64,000 nucleotides of DNA from Candidatus Altimarinota bacterium (GTDB lineage: Bacteria > Patescibacteriota > Gracilibacteria > UBA4473): positions 124,001 through 188,000 of the forward strand of contig JAIPJB010000001.1 of the NCBI GenBank assembly GCA_021734395.1. Direction: 5' to 3'. Positions 1 through 64,000 of the stretch are shown one piece after another; position 1 is the stretch's first letter, and each line of letters starts with the position of its first letter. Position numbers and translations under genes: made by a program. Below the pieces are notes generated by a model that saw only the letters and a program-made list of their open reading frames with translations, did no database searches and was not told where the DNA came from.

Positions 1-1180
1 CCGGTGCACGACAGGAGGCGGCCAGAAGTCCATCTTCACGAATACAAGAAGCCACCACCGGCACATTCAACGCCTCGACCTGTCGTCCTGCAAGCAATCC
101 CAGAATGCCCGGATTCCAGTCTGGTTGATAAAAAAACTGCATTGCTGCTCCCTTGCGAACTTGAAAGCTACTCTGCCGAAAAGCACTTTGGGTCAATTTT
201 TTTCGCTCGTTATTCAATCGATCGAGCTTAGTAATACGACTGGGATGCAGGTCTTTTTCTCCGAGAAAAAGCTGAGTTGCCGTCAGTACATCTCCGATCC
301 GCGAGGCCGCATTGAGCCGAGGGGCAATCGCAAACCCAATCGTTTGTTCATCAATATTTTGAGGATCTACACCGCAGTGTTCCAAGAGTTTTGCTAAACC
401 TGGCCACTGAGTTTGATGCATTTTTTCCAGACCAAATTTCGCTAGGATTCTGTTTTCCCCGATCAAAGGAACGCAATCGGCAATCAAGCCAATCGCACAG
501 ATCTCAAAAAATTTTTCTAAGAATTGAACGAGTTCTTTTTCGTCCGAAAAAAACTTTTCTCCCAGTGCCATGATAAATTTGAAGGCCACGCCCGCACCGG
601 ACAAATTCTTTTCTGGGTACGCACAGTCTCCTACCTTCGGATTTAGAACCGCTACTGCCTCCTGAGGAAAAGCATTTTCATTGCCTTCGTGGTGATCGGT
701 GACGATCACATCAATTCCCTGCTGAACAGCAAAAGCAATTTCCTGAGTATCATTCACAGCACAATCACAGGTAATAATGAGTTTTACTTTTTTTTCTGAT
801 AGTTCTTCCACATGCGAGTGTTTGAGCCCATGGGATTCTGTTTTCCGTTCGGGGATACGATAGGATACTTCTGCGCCACAGTCTCGCAATGCCTGAACCA
901 AAATAACCGTCGAGGTAATCCCGTCCGCATCAAAATCTCCAAAAACAACGATTCTTTCTTTTTTTTCGATCGCCCGCAGTGTTCGTTCGACCGCACGATC
1001 CATTCCTTTAATAAGCCACGGATCGTGCAGATCAGCCAGTTTCGGATGCAAAAAGCTATTTTGTTGTTCTTCTGTTTGTAATTCCCGAGATGCCAAAAGT
1101 TCTTTTTGTATAAGCTCTAGCTTTTCCCACTTGGGAGCCGAAGTCCAGGGTTTCCCCGAGAAAGAAGCTTCTTTTTTCAT
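1..1180 (-). CDS. recJ: Single-stranded-DNA exonuclease RecJ, N-terminal part (runs off left edge)
   Basis: RecJ degrades single-stranded DNA 5' to 3' in recombination and repair. Reading from the ATG at 1180, the DHH-phosphoesterase motifs appear in order: GDFDADG at about residues 81-87 (motif I, usually DYDVDG), ITCDC near 136-140, and VTDHHE at about 160-165, followed by VLNPK near 180. About 393 codons are visible and the reading frame is open to the window edge, so the C-terminal DHHA1 and OB regions lie outside. No Shine-Dalgarno sequence precedes the ATG. It is divergent from the DUF2797 gene at 1270. The family assignment is strong because both metal-binding motifs are intact. Confidence 0.93.
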   Translation of the reverse strand, partial: MKKEASFSGKPWTSAPKWEKLELIQKELLASRELQTEEQQNSFLHPKLADLHDPWLIKGMDRAVERTLRAIEKKERIVVFGDFDADGITSTVILVQALRDCGAEVSYRIPERKTESHGLKHSHVEELSEKKVKLIITCDCAVNDTQEIAFAVQQGIDVIVTDHHEGNENAFPQEAVAVLNPKVGDCAYPEKNLSGAGVAFKFIMALGEKFFSDEKELVQFLEKFFEICAIGLIADCVPLIGENRILAKFGLEKMHQTQWPGLAKLLEHCGVDPQNIDEQTIGFAIAPRLNAASRIGDVLTATQLFLGEKDLHPSRITKLDRLNNERKKLTQSAFRQSSFQVRKGAAMQFFYQPDWNPGILGLLAGRQVEALNVPVVASCIREDGLLAASCRAP

Positions 1181-1269
1181 TCACAAAGAGGGTACTCCAT
1201 TCTCGAAAAACCAAAAACATTTCTGCATTTCCCCGATTTGATTTTTGACACGAAAGCAGGTACAAACGG

Positions 1270-2171
1270 GTGCGAATGAAAGTCCACTTGTACGATTTTC
1301 GATGGCAAGATGAATCCACTACGGAATTCCAGGCAAGTGCTGATGGAAAATTTGGAAGAAAAAAATTACATCTCGAAGATGATGTATCGTTGTCTGTACA
1401 AAGTAGTGTGTTTTGTGCTGGCAGCAGAACAGACGACACCTGGTCTCCTTGTCCTCAAAAAGCAACGGGAAAAGCAAAATGTGATATGTGCAAAGCGCGG
1501 GAACGAAATTTTGTATTTACTGCTTTCGACGGGTTTGATCGATCCAATGTGACAGACTTAGATCTAGAGCAAATTTCTGGCTCTCACGTCGTGTACCTGG
1601 CGCTTTTTGATGAAAGCAAAATCAAGATTGGAGTTGCTCGTCTTTCACGAAAAATTCTTCGTCAGCTCGAACAGGGCTCTCATGCGACTCTTTTTATTGC
1701 TGAAACTCCTGATGGTATTGCTGCTCGACAAATAGAAACCTTGATGCGCAAAGACGGAATCGCAGATAAAATCATGGCCTCCCAAAAAAAAATTTCCTGT
1801 GTCCTGATATTTCTCGTGCCCAGTCGCAAAAAAAACTGCAAGAAATTTTTGAATCACATATAAAAGCGCTCGACGAATATCCTCATCTCAAAAACTATCT
1901 TTTGTCCGAGCCAATATTTCACTGGTGGGAAGCAACCTATCGAATTGATACCATCATAAAAAATCCCAAGTCATTTCATTCTGTTCAACTTCAAAAAGGA
2001 GAATCTGTCTCGGGGAAAATCATAGCTTGGAAAGGTCCATTTATTGTTATCGAGACTCCCGATGAACTGATTTCTATTTGCAGCAAAGATCTCTTGGGGC
2101 GAGAAATTGATTTTGCACCTTTCCCTCCAGGCCTTACACTGCATTCAGCACTCCAAAATTCCCTTTTTTAA
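1270..2171 (+). pseudogene. DUF2797 family protein, split by a frameshift at an A9 run
   Basis: Two reading frames together give one DUF2797-type protein of unknown function. The 5' part (GTG 1270 or ATG 1276) has the family's cysteine cluster (CPQKATGKAKCDMC, about residues 62-75), then VVYLALFDESKIKIGVARL and GIAARQIETLM. The frame is lost at nine A residues (1784-1792). Re-reading one base there (a -1 shift) gives a continuous frame ending LSEPIFHWW...GPFIVIETPDEL, the usual C-terminal half. Without the shift the first frame stops at 1863 after an implausible tail. It may be a pseudogene, a homopolymer assembly error, or a gene expressed through slippage; the intact downstream frame favours the last two. 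Confidence 0.72.
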
Positions 2172-2177
2172 AAACGA

Positions 2178-3089
2178 ATGAGAACGATCCTTGTTTCTAA
2201 CACCGGAAAGTGGGAAGAAAAAGAAATTTCTCGAAAAGAAATTACGACCGCTTTTGGGATCCATACTCGTGACCTGCGTCCCGTTTTTACGCGAAAGCCA
2301 ACAACTGCTATTTTCCCTCGAGGAAAAGCAATCATTATCTGTATCCGTTCTGTAAAAATTGTTATTGGAGCAAAAGAAATGATGGTCTTCAATCTCGAAA
2401 AAAAGAAGATCGTGGATTATTTTCTTCCTTCTTTGGTCGAACGGATTCAAGCGGGGAAAAAAGAAAATATTCGTTTTGAACATTTGGTGACCGATAGTGC
2501 GCTCCACTACATTATCGAAAAAATGCAGCGGCGATTTGAGGAAATCGAACGAACAAACGAGCAGATTATGGGCAAGCTCCACACAGAGCTCAATGACGAA
2601 AATTTCGAACAATTATTACATCTCAAAAAACGACTTTCAAAACTCGAAACCAATGTCGAAGAAACCGAACGCGAAATTAATGAGCTTATAGACGACGACG
2701 AAGACATGTTGGAAATGTACCTAGGAACTCGAAAACCATCTGACACGGAAGATCTTGAATCTATTTTGGAGAATATTGTCGAGCAAATCGAAAATATTTC
2801 TCACCGAGTCGACGAACTCAATGAAAATATCGACGACACACAAGAAATTATTACGCTCAAAATGAGCAACCTGCGAAATGCCATTATCAAGTTTAATCTC
2901 ATACTTACCGCCGCCACAGGAATACTCGCTATTCTGGCTGTTATTGTCGGATTTTATGGGATGAATATCCGGAATCATATGGAGAATGACCCCCTCGCTA
3001 TTTGGTGGATAGGGCTTATTTTGCTGATAATTTTTCTGTTTGGTTTTGGCGGATTACTGACCTATCTCAAACGAAAGAAATTGCTCTAA
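2178..3089 (+). CDS. corA: CorA-type magnesium/divalent cation channel
   Basis: 303 aa. CorA proteins form pentameric inner-membrane Mg2+ channels. The N-terminal cytoplasmic domain ends in a long acidic coiled-coil region (about residues 110-235, rich in E, D, K and N). Two C-terminal transmembrane helices follow, the first ending in the diagnostic YGMN motif near residues 260-263 and the second followed by a basic KRKK tail, which fits the family topology. It starts 6 bases after the DUF2797 frame and has no Shine-Dalgarno. Its stop overlaps the stop of the convergent membrane gene by about 3 bases. The family call is firm; the exact ion is not shown by sequence. Confidence 0.92.
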   Translation: MRTILVSNTGKWEEKEISRKEITTAFGIHTRDLRPVFTRKPTTAIFPRGKAIIICIRSVKIVIGAKEMMVFNLEKKKIVDYFLPSLVERIQAGKKENIRFEHLVTDSALHYIIEKMQRRFEEIERTNEQIMGKLHTELNDENFEQLLHLKKRLSKLETNVEETEREINELIDDDEDMLEMYLGTRKPSDTEDLESILENIVEQIENISHRVDELNENIDDTQEIITLKMSNLRNAIIKFNLILTAATGILAILAVIVGFYGMNIRNHMENDPLAIWWIGLILLIIFLFGFGGLLTYLKRKKLL

Positions 3090-3643
3090 GTTTCTCGTGA
3101 ATCAAAGAGAAAGCTCGTCACTAAAAAAGCAATCGCCGGCAGCGAGAACCAGAATTGATAATAGTCGATCAATATTTGAGCCAGGAGTGATTCCTGATAG
3201 ATCGTAATTTCTTTGGCGAAAAGCATCCCTTCAACAAAAGAATTTCCAGAGAGGTAGATCAATACCGTTGCCAAAAAAAGTGCCGATGAAAGCAAGGCGA
3301 AAATCGCATGAATGCCTGTTCTTAATGCCCAATGATCATGCTTCTCCACTGAAATATGAAACGCTCCTTTTACGACAAAAATCACCATAGCTACCAAAAA
3401 AAGGATGAGCCTGGTTCCGGTAAAAAATTGCTCATAATTTTCTCCCAAGAGAGACCGAAGCCCCGGCGAAGGATCAAAAATGAATTGCCGGAGAATATTC
3501 GCAATCCCATCAGAAGTAAGTACCGCAATATAGAGAGAAAGAATAAGTTTGAGTGTGGAGTTCTGCCCCAAAAGAAAGTTGTACGCAAAAAGCATAATGA
3601 AGACTGCCAGAATAACCAGATTCCACGTGAGTGCCAATTCCAT
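3086..3643 (-). CDS. Hypothetical multi-pass membrane protein
   Basis: 185 aa, not recognised with certainty. Hydrophobic stretches near residues 5-25, 32-48, 75-97, 105-128 and 160-178 suggest four or five membrane helices joined by short loops (DPSPGLRSLLGEN, SVEKHDHWALR). Small multi-pass proteins of this type, some CvpA-like, are common in CPR genomes, but no conserved signature is clear. It is convergent with corA (stops overlap) and lies downstream of efp on the same strand, with a 90-base spacer containing the low-complexity tract TTGAAGATTGAAGATT. No function is proposed. Confidence 0.6.
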   Translation of the reverse strand: MELALTWNLVILAVFIMLFAYNFLLGQNSTLKLILSLYIAVLTSDGIANILRQFIFDPSPGLRSLLGENYEQFFTGTRLILFLVAMVIFVVKGAFHISVEKHDHWALRTGIHAIFALLSSALFLATVLIYLSGNSFVEGMLFAKEITIYQESLLAQILIDYYQFWFSLPAIAFLVTSFLFDSRET

Positions 3644-3728
3644 CTGCCCAATTATTCATTATCAGCCCCGAATTATCAATATCTTTCTGTCTTCTCAAAA
3701 TTGAAGATTGAAGATTAAAAATTGAAAA

Positions 3729-4292
3729 TTAATTCTTGGCTCGTTCCACATATTCTCCAGTTTCAGTATTGAGAACTACCTTGTCCCCTTTGCTCACAAA
3801 AAGTGGAACCTGAATGTTCATACCTGTCTCGATCTTGGCGGATTTTGTGCCTCCCTGAGAACGATCCCCCTGAACTCCCGGTTCAGCTTCAACCACCTGA
3901 AATGTCATCTTTGGAGGAAGCTGAATATTGATCGGTTGATCGTTGAAATACTGCAGATCACAAGTCATGCCGTCCAATAAAAATCCAGCTGATTCTCCGA
4001 GTACTTCCTTGGAAAGAGAGACTGTTTCAAATGTCTCCTGATCCATAAATTCATAGGTATCACCCGTCGCATAAAGAAATTGTGCCCGACGAAAATTAAC
4101 GTCCGCTTTCTCGATTTTATCACTCCCCTGAAATGTTTTTTCCATAACATTTCCTGTCAGAAGGTTCCTCAATTTTGTTTTCATCACTCCTCCCTGCCGA
4201 GCAGTTTTTGAAAATTGATTCCAAGCAACAATATAAGGTTCCCCCTCTATTTCAATGGTTTGTCCTGTTTTGAGATCGGTAATACCCAGCAT
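3729..4292 (-). CDS. efp: Translation elongation factor P
   Basis: 187 aa from ATG 4292, beginning MLGITDLKTG; an upstream in-frame ATG at 4376 would add 28 non-conserved residues. EF-P binds between the ribosomal P and E sites and rescues stalling at polyproline. KOW-like domain I (residues 1-62), OB domain II with FLYATGDTYEFMDQETFE, and C-terminal domain III with TGMNIQVPLFVSKGDKV are all present. The domain I tip loop, usually PGKG, reads TARQ, so the post-translationally modified position carries Arg instead of Lys (compare Pseudomonas-type Arg EF-P). No modifying enzyme is seen in the window. Divergent from grpE. Confidence 0.95.
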   Translation of the reverse strand: MLGITDLKTGQTIEIEGEPYIVAWNQFSKTARQGGVMKTKLRNLLTGNVMEKTFQGSDKIEKADVNFRRAQFLYATGDTYEFMDQETFETVSLSKEVLGESAGFLLDGMTCDLQYFNDQPINIQLPPKMTFQVVEAEPGVQGDRSQGGTKSAKIETGMNIQVPLFVSKGDKVVLNTETGEYVERAKN

Positions 4293-4406
4293 GGTTGTTG
4301 TGATAAAGAAAGAAATTTTTTTCAGATCTGCTGAAAAGCATCCCATTTCTGAAACAAAATCGCTGGAATATTGCATTTTTCGGAAATTTTGTCAAAATCC
4401 GACACG

Positions 4407-4904
4407 ATGACTGCCCCCCAAGAAGAAAAAAACAAAAAACAACCTTCTGCTGACAACAGCGGGGGAAACCAAAAAACCGATCGAGAATTAGATTCTTTGC
4501 GCGAAGAGCTCAAAAAAGCACAAAGCGCTCATATGCGTGCCCTCGCTGATCTACAAAATTTTCAACGCCGAGAAAGTGAAAACAAATCCATGTGGGTTCA
4601 GGGTGGTGTCGCCGAGTTTCTAAAAAATCTTGCTCCTCGGCTTTTGGAGTTACGACTGAGCTCAGCTCATGCCAAAGACAAAGATGTAGCTCAAACAATC
4701 AATGGGTTTTTCGTTCATCTGGAAAAAATGGGGCTCCGGCTCATCGAACCCAAAAAAGGAGAGGATCTAAACCCCGATCTTCACGAGGTCATTCTGGCCG
4801 AGAAAGGAATGCCCGGAAAGGTTGTTCGCACACTTGAACCCGGTTGGAAATATCAAGATGTCGTCCTGCGTCCCGCAAAAGTCTCAGCTGCTCAAACCCA
4901 ATAA
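4407..4904 (+). CDS. grpE: Co-chaperone GrpE (nucleotide exchange factor of DnaK)
   Basis: 165 aa from ATG 4407 (MTAPQEEKNK); an earlier in-frame ATG at 4371 overlaps the efp upstream region and adds 12 residues. GrpE dimers release ADP from DnaK. A charged, low-complexity N-terminus leads into the long helix (LREELKKAQSAHMRALADLQN), followed by the QRR, FVHLEKMGLRLIEPKKGEDLNPDLHEVI and VVRTLEPGWKYQDVVLRPAKV blocks, the last being the beta-domain signature near the C-terminus. dnaK and dnaJ are not adjacent, and no CIRCE element is seen upstream. The next gene starts 5 bases downstream, suggesting co-transcription. Confidence 0.93.
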   Translation: MTAPQEEKNKKQPSADNSGGNQKTDRELDSLREELKKAQSAHMRALADLQNFQRRESENKSMWVQGGVAEFLKNLAPRLLELRLSSAHAKDKDVAQTINGFFVHLEKMGLRLIEPKKGEDLNPDLHEVILAEKGMPGKVVRTLEPGWKYQDVVLRPAKVSAAQTQ

Positions 4905-4909
4905 AAACC

Positions 4910-5002
4910 ATGGCCCGAAAAAAATCTCTCGCTCTCAAAGTTCTTGTCTGGATTATTGTCTTGGCACTGATAGGAAGTGTTATTCTTCCTTTCCTCGTGT
5001 AA
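4910..5002 (+). CDS. 30-aa single-span membrane microprotein
   Basis: The ATG at 4910 opens a 30-residue frame ending TAA at 5002: a basic start (MARKKS) followed by one hydrophobic helix (about residues 8-29, VLVWIIVLALIGSVIL). It fits exactly between grpE (5-base gap) and mnmA (15-base gap), which supports a real co-transcribed gene. It resembles the many short single-helix proteins, such as the DUF4044 type, seen in small genomes, but no homologue can be confirmed by eye. The likely topology is a short cytoplasmic basic tail and one membrane helix. Confidence 0.5.
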   Translation: MARKKSLALKVLVWIIVLALIGSVILPFLV

Positions 5003-5017
5003 TTATTACTTCTCCAA

Positions 5018-6121
5018 ATGGCGAGGAAAAAAATTGTTGTCGGACTTTCCGGAGGGGTTGATAGTAGTGTCACAGCAAAGCTTTTGATCGATCAAGGACA
5101 CGAAGTAGTCGGTATTTTTATGAAAAACTGGGAAGATGACAGCCCCGAATGCACCGCCCCCCAAGACTGTACAACAGCTGAAAAAATAGCGCAAAAACTC
5201 AAGATTCCTTTTTATACTGTGAATTTTTCCCGAGAGTACTGGGAAAATGTTTTCGAATATTTCTTGGAAGAAAATCGCCAAGGTCGCACTCCCAATCCTG
5301 ATATATTGTGCAATCGGCATATTAAATTTGGCGCTTTTCTTCGAGAAGCGGAAAAGCTGGGAGCAGACCTGATTGCAACTGGTCATTATGCGAAAAAATA
5401 TATGAACCCAAAAACCAAAAAATATGAACTCCATATTCCTGTTGATCGCGAAAAAGACCAGACCTACTTCCTTCATGCCATCACGCAGAGTCAATTAGCA
5501 AAAGCTCTTTTCCCATTGCAAGATTTACAAAAGTCAGAGGTGCGACGTATCGCACGAGAAAATAATTTCTCAACCGCTGATAAAAAAGATTCCACTGGAA
5601 TCTGCTTCATCGGTGAGAGAAATTACATGCAATTTCTCCAGCGCTACATCCGAAAAGATCCAGGAGATTTTGTGGATATTGATACAGGAAAAAAAGTCGG
5701 AGAGCATATCGGACTCAGTTTTTATACCATTGGACAGAGAAAGAATTTGCAGATCGGAGGAGTGAAGGGGTTTGAAGAAAAACCTTGGTTTGTGATTGAA
5801 AAAGATGCGAAAAACAATCAGATCTTGGTATCTCAAAATGAAGAGAAATTATTGGGAAAAGAATTAACCGCGCACAAACTCACGTGGATCGGTGGAAATG
5901 CGCCGAGTGAAAATTTCGAGTGTGAAGCAAGGATTCGGTATCGGAGCAAGAAAGCGAAATGTTATGTAAAAATTGAACGTAGAGACGCGATTAATCGCGT
6001 CTCTAGCCAAGATTCAATGACACATATCACGTTTGACTCTCCTGTCCGTGCGATTTCTCCCGGACAATCAATCGTGTTTTATGACGGGGATGTGTGTTTG
6101 GGGGGAGGAGAAATTGTCTAA
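5018..6121 (+). CDS. mnmA: tRNA-specific 2-thiouridylase MnmA
   Basis: 367 aa. MnmA adenylates U34 of tRNA(Lys/Glu/Gln) and inserts sulfur. The PP-loop SGGVDSS is at residues 11-17. NPDILCNRHIKFG carries the nucleophilic Cys98 and DSTGICFIGER the persulfide Cys196. DQTYFLH (about 147-153) and the C-terminal YDGDVCLGGG are also conserved. A palindromic repeat lies in frame at about residues 321-329 (RDAINRVSS), in a loop of the C-terminal beta-barrel where homologues have no such insert; the flanking family motifs remain in frame. The sulfur donor is probably the cysteine desulfurase at 38024-39064. Confidence 0.96.
   Translation: MARKKIVVGLSGGVDSSVTAKLLIDQGHEVVGIFMKNWEDDSPECTAPQDCTTAEKIAQKLKIPFYTVNFSREYWENVFEYFLEENRQGRTPNPDILCNRHIKFGAFLREAEKLGADLIATGHYAKKYMNPKTKKYELHIPVDREKDQTYFLHAITQSQLAKALFPLQDLQKSEVRRIARENNFSTADKKDSTGICFIGERNYMQFLQRYIRKDPGDFVDIDTGKKVGEHIGLSFYTIGQRKNLQIGGVKGFEEKPWFVIEKDAKNNQILVSQNEEKLLGKELTAHKLTWIGGNAPSENFECEARIRYRSKKAKCYVKIERRDAINRVSSQDSMTHITFDSPVRAISPGQSIVFYDGDVCLGGGEIV
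5980..6005. repeat. 26-bp perfect palindrome inside mnmA
   Basis: Arms AGAGACGCGATT and AATCGCGTCTCT (5981-6004) form a perfect palindrome, extended by T/A to 26 bp. The same sequence, 28 bp including flanking G/C, occurs directly after clpC at 56868-56895. The copy here is read through as RDAINRVS without breaking mnmA. It is a REP-like palindromic element; no transposase of the REP-associated type is seen in the window. Confidence 0.9.
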
Positions 6122-6123
6122 TT

Positions 6124-7419
6124 CTAAATCACTCCTCGCAGTTCCATCGCTCTCACGATCCGTTCCATGCCGAGAATGAATGCCGCCTGACGATACGACA
6201 CATCGTGTTCTTCTTTGATTTTCATAAGATCATCAAATGAATTTTGCATGACTTTTTTGAGTTTTTGGATCACAACGTCTTCTTCCCACACATCACCAGA
6301 ACGATTTTGGACCCATTCAAAATACGATACCGTTACTCCGCCGGCATTTGCCAATATATCGGGCAAAACATCCACATTTTCTTTCTCTAAAATCTCATCT
6401 GCTTCGAGCGTTACCGGTCCATTCGCCAACTCCAAAATCGCTTTCGCTCTAATTTTTTTGGCATTGTCTTTGTGAACAACCCCATCCAGAGCCGCCAAAA
6501 CCAAAACATCCACATCCAATTGCAACAATTCTTCGTTGCTGACCGTCTCTACATCTTCGCGTCTCATTTTTTCCAAATCGCAATTGTCTCCGTCGCAGAA
6601 ATTCCCACGCAAAGAACCTGATTCTTTTTTGAACTCATTGAGTTTTTTGGATTCAAAATATCCTTTCGCCCGTTTAATACCCCCCTTGGAGTCAGAAGCG
6701 GCTACAATTTTCATGCCGGCTTTGTGAGCAATCTGCGCGAAATATGCCCCCGCGTTCCCGAATCCTTGAAGAGCAATGGTTGTTTCTTCTGGTTTTTTCC
6801 CACTTGCCTGCAGATATTTCATCAAGATGTAAAACCCTCCCTGACTGGTCGCGTAATTCCGTCCGAGTGACCCTCCAAGCTCGAGTGGTTTTCCGGTAAT
6901 AACTCCGGGGGATTTATACCCAAGAACTTTTTCGTGTTCGTCCAACATCCAGGCCATCACCTGTGGATTGGTGTAAACATCTGGGGCGGGAACATCTCGA
7001 TCAACACCAAAAATTCCTTTCTCAGTACCGATACGAAAATATTCTCGACTCATGCGCTCCAATTCCGAACGAGACAATTCTTTCGGATCGACCGTAATAC
7101 CTCCTTTCCCTCCTCCCAAAGGAATATTAACAACTCCACATTTGAGAGACATCAAGGCTGCCAGTGCCTTCACTTCATCCAAATCTGCTTCCGGATGAAA
7201 ACGAATCCCTCCTTTGTAGGGACCACGAGCAGAATTGTGTTCGACTCGATAACCGGGAACAGTTTTCTTTTTGTGATTATCCAGCTCAAAGCTCACTTCA
7301 AATTCATGGACCATTTCCGGTTCTTCCAGTCTTTGAAGTGCCTCAGGAGAAAGCTTGATTGTCTTTGCGGCTTTCCGAAGATTATTGAGAAAATTCTGAT
7401 ATGGTTTTTTGGGAGTCAT
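6124..7419 (-). CDS. gdhA: Glutamate dehydrogenase (Glu/Leu/Phe/Val dehydrogenase family)
   Basis: 431 aa. Catalyses reversible oxidative deamination of glutamate to 2-oxoglutarate and ammonium. The N-terminal catalytic domain has RGPYKGGIRFHP (about 65-76), the catalytic lysine in PLGGGKGGI (K105) and DVPAPDVYTN. The C-terminal Rossmann domain has LQGFGNAG and VLVLAALDGVV, and the family-typical ILANAGGVTVSYFEWVQN is near residues 357-374. The length is normal for a hexameric GDH. NAD versus NADP preference cannot be read safely. It converges on mnmA with a 2-base gap. A GDH is a notable metabolic gene for a lineage usually poor in amino-acid metabolism. Confidence 0.93.
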   Translation of the reverse strand: MTPKKPYQNFLNNLRKAAKTIKLSPEALQRLEEPEMVHEFEVSFELDNHKKKTVPGYRVEHNSARGPYKGGIRFHPEADLDEVKALAALMSLKCGVVNIPLGGGKGGITVDPKELSRSELERMSREYFRIGTEKGIFGVDRDVPAPDVYTNPQVMAWMLDEHEKVLGYKSPGVITGKPLELGGSLGRNYATSQGGFYILMKYLQASGKKPEETTIALQGFGNAGAYFAQIAHKAGMKIVAASDSKGGIKRAKGYFESKKLNEFKKESGSLRGNFCDGDNCDLEKMRREDVETVSNEELLQLDVDVLVLAALDGVVHKDNAKKIRAKAILELANGPVTLEADEILEKENVDVLPDILANAGGVTVSYFEWVQNRSGDVWEEDVVIQKLKKVMQNSFDDLMKIKEEHDVSYRQAAFILGMERIVRAMELRGVI

Positions 7420-7641
7420 GGAAAAAGGAGAAAAGAATTGTGTTTATTGTGCTTCTTTACAGTGAAAAATCAAGGTGACTCGACATCCAAAAGAAGAAAA
7501 AAACGCATTTTGGGGAATGTTTTGTGCGCTTTTTAAAAACGACAAAAAATAGTTTTTCTTTTTTTCGTGGTCTTCCCTCCTTCTTCTGAAAATGCAGAAA
7601 GTGAAAGAAAAAAGAATTTTTTTTCTGAAGAGGGGAAATGT

Positions 7642-7677
7642 TTGACAAAAAAACCTTCCTGGTTACATTGCGTGAGC
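7642..7677 (+). promoter_or_regulatory. Promoter of rpmH-rnpA-yidC with GC-rich discriminator
   Basis: TTGACA at 7642-7647, a 16-bp spacer, TACATT at 7664-7669, then the discriminator GCGTGAGC at 7670-7677. The expected start is about 20 nt before the rpmH ATG. The architecture matches the rpsJ, rplP and 16S promoters in this window. The rest of 7420-7641 is T- and A-rich and shows no DnaA boxes or gene. Confidence 0.75.
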
Positions 7678-7696
7678 ATTTTTTGAGAATTTTTTC

Positions 7697-7849
7697 ATGA
7701 TTTCAAAAACACGCTGGCGAAAACGTCTCCGAACCCATGGGTTTCGAGCACGAATGAAAACGAAAACTGGACGACGCATTATTACGTCTCGACGGGCAAA
7801 AGGACGAAAACTCATGGCCGTACAACCCAAGGAAAAACCCTGGAGTTAA
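7697..7849 (+). CDS. rpmH: 50S ribosomal protein L34
   Basis: 50 aa, very basic, with the L34 pattern [19 protein letters not shown] followed by [15 protein letters not shown]34 helps fold domain III of 23S rRNA. The N-terminus ([10 protein letters not shown]) replaces the usual MKRTYQPS start and the C-terminus is a few residues longer than the typical 44-46 aa. It is first in the conserved rpmH-rnpA-yidC order; dnaA is not upstream. Confidence 0.93.
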
Positions 7850-7888
7850 TCTTCATAAAATTGAAGATTGATAATTGAATATTGCCCC

Positions 7889-8224
7889 ATGATTCCTAAA
7901 AAAAATCGTTTTTCCCGTCGCCTTTTTGAAAAGGCTTTTCGACGTTCCCGAAAGATAAAAATCGACGACATGATTTTTTTGGTTTCTGATGATCACCGAG
8001 AAAGTCATTGTGCGGTGGTGGTCAGTAAAAAAAATGCCAAATCAGCGGTACAGAGAAATCGCATCCGAAGGCAAATATATGAATCTATGCGTCACAACCT
8101 TCTCCCTCATATACAGCAAAAAAACGTGATCTGCCTTTACAAGAATGCTCAAATACGTAAAAATTCTCAAGACTATAAAAACATGCTGCAGAAGTTGTGG
8201 CAGATCATGACCCGAAAATACTGA
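7889..8224 (+). CDS. rnpA: Ribonuclease P protein component
   Basis: 111 aa from ATG 7889 (MIPKKNRFSRRLFEKAFR); a start 21 bases earlier is less typical. RnpA binds the rnpB RNA (present at 50261) and helps position pre-tRNA leaders. The family core is visible: VVVSKKNAKSAVQRNRIRR at about residues 49-67, the RNR motif that contacts RNA, followed by a helix (YESMRH). The stop TGA overlaps the yidC ATG (A of TGATG shared), implying translational coupling. Confidence 0.93.
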   Translation: MIPKKNRFSRRLFEKAFRRSRKIKIDDMIFLVSDDHRESHCAVVVSKKNAKSAVQRNRIRRQIYESMRHNLLPHIQQKNVICLYKNAQIRKNSQDYKNMLQKLWQIMTRKY

Positions 8225-9486
8225 TGAATAAAGGCAAAGAATTTCTCAAAAGTTTTCTCATTTGGTTTTTGGTTTTTTACGCTATCCTGGCCGGATATGA
8301 ATATTTTTGGGGAGAAAAAAATCAGCCTCCTGCTGAACCTTCCGGCGAAATTATTCTCGAACCTGTCGACAATGACGTCGTTATCGGAAACTTAATACGA
8401 TGGAAAATCGTCAATCATACAGCAGAAGAAATTCGTTTCACTTCTCCCTGCGAAGCCCCAGGGACGCTGACTGTTTTTCGCATTGTGAATGATCAAACGG
8501 TAAATATTTCTGATTCTCTTTTTGAGAATTGTGGGAAGAAAAATATTCGTTCTTTCTCACTCCAACCAGAAAGTGAAACCTTTTTAGAACTCGCTGATTT
8601 CAGTCGAGAACTTTTTGACGAAGAGGGAACCTATCAAATTCAAATGCAAGTTCAAGCCGGACAAGAAGAATCATCGATTATTGACTCTCAACCCGTAGAA
8701 CTGAGTTCTCCTGGTGTATTTCGCCGTCTTTTTCGAACTATTATTTCCAAACCATTGTTTAATCTTCTGGTTTTTCTGACCGATAAGTTGCCCGGACACC
8801 CTTTTGGTTGGGCTATTGTGATTTTGACACTCTTGGTACGACTCGCACTCTTTGTTCCCAATCAAAAAGCTATGCGATCCCAACGAGAACTCCAAAAACT
8901 CCAGCCCAAAATCGAAGAAATCAAACAAAAACACGGGAAAAATCAACAAATGATGGCAATGAAAACAATGGAACTCTATAAGACTCACAAAATCAGTCCT
9001 TTCAGTTCGTGTCTCCCGATGCTTCTGCAGTTCCCGTTTTTGATTGGAGTGTATTACATTGTACGCGATGGACTCTCTCCTCATCTGAGTCATCTTCTGT
9101 ATTCCTTTCAGGAAAGCGTAGATTTGACGGCGGTCAATACGGACTTCTTGGGATTAGATCTCGCAAATAATGGAAAATGGTATCTGGCCGTTATTGTCGG
9201 TGTCGCTCAATGGGGAGCCGTTAAACTATCATTGTATTCTGCTAAAAAACGACAGAAAAAAAGCGAAGAAGTTCAAGGAGAAAAATCTGCTGGTCCAGCG
9301 GGGCAGATGCAACAAATGAATAAAATTATGCTCTGGGTTATGCCCGTAATGATCGGATTTTTTACCATGAGTTTCCCGGCGGGAGTCGGTGTCTACTGGC
9401 TGACATCAACCATTTTTGGAATCGTCCAACAAAAATATGTGAACTGGCAATTGGACCAACCACAAGTTACACGAAAAGAATCATAG
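8224..9486 (+). CDS. yidC: Membrane protein insertase YidC/OxaA
   Basis: 420 aa from ATG 8224, chosen because it overlaps the rnpA stop. YidC inserts and folds inner-membrane proteins with or without SecYEG. There is one N-terminal transmembrane helix (about 10-28), then an extracytoplasmic beta-rich domain (about 35-160), then the conserved insertase core: a helix starting WAIVILTLLVRLALFVPNQKAMRS, the charged cytoplasmic hairpin (LQKLQPKIEEIKQKHGKN), and LPMLLQFPFLIGVYYIV. FPAGVGVYWLTS near the end is the last signature. The sizeable periplasmic domain is shorter than in E. coli but absent from Firmicutes forms. Confidence 0.95.
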   Translation: MNKGKEFLKSFLIWFLVFYAILAGYEYFWGEKNQPPAEPSGEIILEPVDNDVVIGNLIRWKIVNHTAEEIRFTSPCEAPGTLTVFRIVNDQTVNISDSLFENCGKKNIRSFSLQPESETFLELADFSRELFDEEGTYQIQMQVQAGQEESSIIDSQPVELSSPGVFRRLFRTIISKPLFNLLVFLTDKLPGHPFGWAIVILTLLVRLALFVPNQKAMRSQRELQKLQPKIEEIKQKHGKNQQMMAMKTMELYKTHKISPFSSCLPMLLQFPFLIGVYYIVRDGLSPHLSHLLYSFQESVDLTAVNTDFLGLDLANNGKWYLAVIVGVAQWGAVKLSLYSAKKRQKKSEEVQGEKSAGPAGQMQQMNKIMLWVMPVMIGFFTMSFPAGVGVYWLTSTIFGIVQQKYVNWQLDQPQVTRKES

Positions 9487-9504
9487 TTATTTGAGAGGAG
9501 CCTC

Positions 9505-9533
9505 TTGCAATTTTTGTTTATTTATGGTATAAT
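9505..9533 (+). promoter_or_regulatory. Promoter upstream of prsW-like gene
   Basis: TTGCAA (9505-9510), a 17-bp spacer and a perfect TATAAT (9528-9533). A start about 7 bases on would give a leader of only about 17 nt before ATG 9557. It lies within the 70-base gap after yidC. Confidence 0.7.
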
Positions 9534-9556
9534 AAGGAGAAGTATTTACTTTTCCT

Positions 9557-10630
9557 ATGCAAGAATTCCTTGATTTTATAAGTCAACCACAGATCCTTTG
9601 GTATGTGATTCTGAGCTTTCTTCCCATTTTGGGATGGCTGTACTTCTTTCAAAAAAAGCATCCAGAAAAACGATCATATGTGGTGCTCACATTCTTGGCA
9701 GGAATGCTGTCTGTGGTTCCCATCAAACTCTACGAAAAATATTGGGATGTTGCTGTTTTTTATTTCGAACATATCAATGTTTTTGAATATCTTGCTGACC
9801 TGATCCACATCCCTGATACCTCTAAATTTTTAGCCTATATCACCATTAATGCTCTGGTGGGGGTGGGCCTATTTCTTTTTACCTGTCTCATGATGGGGGT
9901 TCTGGAAATCTTCACCCGCGATAACACACTTTGTGTATTTAGAAAGAAGATACGAAAGGCCTTGGAAAGCCCTTTATTTTTTATTGCGGTCGGAATTTTC
10001 TGCGGAATAGTTGCGTATGGATTTTCCTTTTCGTTTCACGAGCGAGTCTGGTTTTTTGTGGTTGTGGGGATGCTCGAAGAATTTATAAAACATTTAGTGC
10101 TTCGGTTCTCTGATGACGAAAAAATATTGTCGGTCGATGACGCTCTCTCTTTTGCCATAATCGTGGCACTGGGGTTTGCTTTTGTCGAAAACATTCTTTA
10201 TCTGCATAATTTTGTCGAAAATACCAATACAAATTTTCAACAGTTTTCATTGTTTTTCTTATTGCGCTCTACGGTATCGGTTGTCGCCCATGTTTGCTTC
10301 TCGGCAATACTGGGATATTTCTATGGTGTTGCTCGCTTCTCAGAAGATATCTATCGCCAAGAAGTAATGGAAAACAAACACGTTTTTTTCCGCTTCATAC
10401 ATAAAATATTTCATCTAAAAGGAGAAACCCTCTTCCACGAAGAAAAAATGATGGAGGGAATGATTCTGGCTATGGTGGCTCATGCTATCTTCAATTCGCT
10501 ATTGGAATTCGGAAAAGTCTATCTCCTTTTTCCTTTTCTGTTTCTTCTCTTTTTCTTTGTTCTAAATCTTTTCCACCGAAAGCAAGTTTACAGGCAATCG
10601 GGGGACTTATTGCATACTTCTTTTTCTTAA
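9557..10630 (+). CDS. PrsW-family intramembrane metalloprotease
   Basis: 357 aa, about eight to ten hydrophobic helices. PrsW proteases (M82) cleave membrane substrates such as anti-sigma factors. The family signatures are present: EEFIK at about residues 174-178, ALGFAFVENILY (about 209-220), a conserved His in VSVVAHVCFSAILGYFYG (about 238-255) and a second in MVAHAIFN near 313-320. The middle insert (KHVFFRFIHKIFHLKGETLFHEEK) is probably cytoplasmic. It is not next to an anti-sigma gene, so the substrate is unknown. It appears to share a transcript with the LOG-family gene 9 bases downstream. Confidence 0.85.
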   Translation: MQEFLDFISQPQILWYVILSFLPILGWLYFFQKKHPEKRSYVVLTFLAGMLSVVPIKLYEKYWDVAVFYFEHINVFEYLADLIHIPDTSKFLAYITINALVGVGLFLFTCLMMGVLEIFTRDNTLCVFRKKIRKALESPLFFIAVGIFCGIVAYGFSFSFHERVWFFVVVGMLEEFIKHLVLRFSDDEKILSVDDALSFAIIVALGFAFVENILYLHNFVENTNTNFQQFSLFFLLRSTVSVVAHVCFSAILGYFYGVARFSEDIYRQEVMENKHVFFRFIHKIFHLKGETLFHEEKMMEGMILAMVAHAIFNSLLEFGKVYLLFPFLFLLFFFVLNLFHRKQVYRQSGDLLHTSFS

Positions 10631-10639
10631 TCTTTTTCT

Positions 10640-11323
10640 ATGAGCAATCTTTTTGAAATGATTCCGGATTATAAACCTACTATTGGCGTTATGGGGTCGG
10701 CCTCAGGATATCTGATGCACAACCCAAAAATTGTAAAATCTGCCCGCGAAATCGGACGGCAAATAGCCTTTCACGGATGCATTTTGGGGAATGGGGCTTG
10801 TCCCGGACTTCCTGATGAAGCCGCACGAGGCGCGAAAGAAGTCGGAGGGGAAACCTATGGAGTTTCTCCGGCAATCTCTTTAGACTCTCATCTCAAAAAA
10901 TATCGTTCACCAACAAAATACTACGATAATTTCCTCTTCACGGAGATGGGACTCATGATGCGAGATATTATCAACATCCGATCCTCAGATGGAGTTATTA
11001 TTCTGCCTGGAGGAACCGGAACTCTGAATGAATTTACAGTCGCATATGATGAAGGGAAACCAATAGGGATTTTGACCGGACACGGTGGTGTTGCCGATCA
11101 TATTAAAGACATTCTTCGTTTTTGCCATCGACGGGTAACGAAACGCATGGTGTTTTCTTCCGATCCCCAGAAACTAGTAAAAAAACTGATAGCCGTTATG
11201 AAACGGGAAGAAAATGTCGGCGCTTTGGACGATTACTTATTGGGAGAAAATGGAGAAGTGACTCGTATCGAAAAAACATTTCATATTGTTTCTCCCGATC
11301 AGCTTCGCCTCCTCAAGGTTTAG
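10640..11323 (+). CDS. LOG-family Rossmann-fold protein
   Basis: 227 aa. The core matches the LOG/TIGR00725 group of nucleotide-binding proteins related to cytokinin-activating phosphoribohydrolases: GVMGSASG (about 16-23), a glycine-rich segment LGNGACPGLPDEAARGAKE (about 49-67), and PGGTGTLNEF (about 121-130), the PGGxGTxxE active-site motif. Members may release ribose-5-phosphate from nucleotide monophosphates; the substrate here is not determined. The C-terminal 50 residues are not conserved by eye. Its stop overlaps that of the convergent transcription factor gene. A second LOG-type gene is at 35680. Confidence 0.82.
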   Translation: MSNLFEMIPDYKPTIGVMGSASGYLMHNPKIVKSAREIGRQIAFHGCILGNGACPGLPDEAARGAKEVGGETYGVSPAISLDSHLKKYRSPTKYYDNFLFTEMGLMMRDIINIRSSDGVIILPGGTGTLNEFTVAYDEGKPIGILTGHGGVADHIKDILRFCHRRVTKRMVFSSDPQKLVKKLIAVMKREENVGALDDYLLGENGEVTRIEKTFHIVSPDQLRLLKV

Positions 11324-12405
11324 GCTACTTTTGGTTTTCGTCCTCGCTTCCTGCGTGGTTTATTATCGAGTGATGAATCATATTCATAAACAGCTCGACC
11401 GACACGCTTGAAAAATGGATATTTCTGCAGATTCAGGGAAATCGTTCCCAATCGGATATCTCGTTTTTTTAGAACGGCCTCAATAATTTCCTGACGCTTC
11501 ATAGGACTCCCTTTTTCTCTGAGAACAGATTTGATAACGTCACATACCGTACCAGCAGCCAATCCCCATTCTCTCAAGCCATACAGACCACGTCCCACCA
11601 AAACAAATTCTTTGTGGCGAATCAATTCATTGTGAATTGCCTGAGGAGTAACCTTCTTTTTCCCCGAAAAATTATTCAGTACATGATGAATGATGTCGGT
11701 GAAATGGAGTGGTTTTCCTTTTTCTTTGAGTGTAATCAAAACTTTGTCCTTGATAGAACGAGGGTTAATAAAACGCCAAGATTTCAATCCCCATCCTTCT
11801 TTGGTCTGAAGAAACCCCCAGCTCACAAAGAGCAAGGAGTGAATCATTTCTTTATTATATTGAGGCAATGCGCGAGAAAGAGCTTCTGTGCTGAGAACCT
11901 CCTTTTTTTTGTTGAGTGTTTTTTCAATATCTTTGATCGCGGCTTTTATTTCTCGAAGAGAAACATCTTTTGTCCGCCAAAAAGGTCGGAAAAATTGATT
12001 TCTTTCTTGTTTGATTAATTTATCGGAAACTCTCATAGCCAGTTTCATAGCACTGGGATCAATATCCTTAATCCCCCCAAGATTTTTGAGCATTTGAGAG
12101 ACCAAAAGATCTTCCGCCATTACTTTTCCGTGCTCTACCAAAATAGAATAGGCCAAATCATGAATGTACCGCATGGAAGGATCCATGGAAATACGAGCGA
12201 GTTTTTTAATCGCTACTGATTCAATCTGACGAACTCTTTCTCTCGTAATGGAATAGCTTTTTCCAATTTTGTCCAATGTTTCTTTGGATTTATTCCCCAA
12301 AGAAAAACGACGCTCAATAATATCCTGCTCCTTTTCTGTTAACAGCCCCAGAAGCCGATCCATCAACTCCGGAAAATTAATTTGTCGAGGGGCAATAGTA
12401 CTCAT
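11320..12405 (-). CDS. Sigma-region-4 and HARE-HTH fusion transcription factor
   Basis: 361 aa from ATG 12405 (MSTIAPRQ); an upstream in-frame ATG at 12441 is possible. The first 80 residues match sigma-70 region 4: LTEKEQDIIERRFSLG, then the helix-turn-helix SYSITRERVRQIESVAIKKL, which normally contacts the -35 box. Regions 1-3 are absent, so it cannot be a complete sigma factor. The remainder has HARE-HTH-like winged-helix repeats (TLKEKGKPLHFTDIIHHV, VLREKGSPMKRQEIIEAVL), as in the RNA polymerase delta subunit, and an AT-hook-like basic tail RRKRGRKPK. Likely a chromatin- or polymerase-associated regulator. Confidence 0.78.
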   Translation of the reverse strand: MSTIAPRQINFPELMDRLLGLLTEKEQDIIERRFSLGNKSKETLDKIGKSYSITRERVRQIESVAIKKLARISMDPSMRYIHDLAYSILVEHGKVMAEDLLVSQMLKNLGGIKDIDPSAMKLAMRVSDKLIKQERNQFFRPFWRTKDVSLREIKAAIKDIEKTLNKKKEVLSTEALSRALPQYNKEMIHSLLFVSWGFLQTKEGWGLKSWRFINPRSIKDKVLITLKEKGKPLHFTDIIHHVLNNFSGKKKVTPQAIHNELIRHKEFVLVGRGLYGLREWGLAAGTVCDVIKSVLREKGSPMKRQEIIEAVLKKRDIRLGTISLNLQKYPFFKRVGRAVYEYDSSLDNKPRRKRGRKPKVA

Positions 12406-12576
12406 TGGTATTACCAGAAAAGAAATCGAAGGAATGCGCAAGAATAAGCGAATTCATCAATAACTGTATCGCCAAAAAAAAAGATTGTCAAACTTTTTTC
12501 CTGTTTTTTGTCAAGCATTCCAAAAAGGAAAAAATCTTCTTTTCATCAAAGCGGAAAAAGGGGTATTAAAAAATAT

Positions 12577-12612
12577 TTGACAGCGTTGAGATTTTTTATA
12601 CACTCCGCGAGC
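12577..12612 (+). promoter_or_regulatory. Promoter of the S10 ribosomal operon
   Basis: TTGACA (12577-12582), a 16-bp spacer, TACACT (12599-12604) and the GC-rich discriminator CCGCGAGC (12605-12612). The predicted leader to the rpsJ ATG is about 22 nt, too short for the S10-leader type of L4 autoregulation known in E. coli. The preceding 12442-12576 holds no gene. Confidence 0.75.
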
Positions 12613-12632
12613 TCTTTTGGAAAAAAAAGCGC

Positions 12633-13016
12633 ATGACAACAACGAAAAAAACGGCGCCAAAAAAGGAAAAAGCAAAAACTTCTTCGAAAGAAAAAAAGGG
12701 AGTTCCGACTCCCCCGAAAGTCCGAATTGTTGTTCGTTCCTTTGATTATACGGTAATTGATGAAGCAGCGCGTTCTATTGTGGAAACAGCAGAGCGTGGC
12801 GGATCACTCGTCAGTGGCCCGGTTCCACTGCCCACAAAAATCAAACGCTATACCGTAAATCGTTCCTTTTTTGTTCACAAAGATGCTCGTGATCAATATG
12901 AGATTCGCACACACAAAAGACTCATTGATATTAAAGAGCCTACCGGACAAACTATAGAATCCCTGCAAAACCTGTCACTTCCTGCGGGAGTCGATGTAGA
13001 AATAAAAATGATGTAA
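12633..13016 (+). CDS. rpsJ: 30S ribosomal protein S10
   Basis: 127 aa. The S10 core begins near residue 28 ([17 protein letters not shown]) and contains [17 protein letters not shown] and THKRLIDI, all typical. A lysine-rich N-terminal extension of about 27 residues ([15 protein letters not shown]...) is extra compared with the usual 102-aa protein. First gene of the S10 cluster; rplC begins right after the stop. Confidence 0.97.
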
Positions 13017-13598
13017 ATGAAAGGTATTCTTGCTCGCAAAATCGGTATGACACGCTTCATTTCTCCGGAAACCGGAGAAATGTCTGCTGTAACTGTATTG
13101 CAAGCCGCGGAAAATACAGTCGTTCGGGTCAAAAAAACGGAAAAGGATGGCTATGATGCTGTTGTTTTGGGACTCGGAAAAAAAACGAAAAAAGGAAATG
13201 CCCAATGGAAATACCAAAAAGAACTGCGATTATCCGAAGGCTCCGAATGGAAAACTGGAGACACAATCACGCTTGATTCATTGCAGGACGTCCCAGCGGT
13301 GACTATTCAGTCTGTTTGCAAGGGGCGAGGATTCTCAGGCGTTATTAAGCGACATAATTTTTCACGAGGACGGGAAACACATGGGTCTCATCATCATCGA
13401 GAACCTGGTTCTGTGGGAATGTGTGCCAAACCCGGACGAATTTTGCGCGGGAAAAAAATGCCCGGTCAATATGGGCATCAGCAGGTTACTCTTCGAGATA
13501 TCCCGGTTCTTTATGTCGACACAAAAAATAATATCATTGCGGTGAAGGGCCCTGTTCCTGGAGCAAAGAAAAATTTTGTATTTTTGTACACATCATGA
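13017..13598 (+). CDS. rplC: 50S ribosomal protein L3
   Basis: 193 aa, compared with about 209 in E. coli. The start MKGILARKIGMTRF and the central loop RGRETHGSHHHREPGSVGMCAKPGR (written here only as a block at about residues 118-142) are diagnostic of L3, which reaches the peptidyl transferase centre. KKMPGQYGHQQVT contains the glutamine that is methylated in other bacteria. It overlaps rplD by 4 bases, showing coupled translation. Confidence 0.97.
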   Translation: MKGILARKIGMTRFISPETGEMSAVTVLQAAENTVVRVKKTEKDGYDAVVLGLGKKTKKGNAQWKYQKELRLSEGSEWKTGDTITLDSLQDVPAVTIQSVCKGRGFSGVIKRHNFSRGRETHGSHHHREPGSVGMCAKPGRILRGKKMPGQYGHQQVTLRDIPVLYVDTKNNIIAVKGPVPGAKKNFVFLYTS

Positions 13599-14233
13599 AG
13601 ATAGATCTTTACAGCTCTCAAGGAGAAAAAAAGGGAACGGTGGATCTCAATGCCGCCCTTTTTGGAGCAAAAATAAATGAAGATTTGATGCACCGAGCAG
13701 TTGTCCTTCGACAGGCCAATGCTCGACAGCCAATCGCACACGTAAAAGATCGCAGTGAAGTATCGGCTACCACCAAAAAAGCTTTCCGCCAGAAAGGAAC
13801 TGGTCGTGCCCGACGAGGCGCACTCTCAACCAATTTGTTGCGAGGAGGAGGGGTCACCCACGGTCCTCGAAATACGCGAAATTTCAGCAAAGCTATGCCC
13901 AAATCGGAAAGACGCGCGGCTCTGTTTTCAAGTCTCAGCAGCAAAACAAAAGCAAAAGATATTTTCGCTCTCGAAAAATTTGATCAGAAAGCGCCCAAAA
14001 CGAAAGCGTTTGCGGAACTGCTCGCAAAACTTCCTGAGGCCAAGCGATATCTTTTTGTTTTGGCCGAAAAAAATCCTACTCTGGAAAAATCAGCGGCCAA
14101 TATCCCCAATGTAAAGACTATTCTCGCATCATATGTAAATCCTTATGATGTACTGCATGCAGAAAAAATTTGTTTTCTTCAGGATGCACTCGAGAAAGTT
14201 GAAAAGACATTTCTGACACCAAAGAAAAAATGA
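13595..14233 (+). CDS. rplD: 50S ribosomal protein L4
   Basis: 212 aa. The family block RQKGTGRARRGALSTNLLRGGG followed by THGPRNTRNFSKAMPKSERR (about residues 64-110) is the extended loop lining the exit tunnel. The globular part with VLAEKNPTLEKSAANIPNVK and ASYVNPYDVLHAE follows. It stops with TGA overlapping the rplW ATG by 4 bases, one of the cases showing that TGA is a stop codon here. Confidence 0.97.
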   Translation: MKIDLYSSQGEKKGTVDLNAALFGAKINEDLMHRAVVLRQANARQPIAHVKDRSEVSATTKKAFRQKGTGRARRGALSTNLLRGGGVTHGPRNTRNFSKAMPKSERRAALFSSLSSKTKAKDIFALEKFDQKAPKTKAFAELLAKLPEAKRYLFVLAEKNPTLEKSAANIPNVKTILASYVNPYDVLHAEKICFLQDALEKVEKTFLTPKKK

Positions 14234-14517
14234 TGGATACTAAAGACGTACTCATTCGACCTGTTGTCACGGAAAAAACCGTGGCTGCAAAGAATCAGTA
14301 TACCTTTGTGATTCATTCTCAGGCTCAGAAATCAGATGTCCGTCAAGCACTCAAAGAATTTTATGGTGTAGAACCACTGACCATTATGACATCGACACTG
14401 CCTCCGAAATACCGTGTCGCTGGACGAGGAAGACCTATGAGAAAGAGGGCCCCTCTCAAAAAAGCAATTATCACGCTGCCATCAGGAACCGAATTAGATT
14501 TTAATGCTTTCAAATAA
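14230..14517 (+). CDS. rplW: 50S ribosomal protein L23
   Basis: 95 aa. LIRPVVTEKTVAAKNQYTFV opens the protein, and FYGVEPLTIMT plus the basic loop RGRPMRKRAPLKKAIITLP are typical. L23 sits at the tunnel exit and binds trigger factor and SRP. It overlaps its neighbours at both ends (4 bases with rplD, 1 base with rplB). Confidence 0.96.
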   Translation: MMDTKDVLIRPVVTEKTVAAKNQYTFVIHSQAQKSDVRQALKEFYGVEPLTIMTSTLPPKYRVAGRGRPMRKRAPLKKAIITLPSGTELDFNAFK

Positions 14518-15374
14518 TGACTGTCAGAAAATATAAACCGGTAACAAACGCTCAGCGCGATATGGAATATATCGAGAATGACCAGGTCAGCAATGGCAAG
14601 CCACAAACAAAATCATTGCTGAAAGCAAAGAAAAAAATAACCGGTCGCGGCGGCAGTATTACGATTCGACACCGCGGAGGGGGATGCCGACGACACTATC
14701 GAATGATTGATTTTAATGGAACTGATAAACTCGGTGTTCCGGGAAAAGTCAAAGCCATTGAGTACGATCCAAATCGAAGTGCTTTTATTGCATTAGTTTT
14801 TTTTGCTGACGGAGACAAGCGGTATCAGCTCGCACACAAAGCAATGAAAGTAGATGACGAAGTCATTACCGATGTCAAAACAAAGGCCAAAGAAGGATAT
14901 CGAATGCAACTTAAAAATATTCCCGTCGGTTTTCCACTCTTTAATGTTGAGGTTACTGCTGGGAAAGGAGGACAGGTCGTTCGTTCTGCTGGACAGAGTG
15001 CAAAACTCGTTTCTCTGGACGGACCAATGGCTCAGGTTCAATTTCCTTCTGGAGAAATTCGATATATCGAAAAAACAAATTACGCAACGATTGGCGTCGT
15101 TTCCAATGAAGAAAACAATCAAATACGGCTTGGAAAAGCTGGTCGCGTTCGGCACAAAGGACGTCGACCTCAGGTTCGCGGAAAAGCCATGAATCCGACA
15201 GATCATCCGCATGGTGGTGGAGAAGGAGGATCTCCTATTGGACTCAAACATCCCAAAACCCCATGGGGCGCTCCCGCACTCGGCGTAAAAACACGCAAAA
15301 AGAAAAAGAGTGATAAATATCTTGTTCGCTCTCGTCATCGAGCAAAATCTACTTCTTCTCAGAGTACATCATGA
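14517..15374 (+). CDS. rplB: 50S ribosomal protein L2
   Basis: 285 aa. L2 is needed for subunit joining and peptidyl transfer. Conserved blocks: [20 protein letters not shown] (about 41-60), [12 protein letters not shown], and the C-terminal [16 protein letters not shown] with the functional histidine, followed by a [13 protein letters not shown] tail. The length is near the usual 273-277 with a short serine-rich end. Overlaps rpsS by 4 bases. Confidence 0.97.
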
Positions 15375-15664
15375 CACGATCTGCTAAAAAGGGACCATAC
15401 GTTGATATTCGTTTGTTGCAGCGAGTGCAGCAAATGAACGCAAAAGGTGAAAAAAAAGTGCTCAAAACATGGGCACGAGACTGTACTATCGCCCCGGAAT
15501 TTGTGGGACACACCTTTGGTGTTCACAACGGAAAAGAACACATTCCTGTCTTCTGTACCGAAGCGATGGTTGGCCACAAACTCGGAGAATTTTCTCCGAC
15601 TCGAAAATTCCGTGGACACGGAGGAAAACTCGCAAAATCTGATACGAAAGTGACCCCTGCATAA
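15371..15664 (+). CDS. rpsS: 30S ribosomal protein S19
   Basis: 97 aa. The pattern [42 protein letters not shown] and the [17 protein letters not shown] end identify S19, which contacts the decoding-site tRNA region with S13. Its normal place is between rplB and rplV. A two-base gap separates it from rplV. Confidence 0.97.
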
Positions 15665-15666
15665 TC

Positions 15667-15993
15667 ATGAAAGCACACCTAAAACAGATCCGAATTTCTC
15701 CCAAAAAGGTCAATGTCGTGGCCGGATTGGTTCGCGGGAAAGAAGTAATAAAAGCGCTGGATATGCTGAAATTTATGCCTAAAAAAGCAGCCGGACATCT
15801 CTATAAAGTTATTCATTCTGCCGCTGCAAATGCAGAAACAAATGATAAACAAAAACGAGAAAATCTGCGTATCAAAGAAATAGTGGTCAACAAAGGTCTA
15901 TTTTTGAAGCGCTTTTTGCCTTCCACTCGAGGGCGCGCTCTTCCTCTACACAAACCAACCACTCATATATCTGTAACACTCGAAAAGAAATAA
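15667..15993 (+). CDS. rplV: 50S ribosomal protein L22
   Basis: 108 aa. Opens with KAHLKQIRISPKKVNVVAGLV, includes ALDMLKFMPKKAAGHLYKVIHSAAANAE and ends with the beta-hairpin segment RFLPSTRGRALPLHKPTTHISV, which lines the exit tunnel. Shares one base with the rpsC start. Confidence 0.97.
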   Translation: MKAHLKQIRISPKKVNVVAGLVRGKEVIKALDMLKFMPKKAAGHLYKVIHSAAANAETNDKQKRENLRIKEIVVNKGLFLKRFLPSTRGRALPLHKPTTHISVTLEKK

Positions 15994-16649
15994 TGGGAAA
16001 AAAAGTCTCTCCGCATTCACTTCGTATTGGTATCACACGCACATGGGATTCAAAATGGTACGCAAAACGTGATTTCAAAGAAAAATTCTTACAGGATCTT
16101 GAAATCCGTGAATTTCTCAATAAAAAACTCGAAAAAGCAGGCATTGCAAAAATTGAAATTCAGCGCAGCAATGGGAAAATTTCAGTAATCGTTTCTGCCG
16201 CAAAGCCGGGGATTATTATCGGACGTGGAGGAGAGGCCATTGAGTCTCTTTCCAAAGAACTGCGACAAAAATTCCAAGGCGCATTTGATGTTTCGGTTCA
16301 AGAAGTACGAAAACCTGACACAAATGCAAAACTGATCGCTCAGTCTGTTGCCGATCAAATCTCACGTCGTTTCCCTTATCGACGAGTAGTCAAGATGGCG
16401 ATTGATCGTGCAAAAGACGCCGGGGTGAAAGGAGTCAAAATTACCGTCGCTGGACGACTCAATGGGGTGGACATTTCCCGCAGCGAAACCTACTCTCATG
16501 GGACCGTCCCTCTGCACACATTGCGTGCCAATATTGACTATGCTTCTACCGCCGCTCCCACGACTTACGGATCGATCGGGATCAAAGTCTGGGTGTATCA
16601 CGGGTTGGTTTTCAAGAATGAGAATCTGAACGAGTTTTTGGGACAGTAA
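15993..16649 (+). CDS. rpsC: 30S ribosomal protein S3
   Basis: 218 aa. Start MGKKVSPHSLRIGITRTWDS, KH domain with KPGIIIGRGGEAIE (about 71-84), and the C-terminal domain GVKITVAGRLNGVDISRSE...ASTAAPTTYGSIGIKVWVY. S3 forms part of the mRNA entry channel. In almost all bacteria rplP follows immediately; here 2769 bases of unrelated DNA intervene. No strong terminator is seen right after the stop. Confidence 0.97.
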   Translation: MGKKVSPHSLRIGITRTWDSKWYAKRDFKEKFLQDLEIREFLNKKLEKAGIAKIEIQRSNGKISVIVSAAKPGIIIGRGGEAIESLSKELRQKFQGAFDVSVQEVRKPDTNAKLIAQSVADQISRRFPYRRVVKMAIDRAKDAGVKGVKITVAGRLNGVDISRSETYSHGTVPLHTLRANIDYASTAAPTTYGSIGIKVWVYHGLVFKNENLNEFLGQ

Positions 16650-16684
16650 TACCTTTTCGGGACCCTGTTTTTTGTACCTTCTCC

Positions 16685-16713
16685 TTGACAAAAAGGTTTT
16701 CTTTTGCTTTATC
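16685..16713 (+). promoter_or_regulatory. Possible promoter for the Sel1-repeat gene pair
   Basis: TTGACA at 16685-16690 with a weak -10 (TTTATC, 16708-16713, 17-bp spacing). The 166 bases from here to the start codon form an unusually long leader for this window. It holds no other gene and ends in a strong AAAGGAGG-type ribosome binding site (near 16865-16872). Confidence 0.4.
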
Positions 16714-16878
16714 AACAGCATTATGTTTTTCGGATTTCTGTTGTATGGGAAATCTTGTTTCTCCCTACAGCGTTCCGAAAAAAGAAAACGTGCTCTTTGA
16801 AACAGCAGAAAATTAAAACAATTATTCACTTGTTCTCTTAAATAATAATAAATATCAATAACAAAAAGGAGGTTCGCT

Positions 16879-17733
16879 ATGAACCGAAACACCTATTTTT
16901 TCAGCATTGTTTTTTTTGTATTCTTTGCCCTTGTGGCAAATGCACAAACCATCGAATATTTCGATGAAGACTGGCAGCAAGTTAGCACAAAAAAGGAGGC
17001 CGACTATTATCGGGTAATTCATTACAATTCCGCCGGTGAACCGGTAGGAATTGTGAAAGATTATTATATTACTGGTAAATTACAATCGGAAGGACTTCTC
17101 AACTCTTCATTAGAGAAGGAAGGACATTGGATTTGGTATTACGAAAGTGGAAATAAAGAACAAGAAGCAATCTTTAAAAATGGATTGCCAAATACTGATA
17201 TCACTTATTATGACGAATCAGGAAAAATAGAAGATATTGATCCTTATGAGAGATTCTCTGATATAGACATTCTTTTGGGACAGGGAAACTACGAAAAAGC
17301 AATCCCTCTTCTAGAAAATTTGGCAAATAGGGGAAATTACGACGCACCGTATATGCTCGGAATGATTTGGCAGTATTCCAAGGGGAATCTTCAAAAAGCA
17401 ATAAAGTATTATAAAATTGCTGCTGATGAAAATGATCATCTCAAAGCTTGTCTCGAGTTAGGGTTAATATACTACCGAGAGACAAACGAACTCTCTATGG
17501 CCACAAAGTACTACCGAAAAGCAGCCGAAAAAGAAAGTACTGAAGGCCAATTGATGTTAGGGATGATATATTTGGAGGTCGGTATGAAAGCCGCAAGATA
17601 TAAATCCTCAGATGAATATAGTCCCACACTGAAAGAGGCTCGAAAATGGCTTTTAAAAGCAAAAAATAATGGGAGTACGCACGCAAAGGAAATGCTCGAT
17701 GATAATCAGAGCATTTTCGAACTGATACAGTAA
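16879..17733 (+). CDS. Secreted YwqK/MORN-like and Sel1-repeat protein
   Basis: 284 aa. A signal peptide (residues 1-22, hydrophobic FFSIVFFVFFALV, cleavage after ANA) is followed by MORN/YwqK-like strands (YRVIHYNSAGEPVGIVKDYY, GHWIWYYESGNKEQEAIFKNG; about 38-100) and then Sel1/TPR-like repeats (YEKAIPLLENLANRGNYDA, QKAIKYYKIAADENDH, SMATKYYRKAAEKES; about 135-280). Such proteins usually scaffold protein contacts in the periplasm or at the cell surface. It has a strong AGGAGG site, unlike its ribosomal neighbours, and AT-rich codon use. With the next gene it lies inside the ribosomal cluster, suggesting acquisition. Ligand unknown. Confidence 0.72.
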   Translation: MNRNTYFFSIVFFVFFALVANAQTIEYFDEDWQQVSTKKEADYYRVIHYNSAGEPVGIVKDYYITGKLQSEGLLNSSLEKEGHWIWYYESGNKEQEAIFKNGLPNTDITYYDESGKIEDIDPYERFSDIDILLGQGNYEKAIPLLENLANRGNYDAPYMLGMIWQYSKGNLQKAIKYYKIAADENDHLKACLELGLIYYRETNELSMATKYYRKAAEKESTEGQLMLGMIYLEVGMKAARYKSSDEYSPTLKEARKWLLKAKNNGSTHAKEMLDDNQSIFELIQ

Positions 17734-17752
17734 AGAAAGGAGGATTGAAAAT

Positions 17753-18826
17753 ATGAAATATATAAAGTTAATTTTTTTGTGTTTATTTTTTTCTTCATCT
17801 TTCCTCTACAGTCAAGATCCCTTTCTGTTAGATTATACCGAGAAAGATGCTTTTACCGATGCACAAAATGGACTTCTTTATTTGCAATCTGGGAAAAAAG
17901 ATTATGCGTTCAAATGTTTTTTAAGGGCTGCAGAAAAAGGAAACATTCTCTTTGTAAAAGAAATTTTAGGGATGCTTTATACTCTTGAGAAAGATTATAA
18001 AAATGGTTTTTATTGGTTTTCGGAAGCAGTAAACGATGGAAGTTATGATGCAAAATCTTTCCTGGGTCTGTACCACTTACAGGGCTTGGGAAGAACAAAA
18101 AATGTCCAAAGGGCTCTGAGCTATCTAAAAGAAGCTGCCCGTGAAGGATCTATTCCTGCTGCTTTCCATCTTGGGATTATATATGCTACTGGACATCACG
18201 GTGCTGTAAAACCAGATTTCGAAGCATCAATCGCTCTTATGAAATTAGCAAAAGAAGAAGGATATCCTCGCGCTGAAGATTTCTACTACCGACTTCTTCA
18301 GGTAAAAATGGAAAAAGGAGTCGAGAAATTTCATTCCGCGATTGAGAATGCTACAAAGCAGCCCGTCAGACAACAAATATCTTCTTCTGATTGGCTTACT
18401 GGTTTTTTAAAAGATTTAGAGGCGGCGCTTACTATTGGAATTGTAGCCGGCGTAGTCATTGGAGGAGTAAGTTCTTTTCTTGATGATGATGGTGGCTCTG
18501 AAACAAATTCTACTTCTTCCGGAAGAAATACGACGAGCGTGAAGTTCAATGTCCAAAACACAATCGACATTAGCCCCGTGCTGAGGATTACAGATCATCC
18601 GTCTCATGTGATCTGCGAGACCAATAAATACGGTCTCGCAACGATCATTATTACCAAATCAAATAAAACAGCTGCAGGCTGGTATGCGTTTGATTTCTTC
18701 CTGGATAATAAGAATGAAAGCGGATATTCCTTTTCTGGAAAATTTTATCTGGATGGGAGCAAGTCGCACTACCAAATTACTCTCATCCCTCATCAAAACA
18801 AATTCAAGGAATACAAACCTTATTAA
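17753..18826 (+). CDS. Secreted Sel1-repeat protein with glycine-zipper segment
   Basis: 357 aa. A signal peptide (KYIKLIFLCLFFSSSFLYSQ, cleavage probably just before or after Q21) resembles those of Bacteroidota. Sel1 repeats cover about residues 30-185 (YAFKCFLRAAEKGNILFVKE, NGFYWFSEAVNDGSYDAKSF, RALSYLKEAAREGSIPAAF). A Gly-rich hydrophobic stretch (TIGIVAGVVIGGVSSFL, about 223-242) could insert in a membrane or act as a glycine zipper. The C-terminal about 110 residues look like a beta domain. Strong AAAGGAGG site 8-10 bases before ATG; 19 bases after the first Sel1 gene, so one operon. Confidence 0.7.
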   Translation: MKYIKLIFLCLFFSSSFLYSQDPFLLDYTEKDAFTDAQNGLLYLQSGKKDYAFKCFLRAAEKGNILFVKEILGMLYTLEKDYKNGFYWFSEAVNDGSYDAKSFLGLYHLQGLGRTKNVQRALSYLKEAAREGSIPAAFHLGIIYATGHHGAVKPDFEASIALMKLAKEEGYPRAEDFYYRLLQVKMEKGVEKFHSAIENATKQPVRQQISSSDWLTGFLKDLEAALTIGIVAGVVIGGVSSFLDDDGGSETNSTSSGRNTTSVKFNVQNTIDISPVLRITDHPSHVICETNKYGLATIIITKSNKTAAGWYAFDFFLDNKNESGYSFSGKFYLDGSKSHYQITLIPHQNKFKEYKPY

Positions 18827-18857
18827 TTTTTCTGCTTTTCAGACCGTTTTCACTTCC

Positions 18858-18889
18858 CTCCCCGGATCGTCTGATCTGGGGAGTTTTTT
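18858..18889 (+). terminator. Rho-independent terminator of the Sel1 pair
   Basis: CTCCCCGGATC (18858-18868), loop GTCT, GATCTGGGGAG (18873-18883; one G-U pair), then TTTTTT. A strong 11-bp stem that would end transcription from the inserted genes before rplP. Confidence 0.9.
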
Positions 18890-19298
18890 ATGCGGTCATC
18901 TGAACTTGGATCACATTCACGATGACCCATGCCAATAAGCTGATCACCAGCCCAATCGCGGCATATTGGAGTGTGTTTTTTGCGGATTCTCGATCTTCTG
19001 TCAGACCACTGGTCATCAGCTGAAACGAAGCGTACAGCACAAAAATAACCGCGATAGTTCCAGCGACTTTAGTAAGCAAATCAATCAAATGAATGATAAT
19101 AAAAGGAATGTCTGAGAGTTTTACTTCCCCCTGAGAAATGCGCCAGCCAATTTGTTTGATAATATCTTCCGATCCGGATTCTCCCTTGGGAATGATTCCT
19201 GGAAATCCAGATTCTTCCTGAGCGAAAACGGACCCCGTGCTAAAAAAAGCAACTCCCCACATCCATATCCAGCGAAAAAATTGTTTCATCACCCCCAT
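18888..19298 (-). CDS. Pilin-like (VirB2/TrbC-type) two-helix membrane protein
   Basis: 136 aa from ATG 19298, preceded by GGGAG. An N-terminal signal segment (FFRWIWMWGVAFFSTGSVFAQ) is followed by a short extracytoplasmic part (GFPGIIPKGESGSED), then two hydrophobic helices (about residues 63-86 and 107-130) separated by a charged loop (TSGLTEDRESAKNT). This layout is shared by VirB2/TrbC pilins and by many CPR proteins placed near type IV secretion or pilus genes. An upstream start at 19382 would overlap the rplP promoter and is unlikely. It lies on the opposite strand, within the ribosomal-cluster insertion. Confidence 0.6.
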   Translation of the reverse strand: MGVMKQFFRWIWMWGVAFFSTGSVFAQEESGFPGIIPKGESGSEDIIKQIGWRISQGEVKLSDIPFIIIHLIDLLTKVAGTIAVIFVLYASFQLMTSGLTEDRESAKNTLQYAAIGLVISLLAWVIVNVIQVQMTA

Positions 19299-19375
19299 TG
19301 TAAAATCTCCCTTTTCCCTTGTCGAGTAGGTTTCTCTTGAATGTTCAAAAAAAATTCCAAAATACTCAGAAATTC

Positions 19376-19411
19376 TTGACAAGAAGAGCGGTATCCATAC
19401 AATCCGGCGGC
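19376..19411 (+). promoter_or_regulatory. Internal promoter for the rplP-rplO half of the ribosomal cluster
   Basis: TTGACA (19376-19381), a 16-bp spacer, TACAAT (19398-19403) and discriminator CCGGCGGC (19404-19411). The ATG of rplP is only 15 bases past the -10 box, so the mRNA would be nearly leaderless. It restores expression of the downstream genes cut off by the insertion and its terminator. Confidence 0.8.
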
Positions 19412-19418
19412 TTTCATC

Positions 19419-19844
19419 ATGCTACAACCCAAGAAAACTCTTTTTCGCCGCTTGCACCGCCTTAGATCTCAATCCAAAGGCGTGTCTACGCGAGGCAACC
19501 AAATTTCCTTTGGCGAAATGGCTATTAAGGCTTTGACAGCCGGTGAAATAACCGCTCGGCAGATCGAATCTGCACGACGGACAATTGCTCGTGCCGTAAA
19601 ACGAGGTGGAAAAACATGGATTCGGGTATTCCCCGATAAAGTTCTGACCGCGAAAGGAGCCGAAGTCCCGATGGGATCGGGGAAAGGAGCTCCAGATAAG
19701 TGGGTTGTTCAGGTAAAACCGGGTCGAATTTTATTCGAGATGTCCGGAGAAAGCGAAGAACTTATGCGGAACGCATTAAAGCTCGCGACCTATAAACTGC
19801 CTGTAAAATGCAAGGTGATTAATAGTGATATTGCTCCTTTATGA
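19419..19844 (+). CDS. rplP: 50S ribosomal protein L16
   Basis: 141 aa. Opens with LQPKKTLFRRLHRLR instead of the usual MLMPKRVKYRK, then GNQISFGEMAIKALTAGEITARQIESARR, the arginine-rich KRGGKTWIRVFPDK and MGSGKGAPDKWVVQVKPGRILFEM. L16 contacts the A-site tRNA. Now the first gene of a separate transcription unit; overlaps rpmC by 4 bases. Confidence 0.97.
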   Translation: MLQPKKTLFRRLHRLRSQSKGVSTRGNQISFGEMAIKALTAGEITARQIESARRTIARAVKRGGKTWIRVFPDKVLTAKGAEVPMGSGKGAPDKWVVQVKPGRILFEMSGESEELMRNALKLATYKLPVKCKVINSDIAPL

Positions 19845-20059
19845 AAATATCTGAACTCCGTCAACTAACCCCCAAGAAACTCCTTGAAGAGTTAGAGAAA
19901 GCTGAACGCGCATTGGCGGTGTCACGATTCCATGTCAAAACCGGACAGAATCAAAATGTCGCAGAAATCAAAAAACTCAGAAATACTATCGCTCGTATTA
20001 AAACACTCCTCGTAGAAAAAGAGCGCTCTGAAACTATCCCTTCTTCTGAAACAAAATGA
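19841..20059 (+). CDS. rpmC: 50S ribosomal protein L29
   Basis: 72 aa, helical. MKISELRQLTPKKLLEELEK and NVAEIKKLRNTIARIKTLL are typical of L29, which lies at the tunnel exit beside L23. A short polar C-terminal tail ([12 protein letters not shown]) is added. Overlaps both neighbours by 4 bases. Confidence 0.95.
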   Translation: MKISELRQLTPKKLLEELEKAERALAVSRFHVKTGQNQNVAEIKKLRNTIARIKTLLVEKERSETIPSSETK

Positions 20060-20295
20060 TCAGTAAAAAAGGCGTTGTCGTAAAAATATCGGGAGAAAAA
20101 ACCCTCAAAGTAGAGGTGAATGAATACCGTGCGCATCCGAAATATCACAAACGATATCGCGTAACACGTAATTTCCTGGTACACGACGAAAAAGGAGAAG
20201 CAAAAGTCGGTGACAAGGTGATTATTCATCCTTGCCGTCCTGTTTCGCTCAAAAAAAGCTGGAAAATATCTACTGTAAACCCCGCCAAAAAATGA
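20056..20295 (+). CDS. rpsQ: 30S ribosomal protein S17
   Basis: 79 aa. [40 protein letters not shown] and [19 protein letters not shown] match the S17 OB fold that binds the 5' domain of 16S rRNA. It stops with TGA overlapping the rplN ATG. Confidence 0.96.
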
Positions 20296-20660
20296 TCCAG
20301 CATATGACTCGTTTGTCGGTCGCAGACAATACAGGCGCCAAGTCTGTTATGTGCGTGAAGGTTGTCGGCGGATCCAAGCGACGATACGCTCGAGTCGGAG
20401 ATATTATTGTTGTCTCGGTGAAGGATGCCGCTCCCAAGGGAGTCGTCAAAAAAAAGTCTATCCAACGGGCAGTTATTGTGCGTCAGAAAGCACCCATCAC
20501 TCGAATTGACGGAACCGTCCTTCGCTTTGATGAAAATGCTGTTGTGATTGTAAATCAAGAAAATCAACCCAAAGGAACTCGTGTTTTCGGGCCCATTGCT
20601 CGAGAATTACGAACCGAAGGGTTTCAAAAAATTATCTCTTTGGCCCCAGAAGTACTATGA
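20292..20660 (+). CDS. rplN: 50S ribosomal protein L14
   Basis: 122 aa from ATG 20292 ([20 protein letters not shown]), chosen over an upstream in-frame start because it gives the universal N-terminus and overlaps the rpsQ stop. [28 protein letters not shown] and [13 protein letters not shown] are diagnostic of L14, which forms an intersubunit bridge and binds the silencing factor RsfS. Overlaps rplX by 4 bases. Confidence 0.97.
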
Positions 20661-21016
20661 AGATTCGAACCAATGATCTTGTTTTTGTTTTGACCGGGAA
20701 AGATCGCGGAAAAACTGGCCGTGTGGTCAAGGTTCTCCAAAGTCAAGAAAAGGTTATTGTTGAAGGTGTAAATCGCCAAGTAAAGCATGTCAAAGGACGA
20801 GACGGAAACCCCGGAGAGCGTATTGAATTTGATGCACCGCTCCACGTTTCAAATGTTGCGGTAGTGGATCCAAAAGACGGAAAGCCAACTCGAATCCGAT
20901 ACAAATTTGATAACAATCAGAAACTCCGTGTTTCCAAGCGATCCGACGAGGTCATCGTTGCTGGTGCTGGAAAAAAACAAAAAACGAAAGAAAAATCATC
21001 CTCTTCAAAGAAATAA
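20657..21016 (+). CDS. rplX: 50S ribosomal protein L24
   Basis: 119 aa. The KOW motif ([19 protein letters not shown], about 9-27) and [15 protein letters not shown] are typical; L24 starts assembly of the large subunit. A lysine/serine-rich C-terminal tail ([14 protein letters not shown]) extends the usual protein. Three bases separate it from rplE. Confidence 0.96.
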
Positions 21017-21019
21017 ACC

Positions 21020-21604
21020 ATGAAGATTATTTCCCCGCTTTACGAACAATACAAAAAAGAGATCGCTCACGCTCTGAAAAAAGAGCTTCAGATCAAAAAT
21101 ATTCTGCAGGTTCCTCGTATTGAAAAAATCTGTGTTAATATCGGTATGGGCTCCTATCTCCAAAGACTAAATTCCAAAGATTTTTCTTTTGTGGAAGAAA
21201 ACGTTCGACTTATTACCGGACAAAAACCTATCATTCGGTATTCTAAAATGTCGGTATCGAATTTTAAGCTTCGGGAAGGACAGCCCATTGGAGCATCGGT
21301 GACACTGCGAGGGCAGGCCGCCTATAATTTTATTGACAAACTTATTCACGTTGTGTATCCACGTGTCCGTGATTTTCGCGGCATCCCACGAAATATTTTC
21401 GACACGAAAGGAAATTGTTCCATTGGATTCTCTGATCATACTGTTTTCCCTGAAGCGGTAACACCCGAAGATTCTCGTCGAATTCATGGATTACAAGTAA
21501 CGATCGTGACTTCCGCTGATAACTCTGAACATGCCGGAATGCTCCTCGAAAAAATGAAATTTCCCTTCCGTAAAAAACTATCTTCTCAGAAAAAAACCGA
21601 ATAA
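21020..21604 (+). CDS. rplE: 50S ribosomal protein L5
   Basis: 194 aa. [46 protein letters not shown] (split here into its two halves) and [20 protein letters not shown] are the L5 signatures. L5 carries 5S rRNA in the central protuberance. One base shared with rpsN. Confidence 0.97.
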
Positions 21605-21828
21605 TGGCACGAAAAGCAATCGTTCACAAATCTCAAAAGTTCATGGGTCGATACCTCCGTGCAAAACGCGAAGGTCGAAAAATCGATCTCTCAACTCGAG
21701 CTTACAATCGATGCCAATTGTGCGGCCGACCTCACGGTTATATGAGAGATTTTGGCATTTGCCGGTGTTGCTTTCGAGAGCATGCCGAAAAAGGTCTTAT
21801 TCCTGGTATTCGTAAAGCTTCTTGGTAA
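21604..21828 (+). CDS. rpsN: 30S ribosomal protein S14, zinc-ribbon type
   Basis: 74 aa. Has the four-cysteine zinc ribbon (C37-x2-C40 and C53-x2-C56 in [20 protein letters not shown]), so it is the zinc-binding C+ type, and ends [10 protein letters not shown] as usual. Slightly longer at the N-terminus than the common 61-aa form. The next gene begins 1 base after its stop. Confidence 0.96.
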
Positions 21829-21829
21829 A

Positions 21830-22204
21830 ATGGTAGATCCTATTGCTGACTTCCTGACTCAAATACGAAATGCTCAAATGGCACGAGAGCTCGTCGTAGA
21901 AATTCCCTATTCGAAACTCAAGGAAAATATTGCGAATGTCATGCAAAAAAATGGCTTCCTCGAAAAAGTAGAAGTAGTAAAGTCTGGGAAATTCCCCGTT
22001 CTCAAGCTCACACTTCGGGCGAAACCAATCCAATTAAAAAAGGTCTCTCGTTGTGGACAACGAATTTATACGCAGGCTGAAAAAATCCGAAAAGTTCGGA
22101 ATGGATTTGGTATTGCGATCATTTCCACCTCTCAAGGAATCATGACCGGCTACCAAGCCCGTGCCAAGAATATTGGCGGTGAAATTTTATGTGAAATCAG
22201 CTAA
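21830..22204 (+). CDS. rpsH: 30S ribosomal protein S8
   Basis: 124 aa from ATG 21830 (MVDPIADFLTQIRNAQMARE), right after the rpsN TAA. SKLKENIANVMQKNGFLEKVE, ISTSQGIMTGYQARAKNIGGEILCE and the basic centre match S8, which binds the central domain of 16S rRNA and in E. coli represses its own operon. An upstream in-frame start inside rpsN is not credible. Confidence 0.96.
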   Translation: MVDPIADFLTQIRNAQMARELVVEIPYSKLKENIANVMQKNGFLEKVEVVKSGKFPVLKLTLRAKPIQLKKVSRCGQRIYTQAEKIRKVRNGFGIAIISTSQGIMTGYQARAKNIGGEILCEIS

Positions 22205-22206
22205 CC

Positions 22207-22764
22207 ATGTCACGAATAGGAAAAAAACCCGTTTCGCTCCCTGAAAAAGTCGAGATCACTCTCGAGCAGGACTCTTTGCGCGCAAAAGGTCCAAAAGGAG
22301 AACTGACTATGAAGTTCAATCCTGAACTCGTTACGATCAAGCAAGAGGAAGGAACCATTCTCGTAGAGCGCAAAAATGATTCCAAGCAAGCCCGAGCTCA
22401 TCACGGACTCTACCGAAATCTGACACAAAATATTATTCAAGGGGTGACCGATGGATTCTCGAAAAAATTAGAAATTAAAGGAGTGGGATATCGTGCAGCG
22501 CTGAAGGAAAATATTTTGGAATTAAATCTCGGATACTCTCATCCTGTCCAATACAATATTCCCGAAGGGATTACGATCTCTTTTGAAGAAAAAAGTCAGA
22601 ATATATTTACCGTTGCAGGAATTGATAAACAACTTGTTGGTCAGACAGCTGCTGAAATTCGATCTTTCCGAAAACCAGAGCCGTATAAAGGAAAAGGTAT
22701 TAAATATTCAGACGAAATCATCGCCCGAAAAGCGGGAAAATCTGCTGCTAAAAAAGAAGGATAA
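22207..22764 (+). CDS. rplF: 50S ribosomal protein L6
   Basis: 185 aa. Starts MSRIGKKPVSLPEKVEI, contains the two repeated L6 domains and the C-terminal signature KPEPYKGKGIKYSDEIIARKAGK. It supports the sarcin-ricin loop region and GTPase factors. One base shared with rplR. Confidence 0.97.
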   Translation: MSRIGKKPVSLPEKVEITLEQDSLRAKGPKGELTMKFNPELVTIKQEEGTILVERKNDSKQARAHHGLYRNLTQNIIQGVTDGFSKKLEIKGVGYRAALKENILELNLGYSHPVQYNIPEGITISFEEKSQNIFTVAGIDKQLVGQTAAEIRSFRKPEPYKGKGIKYSDEIIARKAGKSAAKKEG

Positions 22765-23105
22765 TGAAAAGAAAAACTCCCCTCTCCCGACATTCTGCTC
22801 GTGCTGCTCGTACGCATGCAAAGGCACGAAACACGATTCGTCCAAGATTGGTTATCTACCGATCAAACCGAACTATTTATGGACAACTTATTGATGATGC
22901 ACAACAAAAAATCCTCTGCAGTGCGTCTGGATTAAAATCCAAGGAAACTGGGATAAAAGCTGCCGAGCAGGTCGGAGCCGAGATCGCAGAACAGGCGAAA
23001 AAACAAAAAGTGACTGGTATTGTATTTGATCGAAATGGATATAAATATCATGGTCAGGTAAAAGCTCTGGCCGATGCGGCACGAAAAGCCGGACTTAAAT
23101 TTTAA
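22764..23105 (+). CDS. rplR: 50S ribosomal protein L18
   Basis: 113 aa. RARNTIRPRLVIYRSNRTIYGQLIDD-like block (about residues 20-46), GIKAAEQVGAEIAEQAKKQ, VTGIVFDRNGYKYHGQVKALADAARKAGL (about 80-110) identify L18, a 5S rRNA binder. A basic N-terminus is present. rpsE begins 10 bases after its stop. Confidence 0.97.
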   Translation: MKRKTPLSRHSARAARTHAKARNTIRPRLVIYRSNRTIYGQLIDDAQQKILCSASGLKSKETGIKAAEQVGAEIAEQAKKQKVTGIVFDRNGYKYHGQVKALADAARKAGLKF

Positions 23106-23115
23106 TTCCTTTTTT

Positions 23116-23844
23116 ATGACTGAAGAAGAAAACAAAACCACAGCTCCAGAGCAAACAACAGATGATACTGCTGTACAGGAAGAAAAAAAAGAAGTGCAAA
23201 AAACTTCTGATACAAATACTGAGCAAAAAACAGAAAAACGAGAACAGCGTTCTCGAAGGCGACAAGATCGAGGCCGGAAGCGAGAGCCCAAAGAATTTGA
23301 AGAAGCTATTTTACAGATTGATCGGGTCACGCGAGTTGTTGCCGGAGGACGACGATTGCGATTTCGAGTATCGGTTGTTATCGGCGATCAAAAAGGTCGT
23401 GTTGGATTTGGTATTGGAAAAGCAAATGAGGTTATGCTCGGCATTCAAAAAGCCGTCTCTTCCGCAAAGAAAGGACTCATTCAGGTGCCTATTTTTAATG
23501 GCACTCTGCCCCATGAAATAAAAAGTAATTTTAAATCTTCAAAAGTATTGCTTTTCCCTGCTCCGGAAGGAAAAGGAGTGATCGCAGGAGGAGCCGTACG
23601 AAAAATACTGGAATTAGCAGGAGTTCGTGATGTTTTGTCCAAGGTGCACGGATCACGAAACCGTGTTAATGTGGCGCATGCTACATTTTTGGCTCTCGAA
23701 AAACTCCACCACGAGGCTCCTCATGGTCAGAAGAAAGAGGTTTCAGAATCAGAAGAAAAAAAAGAGAAAACCCCATCCAAAAAAGAAACTTCCGCTCCAA
23801 AAAAACAGGAGAAAAAGACGACTTCCAAAAAAACTAAAAAATAA
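23116..23844 (+). CDS. rpsE: 30S ribosomal protein S5 with long tails
   Basis: 242 aa from ATG 23116. The central S5 core (about 60-205) has RVTRVVAGGRRLRFRVSVV, GRVGFGIGKANEV, TLPHEIKSNF and APEGKGVIAGGAVRKILELAG. It is flanked by a polar N-terminal tail (about 55 aa, rich in E, K, T) and a Lys/Ser/Glu-rich C-terminal tail of about 38 aa; E. coli S5 is 167 aa. S5 acts in decoding accuracy and helicase activity at mRNA entry. rpmD (L30), usually next, is absent. Confidence 0.96.
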   Translation: MTEEENKTTAPEQTTDDTAVQEEKKEVQKTSDTNTEQKTEKREQRSRRRQDRGRKREPKEFEEAILQIDRVTRVVAGGRRLRFRVSVVIGDQKGRVGFGIGKANEVMLGIQKAVSSAKKGLIQVPIFNGTLPHEIKSNFKSSKVLLFPAPEGKGVIAGGAVRKILELAGVRDVLSKVHGSRNRVNVAHATFLALEKLHHEAPHGQKKEVSESEEKKEKTPSKKETSAPKKQEKKTTSKKTKK

Positions 23845-23847
23845 TCA

Positions 23848-24282
23848 ATGGAACTGAATAAATTGGCTCCAAAATCAAGAAAGTATCGCACACGACGCGG
23901 ACAAGGAAACGCATCTGGAAAGGGAACGTTTTCTGGACGGGGATGTAAAGGACAAAATGCTCGTTCGGGAGGAGGTGTCAGAAAAGGATTTGAAGGAGGA
24001 CAAACTCCCCTCATCCAGCGGATTCCAAAAAAAGGAGGGTTCCGAAATCCGAATCGGATCGAAACACAAGTAATTCACCTTTCTCATCTGGAAGAACATT
24101 TCAAAGCCGGAGAAAAAGTTCATTTTGATACACTTGTGGAAAAAGGGTTGGTGCATAAATCAAATCCCAAAGTAAAAATTTTGGGAGACGGAGAACTGAG
24201 CAAAAAACTGGAAATATCTGGTCTTTTGGTTTCTCAAACAGCGCAAAAGGCTATTGAGAAGGCCGGCGGGAATGTTTCTTAA
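23848..24282 (+). CDS. rplO: 50S ribosomal protein L15
   Basis: 144 aa. The glycine/arginine-rich start (RKYRTRRGQGNASGKGTFSG), ARSGGGVRKGFEGGQTPLIQ and the C-terminal VKILGDGELSKKLEISGLLVSQTAQKAIEKAGG (about 108-140) are typical of L15. It is the last gene of the cluster here: secY, adk and map, normally next, are elsewhere in the window on the other strand. Confidence 0.97.
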   Translation: MELNKLAPKSRKYRTRRGQGNASGKGTFSGRGCKGQNARSGGGVRKGFEGGQTPLIQRIPKKGGFRNPNRIETQVIHLSHLEEHFKAGEKVHFDTLVEKGLVHKSNPKVKILGDGELSKKLEISGLLVSQTAQKAIEKAGGNVS

Positions 24283-24336
24283 TCTGAGAAAAAACTATTG
24301 AGCACCACAGAAGACTCTGAAAATCTCAGAGAAAAT

Positions 24337-24365
24337 TTGACAGTGAGAAGTATTTTTTTTACCTT
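24337..24365 (+). promoter_or_regulatory. Probable guaB promoter
   Basis: TTGACA (24337-24342), a 17-bp spacer and TACCTT (24360-24365). Upstream, CTCTGA/TCAGAG form a small hairpin without a T-run. The leader to ATG 24389 would be about 17 nt. Confidence 0.5.
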
Positions 24366-24388
24366 CCCCCAAAGTTTTCCCTTCATTT

Positions 24389-25849
24389 ATGAAAAACATT
24401 CCTCTCGCACTTACATTCAATGATGTCCTGCTCGTTCCACAGTACTCGGAAATACTGCCAAAAAACGTCAATCTAAATACGTTTTTGACACGAAATATTC
24501 GCCTCAATATTCCTCTCGTTTCGGCGGCTATGGATACCGTCACCGAAGAGCAAATGGCTATTACTATGGCACTGCACGGAGGGATCGGCGTCGTTCATAA
24601 AAACTGCACTCCTGAAGAACAAGCCGAAATGGTACGCCAAGTAAAACGATTTGAAAATGGTTTTATCCGAGAACCAGTCGTTATTTCCCCGGATCATAAA
24701 GTATCGGATGTGATTGCCATTCGGGAAAGATATGGATTTAAATCGGTTCCCGTTACCGAAGACGGGACGCTGGAAACGAAGGTTGTAGGACTTATTACCC
24801 GCAACGATTATTTTGCAAAACACGCGCAAAAGCTGGTACGTGAACGAATGACTCCCTCGAGCAAACTCTTAACAGCACAGGCTCCTATAACTCTCAGTCA
24901 GGCGAATGATGTGCTGGAAGAATCCAAGCACTCCAAGTTGATTATTCTCAATCCTGACGGAACTCTCCATGCCCTAGTAACGCGCCGTGATATCGAAAAA
25001 AACGAGCAATTTCCTTTCGCCTCAAAAGACAAAGAAAAACGTCTCCGTGTTGCTGCTGCCGTAGGCCCTGGAAATAATCGTGACGAAAGAATACAAAAAC
25101 TCGTTGATGCTGGGGTCGATGTTTTGGTTGTCGATACAGCACATGGGGACTCTTTGGGGGTCGTCCAATGTGTACAACATATCAAGAAGCACTTTCCAAA
25201 AATTGATGTTATTGCTGGGAATATCGGCACTGCCGAAGGAGCTAAAAATCTAATCAAAGCTGGTGCTGATGGCGTTAAAGTCGGGATTGGTCCCGGTTCT
25301 ATTTGTACAACGAGGATCATTGCTGGCGTCGGAATACCGCAATTGAGCGCCATAATGGATGTAGCTCAGGTAGCTAAACGGCACAAAGTTCCGGTTATTG
25401 CTGATGGAGGCATCCGGTATTCCGGAGATATTGCCAAAGCTTTGGCTGCTGGAGCCACAAGTGTCATGGTCGGATCTCTTTTGGCTGGAACCAGCGATGC
25501 CCCCGGAGAAATTATTTACATGGAAGGAAAAACATATAAATACTATCGCGGCATGGGATCCTTGGCAGCCATGACAAAAGGCGGAAAAGAGCGCTATGGG
25601 CAAGCAAATGTTGCCAACGATAAGCTCGTCCCAGAAGGGATCGAAGGGAAAGTCCTTTACAAAGGAGACGCCGCACATGAAATTTTTCAGCTCAGTGGAG
25701 GACTGCGAAGCTCTATGGGGTACAACGGAGCCAAAGATATTGCCGAATTCCAGAAAAAAGCAAAATTTGTACAGATTACTGATTCCGGACTCAGGGAGTC
25801 ACATCCGCACGACATCTCGATTTTAAAAGAAGCGCCAAACTACCGGTAA
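24389..25849 (+). CDS. guaB: Inosine-5'-monophosphate dehydrogenase
   Basis: 486 aa, full length. Converts IMP to XMP with NAD+, the committed step of GMP synthesis. Start [16 protein letters not shown], tandem CBS domains at about residues 95-205 ([37 protein letters not shown]), then the catalytic loop [13 protein letters not shown] with Cys306 and [17 protein letters not shown]. The flap has GMGSLAAM and YRGMGS; the end [27 protein letters not shown] is normal. Stands alone after the ribosomal cluster and is convergent with the gene at 25850 (stops adjacent). Confidence 0.97.
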
Positions 25850-26296
25850 TTATTGAACCGATTTGCTGGGAATAAATCCAGCATCTACCGCTTCCTGCTG
25901 GGTTTGAAAAAATCGCCGATGCTGTACCTCCACGCCTCGGGCAAAATAAGTGTCAGACGGATAAAATTTTCCGGTTTTCGCATTGCCGGTGTAAGGGAAT
26001 TTTTTATATTCTAGATCGTTCTCATCGGGAATCTGTCCCAAGGGAAGAGTAAATTCTCCCTGCTGCTCGATAAGATTTTCTTCAGCCCACAGGAGTCTTA
26101 CCGGACCGGAAATATCCCCATGAAGCTGATCACCCGAAACTCTGTGTAACCGAACAATTGATATTTCTGGCTGAATATCACGAATCACGGGCAGTGATTG
26201 TTGGGAAGAAAATTCTAATTGTCCCAATAAAAACCCGAAAAGAAGGCCTCCTCCCCCTATGACTGTCATCTGAATTTTGGCAGAAAAATCAGACAT
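25850..26296 (-). CDS. Membrane-anchored protein with degenerate Ada-like C-terminal motif
   Basis: 148 aa. One transmembrane helix near the N-terminus (TVIGGGGLLFGFLLG, about 11-25), then a probably extracytoplasmic beta-rich part (about 40-100). The C-terminal segment, about 105-146, YTGNAKTGKFYPSDTYF...RRFFQTQQEAVDAGFIPSKS, follows the pattern of the Ada-type metal-binding motif (a K-x-H/Y-x-P-x-C ... F-x-S-x-E-E-A-x-x-A-G-Y-x-P-C-x-x-C layout) but the metal-binding cysteines are missing (S at both visible positions). Overlaps the dprA stop by 8 bases, so probably co-transcribed. Function unknown. Confidence 0.55.
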   Translation of the reverse strand: MSDFSAKIQMTVIGGGGLLFGFLLGQLEFSSQQSLPVIRDIQPEISIVRLHRVSGDQLHGDISGPVRLLWAEENLIEQQGEFTLPLGQIPDENDLEYKKFPYTGNAKTGKFYPSDTYFARGVEVQHRRFFQTQQEAVDAGFIPSKSVQ

Positions 26297-27395
26297 TTTT
26301 TGAGTAGATTTGATTTCCTAGATTGCGTACTAATCCTTTCATTTCCATGAGGGAAATATTGGCGCTAATAACTGATCCTGGATGGGAGGATTTCCGAATC
26401 AGATCATTGATATGAACACGTGATTCCGTCCCAAAAAGACCAATGATTTCCGCTTCAATACCAGCAGAAGGAATCATCTGTGTTGTTTTTTTCTTCAGGG
26501 CTAATTTTTCTAGTCCCAGATGTTCCAGAATCTGCTGTCCTGATAATGCTGGATACACACCACTAGAAAGAATGAGCTGGTTTGTGCCGATAGAATTTTT
26601 TGCAAAGATATCTCCTGGAACCGCAAAAACATCTCGCCCTTGTTCCACAGCCATCTGAGCTGTAATCAGACTGCCAGATTTTTCTGCTGCTTCGATAATA
26701 ATTGTCGCTTTAGAAATCCCGGCAATAAGTCTATTTCGTACTGGGAAATACTCCGGTCGGGGCTTCACCCCAGGAAGATATTCTGACAAAAGCACGCCTT
26801 TTTTTTCGTTTAATAATTTTTCTGCGAATTGCTCATTTCCTGCGGGATATATATGATCAATTCCATTTCCCAGAACACAAATCGTTCGCGCCCCTCGCTC
26901 TACAGCAATCTTGTGAGCCAATGTATCAGCTCCTAGAGCCAATCCAGAAACGATAGTAATTCCCGCAGTGGCAATTTCTGAAACTATTTTTTCCAAAACT
27001 CTTTTTCCGTAGGAAGAGATATTTCTGGATCCGACAACTGAGATACAGGGGAAATCTTGAGAAAGAATGTTTCCCCGAAGAAAGAGGATTGCGGGAGGAC
27101 TTGAAATTTGCTGCAGTGAAAGTGGGAAATTTTCTTCTCCCAAAAGCAATATTTGCGCGCCGCACTTTTTGAATTGCGTAAATTCTTTTTCTGGAGAAAT
27201 TTTTCTCCGACAATCTAAAAACTGATCTATGCCGCGTTTGTCCATATCTGCGGCAAATAATTCTTTTTCGGAAGCCGTAAATATTCCCTTCCAGTTTGAT
27301 CCAAAACTTCTCTGTAATTTATGCAATCTCCGAGCCGTTAATCCCAGAGATCTGTGGACAGCCAGAAGATATGACTGCTGTTCAGAATCCATCAT
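26289..27395 (-). CDS. dprA: DNA-processing protein DprA
   Basis: 368 aa from ATG 27395 (MMDSEQQSYLLAVH); a longer start at 27440 overlaps the previous gene by 25 bases. DprA loads RecA on incoming single-stranded DNA in natural transformation. The N-terminal SAM-like region precedes the Rossmann fold: ISVVGSRNISSYGK, ITIVSGLALGADTLAHKIA, TICVLGNGIDHIYPAGN, EYFPVRNRLIAGISKATIII and GSLITAQMAVEQGRDVFAVPG. A C-terminal winged-helix domain (about 305-365) is present. comEC and pilus genes are not nearby. Follows the M24 peptidase gene by about 20 bases. Confidence 0.95.
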   Translation of the reverse strand: MMDSEQQSYLLAVHRSLGLTARRLHKLQRSFGSNWKGIFTASEKELFAADMDKRGIDQFLDCRRKISPEKEFTQFKKCGAQILLLGEENFPLSLQQISSPPAILFLRGNILSQDFPCISVVGSRNISSYGKRVLEKIVSEIATAGITIVSGLALGADTLAHKIAVERGARTICVLGNGIDHIYPAGNEQFAEKLLNEKKGVLLSEYLPGVKPRPEYFPVRNRLIAGISKATIIIEAAEKSGSLITAQMAVEQGRDVFAVPGDIFAKNSIGTNQLILSSGVYPALSGQQILEHLGLEKLALKKKTTQMIPSAGIEAEIIGLFGTESRVHINDLIRKSSHPGSVISANISLMEMKGLVRNLGNQIYSKNV

Positions 27396-27415
27396 TCCTG
27401 AGTATAGCCTGATCT

Positions 27416-28144
27416 TCAGAGAATGAGCAAATCTTTGCAAGCTTGGGAGAGAATTTCTGGGCCATCTTTTCTCACCACAAAAATATCTTCGATCCGAATA
27501 CCGAATTTTCTCGGATAATATACCCCCGGCTCACAGGTGAGAACCATTCCTTCCTGTAAATTTAAGACCGGTCTTTGCGAAGACTGGTCTTTTGATTTGG
27601 AACGAGTTTTTTGAGACATAATCTTCGGATCTTCATGTACTTCCTTCCCAATTCCATGGCCGAGCGAATGAATGAAATATATTTCATCTTCACCCAATCG
27701 GTCACGCACAAATCGATCTATTTGTGAGCCCTCAGTTCCTGCTCGAAACCGAAGAAGTGCTTCCTCATGAATCCGGAGAACCTTTTCATATTTCTCTCGA
27801 AATTCAGTCGTTGGTTCCCCCAAGCAAAACATGCGCGTACAGTCAGAACACCAGCCATCATATTTCGCCCCACAATCGATAAGAATCGCATCATGAAGTC
27901 GAAGTTCTCTTTGGGATGGAATGTGATGAGGCTCTGCTGCCCCTTCACCAAAAGCCACAATAAGAGGAAAGGCGAGTTCAAATTTTCCGTCGGCACGTAT
28001 CGTCTTTTCTAGTTTCTGCGCTATTTCTTTTTCGGTCACCCCTTCGCGCAACCAGCTTGGAATCTGTTTCGTCAAAATTTCATCAATATGACTCTGAGCC
28101 TGCTGTATTTTTTGGATTTCCGAAGCAGATTTTATGAGATTCAT
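27416..28144 (-). CDS. M24-family metallopeptidase (Xaa-Pro aminopeptidase-like)
   Basis: 242 aa, catalytic domain only. The metal-binding residues are visible: two Asp in LIDCGAKYDGWCSDCTRMF (about 89-107), His in HSLGHGIGKEVHEDP (about 160-174), and Glu in CEPGVYY and IRIEDIFVV. This pattern is that of Xaa-Pro dipeptidase-type M24 enzymes; the classical N-terminal creatinase domain is missing, and a true methionine aminopeptidase is encoded at 39832. Residues about 177-193 (KTRSKSKDQSSQRPV) form an extra loop encoded by a 28-bp hairpin sequence. Likely co-transcribed with dprA. Confidence 0.85.
   Translation of the reverse strand: MNLIKSASEIQKIQQAQSHIDEILTKQIPSWLREGVTEKEIAQKLEKTIRADGKFELAFPLIVAFGEGAAEPHHIPSQRELRLHDAILIDCGAKYDGWCSDCTRMFCLGEPTTEFREKYEKVLRIHEEALLRFRAGTEGSQIDRFVRDRLGEDEIYFIHSLGHGIGKEVHEDPKIMSQKTRSKSKDQSSQRPVLNLQEGMVLTCEPGVYYPRKFGIRIEDIFVVRKDGPEILSQACKDLLIL
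27564..27591. repeat. In-frame 28-bp hairpin sequence within the M24 peptidase gene
   Basis: Arms AAGACCGGTCTT (27564-27575) and AAGACTGGTCTT (27580-27591) pair over 12 bp with one wobble around a TGCG loop. They encode most of a basic, serine-rich loop between the HEDP and NLQEGM motifs where the family normally has a short turn. It resembles an inserted palindromic element; no second copy is seen in the window. Confidence 0.6.
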
Positions 28145-28230
28145 TGTCTCTTATTAGCATGCAGAATATACTCCAGCATCTTCCGTATAGAACAATACAA
28201 ATGGCTTGGAGGCGATAAGGGTGTCAAATT

Positions 28231-29535
28231 CTACAACTTGTCGTAATCATGCATTACCAGCTGCGAATTGATGCGGCGAACAATATCCAGCACCACGCCC
28301 ACAACGATAATCATTCCGGCTCCAGAAATAAAGAGAGAAATCGCGTTCGCCCCTCCTGAAATCCAACTCTGGAACATCAATGGCACCACAGCAACCAAGG
28401 CCAAGAAAACCCCACCCCAGAAACACAAGCGGTTGCTCGTTTCGTCGAGAAACTTTTCGGTTTCTGCTCCTGGTCGATATCCTGGAATAAATCCTCCCCG
28501 TTTTTGAATATTCTCGGCTACTTTTTTGGGTTCAAAAACAATCGAAACATAAAAGTAGGTAAAAGCGAAAATAAGCCCTGCATAAAAGATATTATACCAA
28601 AGCGTAGGACTTCCTGGGTTCAAATATCGCAGCGAGAAATCCGCAATTTTTTGGAGCGTTTCTGAGCGAGCCTGCGAGAAAAATTGAGCCAGAATAGAGG
28701 GCATACTCACCAAAGAAACCGCAAAGATGATCGGAATCATTCCGGCCTGGTTGATCTTCATGGGCAAAAATGATTTCTGTTGTGCTCCACTTTTTCGAGT
28801 CGCATATACGACTGGGACGCGCCGATCCGCTTCGGAGACATAGACGATAAATATCGTGAGAGCCAATGTTGCAATAATAAGCCCCAAGAGAACTGGTAAC
28901 TCTGCCGCCTGAAAAGCCGCGGCTATCTGGCGAGGCACCGTCGCCACGATACCGGCAAAAATCAGAATAGAAATTCCATTTCCCATTCCTTTTTCATTGA
29001 TTAATTCTCCGATCCACATCAAGAAAACCGTTCCCGCTGTCACGGTCAGCATCATGGGAAGCACGACCGCCGGATCAGACGTGTCCACAATCGCTCCTCC
29101 GGGGGAAAAACGATTGATAAGCATCATCATCCCGTAACTCTGTACGAAAGCCAAGGGGACTGTCAGCAATCGCGTATACTGGTTGATTTTCTTCTGCCCT
29201 GCCTCTCCTTCTTTTTTGAGATTTTCCAGAGAAGGGACGATAACACCCAAAAGCTGCATAATAATCGAAGCATTAATGTAGGGAGTCAGTCCCATTAAGA
29301 CAATGGAAAAGCGCTCCATCGCCCCACCTGTCAAGAGCGAAAGCACCGCCAGGGAAGATCCCTGTCCGCGGCTGGCCTGCTCCATAATCAGACGAATTTT
29401 ATCGACATCTGCTCCGGGAATCGTCACGTGAGCAGCAAATCGAAAAACCACCAGCATCGCCAGTGTAAAGAGTATTTTGTCACGAAGACTTTTGGTCTTC
29501 CATATCTGTCTGAGTGTCGTAAAAAGTTTGTCCAT
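28231..29535 (-). CDS. secY: Protein translocase subunit SecY
   Basis: 434 aa, ten membrane helices. SecY is the channel of the Sec translocon. Typical segments: HVTIPGADVDKI near residue 35, LGLTPYINASIIMQLL-like block (written MGLTPYINASIIMQLLG, about 81-97), GMGNGISILIFAGIV (about 185-199), the basic cytoplasmic loop EADRRVPVVYATRK, KINQAGMIPIIFAVSL and YRPGAETEKFLDE. It is displaced from its usual place after rplO and lies on the opposite strand, with the M24 gene downstream. secE and secG are not in the window. Confidence 0.97.
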   Translation of the reverse strand: MDKLFTTLRQIWKTKSLRDKILFTLAMLVVFRFAAHVTIPGADVDKIRLIMEQASRGQGSSLAVLSLLTGGAMERFSIVLMGLTPYINASIIMQLLGVIVPSLENLKKEGEAGQKKINQYTRLLTVPLAFVQSYGMMMLINRFSPGGAIVDTSDPAVVLPMMLTVTAGTVFLMWIGELINEKGMGNGISILIFAGIVATVPRQIAAAFQAAELPVLLGLIIATLALTIFIVYVSEADRRVPVVYATRKSGAQQKSFLPMKINQAGMIPIIFAVSLVSMPSILAQFFSQARSETLQKIADFSLRYLNPGSPTLWYNIFYAGLIFAFTYFYVSIVFEPKKVAENIQKRGGFIPGYRPGAETEKFLDETSNRLCFWGGVFLALVAVVPLMFQSWISGGANAISLFISGAGMIIVVGVVLDIVRRINSQLVMHDYDKL

Positions 29536-29589
29536 ATCCTGCGTCTACAAAACGCGTCAACTGTACAAACTTTCTCTTTTTTGGCAAGT

Positions 29590-30597
29590 TTATTTGTCCG
29601 AAAACACGACTTTCGGATTTTGAGGAACAGGAACAACGAGTGCTTTGTCGGGATCAGAAAGAGAAAAATATTGCGATAATAGCTTTTCCCATTCTTTTTT
29701 GTGAGGAAATTCTCGCATCTCAAATTCTTTCCCAGAGACAAATTCCATACTTCCAAATTCCTGAAGCACCTTTTCTTGGTTTTTCATCTGGCGGATTAAG
29801 GCAGGAACAATACGAGAATAAGAAACCGGACGTAAAAGCGGAGTCGTGCGATTGTTTCGGTGCTTTCGTAAAAAAAGCTCGAGCAAACTGCCCTTCATGG
29901 GTTTTCGGAAATGTTCTTCGACCAAATAATCATTGTAGGTGTACGTGCTTCCTGGCAAAAGCTCAATATCCAAACGGATTCTCTTTTTCAGAAATTCTCT
30001 TTCGAAATCATGGATTTGTCCGTGTTCCGCGACTAAAATCTGTTCGATTGTCTGAGGCGACGTCGTTGTGTTTTGAATAGTGAACGATGTCCGTCCTGCG
30101 AGGAAAGCAACATGTGTTTGGGGAAGCCATTCTGGATGAGAAGCAACCACTTCTTTGTAACCAGAAAAATGATAGAGAAATCCTAAAACTCCAATCGGAT
30201 GTTCGTCATTATCGAGAAGATTATAGAGTTTTTCGAAGTGATCGATTCGATCGGTATAGTGATACAAAGAAAAATTATTACTTCGATCAAACTGATCCTC
30301 TTTTAGTTGCCATACCAGATCCAAAAATTCTTTATTTTCGGGTTTTAATTGGAGCGTCCAAGCACTTCCAAACATCATTTTCCCAAATCGCGCTAAAAAA
30401 AGTCGATTCACAAATTTTGCGCATTCATTGCTATTTTCAGAGACTGATTCTGATGCTTTTTCAAAAAAACTCTGATATCGAGAATGGGAAAGGGGCACCT
30501 GAATAGGAATTTCTGATTCAAGGGAGGGGATTTCCGGGAAAGACGAAGCTGGAGTCGAAAAGGCGATCTGAAGGGCAAAGAGAGATGTTATCATCAT
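29590..30597 (-). CDS. Secreted hypothetical protein with Cys/His residues
   Basis: About 335 aa from ATG 30597 (MMITSLFALQIAFSTPASS, a signal peptide). Start chosen because a promoter (TTGACT, 17 bp, TATTAT) ends only 4 bases before it, making an ATG at 30612 impossible and the mRNA leaderless. No family recognised. NECAKFVNRLF (about residues 57-67) and a later QTHVAFLAGRTSF have the Cys-helix then His-strand look of papain-like NlpC/P60 or CHAP hydrolases, but this is a weak inference. Many aromatic residues and a P-rich C-terminus (ALVVPVPQNPKVV). Downstream of it lies secY, 54 bases away. Confidence 0.6.
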   Translation of the reverse strand: MMITSLFALQIAFSTPASSFPEIPSLESEIPIQVPLSHSRYQSFFEKASESVSENSNECAKFVNRLFLARFGKMMFGSAWTLQLKPENKEFLDLVWQLKEDQFDRSNNFSLYHYTDRIDHFEKLYNLLDNDEHPIGVLGFLYHFSGYKEVVASHPEWLPQTHVAFLAGRTSFTIQNTTTSPQTIEQILVAEHGQIHDFEREFLKKRIRLDIELLPGSTYTYNDYLVEEHFRKPMKGSLLELFLRKHRNNRTTPLLRPVSYSRIVPALIRQMKNQEKVLQEFGSMEFVSGKEFEMREFPHKKEWEKLLSQYFSLSDPDKALVVPVPQNPKVVFSDK

Positions 30598-30600
30598 TTT

Positions 30601-30629
30601 ATAATAACACATACTTCTTTGTAAGTCAA
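30601..30629 (-). promoter_or_regulatory. Promoter of the secreted hypothetical gene (leaderless)
   Basis: On the minus strand: TTGACT at 30629-30624, a 17-bp spacer and TATTAT at 30606-30601. The expected transcription start coincides with the ATG at 30597/30594. Confidence 0.65.
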
Positions 30630-30667
30630 CGGCCTCAAAAGAAAAACAAAAATCCTCTTAAAATTAT

Positions 30668-30703
30668 TTGACAGACCCTTTTTATTTGCTATATTCCGCC
30701 GGC
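30668..30703 (+). promoter_or_regulatory. 16S rRNA promoter with GC-rich discriminator
   Basis: TTGACA (30668-30673), a 16-bp spacer, TATATT (30690-30695), discriminator CCGCCGGC (30696-30703). The best consensus match of the growth-type promoters in this window and placed about 240 bases before mature 16S. Confidence 0.85.
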
Positions 30704-30941
30704 TTTCTTCTTTATCGGAAGAAGCGTGATAGAGCTCTTTTTCATTTCGAACGCATATACAAGTCAATTAAAAATCGTTAATTCCTTTGATAACAGTGCC
30801 CTTCGGGGCACATCAATTTGAAATTTATAACTCTCTTTTTCAGAGAGTTCACTTCGACTGAGAGCAAACTTGTCTGCCGAAAGGCAGGTGCTGGTTCGCC
30901 AGTGATGGTTTGCTTTTGGTCAAGATACAATCAAGTTCTTT
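30704..30941 (+). other. 16S rRNA leader with processing stem and tetraloop hairpins
   Basis: TTCGAACGCATA (30746-30757) is exactly complementary to TATGCGTTCGAA in the trailer (32527-32538), extended by three pairs; this is the expected pre-16S processing stem for RNase III-type cleavage. Between it and the mature 5' end are hairpins: GTGCCC-TTCG-GGGCAC (30796-30811); AACTCTC/GAGAGTT; and a branched element closed by GCAAAC/GTTTGC (30864-30913) holding CTGCC-GAAA-GGCAG and CTGG-TTCG-CCAG. No gene. Confidence 0.75.
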
Positions 30942-32421
<1,480 letters not shown>

Positions 32422-32562
32422 TCTAGAGGCGATTCAGAGGTATTTGAGTTCTTTCCTTTGAACTCAAAAGAAGCGTGAGCAGGGTGAACGATTTCCCTCT
32501 CTCGTGTAAAAGCCCTCAACAGGTCGTATGCGTTCGAAGTGAAAGGGAGTTTAGCGTACAAA

Positions 32563-32584
32563 AAGAACACAAGTGTTCTTTTTT
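32563..32584 (+). terminator. Terminator of the 16S transcript
   Basis: AAGAACA/TGTTCTT stem with a four-base loop (32563-32580) followed by a run of T to 32584. It lies 25 bases after the trailer arm of the processing stem, so the 16S gene is transcribed alone. Confidence 0.85.
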
Positions 32585-32645
32585 ATGGTAAACGAACTGT
32601 ACACTCACGTAGTTAGTGAAAGGGAGTTTTTTCGTATTCAATTTT

Positions 32646-32742
32646 TCCCTCCCTCTTTGTTAAAGAGGGAGTTGGGGGGAGATTTTTTTAAAAATATTTA
32701 AATCCCCCTTTCGTTCCCCCTTTTTCTAAGGGGGAGGAATAT
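32646..32742. repeat. Paired-hairpin repeat (CCCTCTTT/AAAGAGGG and CCCCCTT/AAGGGGG)
   Basis: Two hairpins, TCCCTCTTT-GTT-AAAGAGGGA (32650-32670) and CCCCCTT-TTTCT-AAGGGGG (about 32716-32734), separated by a T/A-rich link, with TTGGGGGGAGATT and AATCCCCC also complementary. The look is of a non-autonomous mobile element. A related fragment (CCCTCCCTCTTTGTGAAAGGG) is at about 63399-63420. No coding potential. Confidence 0.65.
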
Positions 32743-32776
32743 CAAAACATTTAAAGCTCTCTCATGACTTAATATT

Positions 32777-32800
32777 GTCATTCCCGACCTGATCGGGAAT
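32777..32800. repeat. Fragment of the GTCAT repeat family
   Basis: GTCA followed by TTCCCGA-CCTGA-TCGGGAA: one hairpin arm of the GTCAT...ATGAC family described at 60987 and elsewhere. The rest of the unit is missing. The surrounding 32585-32998 holds no gene. Confidence 0.6.
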
Positions 32801-32907
32801 TTATATTATTGACATTTTTACAAAAAAATGATAATGATTTATTTGTGTTCTCCGTTTTCAATTTGAAATATGAGAACCTGATCTTTGAAGTCGCGGAATG
32901 ATGAACG

Positions 32908-32959
32908 GTTTTAGAGCGATGAGTATTTTTTTAGTAAAAAATATTTTTTGCTCTAAAAC
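32908..32959. repeat. Nested inverted repeat upstream of the small gene at 32999
   Basis: Outer arms GTTTTAGAGC (32908-32917) and GCTCTAAAAC (32950-32959), inner arms TATTTTTT (32924-32931) and AAAAAATA (32936-32943) with a TAGT loop. It would fold into a long interrupted hairpin just before the start region of the next gene: an operator, transcript stabiliser or leader structure are all possible. Confidence 0.6.
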
Positions 32960-32998
32960 AAATTAAATTCACAATCACAAAATACATAGAGGTATGAA

Positions 32999-33352
32999 AT
33001 GAAAAATCAACTTATTGTCGCCCAAAGCAAGCAGAATCCTAACGCAGGGTTAAAAATTTTTTCGGCTGCTGTTCATGAAGACGGAACTGCCGAATCAAGC
33101 GGGCATACGTTTAAAAGAGGAGAGTGGCAAGAATTAAAGAGTTTCGTTCGTATGAAACTACGAACGAAAAATCTAGAACTTGTGGTAGACAAAAATGACG
33201 AACTTTTTGTCAAACTGCCACTAAAAAACGAAGAGCCCACAATTCCGGAATTCAATCCGGAAAAGTTGGACTTAAAAAATATAGTAAACATTAGTAATGT
33301 TTACATAGAAAAAGGGGCTATTGTAATAGCCCTTGAACTAAAAAAACCATAA
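32999..33352 (+). CDS. Hypothetical 117-aa protein
   Basis: Not recognised. A mixed alpha/beta, lysine-rich protein without signal peptide or membrane helix (MKNQLIVAQSKQNPNAG..., KLRTKNLELVVDKNDELFVKL, ending IVIALELKKP). GAGG lies 6 bases before the ATG. It is flanked by a nested inverted repeat upstream and its own terminator downstream, so it is a single-gene unit. AT-rich; it lies in the repeat-rich zone after 16S, which suggests acquired DNA. Confidence 0.55.
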   Translation: MKNQLIVAQSKQNPNAGLKIFSAAVHEDGTAESSGHTFKRGEWQELKSFVRMKLRTKNLELVVDKNDELFVKLPLKNEEPTIPEFNPEKLDLKNIVNISNVYIEKGAIVIALELKKP

Positions 33353-33358
33353 AAAAAG

Positions 33359-33398
33359 ATTGTGAAGCTTTTTCATTATTCCGCGCTTCACAATTTTT
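33359..33398 (+). terminator. Rho-independent terminator after the 117-aa gene
   Basis: ATTGTGAAGC (33359-33368) pairs with GCTTCACAAT (33385-33394), followed by a T-run. Ten perfect pairs, 16-base loop. Confidence 0.8.
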
Positions 33399-33433
33399 AA
33401 TCCACACTTACATTCGTAAGAGAATTTTTTGTA

Positions 33434-33455
33434 GGGAACAACGATCGTTGTTCCC
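33434..33455. repeat. 22-bp perfect palindrome GGGAACAACGA/TCGTTGTTCCC
   Basis: Perfect self-complementary 22-mer preceded by GTA and followed by TCCGTTTTTA. Same general shape as the GTAGAGACG...CGTCTCTAC palindrome (GTAG plus purine-rich arm). It may act as a second terminator. The remaining 33456-33611 is AT-rich and holds a TTGACA at about 33501 with no clear -10 at normal spacing. Confidence 0.65.
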
Positions 33456-33623
33456 TCCGTTTTTACAATCCTCATTACAATCAAAAATATTGACAAATTA
33501 ATAAATTTATAATATTAGAATGTCGTGCTTTTCTCCTTATCTAAAAGGAAATTTAGAGAGAAAGGTCGTTCTTTTTGGCAGCGAAAATCAATATTCTTCT
33601 CAACAATATAAATGGAGGTAGCC

Positions 33624-33863
33624 ATGAAAAATGGTTTCAATCCTTTGGTCGATCTTATCGACGATGAGACGTACCAAATCCTTTCCCAGCTCGGTCTCTT
33701 AAACGAAATAAAAGTAAGAGACTACAGCATCCAGAAAGAATTTAGAGCTCTCCGAAAGAAAAAAATAAGTGCTGGAGATGCTATAGAACAGATAAGAAAT
33801 GAATACCCGTATTTGCAGTTCGATACGATTCGAAAAATTGTATATACCCCGAACGGGAATTGA
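33624..33863 (+). CDS. Hypothetical 79-aa protein
   Basis: Start ATG 33624 (MKNGFNPLVDLIDDETYQIL), fixed by GGAGG at 33614-33618, a 5-base spacing, and rare in this window. Small, charged, probably helical protein (KEFRALRKKKISAGDAIEQIRNEYPYLQFDTIRKIVY); no membrane segment. The pattern of two or three helices with basic patches could fit a nucleic-acid-binding protein but no family is recognised. Followed at once by a terminator; monocistronic. Confidence 0.6.
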   Translation: MKNGFNPLVDLIDDETYQILSQLGLLNEIKVRDYSIQKEFRALRKKKISAGDAIEQIRNEYPYLQFDTIRKIVYTPNGN

Positions 33864-33881
33864 TTTCGCTTTCAAAAACGA

Positions 33882-33912
33882 AAACCCTCCGCCTGAGGTG
33901 GAGGGTTTCTTT
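33882..33912 (+). terminator. Rho-independent terminator after the 79-aa gene
   Basis: AAACCCTCCGCC (33882-33893), loop TGA, GGTGGAGGGTTT (33897-33908), then CTTT. A strong 12-pair stem. Confidence 0.8.
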
Positions 33913-34130
33913 GTATGTGTTTCGGACCAAAATGCCGTGAATTCCTGAATCGATTTTTCCTCGCTTGTGCAAGGTGGGTTCCGCCTCGACCATCCCACGG
34001 GAAGACCGAAGGTGAGGTCCCTTTTATCGATGATTAGGAGAAAAAGAGCCAGAAATTACACGTACATTTCAGTACATCTTTATTTTGTAATCCGAACAAC
34101 TATTGTGGTCAAGAAAATTGCCTTTCCCTG
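33913..34130. other. Unassigned intergenic segment
   Basis: About 220 bases with no convincing gene. The part 33968-34022 can form short stems (GTGGG/CCCAC, GACC/GGTC) and is more GC-rich than its surroundings. No tRNA, SRP RNA or tmRNA pattern was found. Confidence 0.4.
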
Positions 34131-34159
34131 TTTTCAAAAATATTGTGGAGTTGTACAAT
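34131..34159 (+). promoter_or_regulatory. Promoter for the small membrane protein at 34168
   Basis: TTTTCA (34131-34136), a 17-bp spacer, TACAAT (34154-34159). The expected start is within a base or two of ATG 34168, implying a leaderless message. Confidence 0.55.
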
Positions 34160-34167
34160 ATCGATCG

Positions 34168-34428
34168 ATGAAGAAAAAAGTGAAGCAGAAACTCGGTGGT
34201 TTATCTCTGCGCTGGGATCGAGGATTTATCCGCAATCTGATCATTGTTATCGGAGTTGTGGGTGTCTGGCGTGGGATTTGGGATCTCATGGATTCTTACT
34301 TTTTCCCGGGAAATCAACTCCTCAGTGATATACTTTCTATTCTTCTTGGTCTCGCACTGTTGTACTTACCGGACGGGTCATGGCATCAGTTGGGCGACTG
34401 TCATCACGAAGAAGATGACAGGAAATGA
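34168..34428 (+). CDS. Small two-helix membrane protein
   Basis: 86 aa from ATG 34168 (MKKKVKQKLGGLSLRWDRG), chosen from the promoter position; the frame is open 200 bases further upstream but without coding character. Two hydrophobic segments (FIRNLIIVIGVVGVWRGIWDLM, about 21-42; LLSDILSILLGLALLYL, about 50-67) are followed by a His/Glu-rich tail (DGSWHQLGDCHHEEDD). The tail could bind metal. Not recognised. It is followed by a GTCAT-family repeat. Confidence 0.55.
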   Translation: MKKKVKQKLGGLSLRWDRGFIRNLIIVIGVVGVWRGIWDLMDSYFFPGNQLLSDILSILLGLALLYLPDGSWHQLGDCHHEEDDRK

Positions 34429-34455
34429 CTTTTGTCTACAATGTCCGCGCATTCT

Positions 34456-34533
34456 GTCATCCTGAATTTAGTTCAGGATCTCCCTGCAGAATTGTCATTT
34501 CATAACCAGATGCTGAAACAAGTTCAGCATGAC
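34456..34533. repeat. GTCAT...ATGAC repeat element
   Basis: Starts GTCATCCTGAATTTAGTTCAGGA (arms TCCTGAA/TTCAGGA) and ends TGCTGAAACAAGTTCAGCATGAC (arms TGCTGAA/TTCAGCA). Two hairpins and terminal GTCAT/ATGAC inverted repeats over 78 bp. It lies in the gap before ychF. Confidence 0.85.
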
Positions 34534-34544
34534 AATACAAAGAT

Positions 34545-35639
34545 ATGAATCTTAAAATCGGAATTGTCGGACTTCCTAATGTCGGAAAATCAACGCTTTT
34601 TAATGCGTTGACACGTTCGTCCAATGCGGCGGCGGAAAATTTTCCGTTCTGTACCATTGATCCCAATGTCGGCATCGTAGAAGTGCCCGACAAACGACTG
34701 TATACATTGGCTGACATCGTAAATCCGGAAAAAATTATCCCCGCAATTGTAGAATTTGTCGATATCGCCGGACTCGTGCAGGGTGCATCAAAAGGTGAAG
34801 GATTGGGAAATAAATTTCTGTCACATATCCGTGAATGCAATGCTATCTGTCATGTGTTGCGAGATTTTGGTGATGAGAACGTGCACCACGTGTCAGGATC
34901 GGTCAATCCCAAAAGCGATTGGGAGATTATCGTCACAGAGTTGATTTTGGCTGACTTGCAGAGCATCGATCGACAAAGAGGAAGTCTCGAAGGAAAAGCT
35001 CGGAGTGGTGACAAACAAGCCAAGCAAGATCTATCACTCTTGGATGTCATTGAGTCAGCGCTCAAGCAAGAAAATCCCGCTAGCAGTATCGATCTATCAG
35101 AAGAAGAAAACAAAGCCGTAAAACGATTTCAATTGCTCACCCATAAAAAATTTATGATCGTGGCAAATGTCAGCGAAGATCAATTTGTCGGCTTTGATCC
35201 TGAAGCTTTTCGAGAAAAAATACACGCTGATCCCTCGATCCCTATCATTCCGGTCTGCGCCAAAATGGAAGCCGAACTCGCCGATCTCTCGATCGACGAA
35301 TCACATGAATTTTTGGCAGAGTTGGGCGTGCAGTATTCTGGATTAGAAAATTTAATCCGAGAGAGTTTTGATATTTTAGGATTAGAGAGTTACTTTACCG
35401 CCGGTCCCAAGGAAGTTCGCGCCTGGACCATTCGCAAAGGTTCTACTGCTCCCCAAGCAGCCGGAGAAATCCATACGGATTTTGAAAAAGGGTTTATCCG
35501 AGCTGAAGTCATCGCTTACAAGGATTACGTGCAACATAATGGTGAGCAAGGAGCCAAAGAAGCCGGAAAAATGCGAACCGAAGGCAAAGAATACATCGTA
35601 CAAGACGGCGACGTGATGCACTTTCGATTTAATGTGTAG
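34545..35639 (+). CDS. ychF: Redox-regulated ATPase/GTPase YchF (Obg family)
   Basis: 364 aa. YchF/OLA1 is an Obg-related P-loop NTPase that prefers ATP and binds ribosomes. G1 GLPNVGKST (about 8-16), DPNVGIVEVPD, G3 DIAGLVQGASKGEGLGNKFL (about 71-90), then NVSED in the altered G4 region, and the C-terminal TGS/YchF-specific domain with FTAGPKEVRAWTIRKGSTAPQAAG and IHTDFEKGFIRAEV. Length is normal. Starts just 11 bases after the repeat; no Shine-Dalgarno. Confidence 0.96.
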   Translation: MNLKIGIVGLPNVGKSTLFNALTRSSNAAAENFPFCTIDPNVGIVEVPDKRLYTLADIVNPEKIIPAIVEFVDIAGLVQGASKGEGLGNKFLSHIRECNAICHVLRDFGDENVHHVSGSVNPKSDWEIIVTELILADLQSIDRQRGSLEGKARSGDKQAKQDLSLLDVIESALKQENPASSIDLSEEENKAVKRFQLLTHKKFMIVANVSEDQFVGFDPEAFREKIHADPSIPIIPVCAKMEAELADLSIDESHEFLAELGVQYSGLENLIRESFDILGLESYFTAGPKEVRAWTIRKGSTAPQAAGEIHTDFEKGFIRAEVIAYKDYVQHNGEQGAKEAGKMRTEGKEYIVQDGDVMHFRFNV

Positions 35640-35679
35640 TTCTTGACTTTTTACAAAAATCAATTAAAAGAAGTCTTAC

Positions 35680-36447
35680 ATGAATGAGAAAGACGAAAGC
35701 TGTTCAAAATTAGTCATTCAGAGAAGTGAAATCAAAGAACTGGAAGAACGAGAAGAACGGTTAATCACAGAGCTAACCGAAGTCACGAAGCAACTCCGCG
35801 AAATACAGCTCAAACGTTTTTTCCGAACAGCTATTTTTGGAAGTGCGCGACTTCCAGAAGGATCTCCCGAATACGAGCATATTCGTCAGGTTTCTCGTGC
35901 TCTTACAGAACTCTTTCAATCGGATATTGTAACGGGTGGAGGTCCAGGGGCCATGGATGCCGCGAATAAAGGTGTTATTGATATTGTGCGGATCAACTCC
36001 AATGGAAGCTCTCCAAAATCCCATGGTGAAACTATTCATCTTCCGGGTCTGGAAGAAGACAAGAATGAAAATCTTCATTTTCACACAAAACACCTCGATT
36101 TTGTCACCAGACTCAGGGCTTTTATGATGAAAATACATGCGGCTTATAATGCTCCAGGGGGGCTGGGAACCGCATTAGAGAAGTTCTTTTTCCTGCAACT
36201 CAAACAGGTAAAACACATTGATGCAGACTTCCCTATTATTTGTCATCCTTTCTGGGAACCTTTTTTGGAAAAAGCCTATGAAATTATGCATGACACACGA
36301 CAAAAGGAAGGACTCAAAGAACTCATTTCCGAAAAAGATAAGGATTTAGTGCAGTTCTCCAGTAATCCCGATGAGATAGTTGCCATCATAGAACCCGCTT
36401 ATAAAAAATTTCAAAAAGAACGAGAAAACCTCGTGATAAAGGAATAA
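35680..36447 (+). CDS. LOG-family protein with N-terminal coiled coil
   Basis: 255 aa. A charged coiled coil (about residues 10-47, KELEEREERLITELTEVTKQL) precedes a Rossmann domain with AIFGSARLPEGSPEY (about 50-64), IVTGGGPGAMDAANKG (about 86-101) and APGGLGTALEKFFFLQ (about 163-178), the LOG-type GGGPGxM and PGGxGTxxE motifs. RLRAFMMK before it is also typical of lysine-decarboxylase-annotated LOG proteins. Probably acts on nucleotide monophosphates or related ligands; activity not proven. A paralogue-like LOG gene is at 10640. Follows ychF by 40 bases. Confidence 0.85.
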   Translation: MNEKDESCSKLVIQRSEIKELEEREERLITELTEVTKQLREIQLKRFFRTAIFGSARLPEGSPEYEHIRQVSRALTELFQSDIVTGGGPGAMDAANKGVIDIVRINSNGSSPKSHGETIHLPGLEEDKNENLHFHTKHLDFVTRLRAFMMKIHAAYNAPGGLGTALEKFFFLQLKQVKHIDADFPIICHPFWEPFLEKAYEIMHDTRQKEGLKELISEKDKDLVQFSSNPDEIVAIIEPAYKKFQKERENLVIKE

Positions 36448-36452
36448 AATAC

Positions 36453-36480
36453 TTGATCTTTTTCTTTTTTTCGTTATAAT
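36453..36480 (+). promoter_or_regulatory. Promoter for the 64-aa gene
   Basis: TTGATC (36453-36458), a 16-bp T-rich spacer, perfect TATAAT (36475-36480). It lies 29 bases before ATG 36509. Confidence 0.65.
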
Positions 36481-36508
36481 AAAAAATGTAACTATTAAAT
36501 GTCAACAA

Positions 36509-36703
36509 ATGAGATCACGCATAGAAACCCATCCGAATACAGTAAAAACAAATGCTTTTCTCGCTCTCATAGCTGAGGCAAAAACAAATAATATAAAGCT
36601 TCCCGAGTCAAGCGAAGAAGTCTCCGAAACAGTAAATGAAACTCAAGAAAGCACCATGGATATTCTGACCCAAGAAAAATACGGTATGAAGGGAACCGAC
36701 TAA
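36509..36703 (+). CDS. Hypothetical 64-aa acidic protein
   Basis: Not recognised. A short polar protein, helix then Glu/Ser/Thr-rich tail (ESSEEVSETVNETQESTMD), without membrane segments. Supported by its own promoter with a perfect TATAAT. Its stop overlaps the end of the convergent xth gene by 4 bases, as seen for other convergent pairs here. Confidence 0.5.
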   Translation: MRSRIETHPNTVKTNAFLALIAEAKTNNIKLPESSEEVSETVNETQESTMDILTQEKYGMKGTD

Positions 36704-37473
36704 TCCGTTTCTATTTTTATCATCACTGGGCAGTGATCTGACCCCATCTGCTGGTTGAGATAGGATATTTCTTTCACGCGAGAGAAATATTTTTTGTCGA
36801 TAAAAAAATAATCGATCCGCCAGCCCACATTGCGCTCTCGAGCGCGAGAAATTACATGCCACCAGGAGTAAACGATCTTCTCCGGGTAGATTTCCCGGAA
36901 AGCATCCACCCAGTCATTGGCAATTGCCTTGCTGATCCAGTCGCGCTCTTGGGGGAGAAATCCGATAGAGTTCTCATTTTCTTTGGGACGGGCAATATCT
37001 ATTTCTTCGTGCGCACAGTTTACATCTCCGGCCCAGACGACTTTTCTGCCTTCAGAACGAAACTCATTGACGTATGCTAAAAACTTCTCATAGAAAACCA
37101 GTTTTCCTTTCCAAGCCTCTGGTGATTTCCCCCCATTGGGAAAGTAGACACCAAAAATCGTCCATTCTCCGATCTCTATTCTGGAAATACGCCCCTCATC
37201 GTCATCAAAGTCCGGCATTCCAACATGGAATTCTGAATTTGAAACCTGTTTTTTTGCCCAGATTCCTGTCCCCGCATAGCCGGGTTTGACCGCTGAATGA
37301 TAGAATTGCTGGTACTCAGGATGCGCAATGAGTTCCCTGGATAATTGGTCTTTTCGGGCTTTGATCTCCTGAATGAGAAAAACATCCGGATCGTATTTTT
37401 GAAGAAATTCATCCAGTGCTCCTTTCCTCTCTACAGCACGAATACCGTTCACATTCCACGAAGCAATTTTCAT
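36700..37473 (-). CDS. xth: Exodeoxyribonuclease III (AP endonuclease)
   Basis: 257 aa from ATG 37473 (MKIASWNVNGIRAVERKG); an ATG 9 bases upstream is also possible. Base-excision repair nuclease of the endonuclease/exonuclease/phosphatase fold. Metal and catalytic residues are visible: N in SWNVNGIRA, E in FLIQEIKA (about 36), Y in PGYAGTGIWAKK, GDVNCAHEEIDIA (D and N, about 150-162), and the final SDHCPVMI (D-H pair). WRIDYFF is the usual WRLDYF motif. Length is normal. Confidence 0.95.
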   Translation of the reverse strand: MKIASWNVNGIRAVERKGALDEFLQKYDPDVFLIQEIKARKDQLSRELIAHPEYQQFYHSAVKPGYAGTGIWAKKQVSNSEFHVGMPDFDDDEGRISRIEIGEWTIFGVYFPNGGKSPEAWKGKLVFYEKFLAYVNEFRSEGRKVVWAGDVNCAHEEIDIARPKENENSIGFLPQERDWISKAIANDWVDAFREIYPEKIVYSWWHVISRARERNVGWRIDYFFIDKKYFSRVKEISYLNQQMGSDHCPVMIKIETD

Positions 37474-37550
37474 ATCGGACACATTGTAACACGAAAGAGG
37501 ATTTCTCTTTTATTTGAAAAAACAAAAAAACATTGTATAAGAAAATCCTG

Positions 37551-38027
37551 ATGTCGAAAGAGTCTGCTGATACCAATCTTTCTCACCTCAAAGAAAGAAT
37601 CGAAACATTTCTTTCCGAATGTTTTTTTATCAAAGAGGATGAATTTTATTTCAAAAGAGACATCAGTCAGGAAGTAGCTGGCGAAGCAATCGATCTAAAA
37701 CAAGAGCTCGACATGGTGGAGGAAGAAGTTTTCTCCTCAGGAGAAGAGAAAAAATGGTTGGAAATAAGAAAAAACTTACTCCAGATAGTTGCAATATTCC
37801 GCAATGCCAATCCAGACAGTCCTTCGGTTATCATTGCGACAAAAAGCGAAAAAGTATCTGAATTCATAAAAAAAATAAGAGAAATTTTTCAAAAGAGCCC
37901 CCCTCTTGAAAAGACAAAAGAAAACGAAGAAGAAAAAGATGTCTCAAGGTTTTCCGAAGCATGGAAAGGAATCCAAGCAAGAATACGAAAAAATATCCGA
38001 CCAAGAGGAAGGAAAGAAAAAAATTAG
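37551..38027 (+). CDS. Hypothetical 158-aa charged protein
   Basis: Start ATG 37551, since a -10-like TATAAG at 37536-37541 rules out an earlier TTG. Glu/Lys-rich, mostly helical, with no signal peptide or membrane segment (LKERIETFLSECFFIKEDEFYF, EAIDLKQELDMVEEEV, WKGIQARIRKNIRPRGRKEKN). The very basic C-terminus may bind nucleic acid. Not recognised. Stop overlaps the stop of the cysteine desulfurase gene by 4 bases. Confidence 0.5.
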   Translation: MSKESADTNLSHLKERIETFLSECFFIKEDEFYFKRDISQEVAGEAIDLKQELDMVEEEVFSSGEEKKWLEIRKNLLQIVAIFRNANPDSPSVIIATKSEKVSEFIKKIREIFQKSPPLEKTKENEEEKDVSRFSEAWKGIQARIRKNIRPRGRKEKN

Positions 38028-39064
38028 TCTCTCATTTCTTCCACGTAGTGAACCAAAACTTCACAAAAATCTTGGATGTCTTTCTCGGTAAGAAATCGAT
38101 GCAGACCAATCCGAATCGGATATTGCCAGTCCGGATCTTCTTCGATAACCTGAATAACCCGAGGAGGAGCGAGAATATCAGATGTACACGCTGCCCCAGT
38201 AGAGATACAAATTCCTTCTTCCTCAGATAGCCGGCTCATCAGCTCTGAACCCCGAATCCCCCGAAAGGCTACATTCAGGATACCCGGAACCCGGGAGAAT
38301 TTTTCCGCATGAATTTTTGAGTCGGGAATATTGTCTTGTATGAACTTCTCAATGGCTTCCGTCTGTTTTTGCAACATTGTTGCATTTTCAGAAGAGAGCA
38401 TTTCCAGTGCTTTGGTCATTCCCGCCACACCAATCAGGTCCTTGGTATGGGTGTCTTTGGCCAGATCTTGGAATTGCTCGGGATTTTTACAGTACAAAAT
38501 CCCCACCCCTTTCGGACCGTAAAATTTGTGCGCAGCAATCGAAGCAAAGTCCACATCGCTGAGATCAATTTTCATTTTTCCGATTCCCTGTACCCAATCA
38601 GAAAGAATGATCGCATCGGGAAATTTCTTTCGGAGCCCCCCGACATCAAAAATCTCTCCGGTCTCATTATTCGCCTGCATCAGAGCCAAAAATTGTGGAG
38701 AAGAAGGAAGTCCTTCCCAAGACCGAGGATGAAATTGATGGTCTTCAAGAATTTCATCGCTGATCGAAGAATGTTCGACACGCGAGCACCAGAGATTTTC
38801 ATGGCCACTTCTTTTGCGCATGGCCCAGAGAACTTTTCGATTTGCATCTGTCCCTCCGTGCGTAATGATCACCTGATCTCGTGCCACACCGAGGCAATCC
38901 GCGATACGCTGGAGATATTCGTCCATTTTTTTCCGAGTACGAAATCCTTCTTCGTGCCGCGAGCTCGCATTTCCAAAAATATCCCTGACCGATTCCATTT
39001 CTTTCCAGGCTTCAGGATGGAGAGGTGTCGTCGCCGCAGAATCAAAATATCGTCCGTAATTCAT
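38024..39064 (-). CDS. Cysteine desulfurase (NifS/IscS-like, class V aminotransferase)
   Basis: 346 aa, shorter than the usual 380-400. Removes sulfur from cysteine with PLP to give enzyme persulfide. The start YFDSAATTPLHPEAW, RVEHSS (His98 stacking on PLP), MQANNETGEIFD, the PLP lysine in SIAAHKFYGPKGVGILY (Lys180) and the catalytic cysteine in ISTGAACTSD (Cys293) are all present. The PLP-phosphate loop reads HGGTDANRKVLWA instead of the more usual GGTEANNLAL. Likely sulfur source for MnmA and perhaps Fe-S assembly; no iscU nearby. Confidence 0.9.
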   Translation of the reverse strand: MNYGRYFDSAATTPLHPEAWKEMESVRDIFGNASSRHEEGFRTRKKMDEYLQRIADCLGVARDQVIITHGGTDANRKVLWAMRKRSGHENLWCSRVEHSSISDEILEDHQFHPRSWEGLPSSPQFLALMQANNETGEIFDVGGLRKKFPDAIILSDWVQGIGKMKIDLSDVDFASIAAHKFYGPKGVGILYCKNPEQFQDLAKDTHTKDLIGVAGMTKALEMLSSENATMLQKQTEAIEKFIQDNIPDSKIHAEKFSRVPGILNVAFRGIRGSELMSRLSEEEGICISTGAACTSDILAPPRVIQVIEEDPDWQYPIRIGLHRFLTEKDIQDFCEVLVHYVEEMRD

Positions 39065-39168
39065 AGCTTCTGCACAATAAAGCCAAACACTTTTTTTTCA
39101 ATTTTTTTTGTCAGGAGAACTTTTTGGTTCTTTTTCGTTATAAAAAGAACATATATACACTTCTTCGT

Positions 39169-39789
39169 TTATTTCTTTTTTCCCAAGACAATATAATTTC
39201 TTCCCTCAAAGAGCTCAGCTCGCTCAACTTCAAACCCCGCTTTCCGCAATAATTTTTTGAGCTCTGTATCTGAAACTTTTCTGTAGGTTCGTGGTTTTTT
39301 TTCTTTTCCAAAAGGAATAATCCAGTTTTTCCATCGTCCGTGCAAAATATTGGACCAAAAATGCTTTTGGGGCAGTTTCCATGTCGTCAGAAAAAGATGC
39401 CCTCCTTTTTTGAGAACACGATGACATTCTGCGAGAAAAAATTTCTGGTCAGAGGGGGAAAGCAAATGATGAAACGCCGCAATCGCAACCACCCACTCAA
39501 AATTATCACTTCCGAATGGCAGTTTTTTTTGAAAATCATGCCAAAAGAAATGGTCGCCCGGATTACTGCGGCGGGCAAAAGTCAGGAGCTCCTGAGAGAT
39601 GTCCAACCCAAAATAATGACCGCGAGGAACTTTTTCCTCGGGTAAAGATTGTCGGAGTCGAGCGTTCCCACAGCCCAGATCTAGAACCCGATCTCCTTTT
39701 TGGATCAGGGGCAGAAAAACATCAAATTCTTTCCAGGCTTTCTGCCGGGTCTGAGAAAAATGCTCAGCAAAAGCGTCGTATTCACTCAT
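39169..39789 (-). CDS. SAM-dependent methyltransferase, Trm9/class I type
   Basis: 206 aa from ATG 39789 (MSEYDAFAEHFSQTRQKAW). The N-terminal helix pattern with QTRQKAWKEFDVFL resembles Trm9/ABH8 tRNA-wobble methyltransferases. Class I motifs: VLDLGCGNARL (about 36-46), GLDISQELL (motif II), AIAAFHHLLSPSDQ (about 102-115) and LKKGGHLFLTTWK (about 126-138). The C-terminal RKVSDTELKKLLRKAGF is common to small-molecule and tRNA methyltransferases alike. The substrate is not certain. Same strand as map, 42 bases downstream of it. Confidence 0.8.
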   Translation of the reverse strand: MSEYDAFAEHFSQTRQKAWKEFDVFLPLIQKGDRVLDLGCGNARLRQSLPEEKVPRGHYFGLDISQELLTFARRSNPGDHFFWHDFQKKLPFGSDNFEWVVAIAAFHHLLSPSDQKFFLAECHRVLKKGGHLFLTTWKLPQKHFWSNILHGRWKNWIIPFGKEKKPRTYRKVSDTELKKLLRKAGFEVERAELFEGRNYIVLGKKK

Positions 39790-39831
39790 AACGATTTGGA
39801 AAGTACGCGAAGTTTCACCGAAAGGCAAGCC

Positions 39832-40581
39832 CTACACAAATATTTCGAAACCGCTTTTGGTGACAACCCCGCAATGCTCCCACTGGCACGCATCTCGTCC
39901 GTCTACAGTCACGACCGTCCAATTGTCGGAGAGTGTTTTTGTTTCGGGATTCCCGCTCGCGATAATCGGCTCGATAGCCAGTGTCATGCCTTCTTCGAGC
40001 AATTCTCCTGTGCCGGGTTTTCCGTAGTTATAGACATGAGGTTCTTCGTGCAGATCGTATCCAAATCCGTGTCCGGTATATTCGCGGCATACCCGATAGC
40101 CTCCACGACGAATAACTTTTTCGATCGCATTGCCAATGTCTCCTATCCTGTTTCCAGCAACTGCTTTTTTGCAGCCTGATAAAAGGGCTTCCCGTACGCA
40201 CTGAGAAAAACGAGCTCGGGTGGGATTTTGTTCGTCTCCCCCGACAATGACAGAAAAAGCCGCATCGGTATGCAGATTTTTGTATTTCACACCGCAATCT
40301 ACCGACAGCAAATCTCCTTTCTTGAGCGCCCGATCGTCCGGAATGCCGTGCACGACTTCCGAATTGATCATCGTGCAAAGCGTGGCTGGAAACCCTTGGT
40401 ATCCTTTGAAAGAAGGCTCCGCTTTGGCAGAACGAATAATGTTTTCGGCCAGCGTGTCTAATTGTTTGAGGGTAACGCCGGGGGCGATTTTGGCACGAAG
40501 AGACTCTTGCACTTTCCGCAGAATCGCGGCCCCTTCACGCATACTGGCAATTTCTTTCGAGGATTTAATCCGCACACTCAT
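39832..40581 (-). CDS. map: Methionine aminopeptidase, type I
   Basis: 249 aa. Removes the initiator methionine. The five metal ligands are present: D in VDCGVKYKNLHTDAAF (two Asp, about 93-105), H in EYTGHGFGYDLHEEP (about 167-181), E in MTLAIEPIIASG and E in CQWEHCGVVT near the end (about 233-241). IKSSKEIASMREGAAILRKVQ is the usual start. Last in an adk-HAD-map run with 4-base overlaps. The partner secY is 11 kb away. Confidence 0.96.
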   Translation of the reverse strand: MSVRIKSSKEIASMREGAAILRKVQESLRAKIAPGVTLKQLDTLAENIIRSAKAEPSFKGYQGFPATLCTMINSEVVHGIPDDRALKKGDLLSVDCGVKYKNLHTDAAFSVIVGGDEQNPTRARFSQCVREALLSGCKKAVAGNRIGDIGNAIEKVIRRGGYRVCREYTGHGFGYDLHEEPHVYNYGKPGTGELLEEGMTLAIEPIIASGNPETKTLSDNWTVVTVDGRDACQWEHCGVVTKSGFEIFV

Positions 40582-41222
40582 GGCAGAGGAAGTGTAGTAA
40601 AATCATCAAAAATTGCATCCGCTTTTCCCAAATCCTGCTCATCATTAAACCCATTGCGGAATCCCCAGACATTCATACCGGCTCTGTGAGCGGCTTCTAC
40701 CCCATTATGAGAGTCTTCTATTACCAGACAGTACTCCGGCAAAATATCGAGTTTGCGGGAAGCCTGGAGAAAAATTTCTGGATCGGGTTTGGCTTTTTTG
40801 ACATCTGAACCCGTCACGATCGTACGAAAAAAGGAGCGCAAATCATGCTGACGCAGTGTCTCTCCCACCCAAGGACGAAGCGCTGAACTCGCGAGCGCTG
40901 TAGGGTATTTTTCAGAAACTTTTTGCAAATATTCCTTCGCTCCGGGGATCATTTTTGCGTGCGCATAGATTTCCTCCAGACCAAATTTTTCATATATCCG
41001 GAAAAATTCTTCCCGATCCACGTGTTTCATTTTCTCGGGGAAAAGCTCGTGCAAAAGCTCATAAATATCCGCCAGACTTTTTCCGACGATCAAACGCTGA
41101 TGCTCGTGGGTAAATTCCGGAACATGCTGGTGCACCAAATCATAGATTTTTTCTTTCCACAAAAGTTCGGAATCGGTCAGAACTCCGTCCATATCAAAGA
41201 TAACGCCGCTGATCCGATTCAT
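40578..41222 (-). CDS. HAD-superfamily hydrolase (beta-phosphoglucomutase-like)
   Basis: 214 aa. HAD motif I IFDMDGVLTDSE (about 8-19, nucleophile Asp10 and acid/base Asp12), an alpha-helical cap (about 20-85), motif II ASSALR, motif III lysine in KKAKPDPEIFLQA and motif IV VIEDSHNGVEAAHRAGM. This subgroup includes phosphoglucomutases and sugar or nucleotide phosphatases; substrate unknown. Overlaps both adk (upstream) and map (downstream) by 4 bases, so tightly coupled with them. Confidence 0.88.
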   Translation of the reverse strand: MNRISGVIFDMDGVLTDSELLWKEKIYDLVHQHVPEFTHEHQRLIVGKSLADIYELLHELFPEKMKHVDREEFFRIYEKFGLEEIYAHAKMIPGAKEYLQKVSEKYPTALASSALRPWVGETLRQHDLRSFFRTIVTGSDVKKAKPDPEIFLQASRKLDILPEYCLVIEDSHNGVEAAHRAGMNVWGFRNGFNDEQDLGKADAIFDDFTTLPLP

Positions 41223-41782
41223 CGGGGCAGTTTTTCCAGGATTTCAGAGGTGACGTCTTGGATGCTCTGCTCTCCGTCTATCTCGATGACTCGTCCTTGC
41301 TGTTTCCATATTTCCAGTAACGGAGCGGTGTACTGATGAAAATTCTCAATGCGTTTGCGCATGACCTCCGGCGTGTCATCCTCACGACCTTCCTGCTCGG
41401 CTCTCTGCATCATACGCTTCATGGCTTCTTCTTCGGAGAGTTGGATTTCCAGCACGGCGAATTCGCGATCATGTGATTCTAAGAGCTTTTCCAAGCTCTG
41501 ACGTTGCGCTTCCGATCGAGGAATCCCGTCAAAAATAACCGGTTTATCGCTGTCATGCTTGGACAAGAAATCTTCGACGATTTCCATCACGATATCATTG
41601 GGAACAAGGTCTCCGCGGTTGGTGATTTCTTTTACTTTGTGCCCGAGATCTGAGTCTTCTTTGGCTATGGCGCGCAGTGCGGCTCCCGTCTCAAAAATCT
41701 GATACCCGAATTTTTCTGCCAAGATACGAGCTTGGGTCCCTTTCCCCGACCCCTGAATGCCGACCAAGATCAAATCTTTCAT
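41219..41782 (-). CDS. adk: Adenylate kinase
   Basis: 187 aa, short-LID form. Interconverts AMP plus ATP with two ADP. P-loop GIQGSGKGTQ (about 8-17), AMP-binding FETGAALRAIAKE, and the FDGIPRSEAQRQSLE block, where the family usually has GFPR. The LID region is short (AEQEGREDDTPEVMRKRIENFH) and lacks zinc cysteines. First gene of the adk-HAD-map operon. A second adk-like gene lies at 44483, on the far side of the RloC-like gene. Confidence 0.93.
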   Translation of the reverse strand: MKDLILVGIQGSGKGTQARILAEKFGYQIFETGAALRAIAKEDSDLGHKVKEITNRGDLVPNDIVMEIVEDFLSKHDSDKPVIFDGIPRSEAQRQSLEKLLESHDREFAVLEIQLSEEEAMKRMMQRAEQEGREDDTPEVMRKRIENFHQYTAPLLEIWKQQGRVIEIDGEQSIQDVTSEILEKLPR

Positions 41783-41973
41783 CTGCCAAATTGTGCGGAA
41801 AAAGAGGGATTTTGCAAATGGAAAAAATGGGGAGTTCGTATATACTCGAGTTATATAAAATATATGTTTTTCTTTACGGCTATCGCCTACTTTTAAAAAG
41901 AATTAAATTTTGTTTTTTATTTATTTAAAAGGGGAAATAATGTGTTTCTCTTCCCCTCTACGAAGACGATTAA

Positions 41974-44376
41974 ATGATTACAAAAATCCCAAAACTCAAA
42001 GACTTCGGCATATTTCATGACTTTTCTTGGGAAACGGAACTTCCTGAATTCAAAAGATTCAATTTGATTTATGGCTGGAATAGAAGCGGAAAAACAACCA
42101 TTTCCCGCGTTTTTGCGAGTTGCGAAAAAAAATGCACTTATAATAAAGATGAATTTCCACAATATCCTGCATATTTTGACGAAAATGGTAATTTTGAAAA
42201 TGAAGGTGAATTTGAAATCACCACAAGTAGCGACTCTATTGTAAAAAATACAGATATTGCTACCAATGTTTTGCCGATAAAAGTCTTCAATCAAGATTTT
42301 ATTGATAAAAATATTTCTTTTGACCCCTCTGACTCATGCAATCCAATAGTCTATGTAAGTGAACAAGATATTGAAACAAAGAACAAATTAAAACTTCTCA
42401 AAGATCAAATTCAACCGCTTGCAGATAAATATCAAAGTCTAAGAACTTTAAGAGAGGGTGCACAAAAAATTGAGGATAATTTTAGAATATCTCTTGCTCA
42501 AACTATAACGCAACTTCTAACCGACAAAACAAAAAGGGATAGATATTATTCATACGATAAAAGCAAGGTTAAAGAGAAAATTGATGAAATTGGCGTTGAT
42601 AATTTTGCCGACAAAATCCTATCTGACGAAGATAAGAAAGAATATGAGGCAATAAGTAAAAGCGAAGCAGGCAAAACGCAGACCGCATTTTCAGAATATA
42701 ATTTTTCTTTTTCTTTTGACGATGAAGCTATTGATAGTTTCCAAAAGACTTTTGAAAAAATTGAGGCTGTGCTTGGCAAAAAAATTGTTTCGGAAACACT
42801 GGACAGATTAAAAGATGATCAAGTTTTGAATAGTTGGGTAAAACAAGGTTTTGATTTACACAAAACAAAAGAAGAAAAAGAAAAATGTTTATTTTGCCAA
42901 AAGCCCCTAGAAAATGACTTTTTGGCCACACTTTCAAAACATTTCAGCAAAGACTATGAAGATTTGCAAAGCGCAATCACAAGACTGAAAAATGAAATTT
43001 TGAAAATAAAGCGATTAGAGATTACGACAAAAAATGAGGAACTTTATCCTGCTCTAAAAGACAAATATTCAAATAAGGCAAAGGAGCTTAATGAAGTTAT
43101 CAAAAAAATAAATACTTGGATTGACGAAGCGACAAAATCTCTTCAAGAAAAACATGATAACCCCCTTGCCAATATTTCAAACCCCACACAGCCAGAGGAT
43201 TTTTTGTCGTCATACAATGGCGAAATCTTGGAACTGAACAAAATTATCAATGAGCATAACGAAAAAGCAAAAAATCACGCAAGCGAAGTATCGAATGCGC
43301 GAGAAAAACTCGAATTAAATTCAATCGCAACTGCTCTGACAGGTCAGGACTATGAAAAAATGAGGGCTGATTTGGAAGAAGCATTGAAAAATGAAAAAGA
43401 AGCCCTAAACGCAGTCAATAAAAATAATTCCGATATTGCAGAACTTGAAAAACAAACTTCAAACATTGGCAAAGCGATTATAGCTATCAATAAACATCTG
43501 GAAGAATTTTTTGGTAGAAAAGAAATTGAACTCGCATTGGACGGAGATAACAAGGGTTACACGATAAAAAGAGACGGAAAGCCAGCAAAAAATTTGAGTG
43601 AAGGAGAAAAAACCGCAATAGCATTTTCGTATTTTGTCGTAAAAGTTGGTGAAGGCGATTTTGATAAATCAAAGGGAATTATTTTTATTGACGATCCAAT
43701 TTCTAGTTTTGACTCAAACTTCATTTATCACTGTTTTTCAATGATAAACACACATTTCAAAGAAGTTGGACAACTATTTATCTCTACGCACAATTTTCAG
43801 CTTTTCAACTTGGTCAAGGAATGGTTTATCAATAAAAACAATTCAACAAAAAAAGATAACGAAAAACTAAGGTCGGAAAACAAGACGGAAAAGCCAATTC
43901 CTTGCGAGTTTTTCATGGTAGAAAATTTTACTGAATCAGCTGTGAGAAAAGCAAAAATTGTTACACTTGATAAAACTCTACGAAATTATAAATCCGAATA
44001 TCACTTTTTGTTTGCTAAGCTCAAGGAATTTTCAGAAAAACAAGATACGCAATATGAAGATTTTTATACGATTGGAAATATGGCGAGAAGATTTTTTGAT
44101 ATTTTTGCAGATTTTAAGATACCAACAACAGGTGATCAAAAGTCTAAAATGGAAGTATTGATCAAAAATATCAATGATCCTGATGAGAAAATTAGCACTG
44201 TGGACGCTGGCAAGGCATACAAGCTAGTCAATGAGTTTTCTCATAATTCCGACCCAACAAGTACAATCGAGCATAAAGATAAAAGCGAAAGCAAAGACGC
44301 GATTAATATTTTGTTGAATATTGTGAAGGAATCAGACTGCAAACATTACGAAATTTTAAAAAAGAATCTAGAATAA
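41974..44376 (+). CDS. RloC/PrrC-like AAA ATPase, candidate anticodon nuclease
   Basis: 800 aa, AAA_13-type. Walker A GWNRSGKT (34-41), long coiled coils (about 125-540) with a zinc-hook CLFC at 305-308, ABC signature LSEGEKTA (about 540-547), Walker B IIFIDDPISS (about 569-578) and ISTHNFQLF. The hook plus ABC ATPase is the RloC layout. In the C-terminal part, R705-x3-D709 (MARRFFDIF) and H757 (NEFSHNSD) resemble the Arg-Glu-His nuclease triad known for PrrC, with Asp for Glu. RloC cleaves tRNA anticodons on phage or DNA stress. No restriction-modification genes are adjacent. Codon use is far more AT-rich than its neighbours, suggesting transfer. Confidence 0.8.
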   Translation: MITKIPKLKDFGIFHDFSWETELPEFKRFNLIYGWNRSGKTTISRVFASCEKKCTYNKDEFPQYPAYFDENGNFENEGEFEITTSSDSIVKNTDIATNVLPIKVFNQDFIDKNISFDPSDSCNPIVYVSEQDIETKNKLKLLKDQIQPLADKYQSLRTLREGAQKIEDNFRISLAQTITQLLTDKTKRDRYYSYDKSKVKEKIDEIGVDNFADKILSDEDKKEYEAISKSEAGKTQTAFSEYNFSFSFDDEAIDSFQKTFEKIEAVLGKKIVSETLDRLKDDQVLNSWVKQGFDLHKTKEEKEKCLFCQKPLENDFLATLSKHFSKDYEDLQSAITRLKNEILKIKRLEITTKNEELYPALKDKYSNKAKELNEVIKKINTWIDEATKSLQEKHDNPLANISNPTQPEDFLSSYNGEILELNKIINEHNEKAKNHASEVSNAREKLELNSIATALTGQDYEKMRADLEEALKNEKEALNAVNKNNSDIAELEKQTSNIGKAIIAINKHLEEFFGRKEIELALDGDNKGYTIKRDGKPAKNLSEGEKTAIAFSYFVVKVGEGDFDKSKGIIFIDDPISSFDSNFIYHCFSMINTHFKEVGQLFISTHNFQLFNLVKEWFINKNNSTKKDNEKLRSENKTEKPIPCEFFMVENFTESAVRKAKIVTLDKTLRNYKSEYHFLFAKLKEFSEKQDTQYEDFYTIGNMARRFFDIFADFKIPTTGDQKSKMEVLIKNINDPDEKISTVDAGKAYKLVNEFSHNSDPTSTIEHKDKSESKDAINILLNIVKESDCKHYEILKKNLE

Positions 44377-44482
44377 CCGAGTAAATAAAAAAGTAAGGTG
44401 TTTGGGACTACAGGCATTTTATCTCTTTAATTCCCCCCTATCGGCAAGCAGGTCCGCCCAAAACAGAAAAACAAAAGAATCC

Positions 44483-45133
44483 TTATTCTTTCCCGTCCTC
44501 TATCACTTTTTCAACTTTCTGAGAAAAACTCCTGACTAGTTCTTGTATGTTTTCACTTATCTCCAAGATATCTCCAAAAGCAGATATCTCATGAATTTCT
44601 TTTTCGTCCTTCTTCCAGTTCTCTAAAAGAACCAGCGTTTTTTCTCTGAATTCCTCCATTCGTCGGCGAATCGTTTCTGGATTTTGATCGTCTGTCCTTC
44701 CACTTGCCTTCGCCCTCTCCACAATCCTCAAAACCAAACCTTCTTCGTCTTCCTTGTCTTTGGCCGTCAAAGCTATCACTTCAAAATTTCGCCCTTGAGA
44801 TTTCATTAAATTTTCGAGCATTTCCCGCTGAGATTCTGTTCTCGGAAATCCATCAAAGAGAAGCGGCGCTTCGCCAAAAAAATCTCCGGCTTCTTCCTGA
44901 AGAATCTGCTCGACCAAAGGATCGGGAACCAAAAGACCTTTGCTTAAATATTTTTCGGCTTCTTTTCCTACCTTCGTTTCCTTTTTGATCGCACTCCTGA
45001 CCATGGATCCCATCTCAAACTTTTGGTATCCAAATTTCTCTATGAGATGTTCCCCTTGAGTGCCTTTTCCTGCCCCTGGAGCTCCAAAGAGAACAATGTC
45101 AGGAAGACGGGGGAGCGTTTCTTTTTGTTCCAT
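44483..45133 (-). CDS. adk: Adenylate kinase-like nucleoside monophosphate kinase (second copy)
   Basis: 216 aa. P-loop FGAPGAGKGTQGEHL (about 16-30), FEMGSMVRSAIKKE, LLFDGFPRTESQREMLE (canonical GFPR) and LVLRIVERAKASGRTDD, with a short LID lacking cysteines. Closely similar in layout to the adk at 41219, so likely a paralogue; which one is the main enzyme cannot be told. Tail of about 30 charged residues. It is separated from the first copy by the AT-rich RloC-like gene; the 106-base gap before it holds no gene. Confidence 0.88.
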   Translation of the reverse strand: MEQKETLPRLPDIVLFGAPGAGKGTQGEHLIEKFGYQKFEMGSMVRSAIKKETKVGKEAEKYLSKGLLVPDPLVEQILQEEAGDFFGEAPLLFDGFPRTESQREMLENLMKSQGRNFEVIALTAKDKEDEEGLVLRIVERAKASGRTDDQNPETIRRRMEEFREKTLVLLENWKKDEKEIHEISAFGDILEISENIQELVRSFSQKVEKVIEDGKE

Positions 45134-45219
45134 GGATAAATATTTTCAGTAAAATACAAATATTTGCGTATAAGTCAACTCTTTGTATTCGGTGATTATC
45201 CCTTAACAGCAATAAAACA

Positions 45220-45375
45220 GTCATTCCAGCCTGCCTGCCGGCAGGCAGGCTTGTCTGGAATCCTGGGGGGAGACTCCTTATTTTTAAGCGCCAGCGCCCA
45301 TCTCTTGTGAGTGCGCCGCTAAACGCTTGCCAGAACAAATCTTACCTCCTCGGATTCTGGACGAGCCAGAATGAC
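45220..45375. repeat. GTCAT...ATGAC repeat element, long variant
   Basis: Begins GTCATTCCAG with a perfect GCCTGCCTGCC/GGCAGGCAGGC palindrome inside a CCAG.../...CTGG stem, and ends GGATTCTGGACGAGCCAG-AATGAC. The 156-bp copy has extra sequence between its two end hairpins (45265-45345). It fills most of the gap between adk2 and nrdR; no gene is present there. Confidence 0.8.
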
Positions 45376-45417
45376 TTTTGGGTGGAAGTTTTCTTGAGAG
45401 AAGAGTGAGCTTGGATT

Positions 45418-45867
45418 CTATTTTTCCTTAAACAATTTCTCAAATTCCTTCTGAAACATCTCCATATCCTTAAACCGACGATACACCGAAGCGAACCGAA
45501 TGTAGGCAATCTCATCGATATCACGCAGCATTTCCATCACGTCTTCTCCGATTCGTTTGGAAGGAATGACCTTTTCGACAGCCCATCTTTCTTCCATTTC
45601 CGAAAGCTTCTCGCGGATTTTTTCGAGTGATACGGGTCGCTTCCCGCAGGCAATGAGAATGCCTTTCTCGAGTTTTTCCCGATCGTAGGGCTCGAGTACG
45701 CCGTCTTTTTTCTCGATCATGAGATTGGTCGTCCCGATTCGCTCAAACGTCGTAAACCGAAATCCGCATTCCGGACATTCGCGACGACGACGAATAGAGC
45801 TCCCGCTATCAGAAACTCGGGAATCAATGACCTTGCTGTCTTCAAAGCCGCAGCTGGGACACTTCAT
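45418..45867 (-). CDS. nrdR: Transcriptional repressor NrdR
   Basis: 149 aa. Represses ribonucleotide reductase genes when dATP is bound. A zinc ribbon (CPSCGF at residue 3, CPECGFRFTTFER at 31-43) and an ATP-cone (VLEPYDREKLEKGILIACGKRPVS, about 57-80) are followed by IDEIAYIRFASVYRRFKDM, all typical. No NrdR boxes were identified in the window and no nrd genes are present. Confidence 0.96.
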   Translation of the reverse strand: MKCPSCGFEDSKVIDSRVSDSGSSIRRRRECPECGFRFTTFERIGTTNLMIEKKDGVLEPYDREKLEKGILIACGKRPVSLEKIREKLSEMEERWAVEKVIPSKRIGEDVMEMLRDIDEIAYIRFASVYRRFKDMEMFQKEFEKLFKEK

Positions 45868-45975
45868 TTAATGAATAATGACGAATGAACAATGAAGAAT
45901 AGATTCTTTTGTTCCCCAGAAAAGAATATCAGTTTCGAACCCGCAAAACAAACTTCTGAAATTTTTATTTATATT

Positions 45976-46419
45976 TCACGAGCCAAATCTTTTCAGCGCC
46001 TGCCGTGCTTCTCGATCCAGCGCACGCTCTTTGAGAATCTGTTTTTTCTCGTGCCTCTTTTTTCCTTTTCCGACAATGATTTCGCACTTGATCTGAGGCC
46101 CTTTGGTGTAGATCTTGGTCGGCGCTACGGTGCGTCCTTTTTCGTGCAGTTTTGCGGCGAGTTTTTCGATTTCCCGCTGATGAAGTAATAATTTCCGAGG
46201 TCGAGACCGATCTTGATCGGTCGAAGCATAACGCCAGGGCGGTATTTTACAGCCTTCCAGCCAAGCTTCCCCTCGATCAATTTTGACCCATGCGCCACGC
46301 AGATTTCCATTGCTTCCGCGCAGGGATTTGACCTCCCATCCTTCCAATACAATCCCCGCCTCGAAAGTATCGAGAATTTCATAATCATAGAAGACGCGTT
46401 TGTTTTGGAGGAGAATCAT
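45976..46419 (-). CDS. smpB: SsrA-binding protein SmpB
   Basis: 147 aa. Binds tmRNA for trans-translation rescue of stalled ribosomes. NKRVFYDYEILDTFEAGIVLEGWEVKSLR (about 6-34), HQREIEKLAAKLHEKGRTVAPTKIY (about 80-104), KCEIIVGKGKKRHEKKQ and the basic C-terminal tail LKERALDREARQALKR are family signatures. tmRNA itself was not found in the window. About 100 bases of low-complexity sequence (ATGAATAATGACGAATGAACAATG type) separate it from nrdR. Confidence 0.96.
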   Translation of the reverse strand: MILLQNKRVFYDYEILDTFEAGIVLEGWEVKSLRGSNGNLRGAWVKIDRGEAWLEGCKIPPWRYASTDQDRSRPRKLLLHQREIEKLAAKLHEKGRTVAPTKIYTKGPQIKCEIIVGKGKKRHEKKQILKERALDREARQALKRFGS

Positions 46420-46431
46420 GAAAGAAAGAGT

Positions 46432-46507
46432 GTCATTCCGGACTTGATCCGGAATCTCCTTTTCTCCACAGATGAAGAATGAGATCCTGAAACAAGTTCA
46501 GGATGAC
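46432..46507. repeat. GTCAT...ATGAC repeat element
   Basis: GTCATTCCGGACTTGATCCGGAAT (arms TTCCGGA/TCCGGAA) then, after a 20-base link, GATCCTGAAACAAGTTCAGGATGAC (arms TCCTGAA/TTCAGGA). 76 bp. It lies between smpB and the Cys-rich gene, upstream of smpB. Confidence 0.85.
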
Positions 46508-46544
46508 ATATACAAGATTCTGAAGAAAAATTCCAATTCTCGCC

Positions 46545-48200
46545 TTATTTGACAACATTCAAGTAGTCCTCTTCGCACAAGATCCGACCGTCATACTCAG
46601 GCGGCCATCCGGTCTGAATTTCTTTCTGACACTTCCCGCAGTGGGTCGTGCGCAGAGTCCCATCAAAGGGCAGCCAACGGAAATTTTCCTGCAGACGATG
46701 AATGTAGTAGGTGTGAGGAAGAGGAAAAGAAAGTTTCTGGCAGAACTCAATATCTGCTGGCTGAATCTGAAACGGTTTTTCAAACGCTTCGTGCCAAAAA
46801 ATTTTCCCTTTCAGCTCCTCTGAGGAAGAAATATCAAAGCTTGAATCCGGAATATCTTTCGGCGAAAGATATTCGGACGTTCGTTTTTCAAAATGTTCTT
46901 GGGGGCGAAATCCCTGCTTTTGGACCTCTTCTTCCGAGAGAGGGAAATACATCGCCGACCAGCTTTCCTGATACGGATTGGGCGCAAAATATCCGGGAAA
47001 AAAAGAATCATACTCTCCTGTTTTTTGCATGTGATCGAGAATTTTTTGGCGCAGGGATTCGTATTCTTCGGGCGAGTAGGGTTTATTGAAAATATGATAT
47101 TTTTTGCCCACCAGTCCCGAGCACCCAAAACAGTACTCACACTGAAAGCAGTATCCACAGTAGTCCAAAAAACGTGACTGATTGCACCAGTACGACCAGC
47201 GAATTTGGTAGGTATGATCCTGGCAGAGCGAATTGCAATACCCCAGCTCTGACTCAAACGTACTCATGATGTCGAGCGATGTTTTCACATCCAGCGCTCC
47301 TCGCACGCAATTGAAACAGTCTTCAAATTCCGAAACAAAAAAGCAGGAGTGACAGTTTTTATTGTTCTCCAAAAAGTTTCCCACGCAGTTTTCGCATTTA
47401 TCGATGTAGAGCGCCCGATGAAACGCCAACTCCCGCATCATCTGCGCGAAGTGCTTTTTGGCCTGGAGATATATTGTGCGCGAAGCAAAATTCCACTTTT
47501 CTTTTTCGATCTGAAACTGTTCTTTGGTCAACTGTTTGTTGCCCACGCAATATTGTTTGTCTCGCAGATTAGAGCAAAAAAGACAGTTCGAGCAATTCCG
47601 ACAGTCGTAGAGAAAAGCGCTGTTGCGACAGTTTTTACAGTTCAGCGCGTACAGCACTTCAAAGCAATTTTTACAGTTGATCAGATCCGCACACAGCTCG
47701 CTGTCCCAGGCAAACGTGCAAAACTGACAATCCCGCACTCCGACTGTCCGATAGCAGTATTTGAGATCTTCGTTTTCGACCCCCGAATGACACAAGTAGC
47801 AATCTTTGCCGTACCACCAGTCATCAGTGTATTCGCAATTCTGGTTTCCAGCACCGGTCTTGTGTGGCAGGGGGCTGCGCTGAAAAAACTCCCACATCTG
47901 CTGAAAAACTTCTTTCTTTTCATCAAAATCTGCTCCTGGAGGGTCAGCATGCTGTACCCATTCGTCTTTATGCCATACCGGATAGGGACACTTTTTACTG
48001 AAAACGGAAATCAGAAGTTTCCCCGTTTTATCGCATTTCCGACGGTGCAGATTCCAGTGATGCCAAAAGGCTCCCAAATGACGAATCCTGTAGCGGGGAG
48101 CAATCGTTGGTAACCCTTGTACGTGTAATTTTTCCCGAAGCTGGATCTCGAAATCTGATGTTTCAAATTCCTCTCCCGTCATCGCACATTTCCTTTTCAT
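46545..48200 (-). CDS. Cysteine-rich (37 Cys) protein of unknown function
   Basis: 551 aa with about 37 cysteines, mostly as C-x2-C pairs in repeated short units from residue 125 to 370 (e.g. NCKNCFEVLYALNCKNCRNS, CRNCSNCLFCSNL, CENCVGNFLENNKNCHSC, CGYCFQCEYCFGCSG). Aromatic residues (F, Y, W) alternate with the pairs, suggesting stacked zinc knuckles. N-terminal KRKCAMTGEEFETS and C-terminal THCGKCQKEIQTGW...ILCEEDY look like separate zinc ribbons. Related proteins occur in CPR genomes, sometimes mislabelled CaiB/BaiF; I know no function. Its start overlaps the dnaG stop by 4 bases, so the two are co-translated. Confidence 0.75.
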   Translation of the reverse strand: MKRKCAMTGEEFETSDFEIQLREKLHVQGLPTIAPRYRIRHLGAFWHHWNLHRRKCDKTGKLLISVFSKKCPYPVWHKDEWVQHADPPGADFDEKKEVFQQMWEFFQRSPLPHKTGAGNQNCEYTDDWWYGKDCYLCHSGVENEDLKYCYRTVGVRDCQFCTFAWDSELCADLINCKNCFEVLYALNCKNCRNSAFLYDCRNCSNCLFCSNLRDKQYCVGNKQLTKEQFQIEKEKWNFASRTIYLQAKKHFAQMMRELAFHRALYIDKCENCVGNFLENNKNCHSCFFVSEFEDCFNCVRGALDVKTSLDIMSTFESELGYCNSLCQDHTYQIRWSYWCNQSRFLDYCGYCFQCEYCFGCSGLVGKKYHIFNKPYSPEEYESLRQKILDHMQKTGEYDSFFPGYFAPNPYQESWSAMYFPLSEEEVQKQGFRPQEHFEKRTSEYLSPKDIPDSSFDISSSEELKGKIFWHEAFEKPFQIQPADIEFCQKLSFPLPHTYYIHRLQENFRWLPFDGTLRTTHCGKCQKEIQTGWPPEYDGRILCEEDYLNVVK

Positions 48201-49873
48201 GAACTAAAATTCTGACGAATTCTGCGAGCTTGTTCCAGACGATCTTGGTTTTGTTTTTGTTTCTGCAGCTGGATCAAAAATGTTTCGAAGTCTCTCTGTA
48301 AAATTTCTGATCCTACTCCCTCGCCGTACAAATTTTCCTGATAGAGTTCCCACGCATAGAGTGTTTTTCTTTCTTCTTCGGAAAGCTCTTCTCCAATGAT
48401 TTTTTTCTCCAGTATTTCTCGTGGGACTCCCGTCAAAGATCCCAGTACTTTATCGGTAACCTTCTCCTCAAAGAAATTCCAATACGCACTTAAAAAACCA
48501 ACAAAACAAGCTTCTCTTTCCGGTTTTTGAGATTTGGTATCGGTCTTCTTTTCGCGGGGAAGACGAGGATTTTTTTTCTGCGCTGAAAATTTCTGAAATT
48601 CCTCTTCGACAATAGACTTGGGGCGATTGATTTTTTTGGAAATCTTGCTGAGTAATTCATCTCGTTCCACCGGCCGAGAAACGAGGCTCAGAAAGAAAAA
48701 AATTGCATCGAGAAACTTTTTTTCGCCTTCGATCGTCTCGTCTAAATATTTTTCTGAGAATTTCTGAAACAGAAAGAACAGTGCATTTTTGGCATTCGCA
48801 ATAACTTTTTTGAGCTTTTCTGGACCTTGCTGTGCCAAATCATCCAGATCCTTTACGTCCTCCAGATCGATAATAAAAGGATTGAGTTCTAAGCGGAGAA
48901 TCATTTCAACCGCGCGCAATGTTGCTCGCTTTCCCGCCACATCCGAATCAAAAGCCACATACATATTTTTGGTGAGGCGCTTGAGAAGTCGCAAATGATC
49001 GTCCGTCAAAGACGTCCCACAGGTCGCAACGGTGTGCAAAAATCCGGCACTATGAGCCGAAATAACATCAAAATTTCCTTCGACTAAGATCACCGCATCT
49101 TTTTCCCGAATTATATTTCTCGCTCGATCAAATCCAAAAAGCGTCGATGATTTATGATAGACTGGATTTTCCGGAGAGTTTACATACTTTGCGACATTCT
49201 CCCGACCGGACAAATCTCGCCCGGTAAACGCGATAATTTTTTTGCTGTCCCGATGATCAAAAATCGGAATAATCAGACGTTCAAAAAAACGGTCGCGCAT
49301 TTTTTTGTCTCCAAATTCTCGCTCAAAGGCAACCCCTGATCGGGTAATATCTGATTCGGAGAATCCTTCTTCCAATAAAAATTTTGTCAGTCCATCAGGC
49401 TTTTCGCCGCCATACCCCAATTTCCATTCACGAATAGCTTTGGCAGATATTCCTCGATCTTTCAGGTAATTTTGGGCTTTCTCGGAGTTTTGCAATTGAT
49501 TTGCAAAAAATTCAGAAGCCTTTTTGTGGAGAGCAAAAATATCTTTTTTTTCTTCTTTGCTCGGTCCTTTTTGAGTTCCAAACTGTTTGGGGATCTCAAG
49601 TCCGGCCATGTCGGCCAGCATTTCGATTGCTTCAGGAAAGCTCAGGTTTTCTGCCCGTTCCACAAAAGAAATGACATCGCCCCCTTCCGCTACGCCGAAG
49701 TCATACCAAAATTGCTTGTCAGGAGACACACAAAAACTGGGTGTTCGCTCATTGCGAAAAGGCGAACGACACATGTAATTTTTCCCTGATTTTTTCAAAT
49801 CCGGAGCGTAGCGCTTCGCTATTTCGACAATGTCGATTCTGTTTTTAAGATCTTCGAGAAAACGGTCGTTCAT
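48197..49873 (-). CDS. dnaG: DNA primase DnaG with altered zinc-finger residues
   Basis: 558 aa. Makes RNA primers at the replication fork. The N-terminal zinc-binding fold is recognisable (GKNYMCRSPFRNERTPSF, KQFWYDFGVAEGGDV) but the four ligand positions (C, H, C, C in E. coli C40, H43, C61, C64) read S37, R40, D58 and V61 with identical spacing. The core is normal: LGYGG, IIPIFDHRDSKKIIAFTGR, KYVNSPENPVYHKSS, TOPRIM EGNFDVISAHSAG and AFDSDVAGKRATLRA. The C-terminal helicase-binding region is short. rpoD, which often follows dnaG, is absent; the Cys-rich gene takes that place. Confidence 0.95.
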   Translation of the reverse strand: MNDRFLEDLKNRIDIVEIAKRYAPDLKKSGKNYMCRSPFRNERTPSFCVSPDKQFWYDFGVAEGGDVISFVERAENLSFPEAIEMLADMAGLEIPKQFGTQKGPSKEEKKDIFALHKKASEFFANQLQNSEKAQNYLKDRGISAKAIREWKLGYGGEKPDGLTKFLLEEGFSESDITRSGVAFEREFGDKKMRDRFFERLIIPIFDHRDSKKIIAFTGRDLSGRENVAKYVNSPENPVYHKSSTLFGFDRARNIIREKDAVILVEGNFDVISAHSAGFLHTVATCGTSLTDDHLRLLKRLTKNMYVAFDSDVAGKRATLRAVEMILRLELNPFIIDLEDVKDLDDLAQQGPEKLKKVIANAKNALFFLFQKFSEKYLDETIEGEKKFLDAIFFFLSLVSRPVERDELLSKISKKINRPKSIVEEEFQKFSAQKKNPRLPREKKTDTKSQKPEREACFVGFLSAYWNFFEEKVTDKVLGSLTGVPREILEKKIIGEELSEEERKTLYAWELYQENLYGEGVGSEILQRDFETFLIQLQKQKQNQDRLEQARRIRQNFSS

Positions 49874-49889
49874 AAGAATCGTTTGTTAA

Positions 49890-50207
49890 TTACTGACATC
49901 CCCCCACAGGGACACAATCTTCATCGCAGCCTTTTATGAAGGGACTTGTTCCCTCTACGCAATTATACATTGTTTCCGCGCAGAGCTCTCCTCGGCAACA
50001 TTGCCCTTCCCGGAAAGTACATTCTTCCTCTCTTACTCTTCCCTGATCAGAAACTGGTTTTTTACTTTTTTCCGCTTCCCTCTCCTGATCATAAGGAGAA
50101 TCTTGTGCTTTTGATGGTATGTCCTGGGTTGGAGTATCTGAAGGCTGAGAAGAAGTACATCCACCCAAAAGAAACAAAAAAACGAATATTGAAATTATTT
50201 TTTTCAT
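49890..50207 (-). CDS. Lipoprotein with cysteine-rich C-terminus
   Basis: 105 aa from ATG 50207 (MKKIISIFVFLFLLGGC). A clear lipoprotein signal with lipobox LLGGC (Cys17) is followed by a Ser/Pro/Asp/Lys linker (about 18-60) and a compact C-terminal cysteine-rich domain (ECTFREGQCCRGELCAETMYNC...DEDCVPVGGC) of about 45 residues with ten cysteines, probably disulfide-bonded outside the membrane. No family recognised. It lies 16 bases upstream of dnaG on the same strand and could be the first gene of a lipoprotein-dnaG-Cys-rich unit. Confidence 0.65.
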   Translation of the reverse strand: MKKIISIFVFLFLLGGCTSSQPSDTPTQDIPSKAQDSPYDQEREAEKSKKPVSDQGRVREEECTFREGQCCRGELCAETMYNCVEGTSPFIKGCDEDCVPVGGCQ

Positions 50208-50260
50208 ACAAAGAAAATTTTTCTCTTTACTTTTGCCTTTTCTTTTCCTAAAAAGCAAGG

Positions 50261-50627
50261 GCTCTTTGGAAGTTGTCGCTCCGCCTCCGGCGGAGAGGAA
50301 AGTCCGAGCCACACAAAAGACTCAAAGACCGTTCACAACGGCTAGACGTACTGGAAACGGTGCGTGATGGAAAGTGGCGCAGAAATTATACGATCTCGTG
50401 CTTGCGCGGGAAGTCGGTGAAATATCCTGGGGGTGATACTCCAGGGGTGACGTGTCGCAAGATACGTCAGTGCTAAACCCCTTTGGTGGAGAAGCAGGGG
50501 GCGCATTTTGGAGAAGAAGGGTCTTTTCTTTTTTGATCCCAAAATGCTCCTGCCGATGGCGAGAATGAGTAATCATTCCGACCAGAGAAATGACAACCTC
50601 GACAGAACTCGGCTTACCAAAAAGAGC
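50261..50627 (+). ncRNA. rnpB: RNase P RNA (class A)
   Basis: The ends pair as P1 (GCTCTTTGG with CCAAAAAGAGC). The universally conserved GAGGAAAGTCCGAGC follows the GCTCCGCC/GGCGGAG P3 stem, and the 3' conserved ACAGAAcTCGGCTTAC precedes P1. GGAAACGGTGCG... and the long P10-P15 region are typical of type A RNA. Catalytic subunit working with RnpA (7889). About 367 nt. It is divergent from the lipoprotein gene. Confidence 0.95.
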
Positions 50628-50638
50628 AACACAATAAG

Positions 50639-50674
50639 AACAAGAGTTGATTCTTCACGATCTCTCTTGTTTTT
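50639..50674 (+). terminator. rnpB terminator
   Basis: AACAAGAG (50639-50646) pairs with CTCTTGTT (50664-50671), followed by TTTG. Located 12 bases after the mature rnpB 3' end. The remaining 50675-50794 shows no gene. Confidence 0.75.
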
Positions 50675-50794
50675 GCTGTATTCCAAATTTTCAGGATCAT
50701 TGGTGTCCCCTTTTCTCTTTTTCCATTATAAATAGAGAATTGAATTTTTTTCTTGCCCCTTTACAAAGATCGATCTTTGGGATAGGAAGGGGGT

Positions 50795-51631
50795 ATGAAA
50801 GTCTTACTCTTGGGAAAAACAGGGCTTTTGGGATCCGAATTTCCGATCCTGCTGGAAAAAGCAGGAATTGAGTATCGTGCCCCTTCTCATCACGAATTGG
50901 ACATTCTTCATTTCGATGAAGTAGATCGATTTTTGGCGGGAGAATATTTCGATAGAATTTTATATTGCGCTGCTTATACACAGGTTGATAAAGCTGAAAA
51001 AGAACGAGGAACATGTGAAATGCTAAATGTCCGAGCACTCGAAAACATTCTCACGCATCGTCGCCCGATTATTCATTTTTCGAGCGAATATGTATTCAAT
51101 GCTCCTGACAGCATTGCCATCCCTGAAAATTATGAACGGCAGCCACTCAATGTCTATGGCGAATCAAAACTCAAAGCCGAAAAAGCCCTCGAAAATTCCG
51201 GCGTCTCTTTTTGGAATATTCGTACGTCCTGGCTTTTCGGTTCAAAAAAAGAAAATTTCGTAACACGAATCATACAAAAATCCCTCGAAGAAAATGAAAT
51301 AGAAGTCGTTGCCGATCAGATCGGAAGACCTACCTATACTCGTGACCTGGCACAGTTTGTCATCCGGCATTTTGTATTGGAATCTCCTGAATCCGGTCAC
51401 TATCACGTCCAAAATAGTGGTGAAGCCGTTTCCTGGGCTGATTTTGCTGAATACATCCTGAACAAAAAAGAGTGGGAAGGGAAGATTCTTCCCATCTCAT
51501 CGGATCAACTCCATCGTCCAGCACGTCGACCACTCAACTCTCTTCTGCGAAATACAAAACTTTCCTCATCCCTTCGGGATTGGCGCGAAGCCACCGATGA
51601 ATTTCTGGGCTCACTCTCTTCAATTTCCTGA
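50795..51631 (+). CDS. rfbD: dTDP-4-dehydrorhamnose reductase-like (RmlD) short-chain reductase
   Basis: 278 aa. Extended SDR that reduces dTDP-4-keto-L-rhamnose with NADPH in rhamnose synthesis for surface polysaccharide. GKTGLLGSEF (about 7-16) binds the cofactor; YCAAYTQVDKAE (about 57-68), HFSSEYVF, catalytic YGESK (Y121-K125), IRTSWLFG and VADQIGRPTYTRDLA match RmlD. Other rml genes are not in the window, so the sugar product is inferred. Confidence 0.88.
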   Translation: MKVLLLGKTGLLGSEFPILLEKAGIEYRAPSHHELDILHFDEVDRFLAGEYFDRILYCAAYTQVDKAEKERGTCEMLNVRALENILTHRRPIIHFSSEYVFNAPDSIAIPENYERQPLNVYGESKLKAEKALENSGVSFWNIRTSWLFGSKKENFVTRIIQKSLEENEIEVVADQIGRPTYTRDLAQFVIRHFVLESPESGHYHVQNSGEAVSWADFAEYILNKKEWEGKILPISSDQLHRPARRPLNSLLRNTKLSSSLRDWREATDEFLGSLSSIS

Positions 51632-51684
51632 TACATTTGGGAACTTGTTGAGGTGTAACCCCTTAAAATCGCAAACGTATTATT

Positions 51685-51948
51685 TCAAATCGCCCCTTCT
51701 TCTCGCAGGAGTTTTTCCTTTTCTCCTCGGAGTCCATTGTATTCGCCGATTCCATCCCGGCGCACTACTCGATGACAAGGAATATGCGGATAAATATTGC
51801 GCCGCAGAAGCGTTCCTACGGCTCTTGCGGCTCCTGGCGATCCAGCAGCACGGGCAACTTCTCCATAGGTCATGGTTTTCCCTCGGGGAATTTTTTCTAC
51901 GACGAGGAGAACTTTTTCTTCGAAACTCAGAGAAGACTTGGACATCAT
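51685..51948 (-). CDS. MGMT-fold protein (O6-alkylguanine-DNA alkyltransferase domain only)
   Basis: 87 aa, only the DNA-binding/active-site domain. YGEVARAAGSPGAARAVGTLLRRN precedes the alkyl-acceptor motif PHIPCHRVV (Cys58), then GIGEYNGLRGEKEKLLREEG. The cysteine is kept, so this is a possible mini-alkyltransferase and not an ATL protein (which has W or A there). The asparagine hinge (RNIYPHIPCHRV) is typical. Lacks the N-terminal domain of Ogt/Ada. Convergent with rmlD. Confidence 0.88.
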   Translation of the reverse strand: MMSKSSLSFEEKVLLVVEKIPRGKTMTYGEVARAAGSPGAARAVGTLLRRNIYPHIPCHRVVRRDGIGEYNGLRGEKEKLLREEGAI

Positions 51949-52007
51949 TTGTATTTTATTGAATTTTTACTTGTCCTCAAGCATTGTTTGGGGCACAATG
52001 CGCGCCG

Positions 52008-53648
52008 ATGAAGAAGTGGTGGCGAGATGTTCGATCTTTTTTTTCTTTTACTCGCGCACAAACGAGTTTGGATTTTTGGGGAAACAAAGAAAAACGAGCT
52101 CGAGAACGCCGAAAAAAAATTATTTGGATTCTCGGAGGAATCCTCTTTCTGTATGTTTTCTTGGTTTTGTGGCCCCTTCGATCTTTGGTTTGGAATGGTT
52201 TTCTGAGCGGAAAAACGCTCATTCTTTTTACCAATGAAGCCGAAGCCCGTCCCTGCGGAGGATTTATGACGGCGTTTGGAGTTGTTCAGGTGTTTCCACC
52301 AAAAATAGAACTGAAAAATGCATACGCATTGTCGGATTATACTTTTGGAAAAGCCGAAGCCCCTCTCAGCCAAGTCTCAGAAACAAAAAATTTCTGGGAT
52401 CTCGGGACAAGTGTCAATCTCGAAGAGTGCGCTTCCGCTTTTGAGCAGGCGTATGAAGAGGCCCGAAAAGAAAGCATCTCACAAGTCATTCTTTTTGATC
52501 TGCAGACGGCAGAAGAAATATTTCATTTATTTGCGCCGCTCAAAATAGGAGACCGATGGCTCCACGAGCGAAACTTTTTTGCGGAGCTCTCTCGAATAGT
52601 GAGCGATGTAGATCGACACGACGAAACAGCGCTTCAAAATCGGAAAACCCCACTGTCTCATGTAGGAAAGAAAATCCTTTGGCGAACTTTCCTGAACCCT
52701 CTCCTTCTCCCGAAAGCAACAAATATAATTGCTGAAAATATAGCTTCTGGGGATGTGTTCATCCCTGATATTTCCCCCCGAATACAAATAGAAAGAACTG
52801 ATTTCTCCCTTATAGAATGGAATTTGGGAGGAGCGAAATCGTCTCGATTTTTGGAAAAACTTCTGCAGATTTTTGTCCGAGAAATTGCTCCGGGAGAATG
52901 GGACATTCAGCTCCAGGTAAATATCACACACACGGGGGGAATCGATGAACCTCTCTCACAAAATTGGAAAGGAGGATTCGAAGTCGTAACGCCGAAATTT
53001 TTGGGGATCGAGCCTGTCTTTTTGGAAGCAGAAATTTCTCCTGGCGAGACTTTTTCAAAAACATTTTCATTTCAATACAAAGGGACTCTCAATGAGTTTT
53101 CTGTCTTCCGTCCTCGAGGACAGCGTGTCGCCGCATCTGTGTTGATTTCTCTTTTTCCTCAGCAAACATTTCTACGGGCAAACTTTGATACCCATGAAAA
53201 CAGTGGTCAGTTCATTGGAAATATAGAAGACTTTCGGCGTATGTTTCGCTGGGAAACGGCACCTGACAAATCGAATCCTTTTATAACCTTACACGAGGTT
53301 ATTTCTTTTGAATCGCTGCCTTCAGAAATACGATGGGACTGGGGAGAATACTTCCTCCGATCAGATACTTTATTTTTCCCAATAGAAATACACCTGAATG
53401 AAAAAATCCGTTTGAAAGAGAATTTTTCTGTTCAGATCAGAGATCGTGATTTTGAAAATACCGAAATTACCGAAGACATCCTCATACAGGATTCGAAAAT
53501 GCTGAAGGATCAGAGGACACTTCTTCTCTTGGGAAAAATTTCCCAGTGGCAAAACGAGGAAAGATTTTCAATAGAGATAGAAGGGATGGAAGATTTCTTC
53601 GGAAATCCGCTTTCTTCAGGACGAAGAACCCTTATGCTCCGCCGCTAG
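52008..53648 (+). CDS. DUF4012 family membrane-anchored extracytoplasmic protein
   Basis: 546 aa from ATG 52008 (MKKWWRDVRSFFSF). One membrane helix (IIWILGGILFLYVFLVLWPL, about 38-57). Right after it comes the DUF4012 hallmark ILFTNEAEARPCGGFMTAFGVVQV (about 71-94; family pattern N-x-x-E-x-R-P-x-G-G-F). The large outer region (about 100-540) is beta-rich with THTGGIDEPLSQNWKGGFEV. DUF4012 proteins are frequent in CPR and Actinobacteria, often near envelope polysaccharide genes; the role is not known. A possible promoter (TTGTCC, 17 bp, CACAAT at 51994-51999) lies just before the ATG. Confidence 0.8.
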   Translation: MKKWWRDVRSFFSFTRAQTSLDFWGNKEKRARERRKKIIWILGGILFLYVFLVLWPLRSLVWNGFLSGKTLILFTNEAEARPCGGFMTAFGVVQVFPPKIELKNAYALSDYTFGKAEAPLSQVSETKNFWDLGTSVNLEECASAFEQAYEEARKESISQVILFDLQTAEEIFHLFAPLKIGDRWLHERNFFAELSRIVSDVDRHDETALQNRKTPLSHVGKKILWRTFLNPLLLPKATNIIAENIASGDVFIPDISPRIQIERTDFSLIEWNLGGAKSSRFLEKLLQIFVREIAPGEWDIQLQVNITHTGGIDEPLSQNWKGGFEVVTPKFLGIEPVFLEAEISPGETFSKTFSFQYKGTLNEFSVFRPRGQRVAASVLISLFPQQTFLRANFDTHENSGQFIGNIEDFRRMFRWETAPDKSNPFITLHEVISFESLPSEIRWDWGEYFLRSDTLFFPIEIHLNEKIRLKENFSVQIRDRDFENTEITEDILIQDSKMLKDQRTLLLLGKISQWQNEERFSIEIEGMEDFFGNPLSSGRRTLMLRR

Positions 53649-53724
53649 AAATACCTTGACCCACCTCGGGAAAAGACTAAAATCCCTTCCGAAGACCTCA
53701 GAAATTCCCCTTGATTCTTTTTCT

Positions 53725-54054
53725 ATGTACACCAACAAACCCAAACGAATACGCCTTTCGTTTTTGGCCGCCCGTACTCAAAAGCTTCTCTTCTCTGTTC
53801 TCTGTGGATTCGCACTAACGCTCGCTTGTGTGCAGCTTTTTCTGATGAATAATCTGAGCATGAAAGGCTACATCCTGAGTAAGATTACAGAAGAGCAGAG
53901 CCAAATTACCAGTGAACTTCAAAAACTCGATGCGCAAGTAGCCCGTTTTGAAACACGAGAATATGTGTCTCGTCAAAGTGAACAAAAAACTATGATCGTC
54001 CGCCATTATCAACGATATATGGTCATGAAGGATACGTTTACCGCTCAAAAATAA
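53725..54054 (+). CDS. FtsL/DivIC-like bitopic membrane protein
   Basis: 109 aa from ATG 53725 (MYTNKPKRIRLSFLAARTQK); a start at 53656 gives 23 extra residues. One transmembrane helix (LLFSVLCGFALTLACVQLFLM, about 21-41) is followed by an extracytoplasmic coiled coil (ILSKITEEQSQITSELQKLDAQVARFE, about 50-76). The layout, a short basic inside, one helix, then a leucine-zipper-like coil, is that of FtsL/DivIC cell-division proteins, but sequence alone does not prove it. Eight genes of the division cluster are not nearby. Confidence 0.5.
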   Translation: MYTNKPKRIRLSFLAARTQKLLFSVLCGFALTLACVQLFLMNNLSMKGYILSKITEEQSQITSELQKLDAQVARFETREYVSRQSEQKTMIVRHYQRYMVMKDTFTAQK

Positions 54055-54099
54055 CGCATTATTTTTCGACATTTCTTCTTTTCTGGCAAGAGAACTTTG

Positions 54100-54128
54100 T
54101 TGCTCTACAAAGGCGTTTCGGGTATAAT
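54100..54128 (+). promoter_or_regulatory. clpC promoter
   Basis: TTGCTC (54100-54105), a 17-bp spacer, perfect TATAAT (54123-54128). The leader of about 54 nt carries a CIRCE-like operator (54151-54177). Confidence 0.65.
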
Positions 54129-54150
54129 ATAACGAAGATTTTTTGAAAAA

Positions 54151-54177
54151 TTTGCAAACTCATGTCTTGAGTGCTAA
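54151..54177. promoter_or_regulatory. CIRCE-like operator (HrcA site) before clpC
   Basis: TTTGCAAAC-N9-GAGTGCTAA. The right half is identical to the CIRCE consensus (TTAGCACTC-N9-GAGTGCTAA) and the left half matches 6 of 9. It lies between the -10 box and the clpC ATG, the normal place for HrcA repression. hrcA is not in the window. Confidence 0.55.
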
Positions 54178-54188
54178 AAAAGAAACCC

Positions 54189-56867
54189 ATGTCACATTTT
54201 GATTCCTTTACCCATTTCGCAAAAAACACACTTATTCTTTCTCAGGAAGAAATGCGCCGACTCGGAGATCGGCAGGTTCAAACTCAGCATTTGCTTCTGG
54301 GGATTCTGCGTCAGCCAAAATCTTTGGCCGGCTCTATCCTTCGTAATTACGGGATTACTTACGAAAACACTTTTCGCATTGCTGAAGATATAAAGCAGGC
54401 CGAAGAAAAAGAAGAAGTGTCTGATAAAGAGAATCAGAATATTTTTTCGATGTATGCCCAAAAAGTGATCGAAGTTGCCGCACAAACGGCTTTAGATTTC
54501 GGGCATTCGATGGTGGATTCTGAGCACATTCTCTATGCGCTTCTCAAGCAAAAAAATTCTGGATCCAATCAGATACTCGAATCACTTATGATCAAAACCG
54601 ATCAGATCCTCGAGCATCTGGAAGACGTATTCCGAAAAAGTGAAGAAAAAGATGCTTCTGCCTCAACACAAATGAATGCCAATGCGGCACAACTGGAACA
54701 ATTGCTCAATGGCCTGCACGGAATTCTTGTGGGGATGTCAGTCGGAATGAATAACGAAGATATTGAGAGTGGTGCTGGCGGACAATTTTCTCCGCAAAAT
54801 ATGGAAGAGAAAGTTGGAGAATCAGCTCCGCGAAAATCACGCAAGAAAAAACTCGCATTGGATTACTTCTGCAGCGATTTCACAGAAATGGCGATGAACG
54901 GAAAACTCGACAAAATTATCGGTCGAGAAAAAGAAATCAAACGTGTTATCCAGATTCTCTCACGAAAAAATAAAAACAATCCCGTTCTTCTCGGTGATCC
55001 AGGCGTCGGAAAAACAGCTGTAGTGGAAGGTTTGGCGCAAAAAATTGTTGCCGGAAATGTCCCTGATATTTTGGTCGACAAACGTGTTTTGTCTCTGTCT
55101 ATGTCCAATCTCGTCGCCGGAACAAAATATCGCGGAGAATTCGAAGAACGACTCAAACGAATTATTGATGAAGCATCCGAGGCCGCAAACGAAGTCATTC
55201 TTTTTATTGATGAACTGCACACTATTATCGGAGCAGGATCCGCTGAAGGATCCCTAGATGCGGCAAACATTCTCAAACCAGCCCTCTCGCGGGGATTAAT
55301 TCAATTGGTCGGCGCTACAACGGTAGAAGAATATCGCAAACATATCGAAAAGGATTCTGCACTGGCTCGTCGATTTCAGAGTATAGATGTTCCAGAACCG
55401 ACAACTGACGAAGCGATACAGATTCTCAAAGGGCTTCGCCCTCACTACGAACAATACCACAATGTCAAAATCTCTGATGATGCTGTATCTTCAGCGGTAA
55501 AATTGTCTGCGCGTTATATCAACGATCGGTTTTTGCCGGACAAAGCGCTGGATCTTTTGGATGAAGCCTGTGCTTCCAAATCAGTCGCCTCAAGTGCCAG
55601 TGGAAAAGAAATTCGTGAGCTCCGACAGAAACTCGCCGAATTACAAAAGAAAAAAGAATCCGCTGTCATTGCTCAGAACTACGAAAAAGCAAATCGCCTC
55701 CACCAAGAAGAGCAACAGGTGGAACTGCAAATCCAAACTCTCAAATCCAAAAAAGCGAAGTCTCAGCCACCCAAAAAGATCAACCAACTGGATATCGCTA
55801 AAATTTTAGAGCAGGCAACTGATATCCCTGTTTCTGCTTTGCTGGATTCAGAAATTAAACAGTTGCGAAGTCTCGAACAGACGCTGACCCAAAAAATCAT
55901 CGGCCAGGAAAAAGCCATTGAATCTGTTTCCAAGGCTATCCGTCGATCACGCGTTGGTCTCCAAAACCCGAATCGTCCATTGGGCGTTTTTCTCTTTTTG
56001 GGACCGACGGGGGTTGGAAAAACAGAACTCGTCAAACAACTCGCACAAGAAGTCTTTCACGACGAAAAAGCCTTGATCAAAGTCGATATGTCCGAGTTTT
56101 CATCGGGGCATACCGGCTCTCGATTGGTTGGCGCTCCAGCTGGATATGTGGGGCATGAAGAAGGCGGGGAACTCACCGAAAAAGTTCGTCGCAAACCCTA
56201 TTCGATTATTCTTTTCGATGAGATCGAAAAAGCCCATCGAGAAGTCCATAATATGCTCTTGCAAATTTTCGAAGACGGGCATCTTACCGACGGCAAAGGT
56301 CGCCGAATTTCGTTCCGCAATACAATCATTATTATGACGTCCAATATCGGAGCGAAACGATTTCAACAAAATGCCAATTCTATCGGATTCGGAGACACCA
56401 AAAAAGATCTCGCCGAACACGAACAGGAGTTTGAATCTATCAGTGAAGACGTGATGAAAGATCTGAAACAATCTTTCACGCCAGAATTTATCAACCGGGT
56501 GGATTCGGTCACAATCTTTAAGCCCCTCACTCGCGAAGCAATCAAAGAAATTGTAAAACTGCAGATCGATGAATTCGAAACCCGACTGCGGGAAGAAAAA
56601 GGATTAACGCTTGAAGTTTCTGGATCCGTTCTCAATTCACTTGCCAAAGAGGCCTATCACCCCGAATCCGGTGCCCGCCAAGTTCGCCGAGTATTGGCTG
56701 ATAAACTCGAAAATCCGCTCGTAGAAACCATTTTGGAAAACAATATACCGAAAAATGCCAGACTAAAAGTCAATTACGACAGCCAGAAAAAAACCTGTTC
56801 ATTTGAAGAGATGAAGCCGAAAACAAAGAAAACTTCTGCCAAGAAAACAAAAGCGAAAAAGAAATAA
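54189..56867 (+). CDS. clpC: ATP-dependent Clp protease ATP-binding subunit ClpC
   Basis: 892 aa from ATG 54189 (MSHFDSFTHFAKNTLIL). AAA+ unfoldase that feeds ClpP. Two N-domain repeats (about 5-70 and 85-150), D1 Walker A GDPGVGKTAV with IDELHTIIGAG and LKPALSRG, a short middle region with a UVR-like EKANRLHQEEQQVELQIQ (typical of ClpC and too short for ClpB), D2 Walker A GPTGVGKTELVKQLA, IILFDEIEKAH and FINRVDSV. The C-terminus is Lys-rich (KPKTKKTSAKKTKAKKK). An extended linker (about 160-225) is unusual. Followed immediately by the REP-like palindrome. Confidence 0.95.
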   Translation: MSHFDSFTHFAKNTLILSQEEMRRLGDRQVQTQHLLLGILRQPKSLAGSILRNYGITYENTFRIAEDIKQAEEKEEVSDKENQNIFSMYAQKVIEVAAQTALDFGHSMVDSEHILYALLKQKNSGSNQILESLMIKTDQILEHLEDVFRKSEEKDASASTQMNANAAQLEQLLNGLHGILVGMSVGMNNEDIESGAGGQFSPQNMEEKVGESAPRKSRKKKLALDYFCSDFTEMAMNGKLDKIIGREKEIKRVIQILSRKNKNNPVLLGDPGVGKTAVVEGLAQKIVAGNVPDILVDKRVLSLSMSNLVAGTKYRGEFEERLKRIIDEASEAANEVILFIDELHTIIGAGSAEGSLDAANILKPALSRGLIQLVGATTVEEYRKHIEKDSALARRFQSIDVPEPTTDEAIQILKGLRPHYEQYHNVKISDDAVSSAVKLSARYINDRFLPDKALDLLDEACASKSVASSASGKEIRELRQKLAELQKKKESAVIAQNYEKANRLHQEEQQVELQIQTLKSKKAKSQPPKKINQLDIAKILEQATDIPVSALLDSEIKQLRSLEQTLTQKIIGQEKAIESVSKAIRRSRVGLQNPNRPLGVFLFLGPTGVGKTELVKQLAQEVFHDEKALIKVDMSEFSSGHTGSRLVGAPAGYVGHEEGGELTEKVRRKPYSIILFDEIEKAHREVHNMLLQIFEDGHLTDGKGRRISFRNTIIIMTSNIGAKRFQQNANSIGFGDTKKDLAEHEQEFESISEDVMKDLKQSFTPEFINRVDSVTIFKPLTREAIKEIVKLQIDEFETRLREEKGLTLEVSGSVLNSLAKEAYHPESGARQVRRVLADKLENPLVETILENNIPKNARLKVNYDSQKKTCSFEEMKPKTKKTSAKKTKAKKK

Positions 56868-56901
56868 GTAGAGACGCGATTAATCGCGTCTCTACATTTT
56901 T
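56868..56901 (+). terminator. REP-like palindrome acting as clpC terminator
   Basis: Starts on the base after the clpC stop: 28-bp perfect palindrome (arms GTAGAGACGCGATT and AATCGCGTCTCTAC, 56868-56895) followed by ATTTTTT. The same sequence lies inside mnmA (5980-6005). It could also end the convergent trmB-like transcript. Confidence 0.85.
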
Positions 56902-56903
56902 TA

Positions 56904-57665
56904 CTATTTTGAATTTTTCTTCGGCTCCGGACACAAATCCCAGAGCAGCTGAAACCACGTTTTGAACGCATCAGCGATATCTTGATTGACGATAACCGTA
57001 AAGCTAAATTCTTGTCCAAATCCGCCAATAACCCCGTTGGAGAGGATATTGACGTGATCGCCAAAAATATCGATTGCGGCTTTGGTCGAATATTTTGCAG
57101 GGAGAAATTTATATTTTTTCCCGACATATGGGATGATTTCTGGACATTCCGTCTCCACTTCCGCATCAAAAAGGTGATAAAAATCCAGCTTTTTTTCTTT
57201 GAGTTCTTCCGAAAAATGCGGAAAAAAGTGTTTCACCCGCTCATCCAACCACATGCCCTTGGCGCCAATGAAGTAGGCTGTTTCGCCTACTCGAATCATA
57301 TCTCGCATATAATTTTTCCATCCTTCCGGACCGCGATACACAAAGACATCGTCTTTGTGTGGCACAGAAGCATAGAGCTTATCGAGGGCCGGCAACACAC
57401 GATCCAGCATATCCTGCTTTTCCTGGATAAATTCTCGAAATTTATGCGGATCTACCGCCTGATACATATTTTCGTGAGGAGAGAGAATCTCAAACACTAC
57501 TCCTTTCTCGATCAGGCGCTTGAGAGAATCATACACATTGCGCCGATGTACTTGTGTTTTTTGAGCGATATCGCCAACCGATAATTCGCCTTCCCGGAGC
57601 AAGGCTTCGTAAATAATGGCTTCATTTTTAGAAAATCCGAATTGGGCAAAAACCTTCTCGTACAT
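56904..57665 (-). CDS. TrmB-family transcriptional regulator
   Basis: 253 aa from ATG 57665 (MYEKVFAQFGFSKNEAIIY). The N-terminal winged helix is typical of TrmB/SgrR-like regulators: GFSKNEAIIYEALLREGELS, DIAQKTQVHRRNVYDSLKRL, IEKGVVFEIL (about 9-65), followed by FREFIQEKQDMLDRVLPALDKLYA (dimerising helix) and a C-terminal phospholipase D-like sensing domain (about 105-245, DVFVYRGPEGWKNYMRDMI). Known members sense sugars. Divergent from a sodium/solute symporter gene, with tandem operator sequences between them, so it likely controls that gene and itself. Confidence 0.85.
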   Translation of the reverse strand: MYEKVFAQFGFSKNEAIIYEALLREGELSVGDIAQKTQVHRRNVYDSLKRLIEKGVVFEILSPHENMYQAVDPHKFREFIQEKQDMLDRVLPALDKLYASVPHKDDVFVYRGPEGWKNYMRDMIRVGETAYFIGAKGMWLDERVKHFFPHFSEELKEKKLDFYHLFDAEVETECPEIIPYVGKKYKFLPAKYSTKAAIDIFGDHVNILSNGVIGGFGQEFSFTVIVNQDIADAFKTWFQLLWDLCPEPKKNSK

Positions 57666-57683
57666 TGAGTTCGTGTTATTTGT

Positions 57684-57710
57684 GGTGATAAGTATCACCA
57701 TTTGGTGATA
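57684..57710. promoter_or_regulatory. Tandem operator GGTGATA/TATCACC between regulator and symporter
   Basis: Three half-sites in a row: GGTGATA (57684-57690), TATCACC (57693-57699), GGTGATA (57704-57710). Neighbouring pairs form overlapping palindromes with 2- and 4-base gaps. It lies just upstream of the regulator's ATG and 66 bases before the symporter ATG. Confidence 0.75.
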
Positions 57711-57775
57711 TTTGCCACTCTTTATAACTTTATATCGTGCAATCGAAAAGTCAAATTATTCATACCTTTTCTCTT

Positions 57776-59203
57776 ATGAACTCTTTCTTTCTCCTCTTCG
57801 GATTCGCGATTGCCATGATAGCACTCAGTCTCTGGACTCACCGAAAAAATACCGGCACATCAGTCGAAGAATTTCTGGTCTCGGGTCGAGATGTTTCCAC
57901 GCTTCGAGGCGCTTTTTCTATCGCCGTAAGCTGGGTTTGGGCTCCAGCTATTTTTATTGCGGGACTACAAGCCTACACCAAAGGCCTGCCTGGAGCTTTT
58001 TGGTTCATTGTGCCCAATATCGCCTGCTTTTTTCTCTTCGCGTATGTCGCCACCGCCCTGCGAAAAAAATTCCCCAATGGATTTACACTTCCTGAGTTTA
58101 TTCGAGACAAGTTTCGATCACGCAGAACTCATATCGCTTTTCTGACGATTTTTTTTGGATATCAATTGGGAGCCATTGTGATTAATTCTGTCGCGGGAGG
58201 AGTCTTGTTGAATCTGCTCACCGGTATTGATTTTGGAATTGCTGCTGTAGGAATCTCCCTGACGGCTCTTTTGTACTCCGTTATCGGAGGCATGAGAGCA
58301 TCAATCATGACCGATGTACTCCAGATGATTATTATCTTGGGGTTGGCACTTGTTATCGTGCCCTGGGCTCTGAGGGAAGCCGGTGAAATTACCGCGATCA
58401 GCGGAGGTCTGGCAGGAGCAAGTGGGGAATTCGGGAACCTGCTGAACACTAAAATCGCGTGGACTTTCGGTATTCCTATGACAATATCACTTTTGTCCGG
58501 TCCGATCGGAGATCAGCAATTTTTTCAGCGAGCATTTTCTGTCCGAGCAGAAAACATCAAAAAAACATTTTTTTGGGGCGGTATTATTTTTGGGTTGGTA
58601 CCAATAATTTTATGCTTGCTTGGATTTGTGGCCGCCAATCCTGCTTTTGGGATCGAGGTTACAGATCCTCAAATGGTCGCTCCTGCTGCCATCGGACACT
58701 TCCTTCCCAATTGGGTCTTGATGCTTTTTACTCTCATGGCTTTTGCGGGGCTCAGCTCTACGATTGATTCTGCGTACTGCGCTATTTCAAGTTTTGTGGT
58801 GGCTGATATGACTCCTACCCACAAAACCGAACGCCAAAAAATTCATCGAGCCCGAGGAGCCATGATTGTTTTGGGATTATTGGGAACCGGAATTGCTCTC
58901 TTGAAGCCAGAACTTTTATGGGTCTTCTTCATTTATGGCGCATTGGTAGCGGTGGGTCTTTTTCCGACACTTTTTTCTATTTTTTGCCCATACTATACCG
59001 GAAAAGCAGCCTCTTGGTCGATTGTGGGAGGATTTATTCTTTCGATTCCTTTCTCGGTCTATGCCAATATTTCGGGCAATGAAAATCTGGTCGTTTGGTC
59101 TTCGATTGCCAGCATCAGTATCGGCGGAATTCTCAGCACTCTTTTTGCACTGGCAGAACGAGCCCGACAAAAGTATTCCAAAAAATCCATCGCAATCGGT
59201 TGA
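57776..59203 (+). CDS. Sodium:solute symporter (SSS family)
   Basis: 475 aa from ATG 57776 (MNSFFLLFGFAIAMIAL), 12-13 predicted membrane helices. Na+-coupled uptake of a small solute such as proline, pantothenate or a sugar; the substrate is not determined. The family signature GGMRASIMTDVLQMIIIL (about 167-184), SVEEFLVSGRDVSTLRGAFSIAVSWV near the N-terminus (about 28-53) and the second signature FAGLSSTIDSAYCAISSFV (about 322-340) are clear. It is divergent from the TrmB-like regulator. A dedicated Na+ symporter fits scavenging by a reduced cell. Confidence 0.9.
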   Translation: MNSFFLLFGFAIAMIALSLWTHRKNTGTSVEEFLVSGRDVSTLRGAFSIAVSWVWAPAIFIAGLQAYTKGLPGAFWFIVPNIACFFLFAYVATALRKKFPNGFTLPEFIRDKFRSRRTHIAFLTIFFGYQLGAIVINSVAGGVLLNLLTGIDFGIAAVGISLTALLYSVIGGMRASIMTDVLQMIIILGLALVIVPWALREAGEITAISGGLAGASGEFGNLLNTKIAWTFGIPMTISLLSGPIGDQQFFQRAFSVRAENIKKTFFWGGIIFGLVPIILCLLGFVAANPAFGIEVTDPQMVAPAAIGHFLPNWVLMLFTLMAFAGLSSTIDSAYCAISSFVVADMTPTHKTERQKIHRARGAMIVLGLLGTGIALLKPELLWVFFIYGALVAVGLFPTLFSIFCPYYTGKAASWSIVGGFILSIPFSVYANISGNENLVVWSSIASISIGGILSTLFALAERARQKYSKKSIAIG

Positions 59204-59241
59204 CGAATCTGTGAAAATTCCTAGTATCGCTCCACAGAAAC

Positions 59242-59691
59242 ATGGAAACCATCATCCAAAAGGCCCTAAAACTACTCTTGGATAAGTACGGGGCCCCTTA
59301 CGATTGCGTTACGGTTGTAGAAGAAAACAGCCATTATCGGGCTTCTATTGAGACGCCTGATCCAGCACGACTTATTGGTCGTAATGGAACTCTCCTCAAT
59401 GCTCTCCAGATTATTCTCAAAAATATTCTCTGGAAACAGAACGAGGAAAAAGCCTTTGTGACTCTTGATGTAGACGGATATCGCCAAGACCAATACGAGC
59501 GCATTTATCAAAAAGTTGAGAGTAGTATTGATATGATGAAAGAGCGAAATTTAAGCGAGATTAAACTGAATCCGATGAAGCCTTTTCTGCGGCGACTGGT
59601 ACATCTGTGGGTCGCGGAAAATTATCCCGAGCTCACGACTGATTCAGTCGGAGAAGGTCGTCAAAGAGCCGTGAGAATACACTACAAATAG
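59242..59691 (+). CDS. jag: Jag/KhpB-like KH and R3H domain RNA-binding protein
   Basis: 149 aa. KH domain with the RLIGRNGTLLNALQIILKNIL loop (about 42-60) and R3H domain with NPMKPFLRRLVHLWVAENYPELTTDSVGEGRQRAV (about 112-146; the R-x3-H is RRLVH). The extra N-terminal Jag-N domain of Bacillus SpoIIIJ-associated proteins is absent. In other bacteria it sits next to yidC; here yidC is at 8224. Role in RNA binding and cell elongation is known for the family. Confidence 0.9.
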   Translation: METIIQKALKLLLDKYGAPYDCVTVVEENSHYRASIETPDPARLIGRNGTLLNALQIILKNILWKQNEEKAFVTLDVDGYRQDQYERIYQKVESSIDMMKERNLSEIKLNPMKPFLRRLVHLWVAENYPELTTDSVGEGRQRAVRIHYK

Positions 59692-59806
59692 GGAACGAGT
59701 ACACGAGAAAACGAGACGACAAGTTCGGGCAGACATTTTGCTTTTTTTGTATACAATGAGCCTACTCGTAAAACTCGTTGACTTGTAACTCGTTGACTCG
59801 AAAACT

Positions 59807-61699
59807 ATGAAATACACCACCGATTATTTACGTGAAAAATGGATCGCCTTCTGGCGAGAAAAAGACCATACGATCCTGCCTTCGGCAAGTGTCATTCCTG
59901 ACAATGATCCGACCGCTCTCTTTCACAACTCCGGCATGCATCCGCTGGTGCCTTTCCTCATGGGAGAAGATCATCCAGAAGGAAAACGACTGGCGAATGC
60001 ACAGAAATGCATCCGAACGGGTGACATTGATGAAGTCGGCGATGCGGTGCACCTGACTTTTTTCGAAATGCTGGGGAACTGGTCACTGGGAGACTACAAA
60101 AAAGAAGACCAGATCCGATGGTCGTATGAGTTTTTGACCGATGAAAAATGGCTCGGCCTAGATCCCGAAAAACTCGCTGTTTCGGTTTTTGCTGGAGATG
60201 ACGATGCTCCCCGAGACGAAGAAGCGGCGAAAGTTTGGCAATCATGCGGTATTGCCCCCGAACGAATCGCCTACCTGGGGAAAGCCGATAACTGGTGGGC
60301 CAAGGGGGATATCGGACCGTGTGGTCCCGACAGCGAGATGTTTTACTGGACCGGAGACAAACCCGCTCCAGAAAACTTCCAAGAAACCCACGATGACGAA
60401 CACTGGGTCGAGATCTGGAACGATGTCTTTATGGAGTTTAATCGGACCGAAAAAGGCGCGCTCGAATCCTTGCCCCAAAAAAATATCGATACCGGTATGG
60501 GGCTGGAACGAACTGTCGCCGTACTCAATGGCCTGCAATCGGTGTATCAGACCTATGCTTTTGCGCTAATTTTGGAAAAAATCGCAGATCTGGCCGGAAA
60601 GCCAGAACTGGCAAAAAACCCCATCGCCAAAACTCCGGAGGCAAATTCTGCACGGATTATTGCCGATCACTTGCGCTCAGCCACGGTAATGATTGGGGAT
60701 AGTATCATCCCGTCTAATACCGATCAGGGATACATCCTCCGCCGACTCATTCGTCGAGCCATTCGTCATGCGCGAAAACTCGGCATCCAGGGAAGTGAAA
60801 ATGAGTCTTTCGGTTTTTGCAATAGTATTGCAAAAACGGTAATAAAGAAGCTTTCACCATACTATCCAGGACTCAAGACCAAAGAGTCTTTCATTCTGGA
60901 AGAGCTGAACCGGGAAGAGGCACAGTTTTTGAAAACGCTAGAAAAAGGGGAAAAAGAGTTTGAGAAACTGGTTTCCTCTCTTTCTCGTCATCCTGAATTT
61001 ATTTCAGGATCTCCCAAATCATGCTCAAGCTCTGAGATTCCGAAACAAGTTCGGAATGACAAGAGAGAAGGAGTTATCGCCGGATCAGATGCATTTAACC
61101 TGTATGAAACCTATGGATTTCCTCTCGAGATGACAATGGAACTGGCAGAAGAAAAACAACTAACTGTCGATGAAGATGGTTTTTATAAAGCGCAAGAACT
61201 CCACCAGCAAAAATCTCGTGCCGGTGCTGAGAAGAAATTTTCCGGAGGTCTGGGTGATAAATCCGAAGAAACCGTCAAACTTCATACTGCGACTCACCTC
61301 CTCCACGCAGCTCTACGAAAAGTCTTGGGCGAGCATGTCGAGCAGAGAGGATCCAATATTACCCCTGAGAGGCTTCGCTTTGATTTTTCGCACGAGGAAA
61401 AAATGACCCCCGAGCAAATAACGGAAGTCGAGAAACTGGTCAATGATGCAATCCAGGCCGATGTTCCTATTACCAAGAAGGAAATGACCGTCGAGGAAGC
61501 GAAGCAGTCGGGAGCGATCGGGCTTTTTGAACACAAATACGGAGACAAGGTCAAAGTGTACTCCATGGGGGACCTCTCCAAAGAAATCTGCGGCGGTCCA
61601 CATGTGGAACACACCGGTCAGTTGGGAAGTTTTAAGATCAAGAAAGAGCAAGCCTCTTCTCGAGGCGTGCGGAGGATTAAAGCGGTGGTAGGAAATTAA
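59807..61699 (+). CDS. alaS: Alanyl-tRNA synthetase, short form with in-frame repeat insertion
   Basis: 630 aa; bacterial AlaRS is usually about 850-880. Charges tRNA-Ala and edits Ser/Gly. Class II core: REKWIAFWREKDHTILPSASVIP, NSGMHPLVPFLMGE, GNWSLGDYKK, EIWNDVFMEFNR, NIDTGMGLERTVAVLNG and RIIADHLRSATVMI. The editing site keeps HTATHLLH and the CGGPHVEHT motif. The protein stops soon after (SRGVRRIKAV), so the C-Ala domain is missing. Residues about 394-418 (SRHPEFISGSPK...PKQVRNDK) are encoded by a GTCAT-family repeat placed just before AGSDAFNLYETYGFP and carried in frame. Confidence 0.96.
   Translation: MKYTTDYLREKWIAFWREKDHTILPSASVIPDNDPTALFHNSGMHPLVPFLMGEDHPEGKRLANAQKCIRTGDIDEVGDAVHLTFFEMLGNWSLGDYKKEDQIRWSYEFLTDEKWLGLDPEKLAVSVFAGDDDAPRDEEAAKVWQSCGIAPERIAYLGKADNWWAKGDIGPCGPDSEMFYWTGDKPAPENFQETHDDEHWVEIWNDVFMEFNRTEKGALESLPQKNIDTGMGLERTVAVLNGLQSVYQTYAFALILEKIADLAGKPELAKNPIAKTPEANSARIIADHLRSATVMIGDSIIPSNTDQGYILRRLIRRAIRHARKLGIQGSENESFGFCNSIAKTVIKKLSPYYPGLKTKESFILEELNREEAQFLKTLEKGEKEFEKLVSSLSRHPEFISGSPKSCSSSEIPKQVRNDKREGVIAGSDAFNLYETYGFPLEMTMELAEEKQLTVDEDGFYKAQELHQQKSRAGAEKKFSGGLGDKSEETVKLHTATHLLHAALRKVLGEHVEQRGSNITPERLRFDFSHEEKMTPEQITEVEKLVNDAIQADVPITKKEMTVEEAKQSGAIGLFEHKYGDKVKVYSMGDLSKEICGGPHVEHTGQLGSFKIKKEQASSRGVRRIKAVVGN
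60987..61060. repeat. GTCAT...ATGAC repeat inserted in frame in alaS
   Basis: GTCATCCTGAATTTATTTCAGGAT (arms TCCTGAA/TTCAGGA), a 20-base link, GATTCCGAAACAAGTTCGGAATGAC (arms ATTCCGAA/TTCGGAAT). 74 bp. Same family as 34456, 45220, 46432, 61703, 63497 and the fragment at 32777, all of which are intergenic. Confidence 0.9.
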
Positions 61700-61702
61700 T
61701 CC

Positions 61703-61785
61703 GTCATTGCGAGTGACCGAAGGAAGCGCGGCAATCTGCTTCGTGCTTTTTGAGATTGCTTCGTCCTTGCACTCCTCGCAATGAC
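61703..61785. repeat. GTCAT...ATGAC repeat (GTCATTGCGAG variant)
   Basis: Ends GTCATTGCGAGTG and CACTCCTCGCAATGAC are complementary; the middle has GCAATCTGC and GAGATTGCTTCG. 83 bp, directly after the alaS stop. Confidence 0.85.
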
Positions 61786-61793
61786 TCTACGAT

Positions 61794-61906
61794 AAAAAAA
61801 AACCTCCTCACTGTGCGTATTACTGCAACAGGTGATTCTCATCAGTTGATTATTTTCCGGTTGAACGGAGAATCATCAGCATGATCTCTATAGAATCGTG
61901 AGGAGG
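61794..61906 (-). ncRNA. Candidate structured small RNA with terminator, downstream of tRNA-Thr
   Basis: Read on the minus strand from 61906: CCTCCTCAC, about 86 nt, GTGAGGAGG, then nine T (61802-61794). Outer stem 9 bp and inner stem TGATTCTC/GAGAATCA (61875-61868 with 61840-61833), with two internal loops of about 22 nt each and a 27-nt apical part. The outer stem plus T-run is a complete intrinsic terminator. It starts 47 nt after the tRNA-Thr 3' end on the same strand. No known RNA class recognised. Confidence 0.5.
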
Positions 61907-61953
61907 GGGTGGGTCTGCAGGCGTACTTTCTAATATTCTTCGGCCTGCGAATG

Positions 61954-62026
61954 AGCGGGGGACGGGACTCGAACCCGCGACACACTGATTACGAATCAGC
62001 TGCTCTTCCAACTGAGCTACTCCCGC
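61954..62026 (-). tRNA. tRNA-Thr (anticodon CGT)
   Basis: 73 nt on the minus strand: acceptor GCGGGAG/CCCCCGC (one A-C mismatch), D arm GCTC/GAGC, anticodon stem GCTGA/TCAGT with loop TTCGTAA (anticodon CGT, reads ACG), TpsiC arm with TTCGAGT, discriminator T. CCA is not encoded. Confidence 0.95.
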
Positions 62027-62171
62027 AAATTGCAGAGAGCGAAATGTCCACAGGAGTATCCATCCGGGAGGGAGGGGCCATATTATTTCGCCTCTGCGAT
62101 TTATGTAAAAGATGCTTCAAAAGAAGCGTAGTAGCAAGGTATCCCAAAAAATATTTTTGTCAAATATTTCT

Positions 62172-62459
62172 TTATTCGGCTTCCCGAAACCCCGTCTCGG
62201 GATTTTTTCGGTGAAATTCCAGCTCTGCTTTTTGAGGATCTCTATCCGCCTGAAGGCGGATCTCGTACCCCAGAATATTAAGCCTTTCCACCAGATCATT
62301 CTGAAATTTTCGAAAAAGTTCGACTTCTTCGGGATTTCGAAAAGCAATGCGACCCTGATTTTGGCTCGCAATTTCCTGTAAAATCCAAGATTCCAGCATG
62401 GCAGTTTCAGACATAACATTTCCAAATTCTTCCGATTGTGTCGTTTCTTCTTCGATCAT
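62172..62459 (-). CDS. Hypothetical 95-aa acidic protein
   Basis: Not recognised. A mostly helical, Glu-rich soluble protein (MIEEETTQSEEFGNVMSETA..., ESWILQEIASQNQGRIAFRN, PEEVELFRKFQNDLVERLNILGYEI). A small perfect hairpin ATCCGCC-TGAA-GGCGGAT (62243-62260) is part of its coding region (LQADRDP). Ends with the charged FHRKNPETGFREAE. Lies upstream of the tRNA-Thr gene on the same strand. 62027-62171 holds no gene. Confidence 0.45.
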   Translation of the reverse strand: MIEEETTQSEEFGNVMSETAMLESWILQEIASQNQGRIAFRNPEEVELFRKFQNDLVERLNILGYEIRLQADRDPQKAELEFHRKNPETGFREAE

Positions 62460-62498
62460 GGGTCTCTTTTTGTACCAGGCTCAGATCTGAAGTCAAGA

Positions 62499-63329
62499 CT
62501 ACCCTTGAGCCTCCCATAGTTTCTGCATTTCTTCCCGGGCAGCAGCGATATAGTCTTCTCCGTCGCTCGCGTACAGCACCGACCGAGAGACTGGAATCAA
62601 AACTCCAATACCATGTTTACGACATTTGAGAACTTCCTCCATCGAACCCCCCTGTGCCCCTACTCCCGGACACAAAAACCATGCATGCGGCATTTCTTCC
62701 CGGAAAAAGGAAAGCATCCCTTCTGGAATAGTGGCTCCCAGCACTGCTCCTACCGATGAGAAATTGTTTTTCGGAGATTGGGTGGTCATGTTCCATTCTT
62801 CCACTTTTTCGGCAATACGCACCGATAGATCGCCTTCTCCGCCCTGAAATTCTGCGGCTGATGGATTGGATGTGCGCACCAGAACAAAAATCCCTCTGCC
62901 GTTTTCTTCGCAGTATTTAATAAAAGGCAGCATTCCGTCCGTCCCAAGTAAGGGGTTTACTGTCAACGCATCTCCGCTCAATGGTCCATCCCCGAGATAC
63001 GCTTTTGCATACGCTTCGGCGGTAGAGCCAATATCATTTCTCTTTCCGTCGATAAGAACAATAAGATTTTTTTCTTTCGCCAGAGCGATTAATTTTTCCA
63101 CAGCGGCAATCCCTTCGTGTCCAAAAACCTCGAAATAGGCCATCTGAATTTTTACTCCGCAGACTAAATCGTGCAAAGACTCAATCATTTCACTGCAAAA
63201 CTGAAATGCCCCGCCCGCATTGCGGGTAAATTTTTTGGGGAATTTTTCGGGTTTGGGATCAAGCCCAAGCATCAAACAACTATTTTTTTCTTTCACGACC
63301 GATTCCAGTTTTTCTGAGAAATTCATCAT
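62499..63329 (-). CDS. pyrF: Orotidine 5'-phosphate decarboxylase, subfamily 2
   Basis: 276 aa from ATG 63329 (MMNFSEKLESVVKEKNSCLMLGLDPKPEK); a longer in-frame start at 63452 lies in repeat DNA. Last step of UMP synthesis. LGLDPKPEKFPKKF, IQMAYFEVFGHEGIAAVEKLI, the catalytic DGKRNDIGSTAEAYAKAYLG (K and D residues, about 96-115), VNPLLGTDGMLPFI and FLCPGVGAQGG are typical of the archaeal/mycobacterial-type PyrF (TIGR02127 group). Other pyr genes are not in the window. Confidence 0.92.
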   Translation of the reverse strand: MMNFSEKLESVVKEKNSCLMLGLDPKPEKFPKKFTRNAGGAFQFCSEMIESLHDLVCGVKIQMAYFEVFGHEGIAAVEKLIALAKEKNLIVLIDGKRNDIGSTAEAYAKAYLGDGPLSGDALTVNPLLGTDGMLPFIKYCEENGRGIFVLVRTSNPSAAEFQGGEGDLSVRIAEKVEEWNMTTQSPKNNFSSVGAVLGATIPEGMLSFFREEMPHAWFLCPGVGAQGGSMEEVLKCRKHGIGVLIPVSRSVLYASDGEDYIAAAREEMQKLWEAQG

Positions 63330-63496
63330 ATCAATTATCAATGAACAATGATCAATTATCAATGCAAAATCTCCTTTCCTTCCGCTCTGGCGAAATCCCC
63401 TCCCTCTTTGTGAAAGGGAGAGACTATTCTCTCCCCTGAGGCAAAGTTTCACTCGAACTCGAAGAGAGGGAAATTTTTAACTAAAAAGCCTCCTTT
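63330..63496. repeat. Low-complexity and hairpin repeat patch
   Basis: Contains ATCAATTATCAATGAACAATGATC-like low-complexity sequence (63330-63362) and a fragment of the CCCTCCCTCTTT hairpin repeat (about 63399-63440, CTCCCTCTTTGTGAAAGGGAG). The same kinds of tract occur near 3695, 7860 and 45870. No gene. Confidence 0.5.
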
Positions 63497-63558
63497 GTCA
63501 TCCTCGCTTGTCGAGGATCCTATGCGCAAAAAGATTGCCGCGCTTCGCTCGCAATGAC
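63497..63558. repeat. GTCAT...ATGAC repeat (short variant)
   Basis: GTCATCCTCGCTTGTCGAGGAT (arms ATCCTCG/CGAGGAT) and a second half GATTGCCGCGC-TTCGCTCGCAATGAC. 62 bp, in the gap before the T4SS-type gene. Confidence 0.8.
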
Positions 63559-63565
63559 AGAAAGA

Positions 63566-64000
63566 TTATTTCTTTTTCTCTTGTTTCTTTTTGTCCGGTG
63601 TTTTTTTGTTCGATTTATCTTCCGAAGGCTTCTCCGAGGCGGAGGTTTTTTGTTTCTTTCTTTTTTCTTCCTCAGGGCGAGCCCACCGCATGATTTTTTC
63701 TTCCACCATTTCACGTGGTTTGGCATACCGCTGACGAGAAAACTTCGCGACTTTGTCCCGACGTTCCTGCGGATCTTCTTCTTCGGTAAATTGAGGAGGA
63801 GGAAGTGTTCTTCCCGAAAAAGCAGGACTGGTCATGCCATCCACCATTACTCGGTTGTACACATGAAACTTCGGGAGTGAGGCCAAATCAATAGGCAGGA
63901 TTCTTTCTTCATCAAACTGTTCTGAGAAAATTTTGGCATCATCAATTCCAATCTGAAAACTCACCAATGTCCCTACGTTTCCAAAAACCGCCGCTTGGAC
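63566..64000 (-). CDS. C-terminal part of a T4SS VirD4/HerA-type DNA-transfer ATPase (runs off right edge)
   Basis: The frame is open to the window edge: VQAAVFGNVGTLVSFQIG followed by IDDAKIFSEQFDEE, LASLPKFHVYNRVMVDGMTSPAFSGRTLPPP. This order (FGNVGT-F-x-I/V-G, then DA-F, then L-K-H-V-Y, then a TLPP loop) matches the end of the type IV secretion DNA-binding ATPases common in CPR genomes. A charged Lys/Glu-rich tail of about 60 residues (PEEEKRKKQKTSASEKPSED...KKKQEKKK) follows. The ATPase core lies outside the window. It may belong with the pilin-like protein at 18888. Confidence 0.65.
   Translation of the reverse strand, partial: VQAAVFGNVGTLVSFQIGIDDAKIFSEQFDEERILPIDLASLPKFHVYNRVMVDGMTSPAFSGRTLPPPQFTEEEDPQERRDKVAKFSRQRYAKPREMVEEKIMRWARPEEEKRKKQKTSASEKPSEDKSNKKTPDKKKQEKKK

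Follow-up and report, generated by a model that had tools for sequence, protein, structure and literature searches.

A 28-nt double-foot REP, probably mobile, in frame within mnmA and behind clpC in a patescibacterial genome

The TnpA_REP proteins of subclass 2.4 (Bertels RAYT group 4) go with double-foot REPs whose ends are GT[AG]G...C[TC]AC. They are abundant in Cyanobacteria and Bacteroidetes, are scattered elsewhere, and have REPs in frame in their own tnpA_REP genes (PMC6006769). GTAG-tagged palindromes of 20-40 nt, with in-frame copies in DNA-repair and tRNA-modification genes, were described by Di Nocera et al. in 2013, who also report different REPs at about the same recB site in two Xanthomonas species (PMC3733652). 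The Rickettsia palindromic elements (RPE), as treated there, are likewise palindromes in frame within conserved genes; RPE-4 and RPE-6 are CGTC-type repeats with no known transposase (PMC3733652).

A palindrome present twice in the window (the whole stretch of 64,000 nt that was analysed) resembles the REPs of subclass 2.4 in its foot ends, in the phyla where it is found and in its in-frame insertion in RAYT genes (PMC6006769). It shares GTAG palindromes and in-frame intragenic copies with the REPs of Di Nocera et al.; those, however, have an unpaired GTAG at one end, whereas in the complete copy here GTAG is base-paired to CTAC, which places it outside that group. The comparison with RPE concerns in-frame behaviour; RPE-1 is a longer palindrome, and the present element, in contrast to RPE-4 and RPE-6, is RAYT-associated. 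As intragenic REPs are already known from both papers, in-frame insertion itself is not new, though the sections of PMC3733652 available do not mention mnmA among the genes concerned. The palindrome is very probably a non-autonomous mobile double-foot REP that is presumably moved by a RAYT, is tolerated in a loop of the mnmA product and is capable of acting as a terminator after clpC.

Table 1. Features of the window that bear on the two REP copies.
Feature	Position	Strand	Basis or remark
mnmA, tRNA-specific 2-thiouridylase, 367 aa, frame intact	5018..6121	+	Pfam, E. coli MnmA match
Double-foot REP within mnmA	5979..6005	+	GTAG kept as the 5′ foot; CTAG, a decayed foot, at the 3′ end
clpC-like AAA+ gene	54171..56867	+	ORF list; name from its own sequence and the sequence-only reading
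Full-length 28-nt double-foot REP adjoining the clpC stop, in the gap between convergent genes	56868..56895	+	
T-run making the clpC REP terminator-like	56897..56902	+	
Convergent gene, probable helix-turn-helix transcription regulator (read from sequence)	56904..57701	-	ORF list

The copy in mnmA (GTAGAGACGCGATTAATCGCGTCTCTA) is in frame and keeps its 5′ foot only, with CTAG instead of CTAC at the 3′ end; its perfect palindrome is of 26 nt (5980-6005). The clpC copy is a perfect 28-mer, GTAG...CTAC, with both feet and a paired stem (5′ GT[AG]G, 3′ C[TC]AC). That the same palindrome occurs at both places had been recognised in the sequence-only reading. Pfam tRNA_Me_trans, tRNA_Me_trans_M and tRNA_Me_trans_C are all found in the window MnmA, the last of them (residues 281-366) spanning the insert, and E. 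coli MnmA (2der) matches at E 3.6e-109. The REP codons specify RDAINRVS (residues 322-329) within ...RYRSKKAKCYVKIE-RRDAINRVSSQ-DSMTHITF..., and family motifs resume on both sides. The closest family member without a REP, L007, has ...RYRSDVVPCTVTLQKDTAQVTF... at the site, the window MnmA being 11 residues longer; MnmA proteins from related genomes of the family typically lack 11 residues at precisely this point, that of E. coli also lacks the residues of the insert, and family members outside the window's genus have no REP in mnmA. Relative to its family relatives the palindrome is confirmed as an insertion with the frame kept, as had been proposed. The expectation that all relatives have an empty site was too simple, since the sister species G001 holds a different REP there in the same register. 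An AlphaFold model of the window MnmA (mean pLDDT 92) agrees with the earlier placement in a beta-barrel loop: the REP residues are predicted to form a disordered beta-hairpin turn between strands 313-320 and 334-344 (pLDDT of the loop ~51, and <50 for residues 326-328).

Separately, in-frame inserts unrelated to the REP occur in mnmA of two genomes of another genus (L017:1498-2664 (-) and L018:1471-2658 (+)), with several AGTTCGAACT palindromes plus GGAGACCGGTCTCC in the same barrel loop and in an earlier one; those of the same loop are built of TTCGAA palindromes. In two further relatives (L029:1498-2598 (-) and L011:652-1776 (-)), repeats of GGATCCCTCGACTCCGCTCGGGATGAC and CCCCCTAGCCCCCTTGTCAGGGGG are read in frame in an earlier loop of the mnmA barrel domain.

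Genome sizes and relatives in which TGA is recoded suggest that the host belongs to a Gracilibacteria-like class of Patescibacteria. Pattern searches of the host genome (1.02 Mb, 81% complete, 6 contigs) with the 24-nt core give two exact copies and two with 3 changes, the latter just 3′ of a stop codon (C2:82818) and in frame in a trpG/pabA-type gene (C6:106386). This very low copy number is a difference from the subclass 2.4 REPs described before. A near-palindrome, AGAGACAGAGCAATGCTCCGTCTCT, lies beside the C2 copy (L178:2290-2346) and is kin to the REP within the RAYT gene on host contig C3, and the window has five or more copies of another palindromic repeat family, made up of GTCATCCTGAATTTAGTTCAGGATCTC and its variants (including 34456-34534, 46481-46509 and 60987-61061).

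The search for a REP-associated Y1 transposase that the sequence-only reading had recommended finds three RAYT genes in the host (C3:6761-7309, C5:4578-5159 and C6:75343-76035), each with a kindred in-frame REP. The motifs given for subclass 2.4, NH[IVLF]H, WQ and YI..NP, are present, one host RAYT having YIHFNA in place of YIxxNP. NCBIfam REP_Tyr_transpos (NF047646) is the best match for all ten RAYTs tested, at 45-69 bits, below its curated cut-off of 80 bits; REP inserts split the RAYT domain in most of the ten. None of the three host RAYTs has exactly this core and the host holds only four copies of the REP type, and the enzyme responsible may therefore be gone from the genome, or encoded in the 19% that the assembly lacks. 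Elsewhere the identical REP is in frame within the RAYT genes of L095 (Bacteroidales), L147, L123, L084 and L154 (a variant in L047), the exact core sitting before the HUH motif in L147 and L123. The RAYTs with the identical REP have only 29-47% protein identity to each other, and the REP is therefore better conserved than its presumed enzyme.

A Y1/HUH transposase domain is also found in frame in the leucyl-tRNA synthetase (LeuRS) of the host (L174:2814-5720 (-), which is G000:C3:7313-10219), within the CP1 editing region at residues 236-401 (PF01797, E 1.2e-12, DHIHL and EYVRQNP); the LeuRS of G001 lacks exactly this piece. In another family of the class, G025 has Y1_Tnp domains in LeuRS and in an isoleucyl-type synthetase of 1311 aa (L244:159-3347 (+) and L245:123-4055 (+)). 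Other LeuRS genes of the class have other domains in frame: upstream of CP1, L246 and L247 have a serine hydrolase (PF06821), as do L248 and L250 by eye; L249 has two NUDIX stretches and L247 (1466 aa) further inserts. Whole domains seem to have landed in LeuRS repeatedly, and a literature search on such inserts found no paper.

With each species represented by one genome, the exact 24-nt core was found at many unrelated sites, in at least 118 stretches, against ~0.001 expected, from at least six phyla (Cyanobacteria, Bacteroidota, Patescibacteria, Pseudomonadota, Spirochaetota and Abditibacteriota), with Methylococcales, Spirochaetia and Abditibacteriaceae among the groups. Very small repeats in cyanobacteria were reportedly the subject of work by Elhai in 2008. 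Three cyanobacterial genomes have 179, 197 and 351 near-copies (<=3 mismatches), the reversed control giving zero, and the same element is in the isolates Calothrix sp. PCC 7103, Calothrix sp. PCC 7716 and Dulcicalothrix desertica PCC 7102. There was no match in the phage records searched, and of the plasmid records only two, both cyanobacterial, have the element. The GT foot is on 95-96% of 241 arms from other genomes, with the outside bases near random except for T at the next position, and both feet are in 108 of 121 copies elsewhere; the borders of the element are sharp at GTAG and CTAC. While PMC6006769 treats REPs as species-specific, the present core is the same letter for letter in six phyla. 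Searches for papers with the sequence or the peptide RDAINRVS gave none of relevance, and no report of this REP in Patescibacteria was found in the literature search.

Long ORFs contain 30 of 121 REP copies (25%), compared with 65% of random positions (p 1e-18). As the REP is self-complementary and has a stop (TAG) in one of its three frames only, it is readable in two frames, as RDAINRVS or VETRLIASL, in either orientation, and the long-ORF copies use the two 16:14. Copies being scarcer in genes than expected is what purifying selection predicts, and points to tolerated insertions. Pfam confirms the genes around the REP as those for RecG, flavodoxin/FAD reductase, NRPS, Ogt (O6-methylguanine methyltransferase), Vsr, GH20 and others, with BchH/CobN of two cyanobacteria having it at the same site. 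REPs are also in G018 and G001 ORFs read, from their sequence, as RadA, RibD, MurF-like and RNA methyltransferase.

Could the copies instead be kept as RNA or DNA signals (terminator, mRNA stabiliser or attenuator), the mnmA hairpin tuning mnmA expression? This is unlikely, even though the calculated hairpins are strong, −17.9 kcal/mol for mnmA and −21.5 kcal/mol, with 12 pairs, for clpC. The first base of the clpC copy adjoins the stop codon (56865-56867), and the convergent gene ends 8 nt from the REP, a location between convergent genes being a usual REP position in PMC3733652. Its G+C-rich hairpin followed by a T-run has the sequence pattern of an intrinsic terminator, and this copy can probably serve as one, in agreement with the first reading. 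However, that capacity comes from the flanking T-run and not from the REP in itself; a terminator role as a general REP property was rejected, there being no consistent T-run in the flanks of the 241 arms. In mnmA the hairpin is followed by GCCAAGATTC, with no T-run 3′ of it. Of the hairpin or partial terminator once envisaged inside the gene, a possible mRNA hairpin is therefore retained and an intrinsic terminator is not. Neither does the distribution among relatives favour a signal. The clpC-like gene has orthologues in five relatives (67-78% identical), and the four family members checked have no REP after it, just as mnmA has none in the family beyond the genus; behind its clpC, G001 retains half a REP (GTCCCTACATTTTTTT; GTCCCTAC) and the same T-run as the window. 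The depletion from genes also speaks against retained signals.

The sister species is what lends some credence to recruitment, in which the REP-coded peptide would have become a useful part of MnmA on which the host protein now depends, a possibility that is likewise improbable. Both species of the genus have a REP at this position in mnmA. G001 MnmA, 73% identical to that of the window, has the REP GTAGGGACGTAGCATGCTACGTCTCTAC, whose peptide V-A-C-Y-V-S-T is predicted to be the barrel strand at residues 313-319 (pLDDT ~97). The overall length is unchanged, and the native strand is absent. G001 matches native C315-Y316-V317, which selection on the strand would explain. In the window's species, by contrast, the peptide is modelled as an extra, disordered loop, and in relatives the barrel strand tolerates many sequences. 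A chance palindrome or an assembly artefact is scarcely credible: the assembly is incomplete and in pieces, but the number of further copies of the 27-mer expected by chance in 64 kb is only ~6e-12, the frame is intact, and the same element is in the Calothrix and Dulcicalothrix isolates and the two plasmids.

Under the favoured reading, a 28-nt non-autonomous mobile element, the double-foot REP (GTAG-stem-CTAC) would be of the type served by HUH/Y1 transposases (RAYT/TnpA_REP subclass 2.4), its single-stranded hairpin presumably recognised at the GTAG foot and moved by a RAYT, by analogy with published work on the E. coli enzyme. Insertions would survive in genes where the added residues fall in a loop. 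In mnmA the insertion would add a net 33 nt, or 11 codons, to a beta-hairpin turn within the C-terminal barrel, and would be expected to leave MnmA functional; behind clpC the REP between convergent genes may, with its adjacent T-run, terminate transcription. Neither a target duplication nor a same-species pair with an empty site was seen.

In the window and in G001 alike, 19 nt of mnmA separate the REP from a conserved CAT further downstream, and these align gap-free, so that the REP site is probably the same in the two. An independent insertion in G001 was considered and is disfavoured, this distance favouring one old site. The two mnmA REPs differ at five stem pairs with both sides changed, and paired changes maintain the palindrome among family members; the G001 state is either an insertion plus a 33-nt deletion or a replacement in place. 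A similar pattern across the two species is repeated in the trpG/pabA-type gene, where the window's genome has GGAGAGGCGCGATTCATCGCGCCTCTAC in frame and the corresponding position in G001 holds GTAGCAACGCGTCATGCCGCATTGCTAC, a decayed form, while four other family members have none. In the window's genus the mnmA, trpG and clpC REP sites appear to be older than the species split, the REP sequence at them having apparently since been replaced or drifted with paired changes.

What is new is the setting in Patescibacteria, the letter-for-letter identity across phyla and the turnover of REPs at stable sites (mnmA, trpG). The fuller proposal, that one 28-nt REP has stayed letter-identical in at least six phyla while its carrier RAYTs diverged (29-47%), and that mnmA and trpG are old stable berths in which the REP sequence has been swapped, in one species supplying a strand of the MnmA barrel, is put forward tentatively, its chances being a shade below even.

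REP/RAYT systems are present in Patescibacteria with ~1-Mb genomes, and there also within conserved genes. The identical palindrome (single-stranded GTAGAGACGCGATTAATCGCGTCTCTAC) is a defined substrate for tests of RAYT specificity and is useful for following how very small mobile DNA spreads horizontally, and the pair of sister species offers a natural comparison for the path from selfish palindrome to protein segment.
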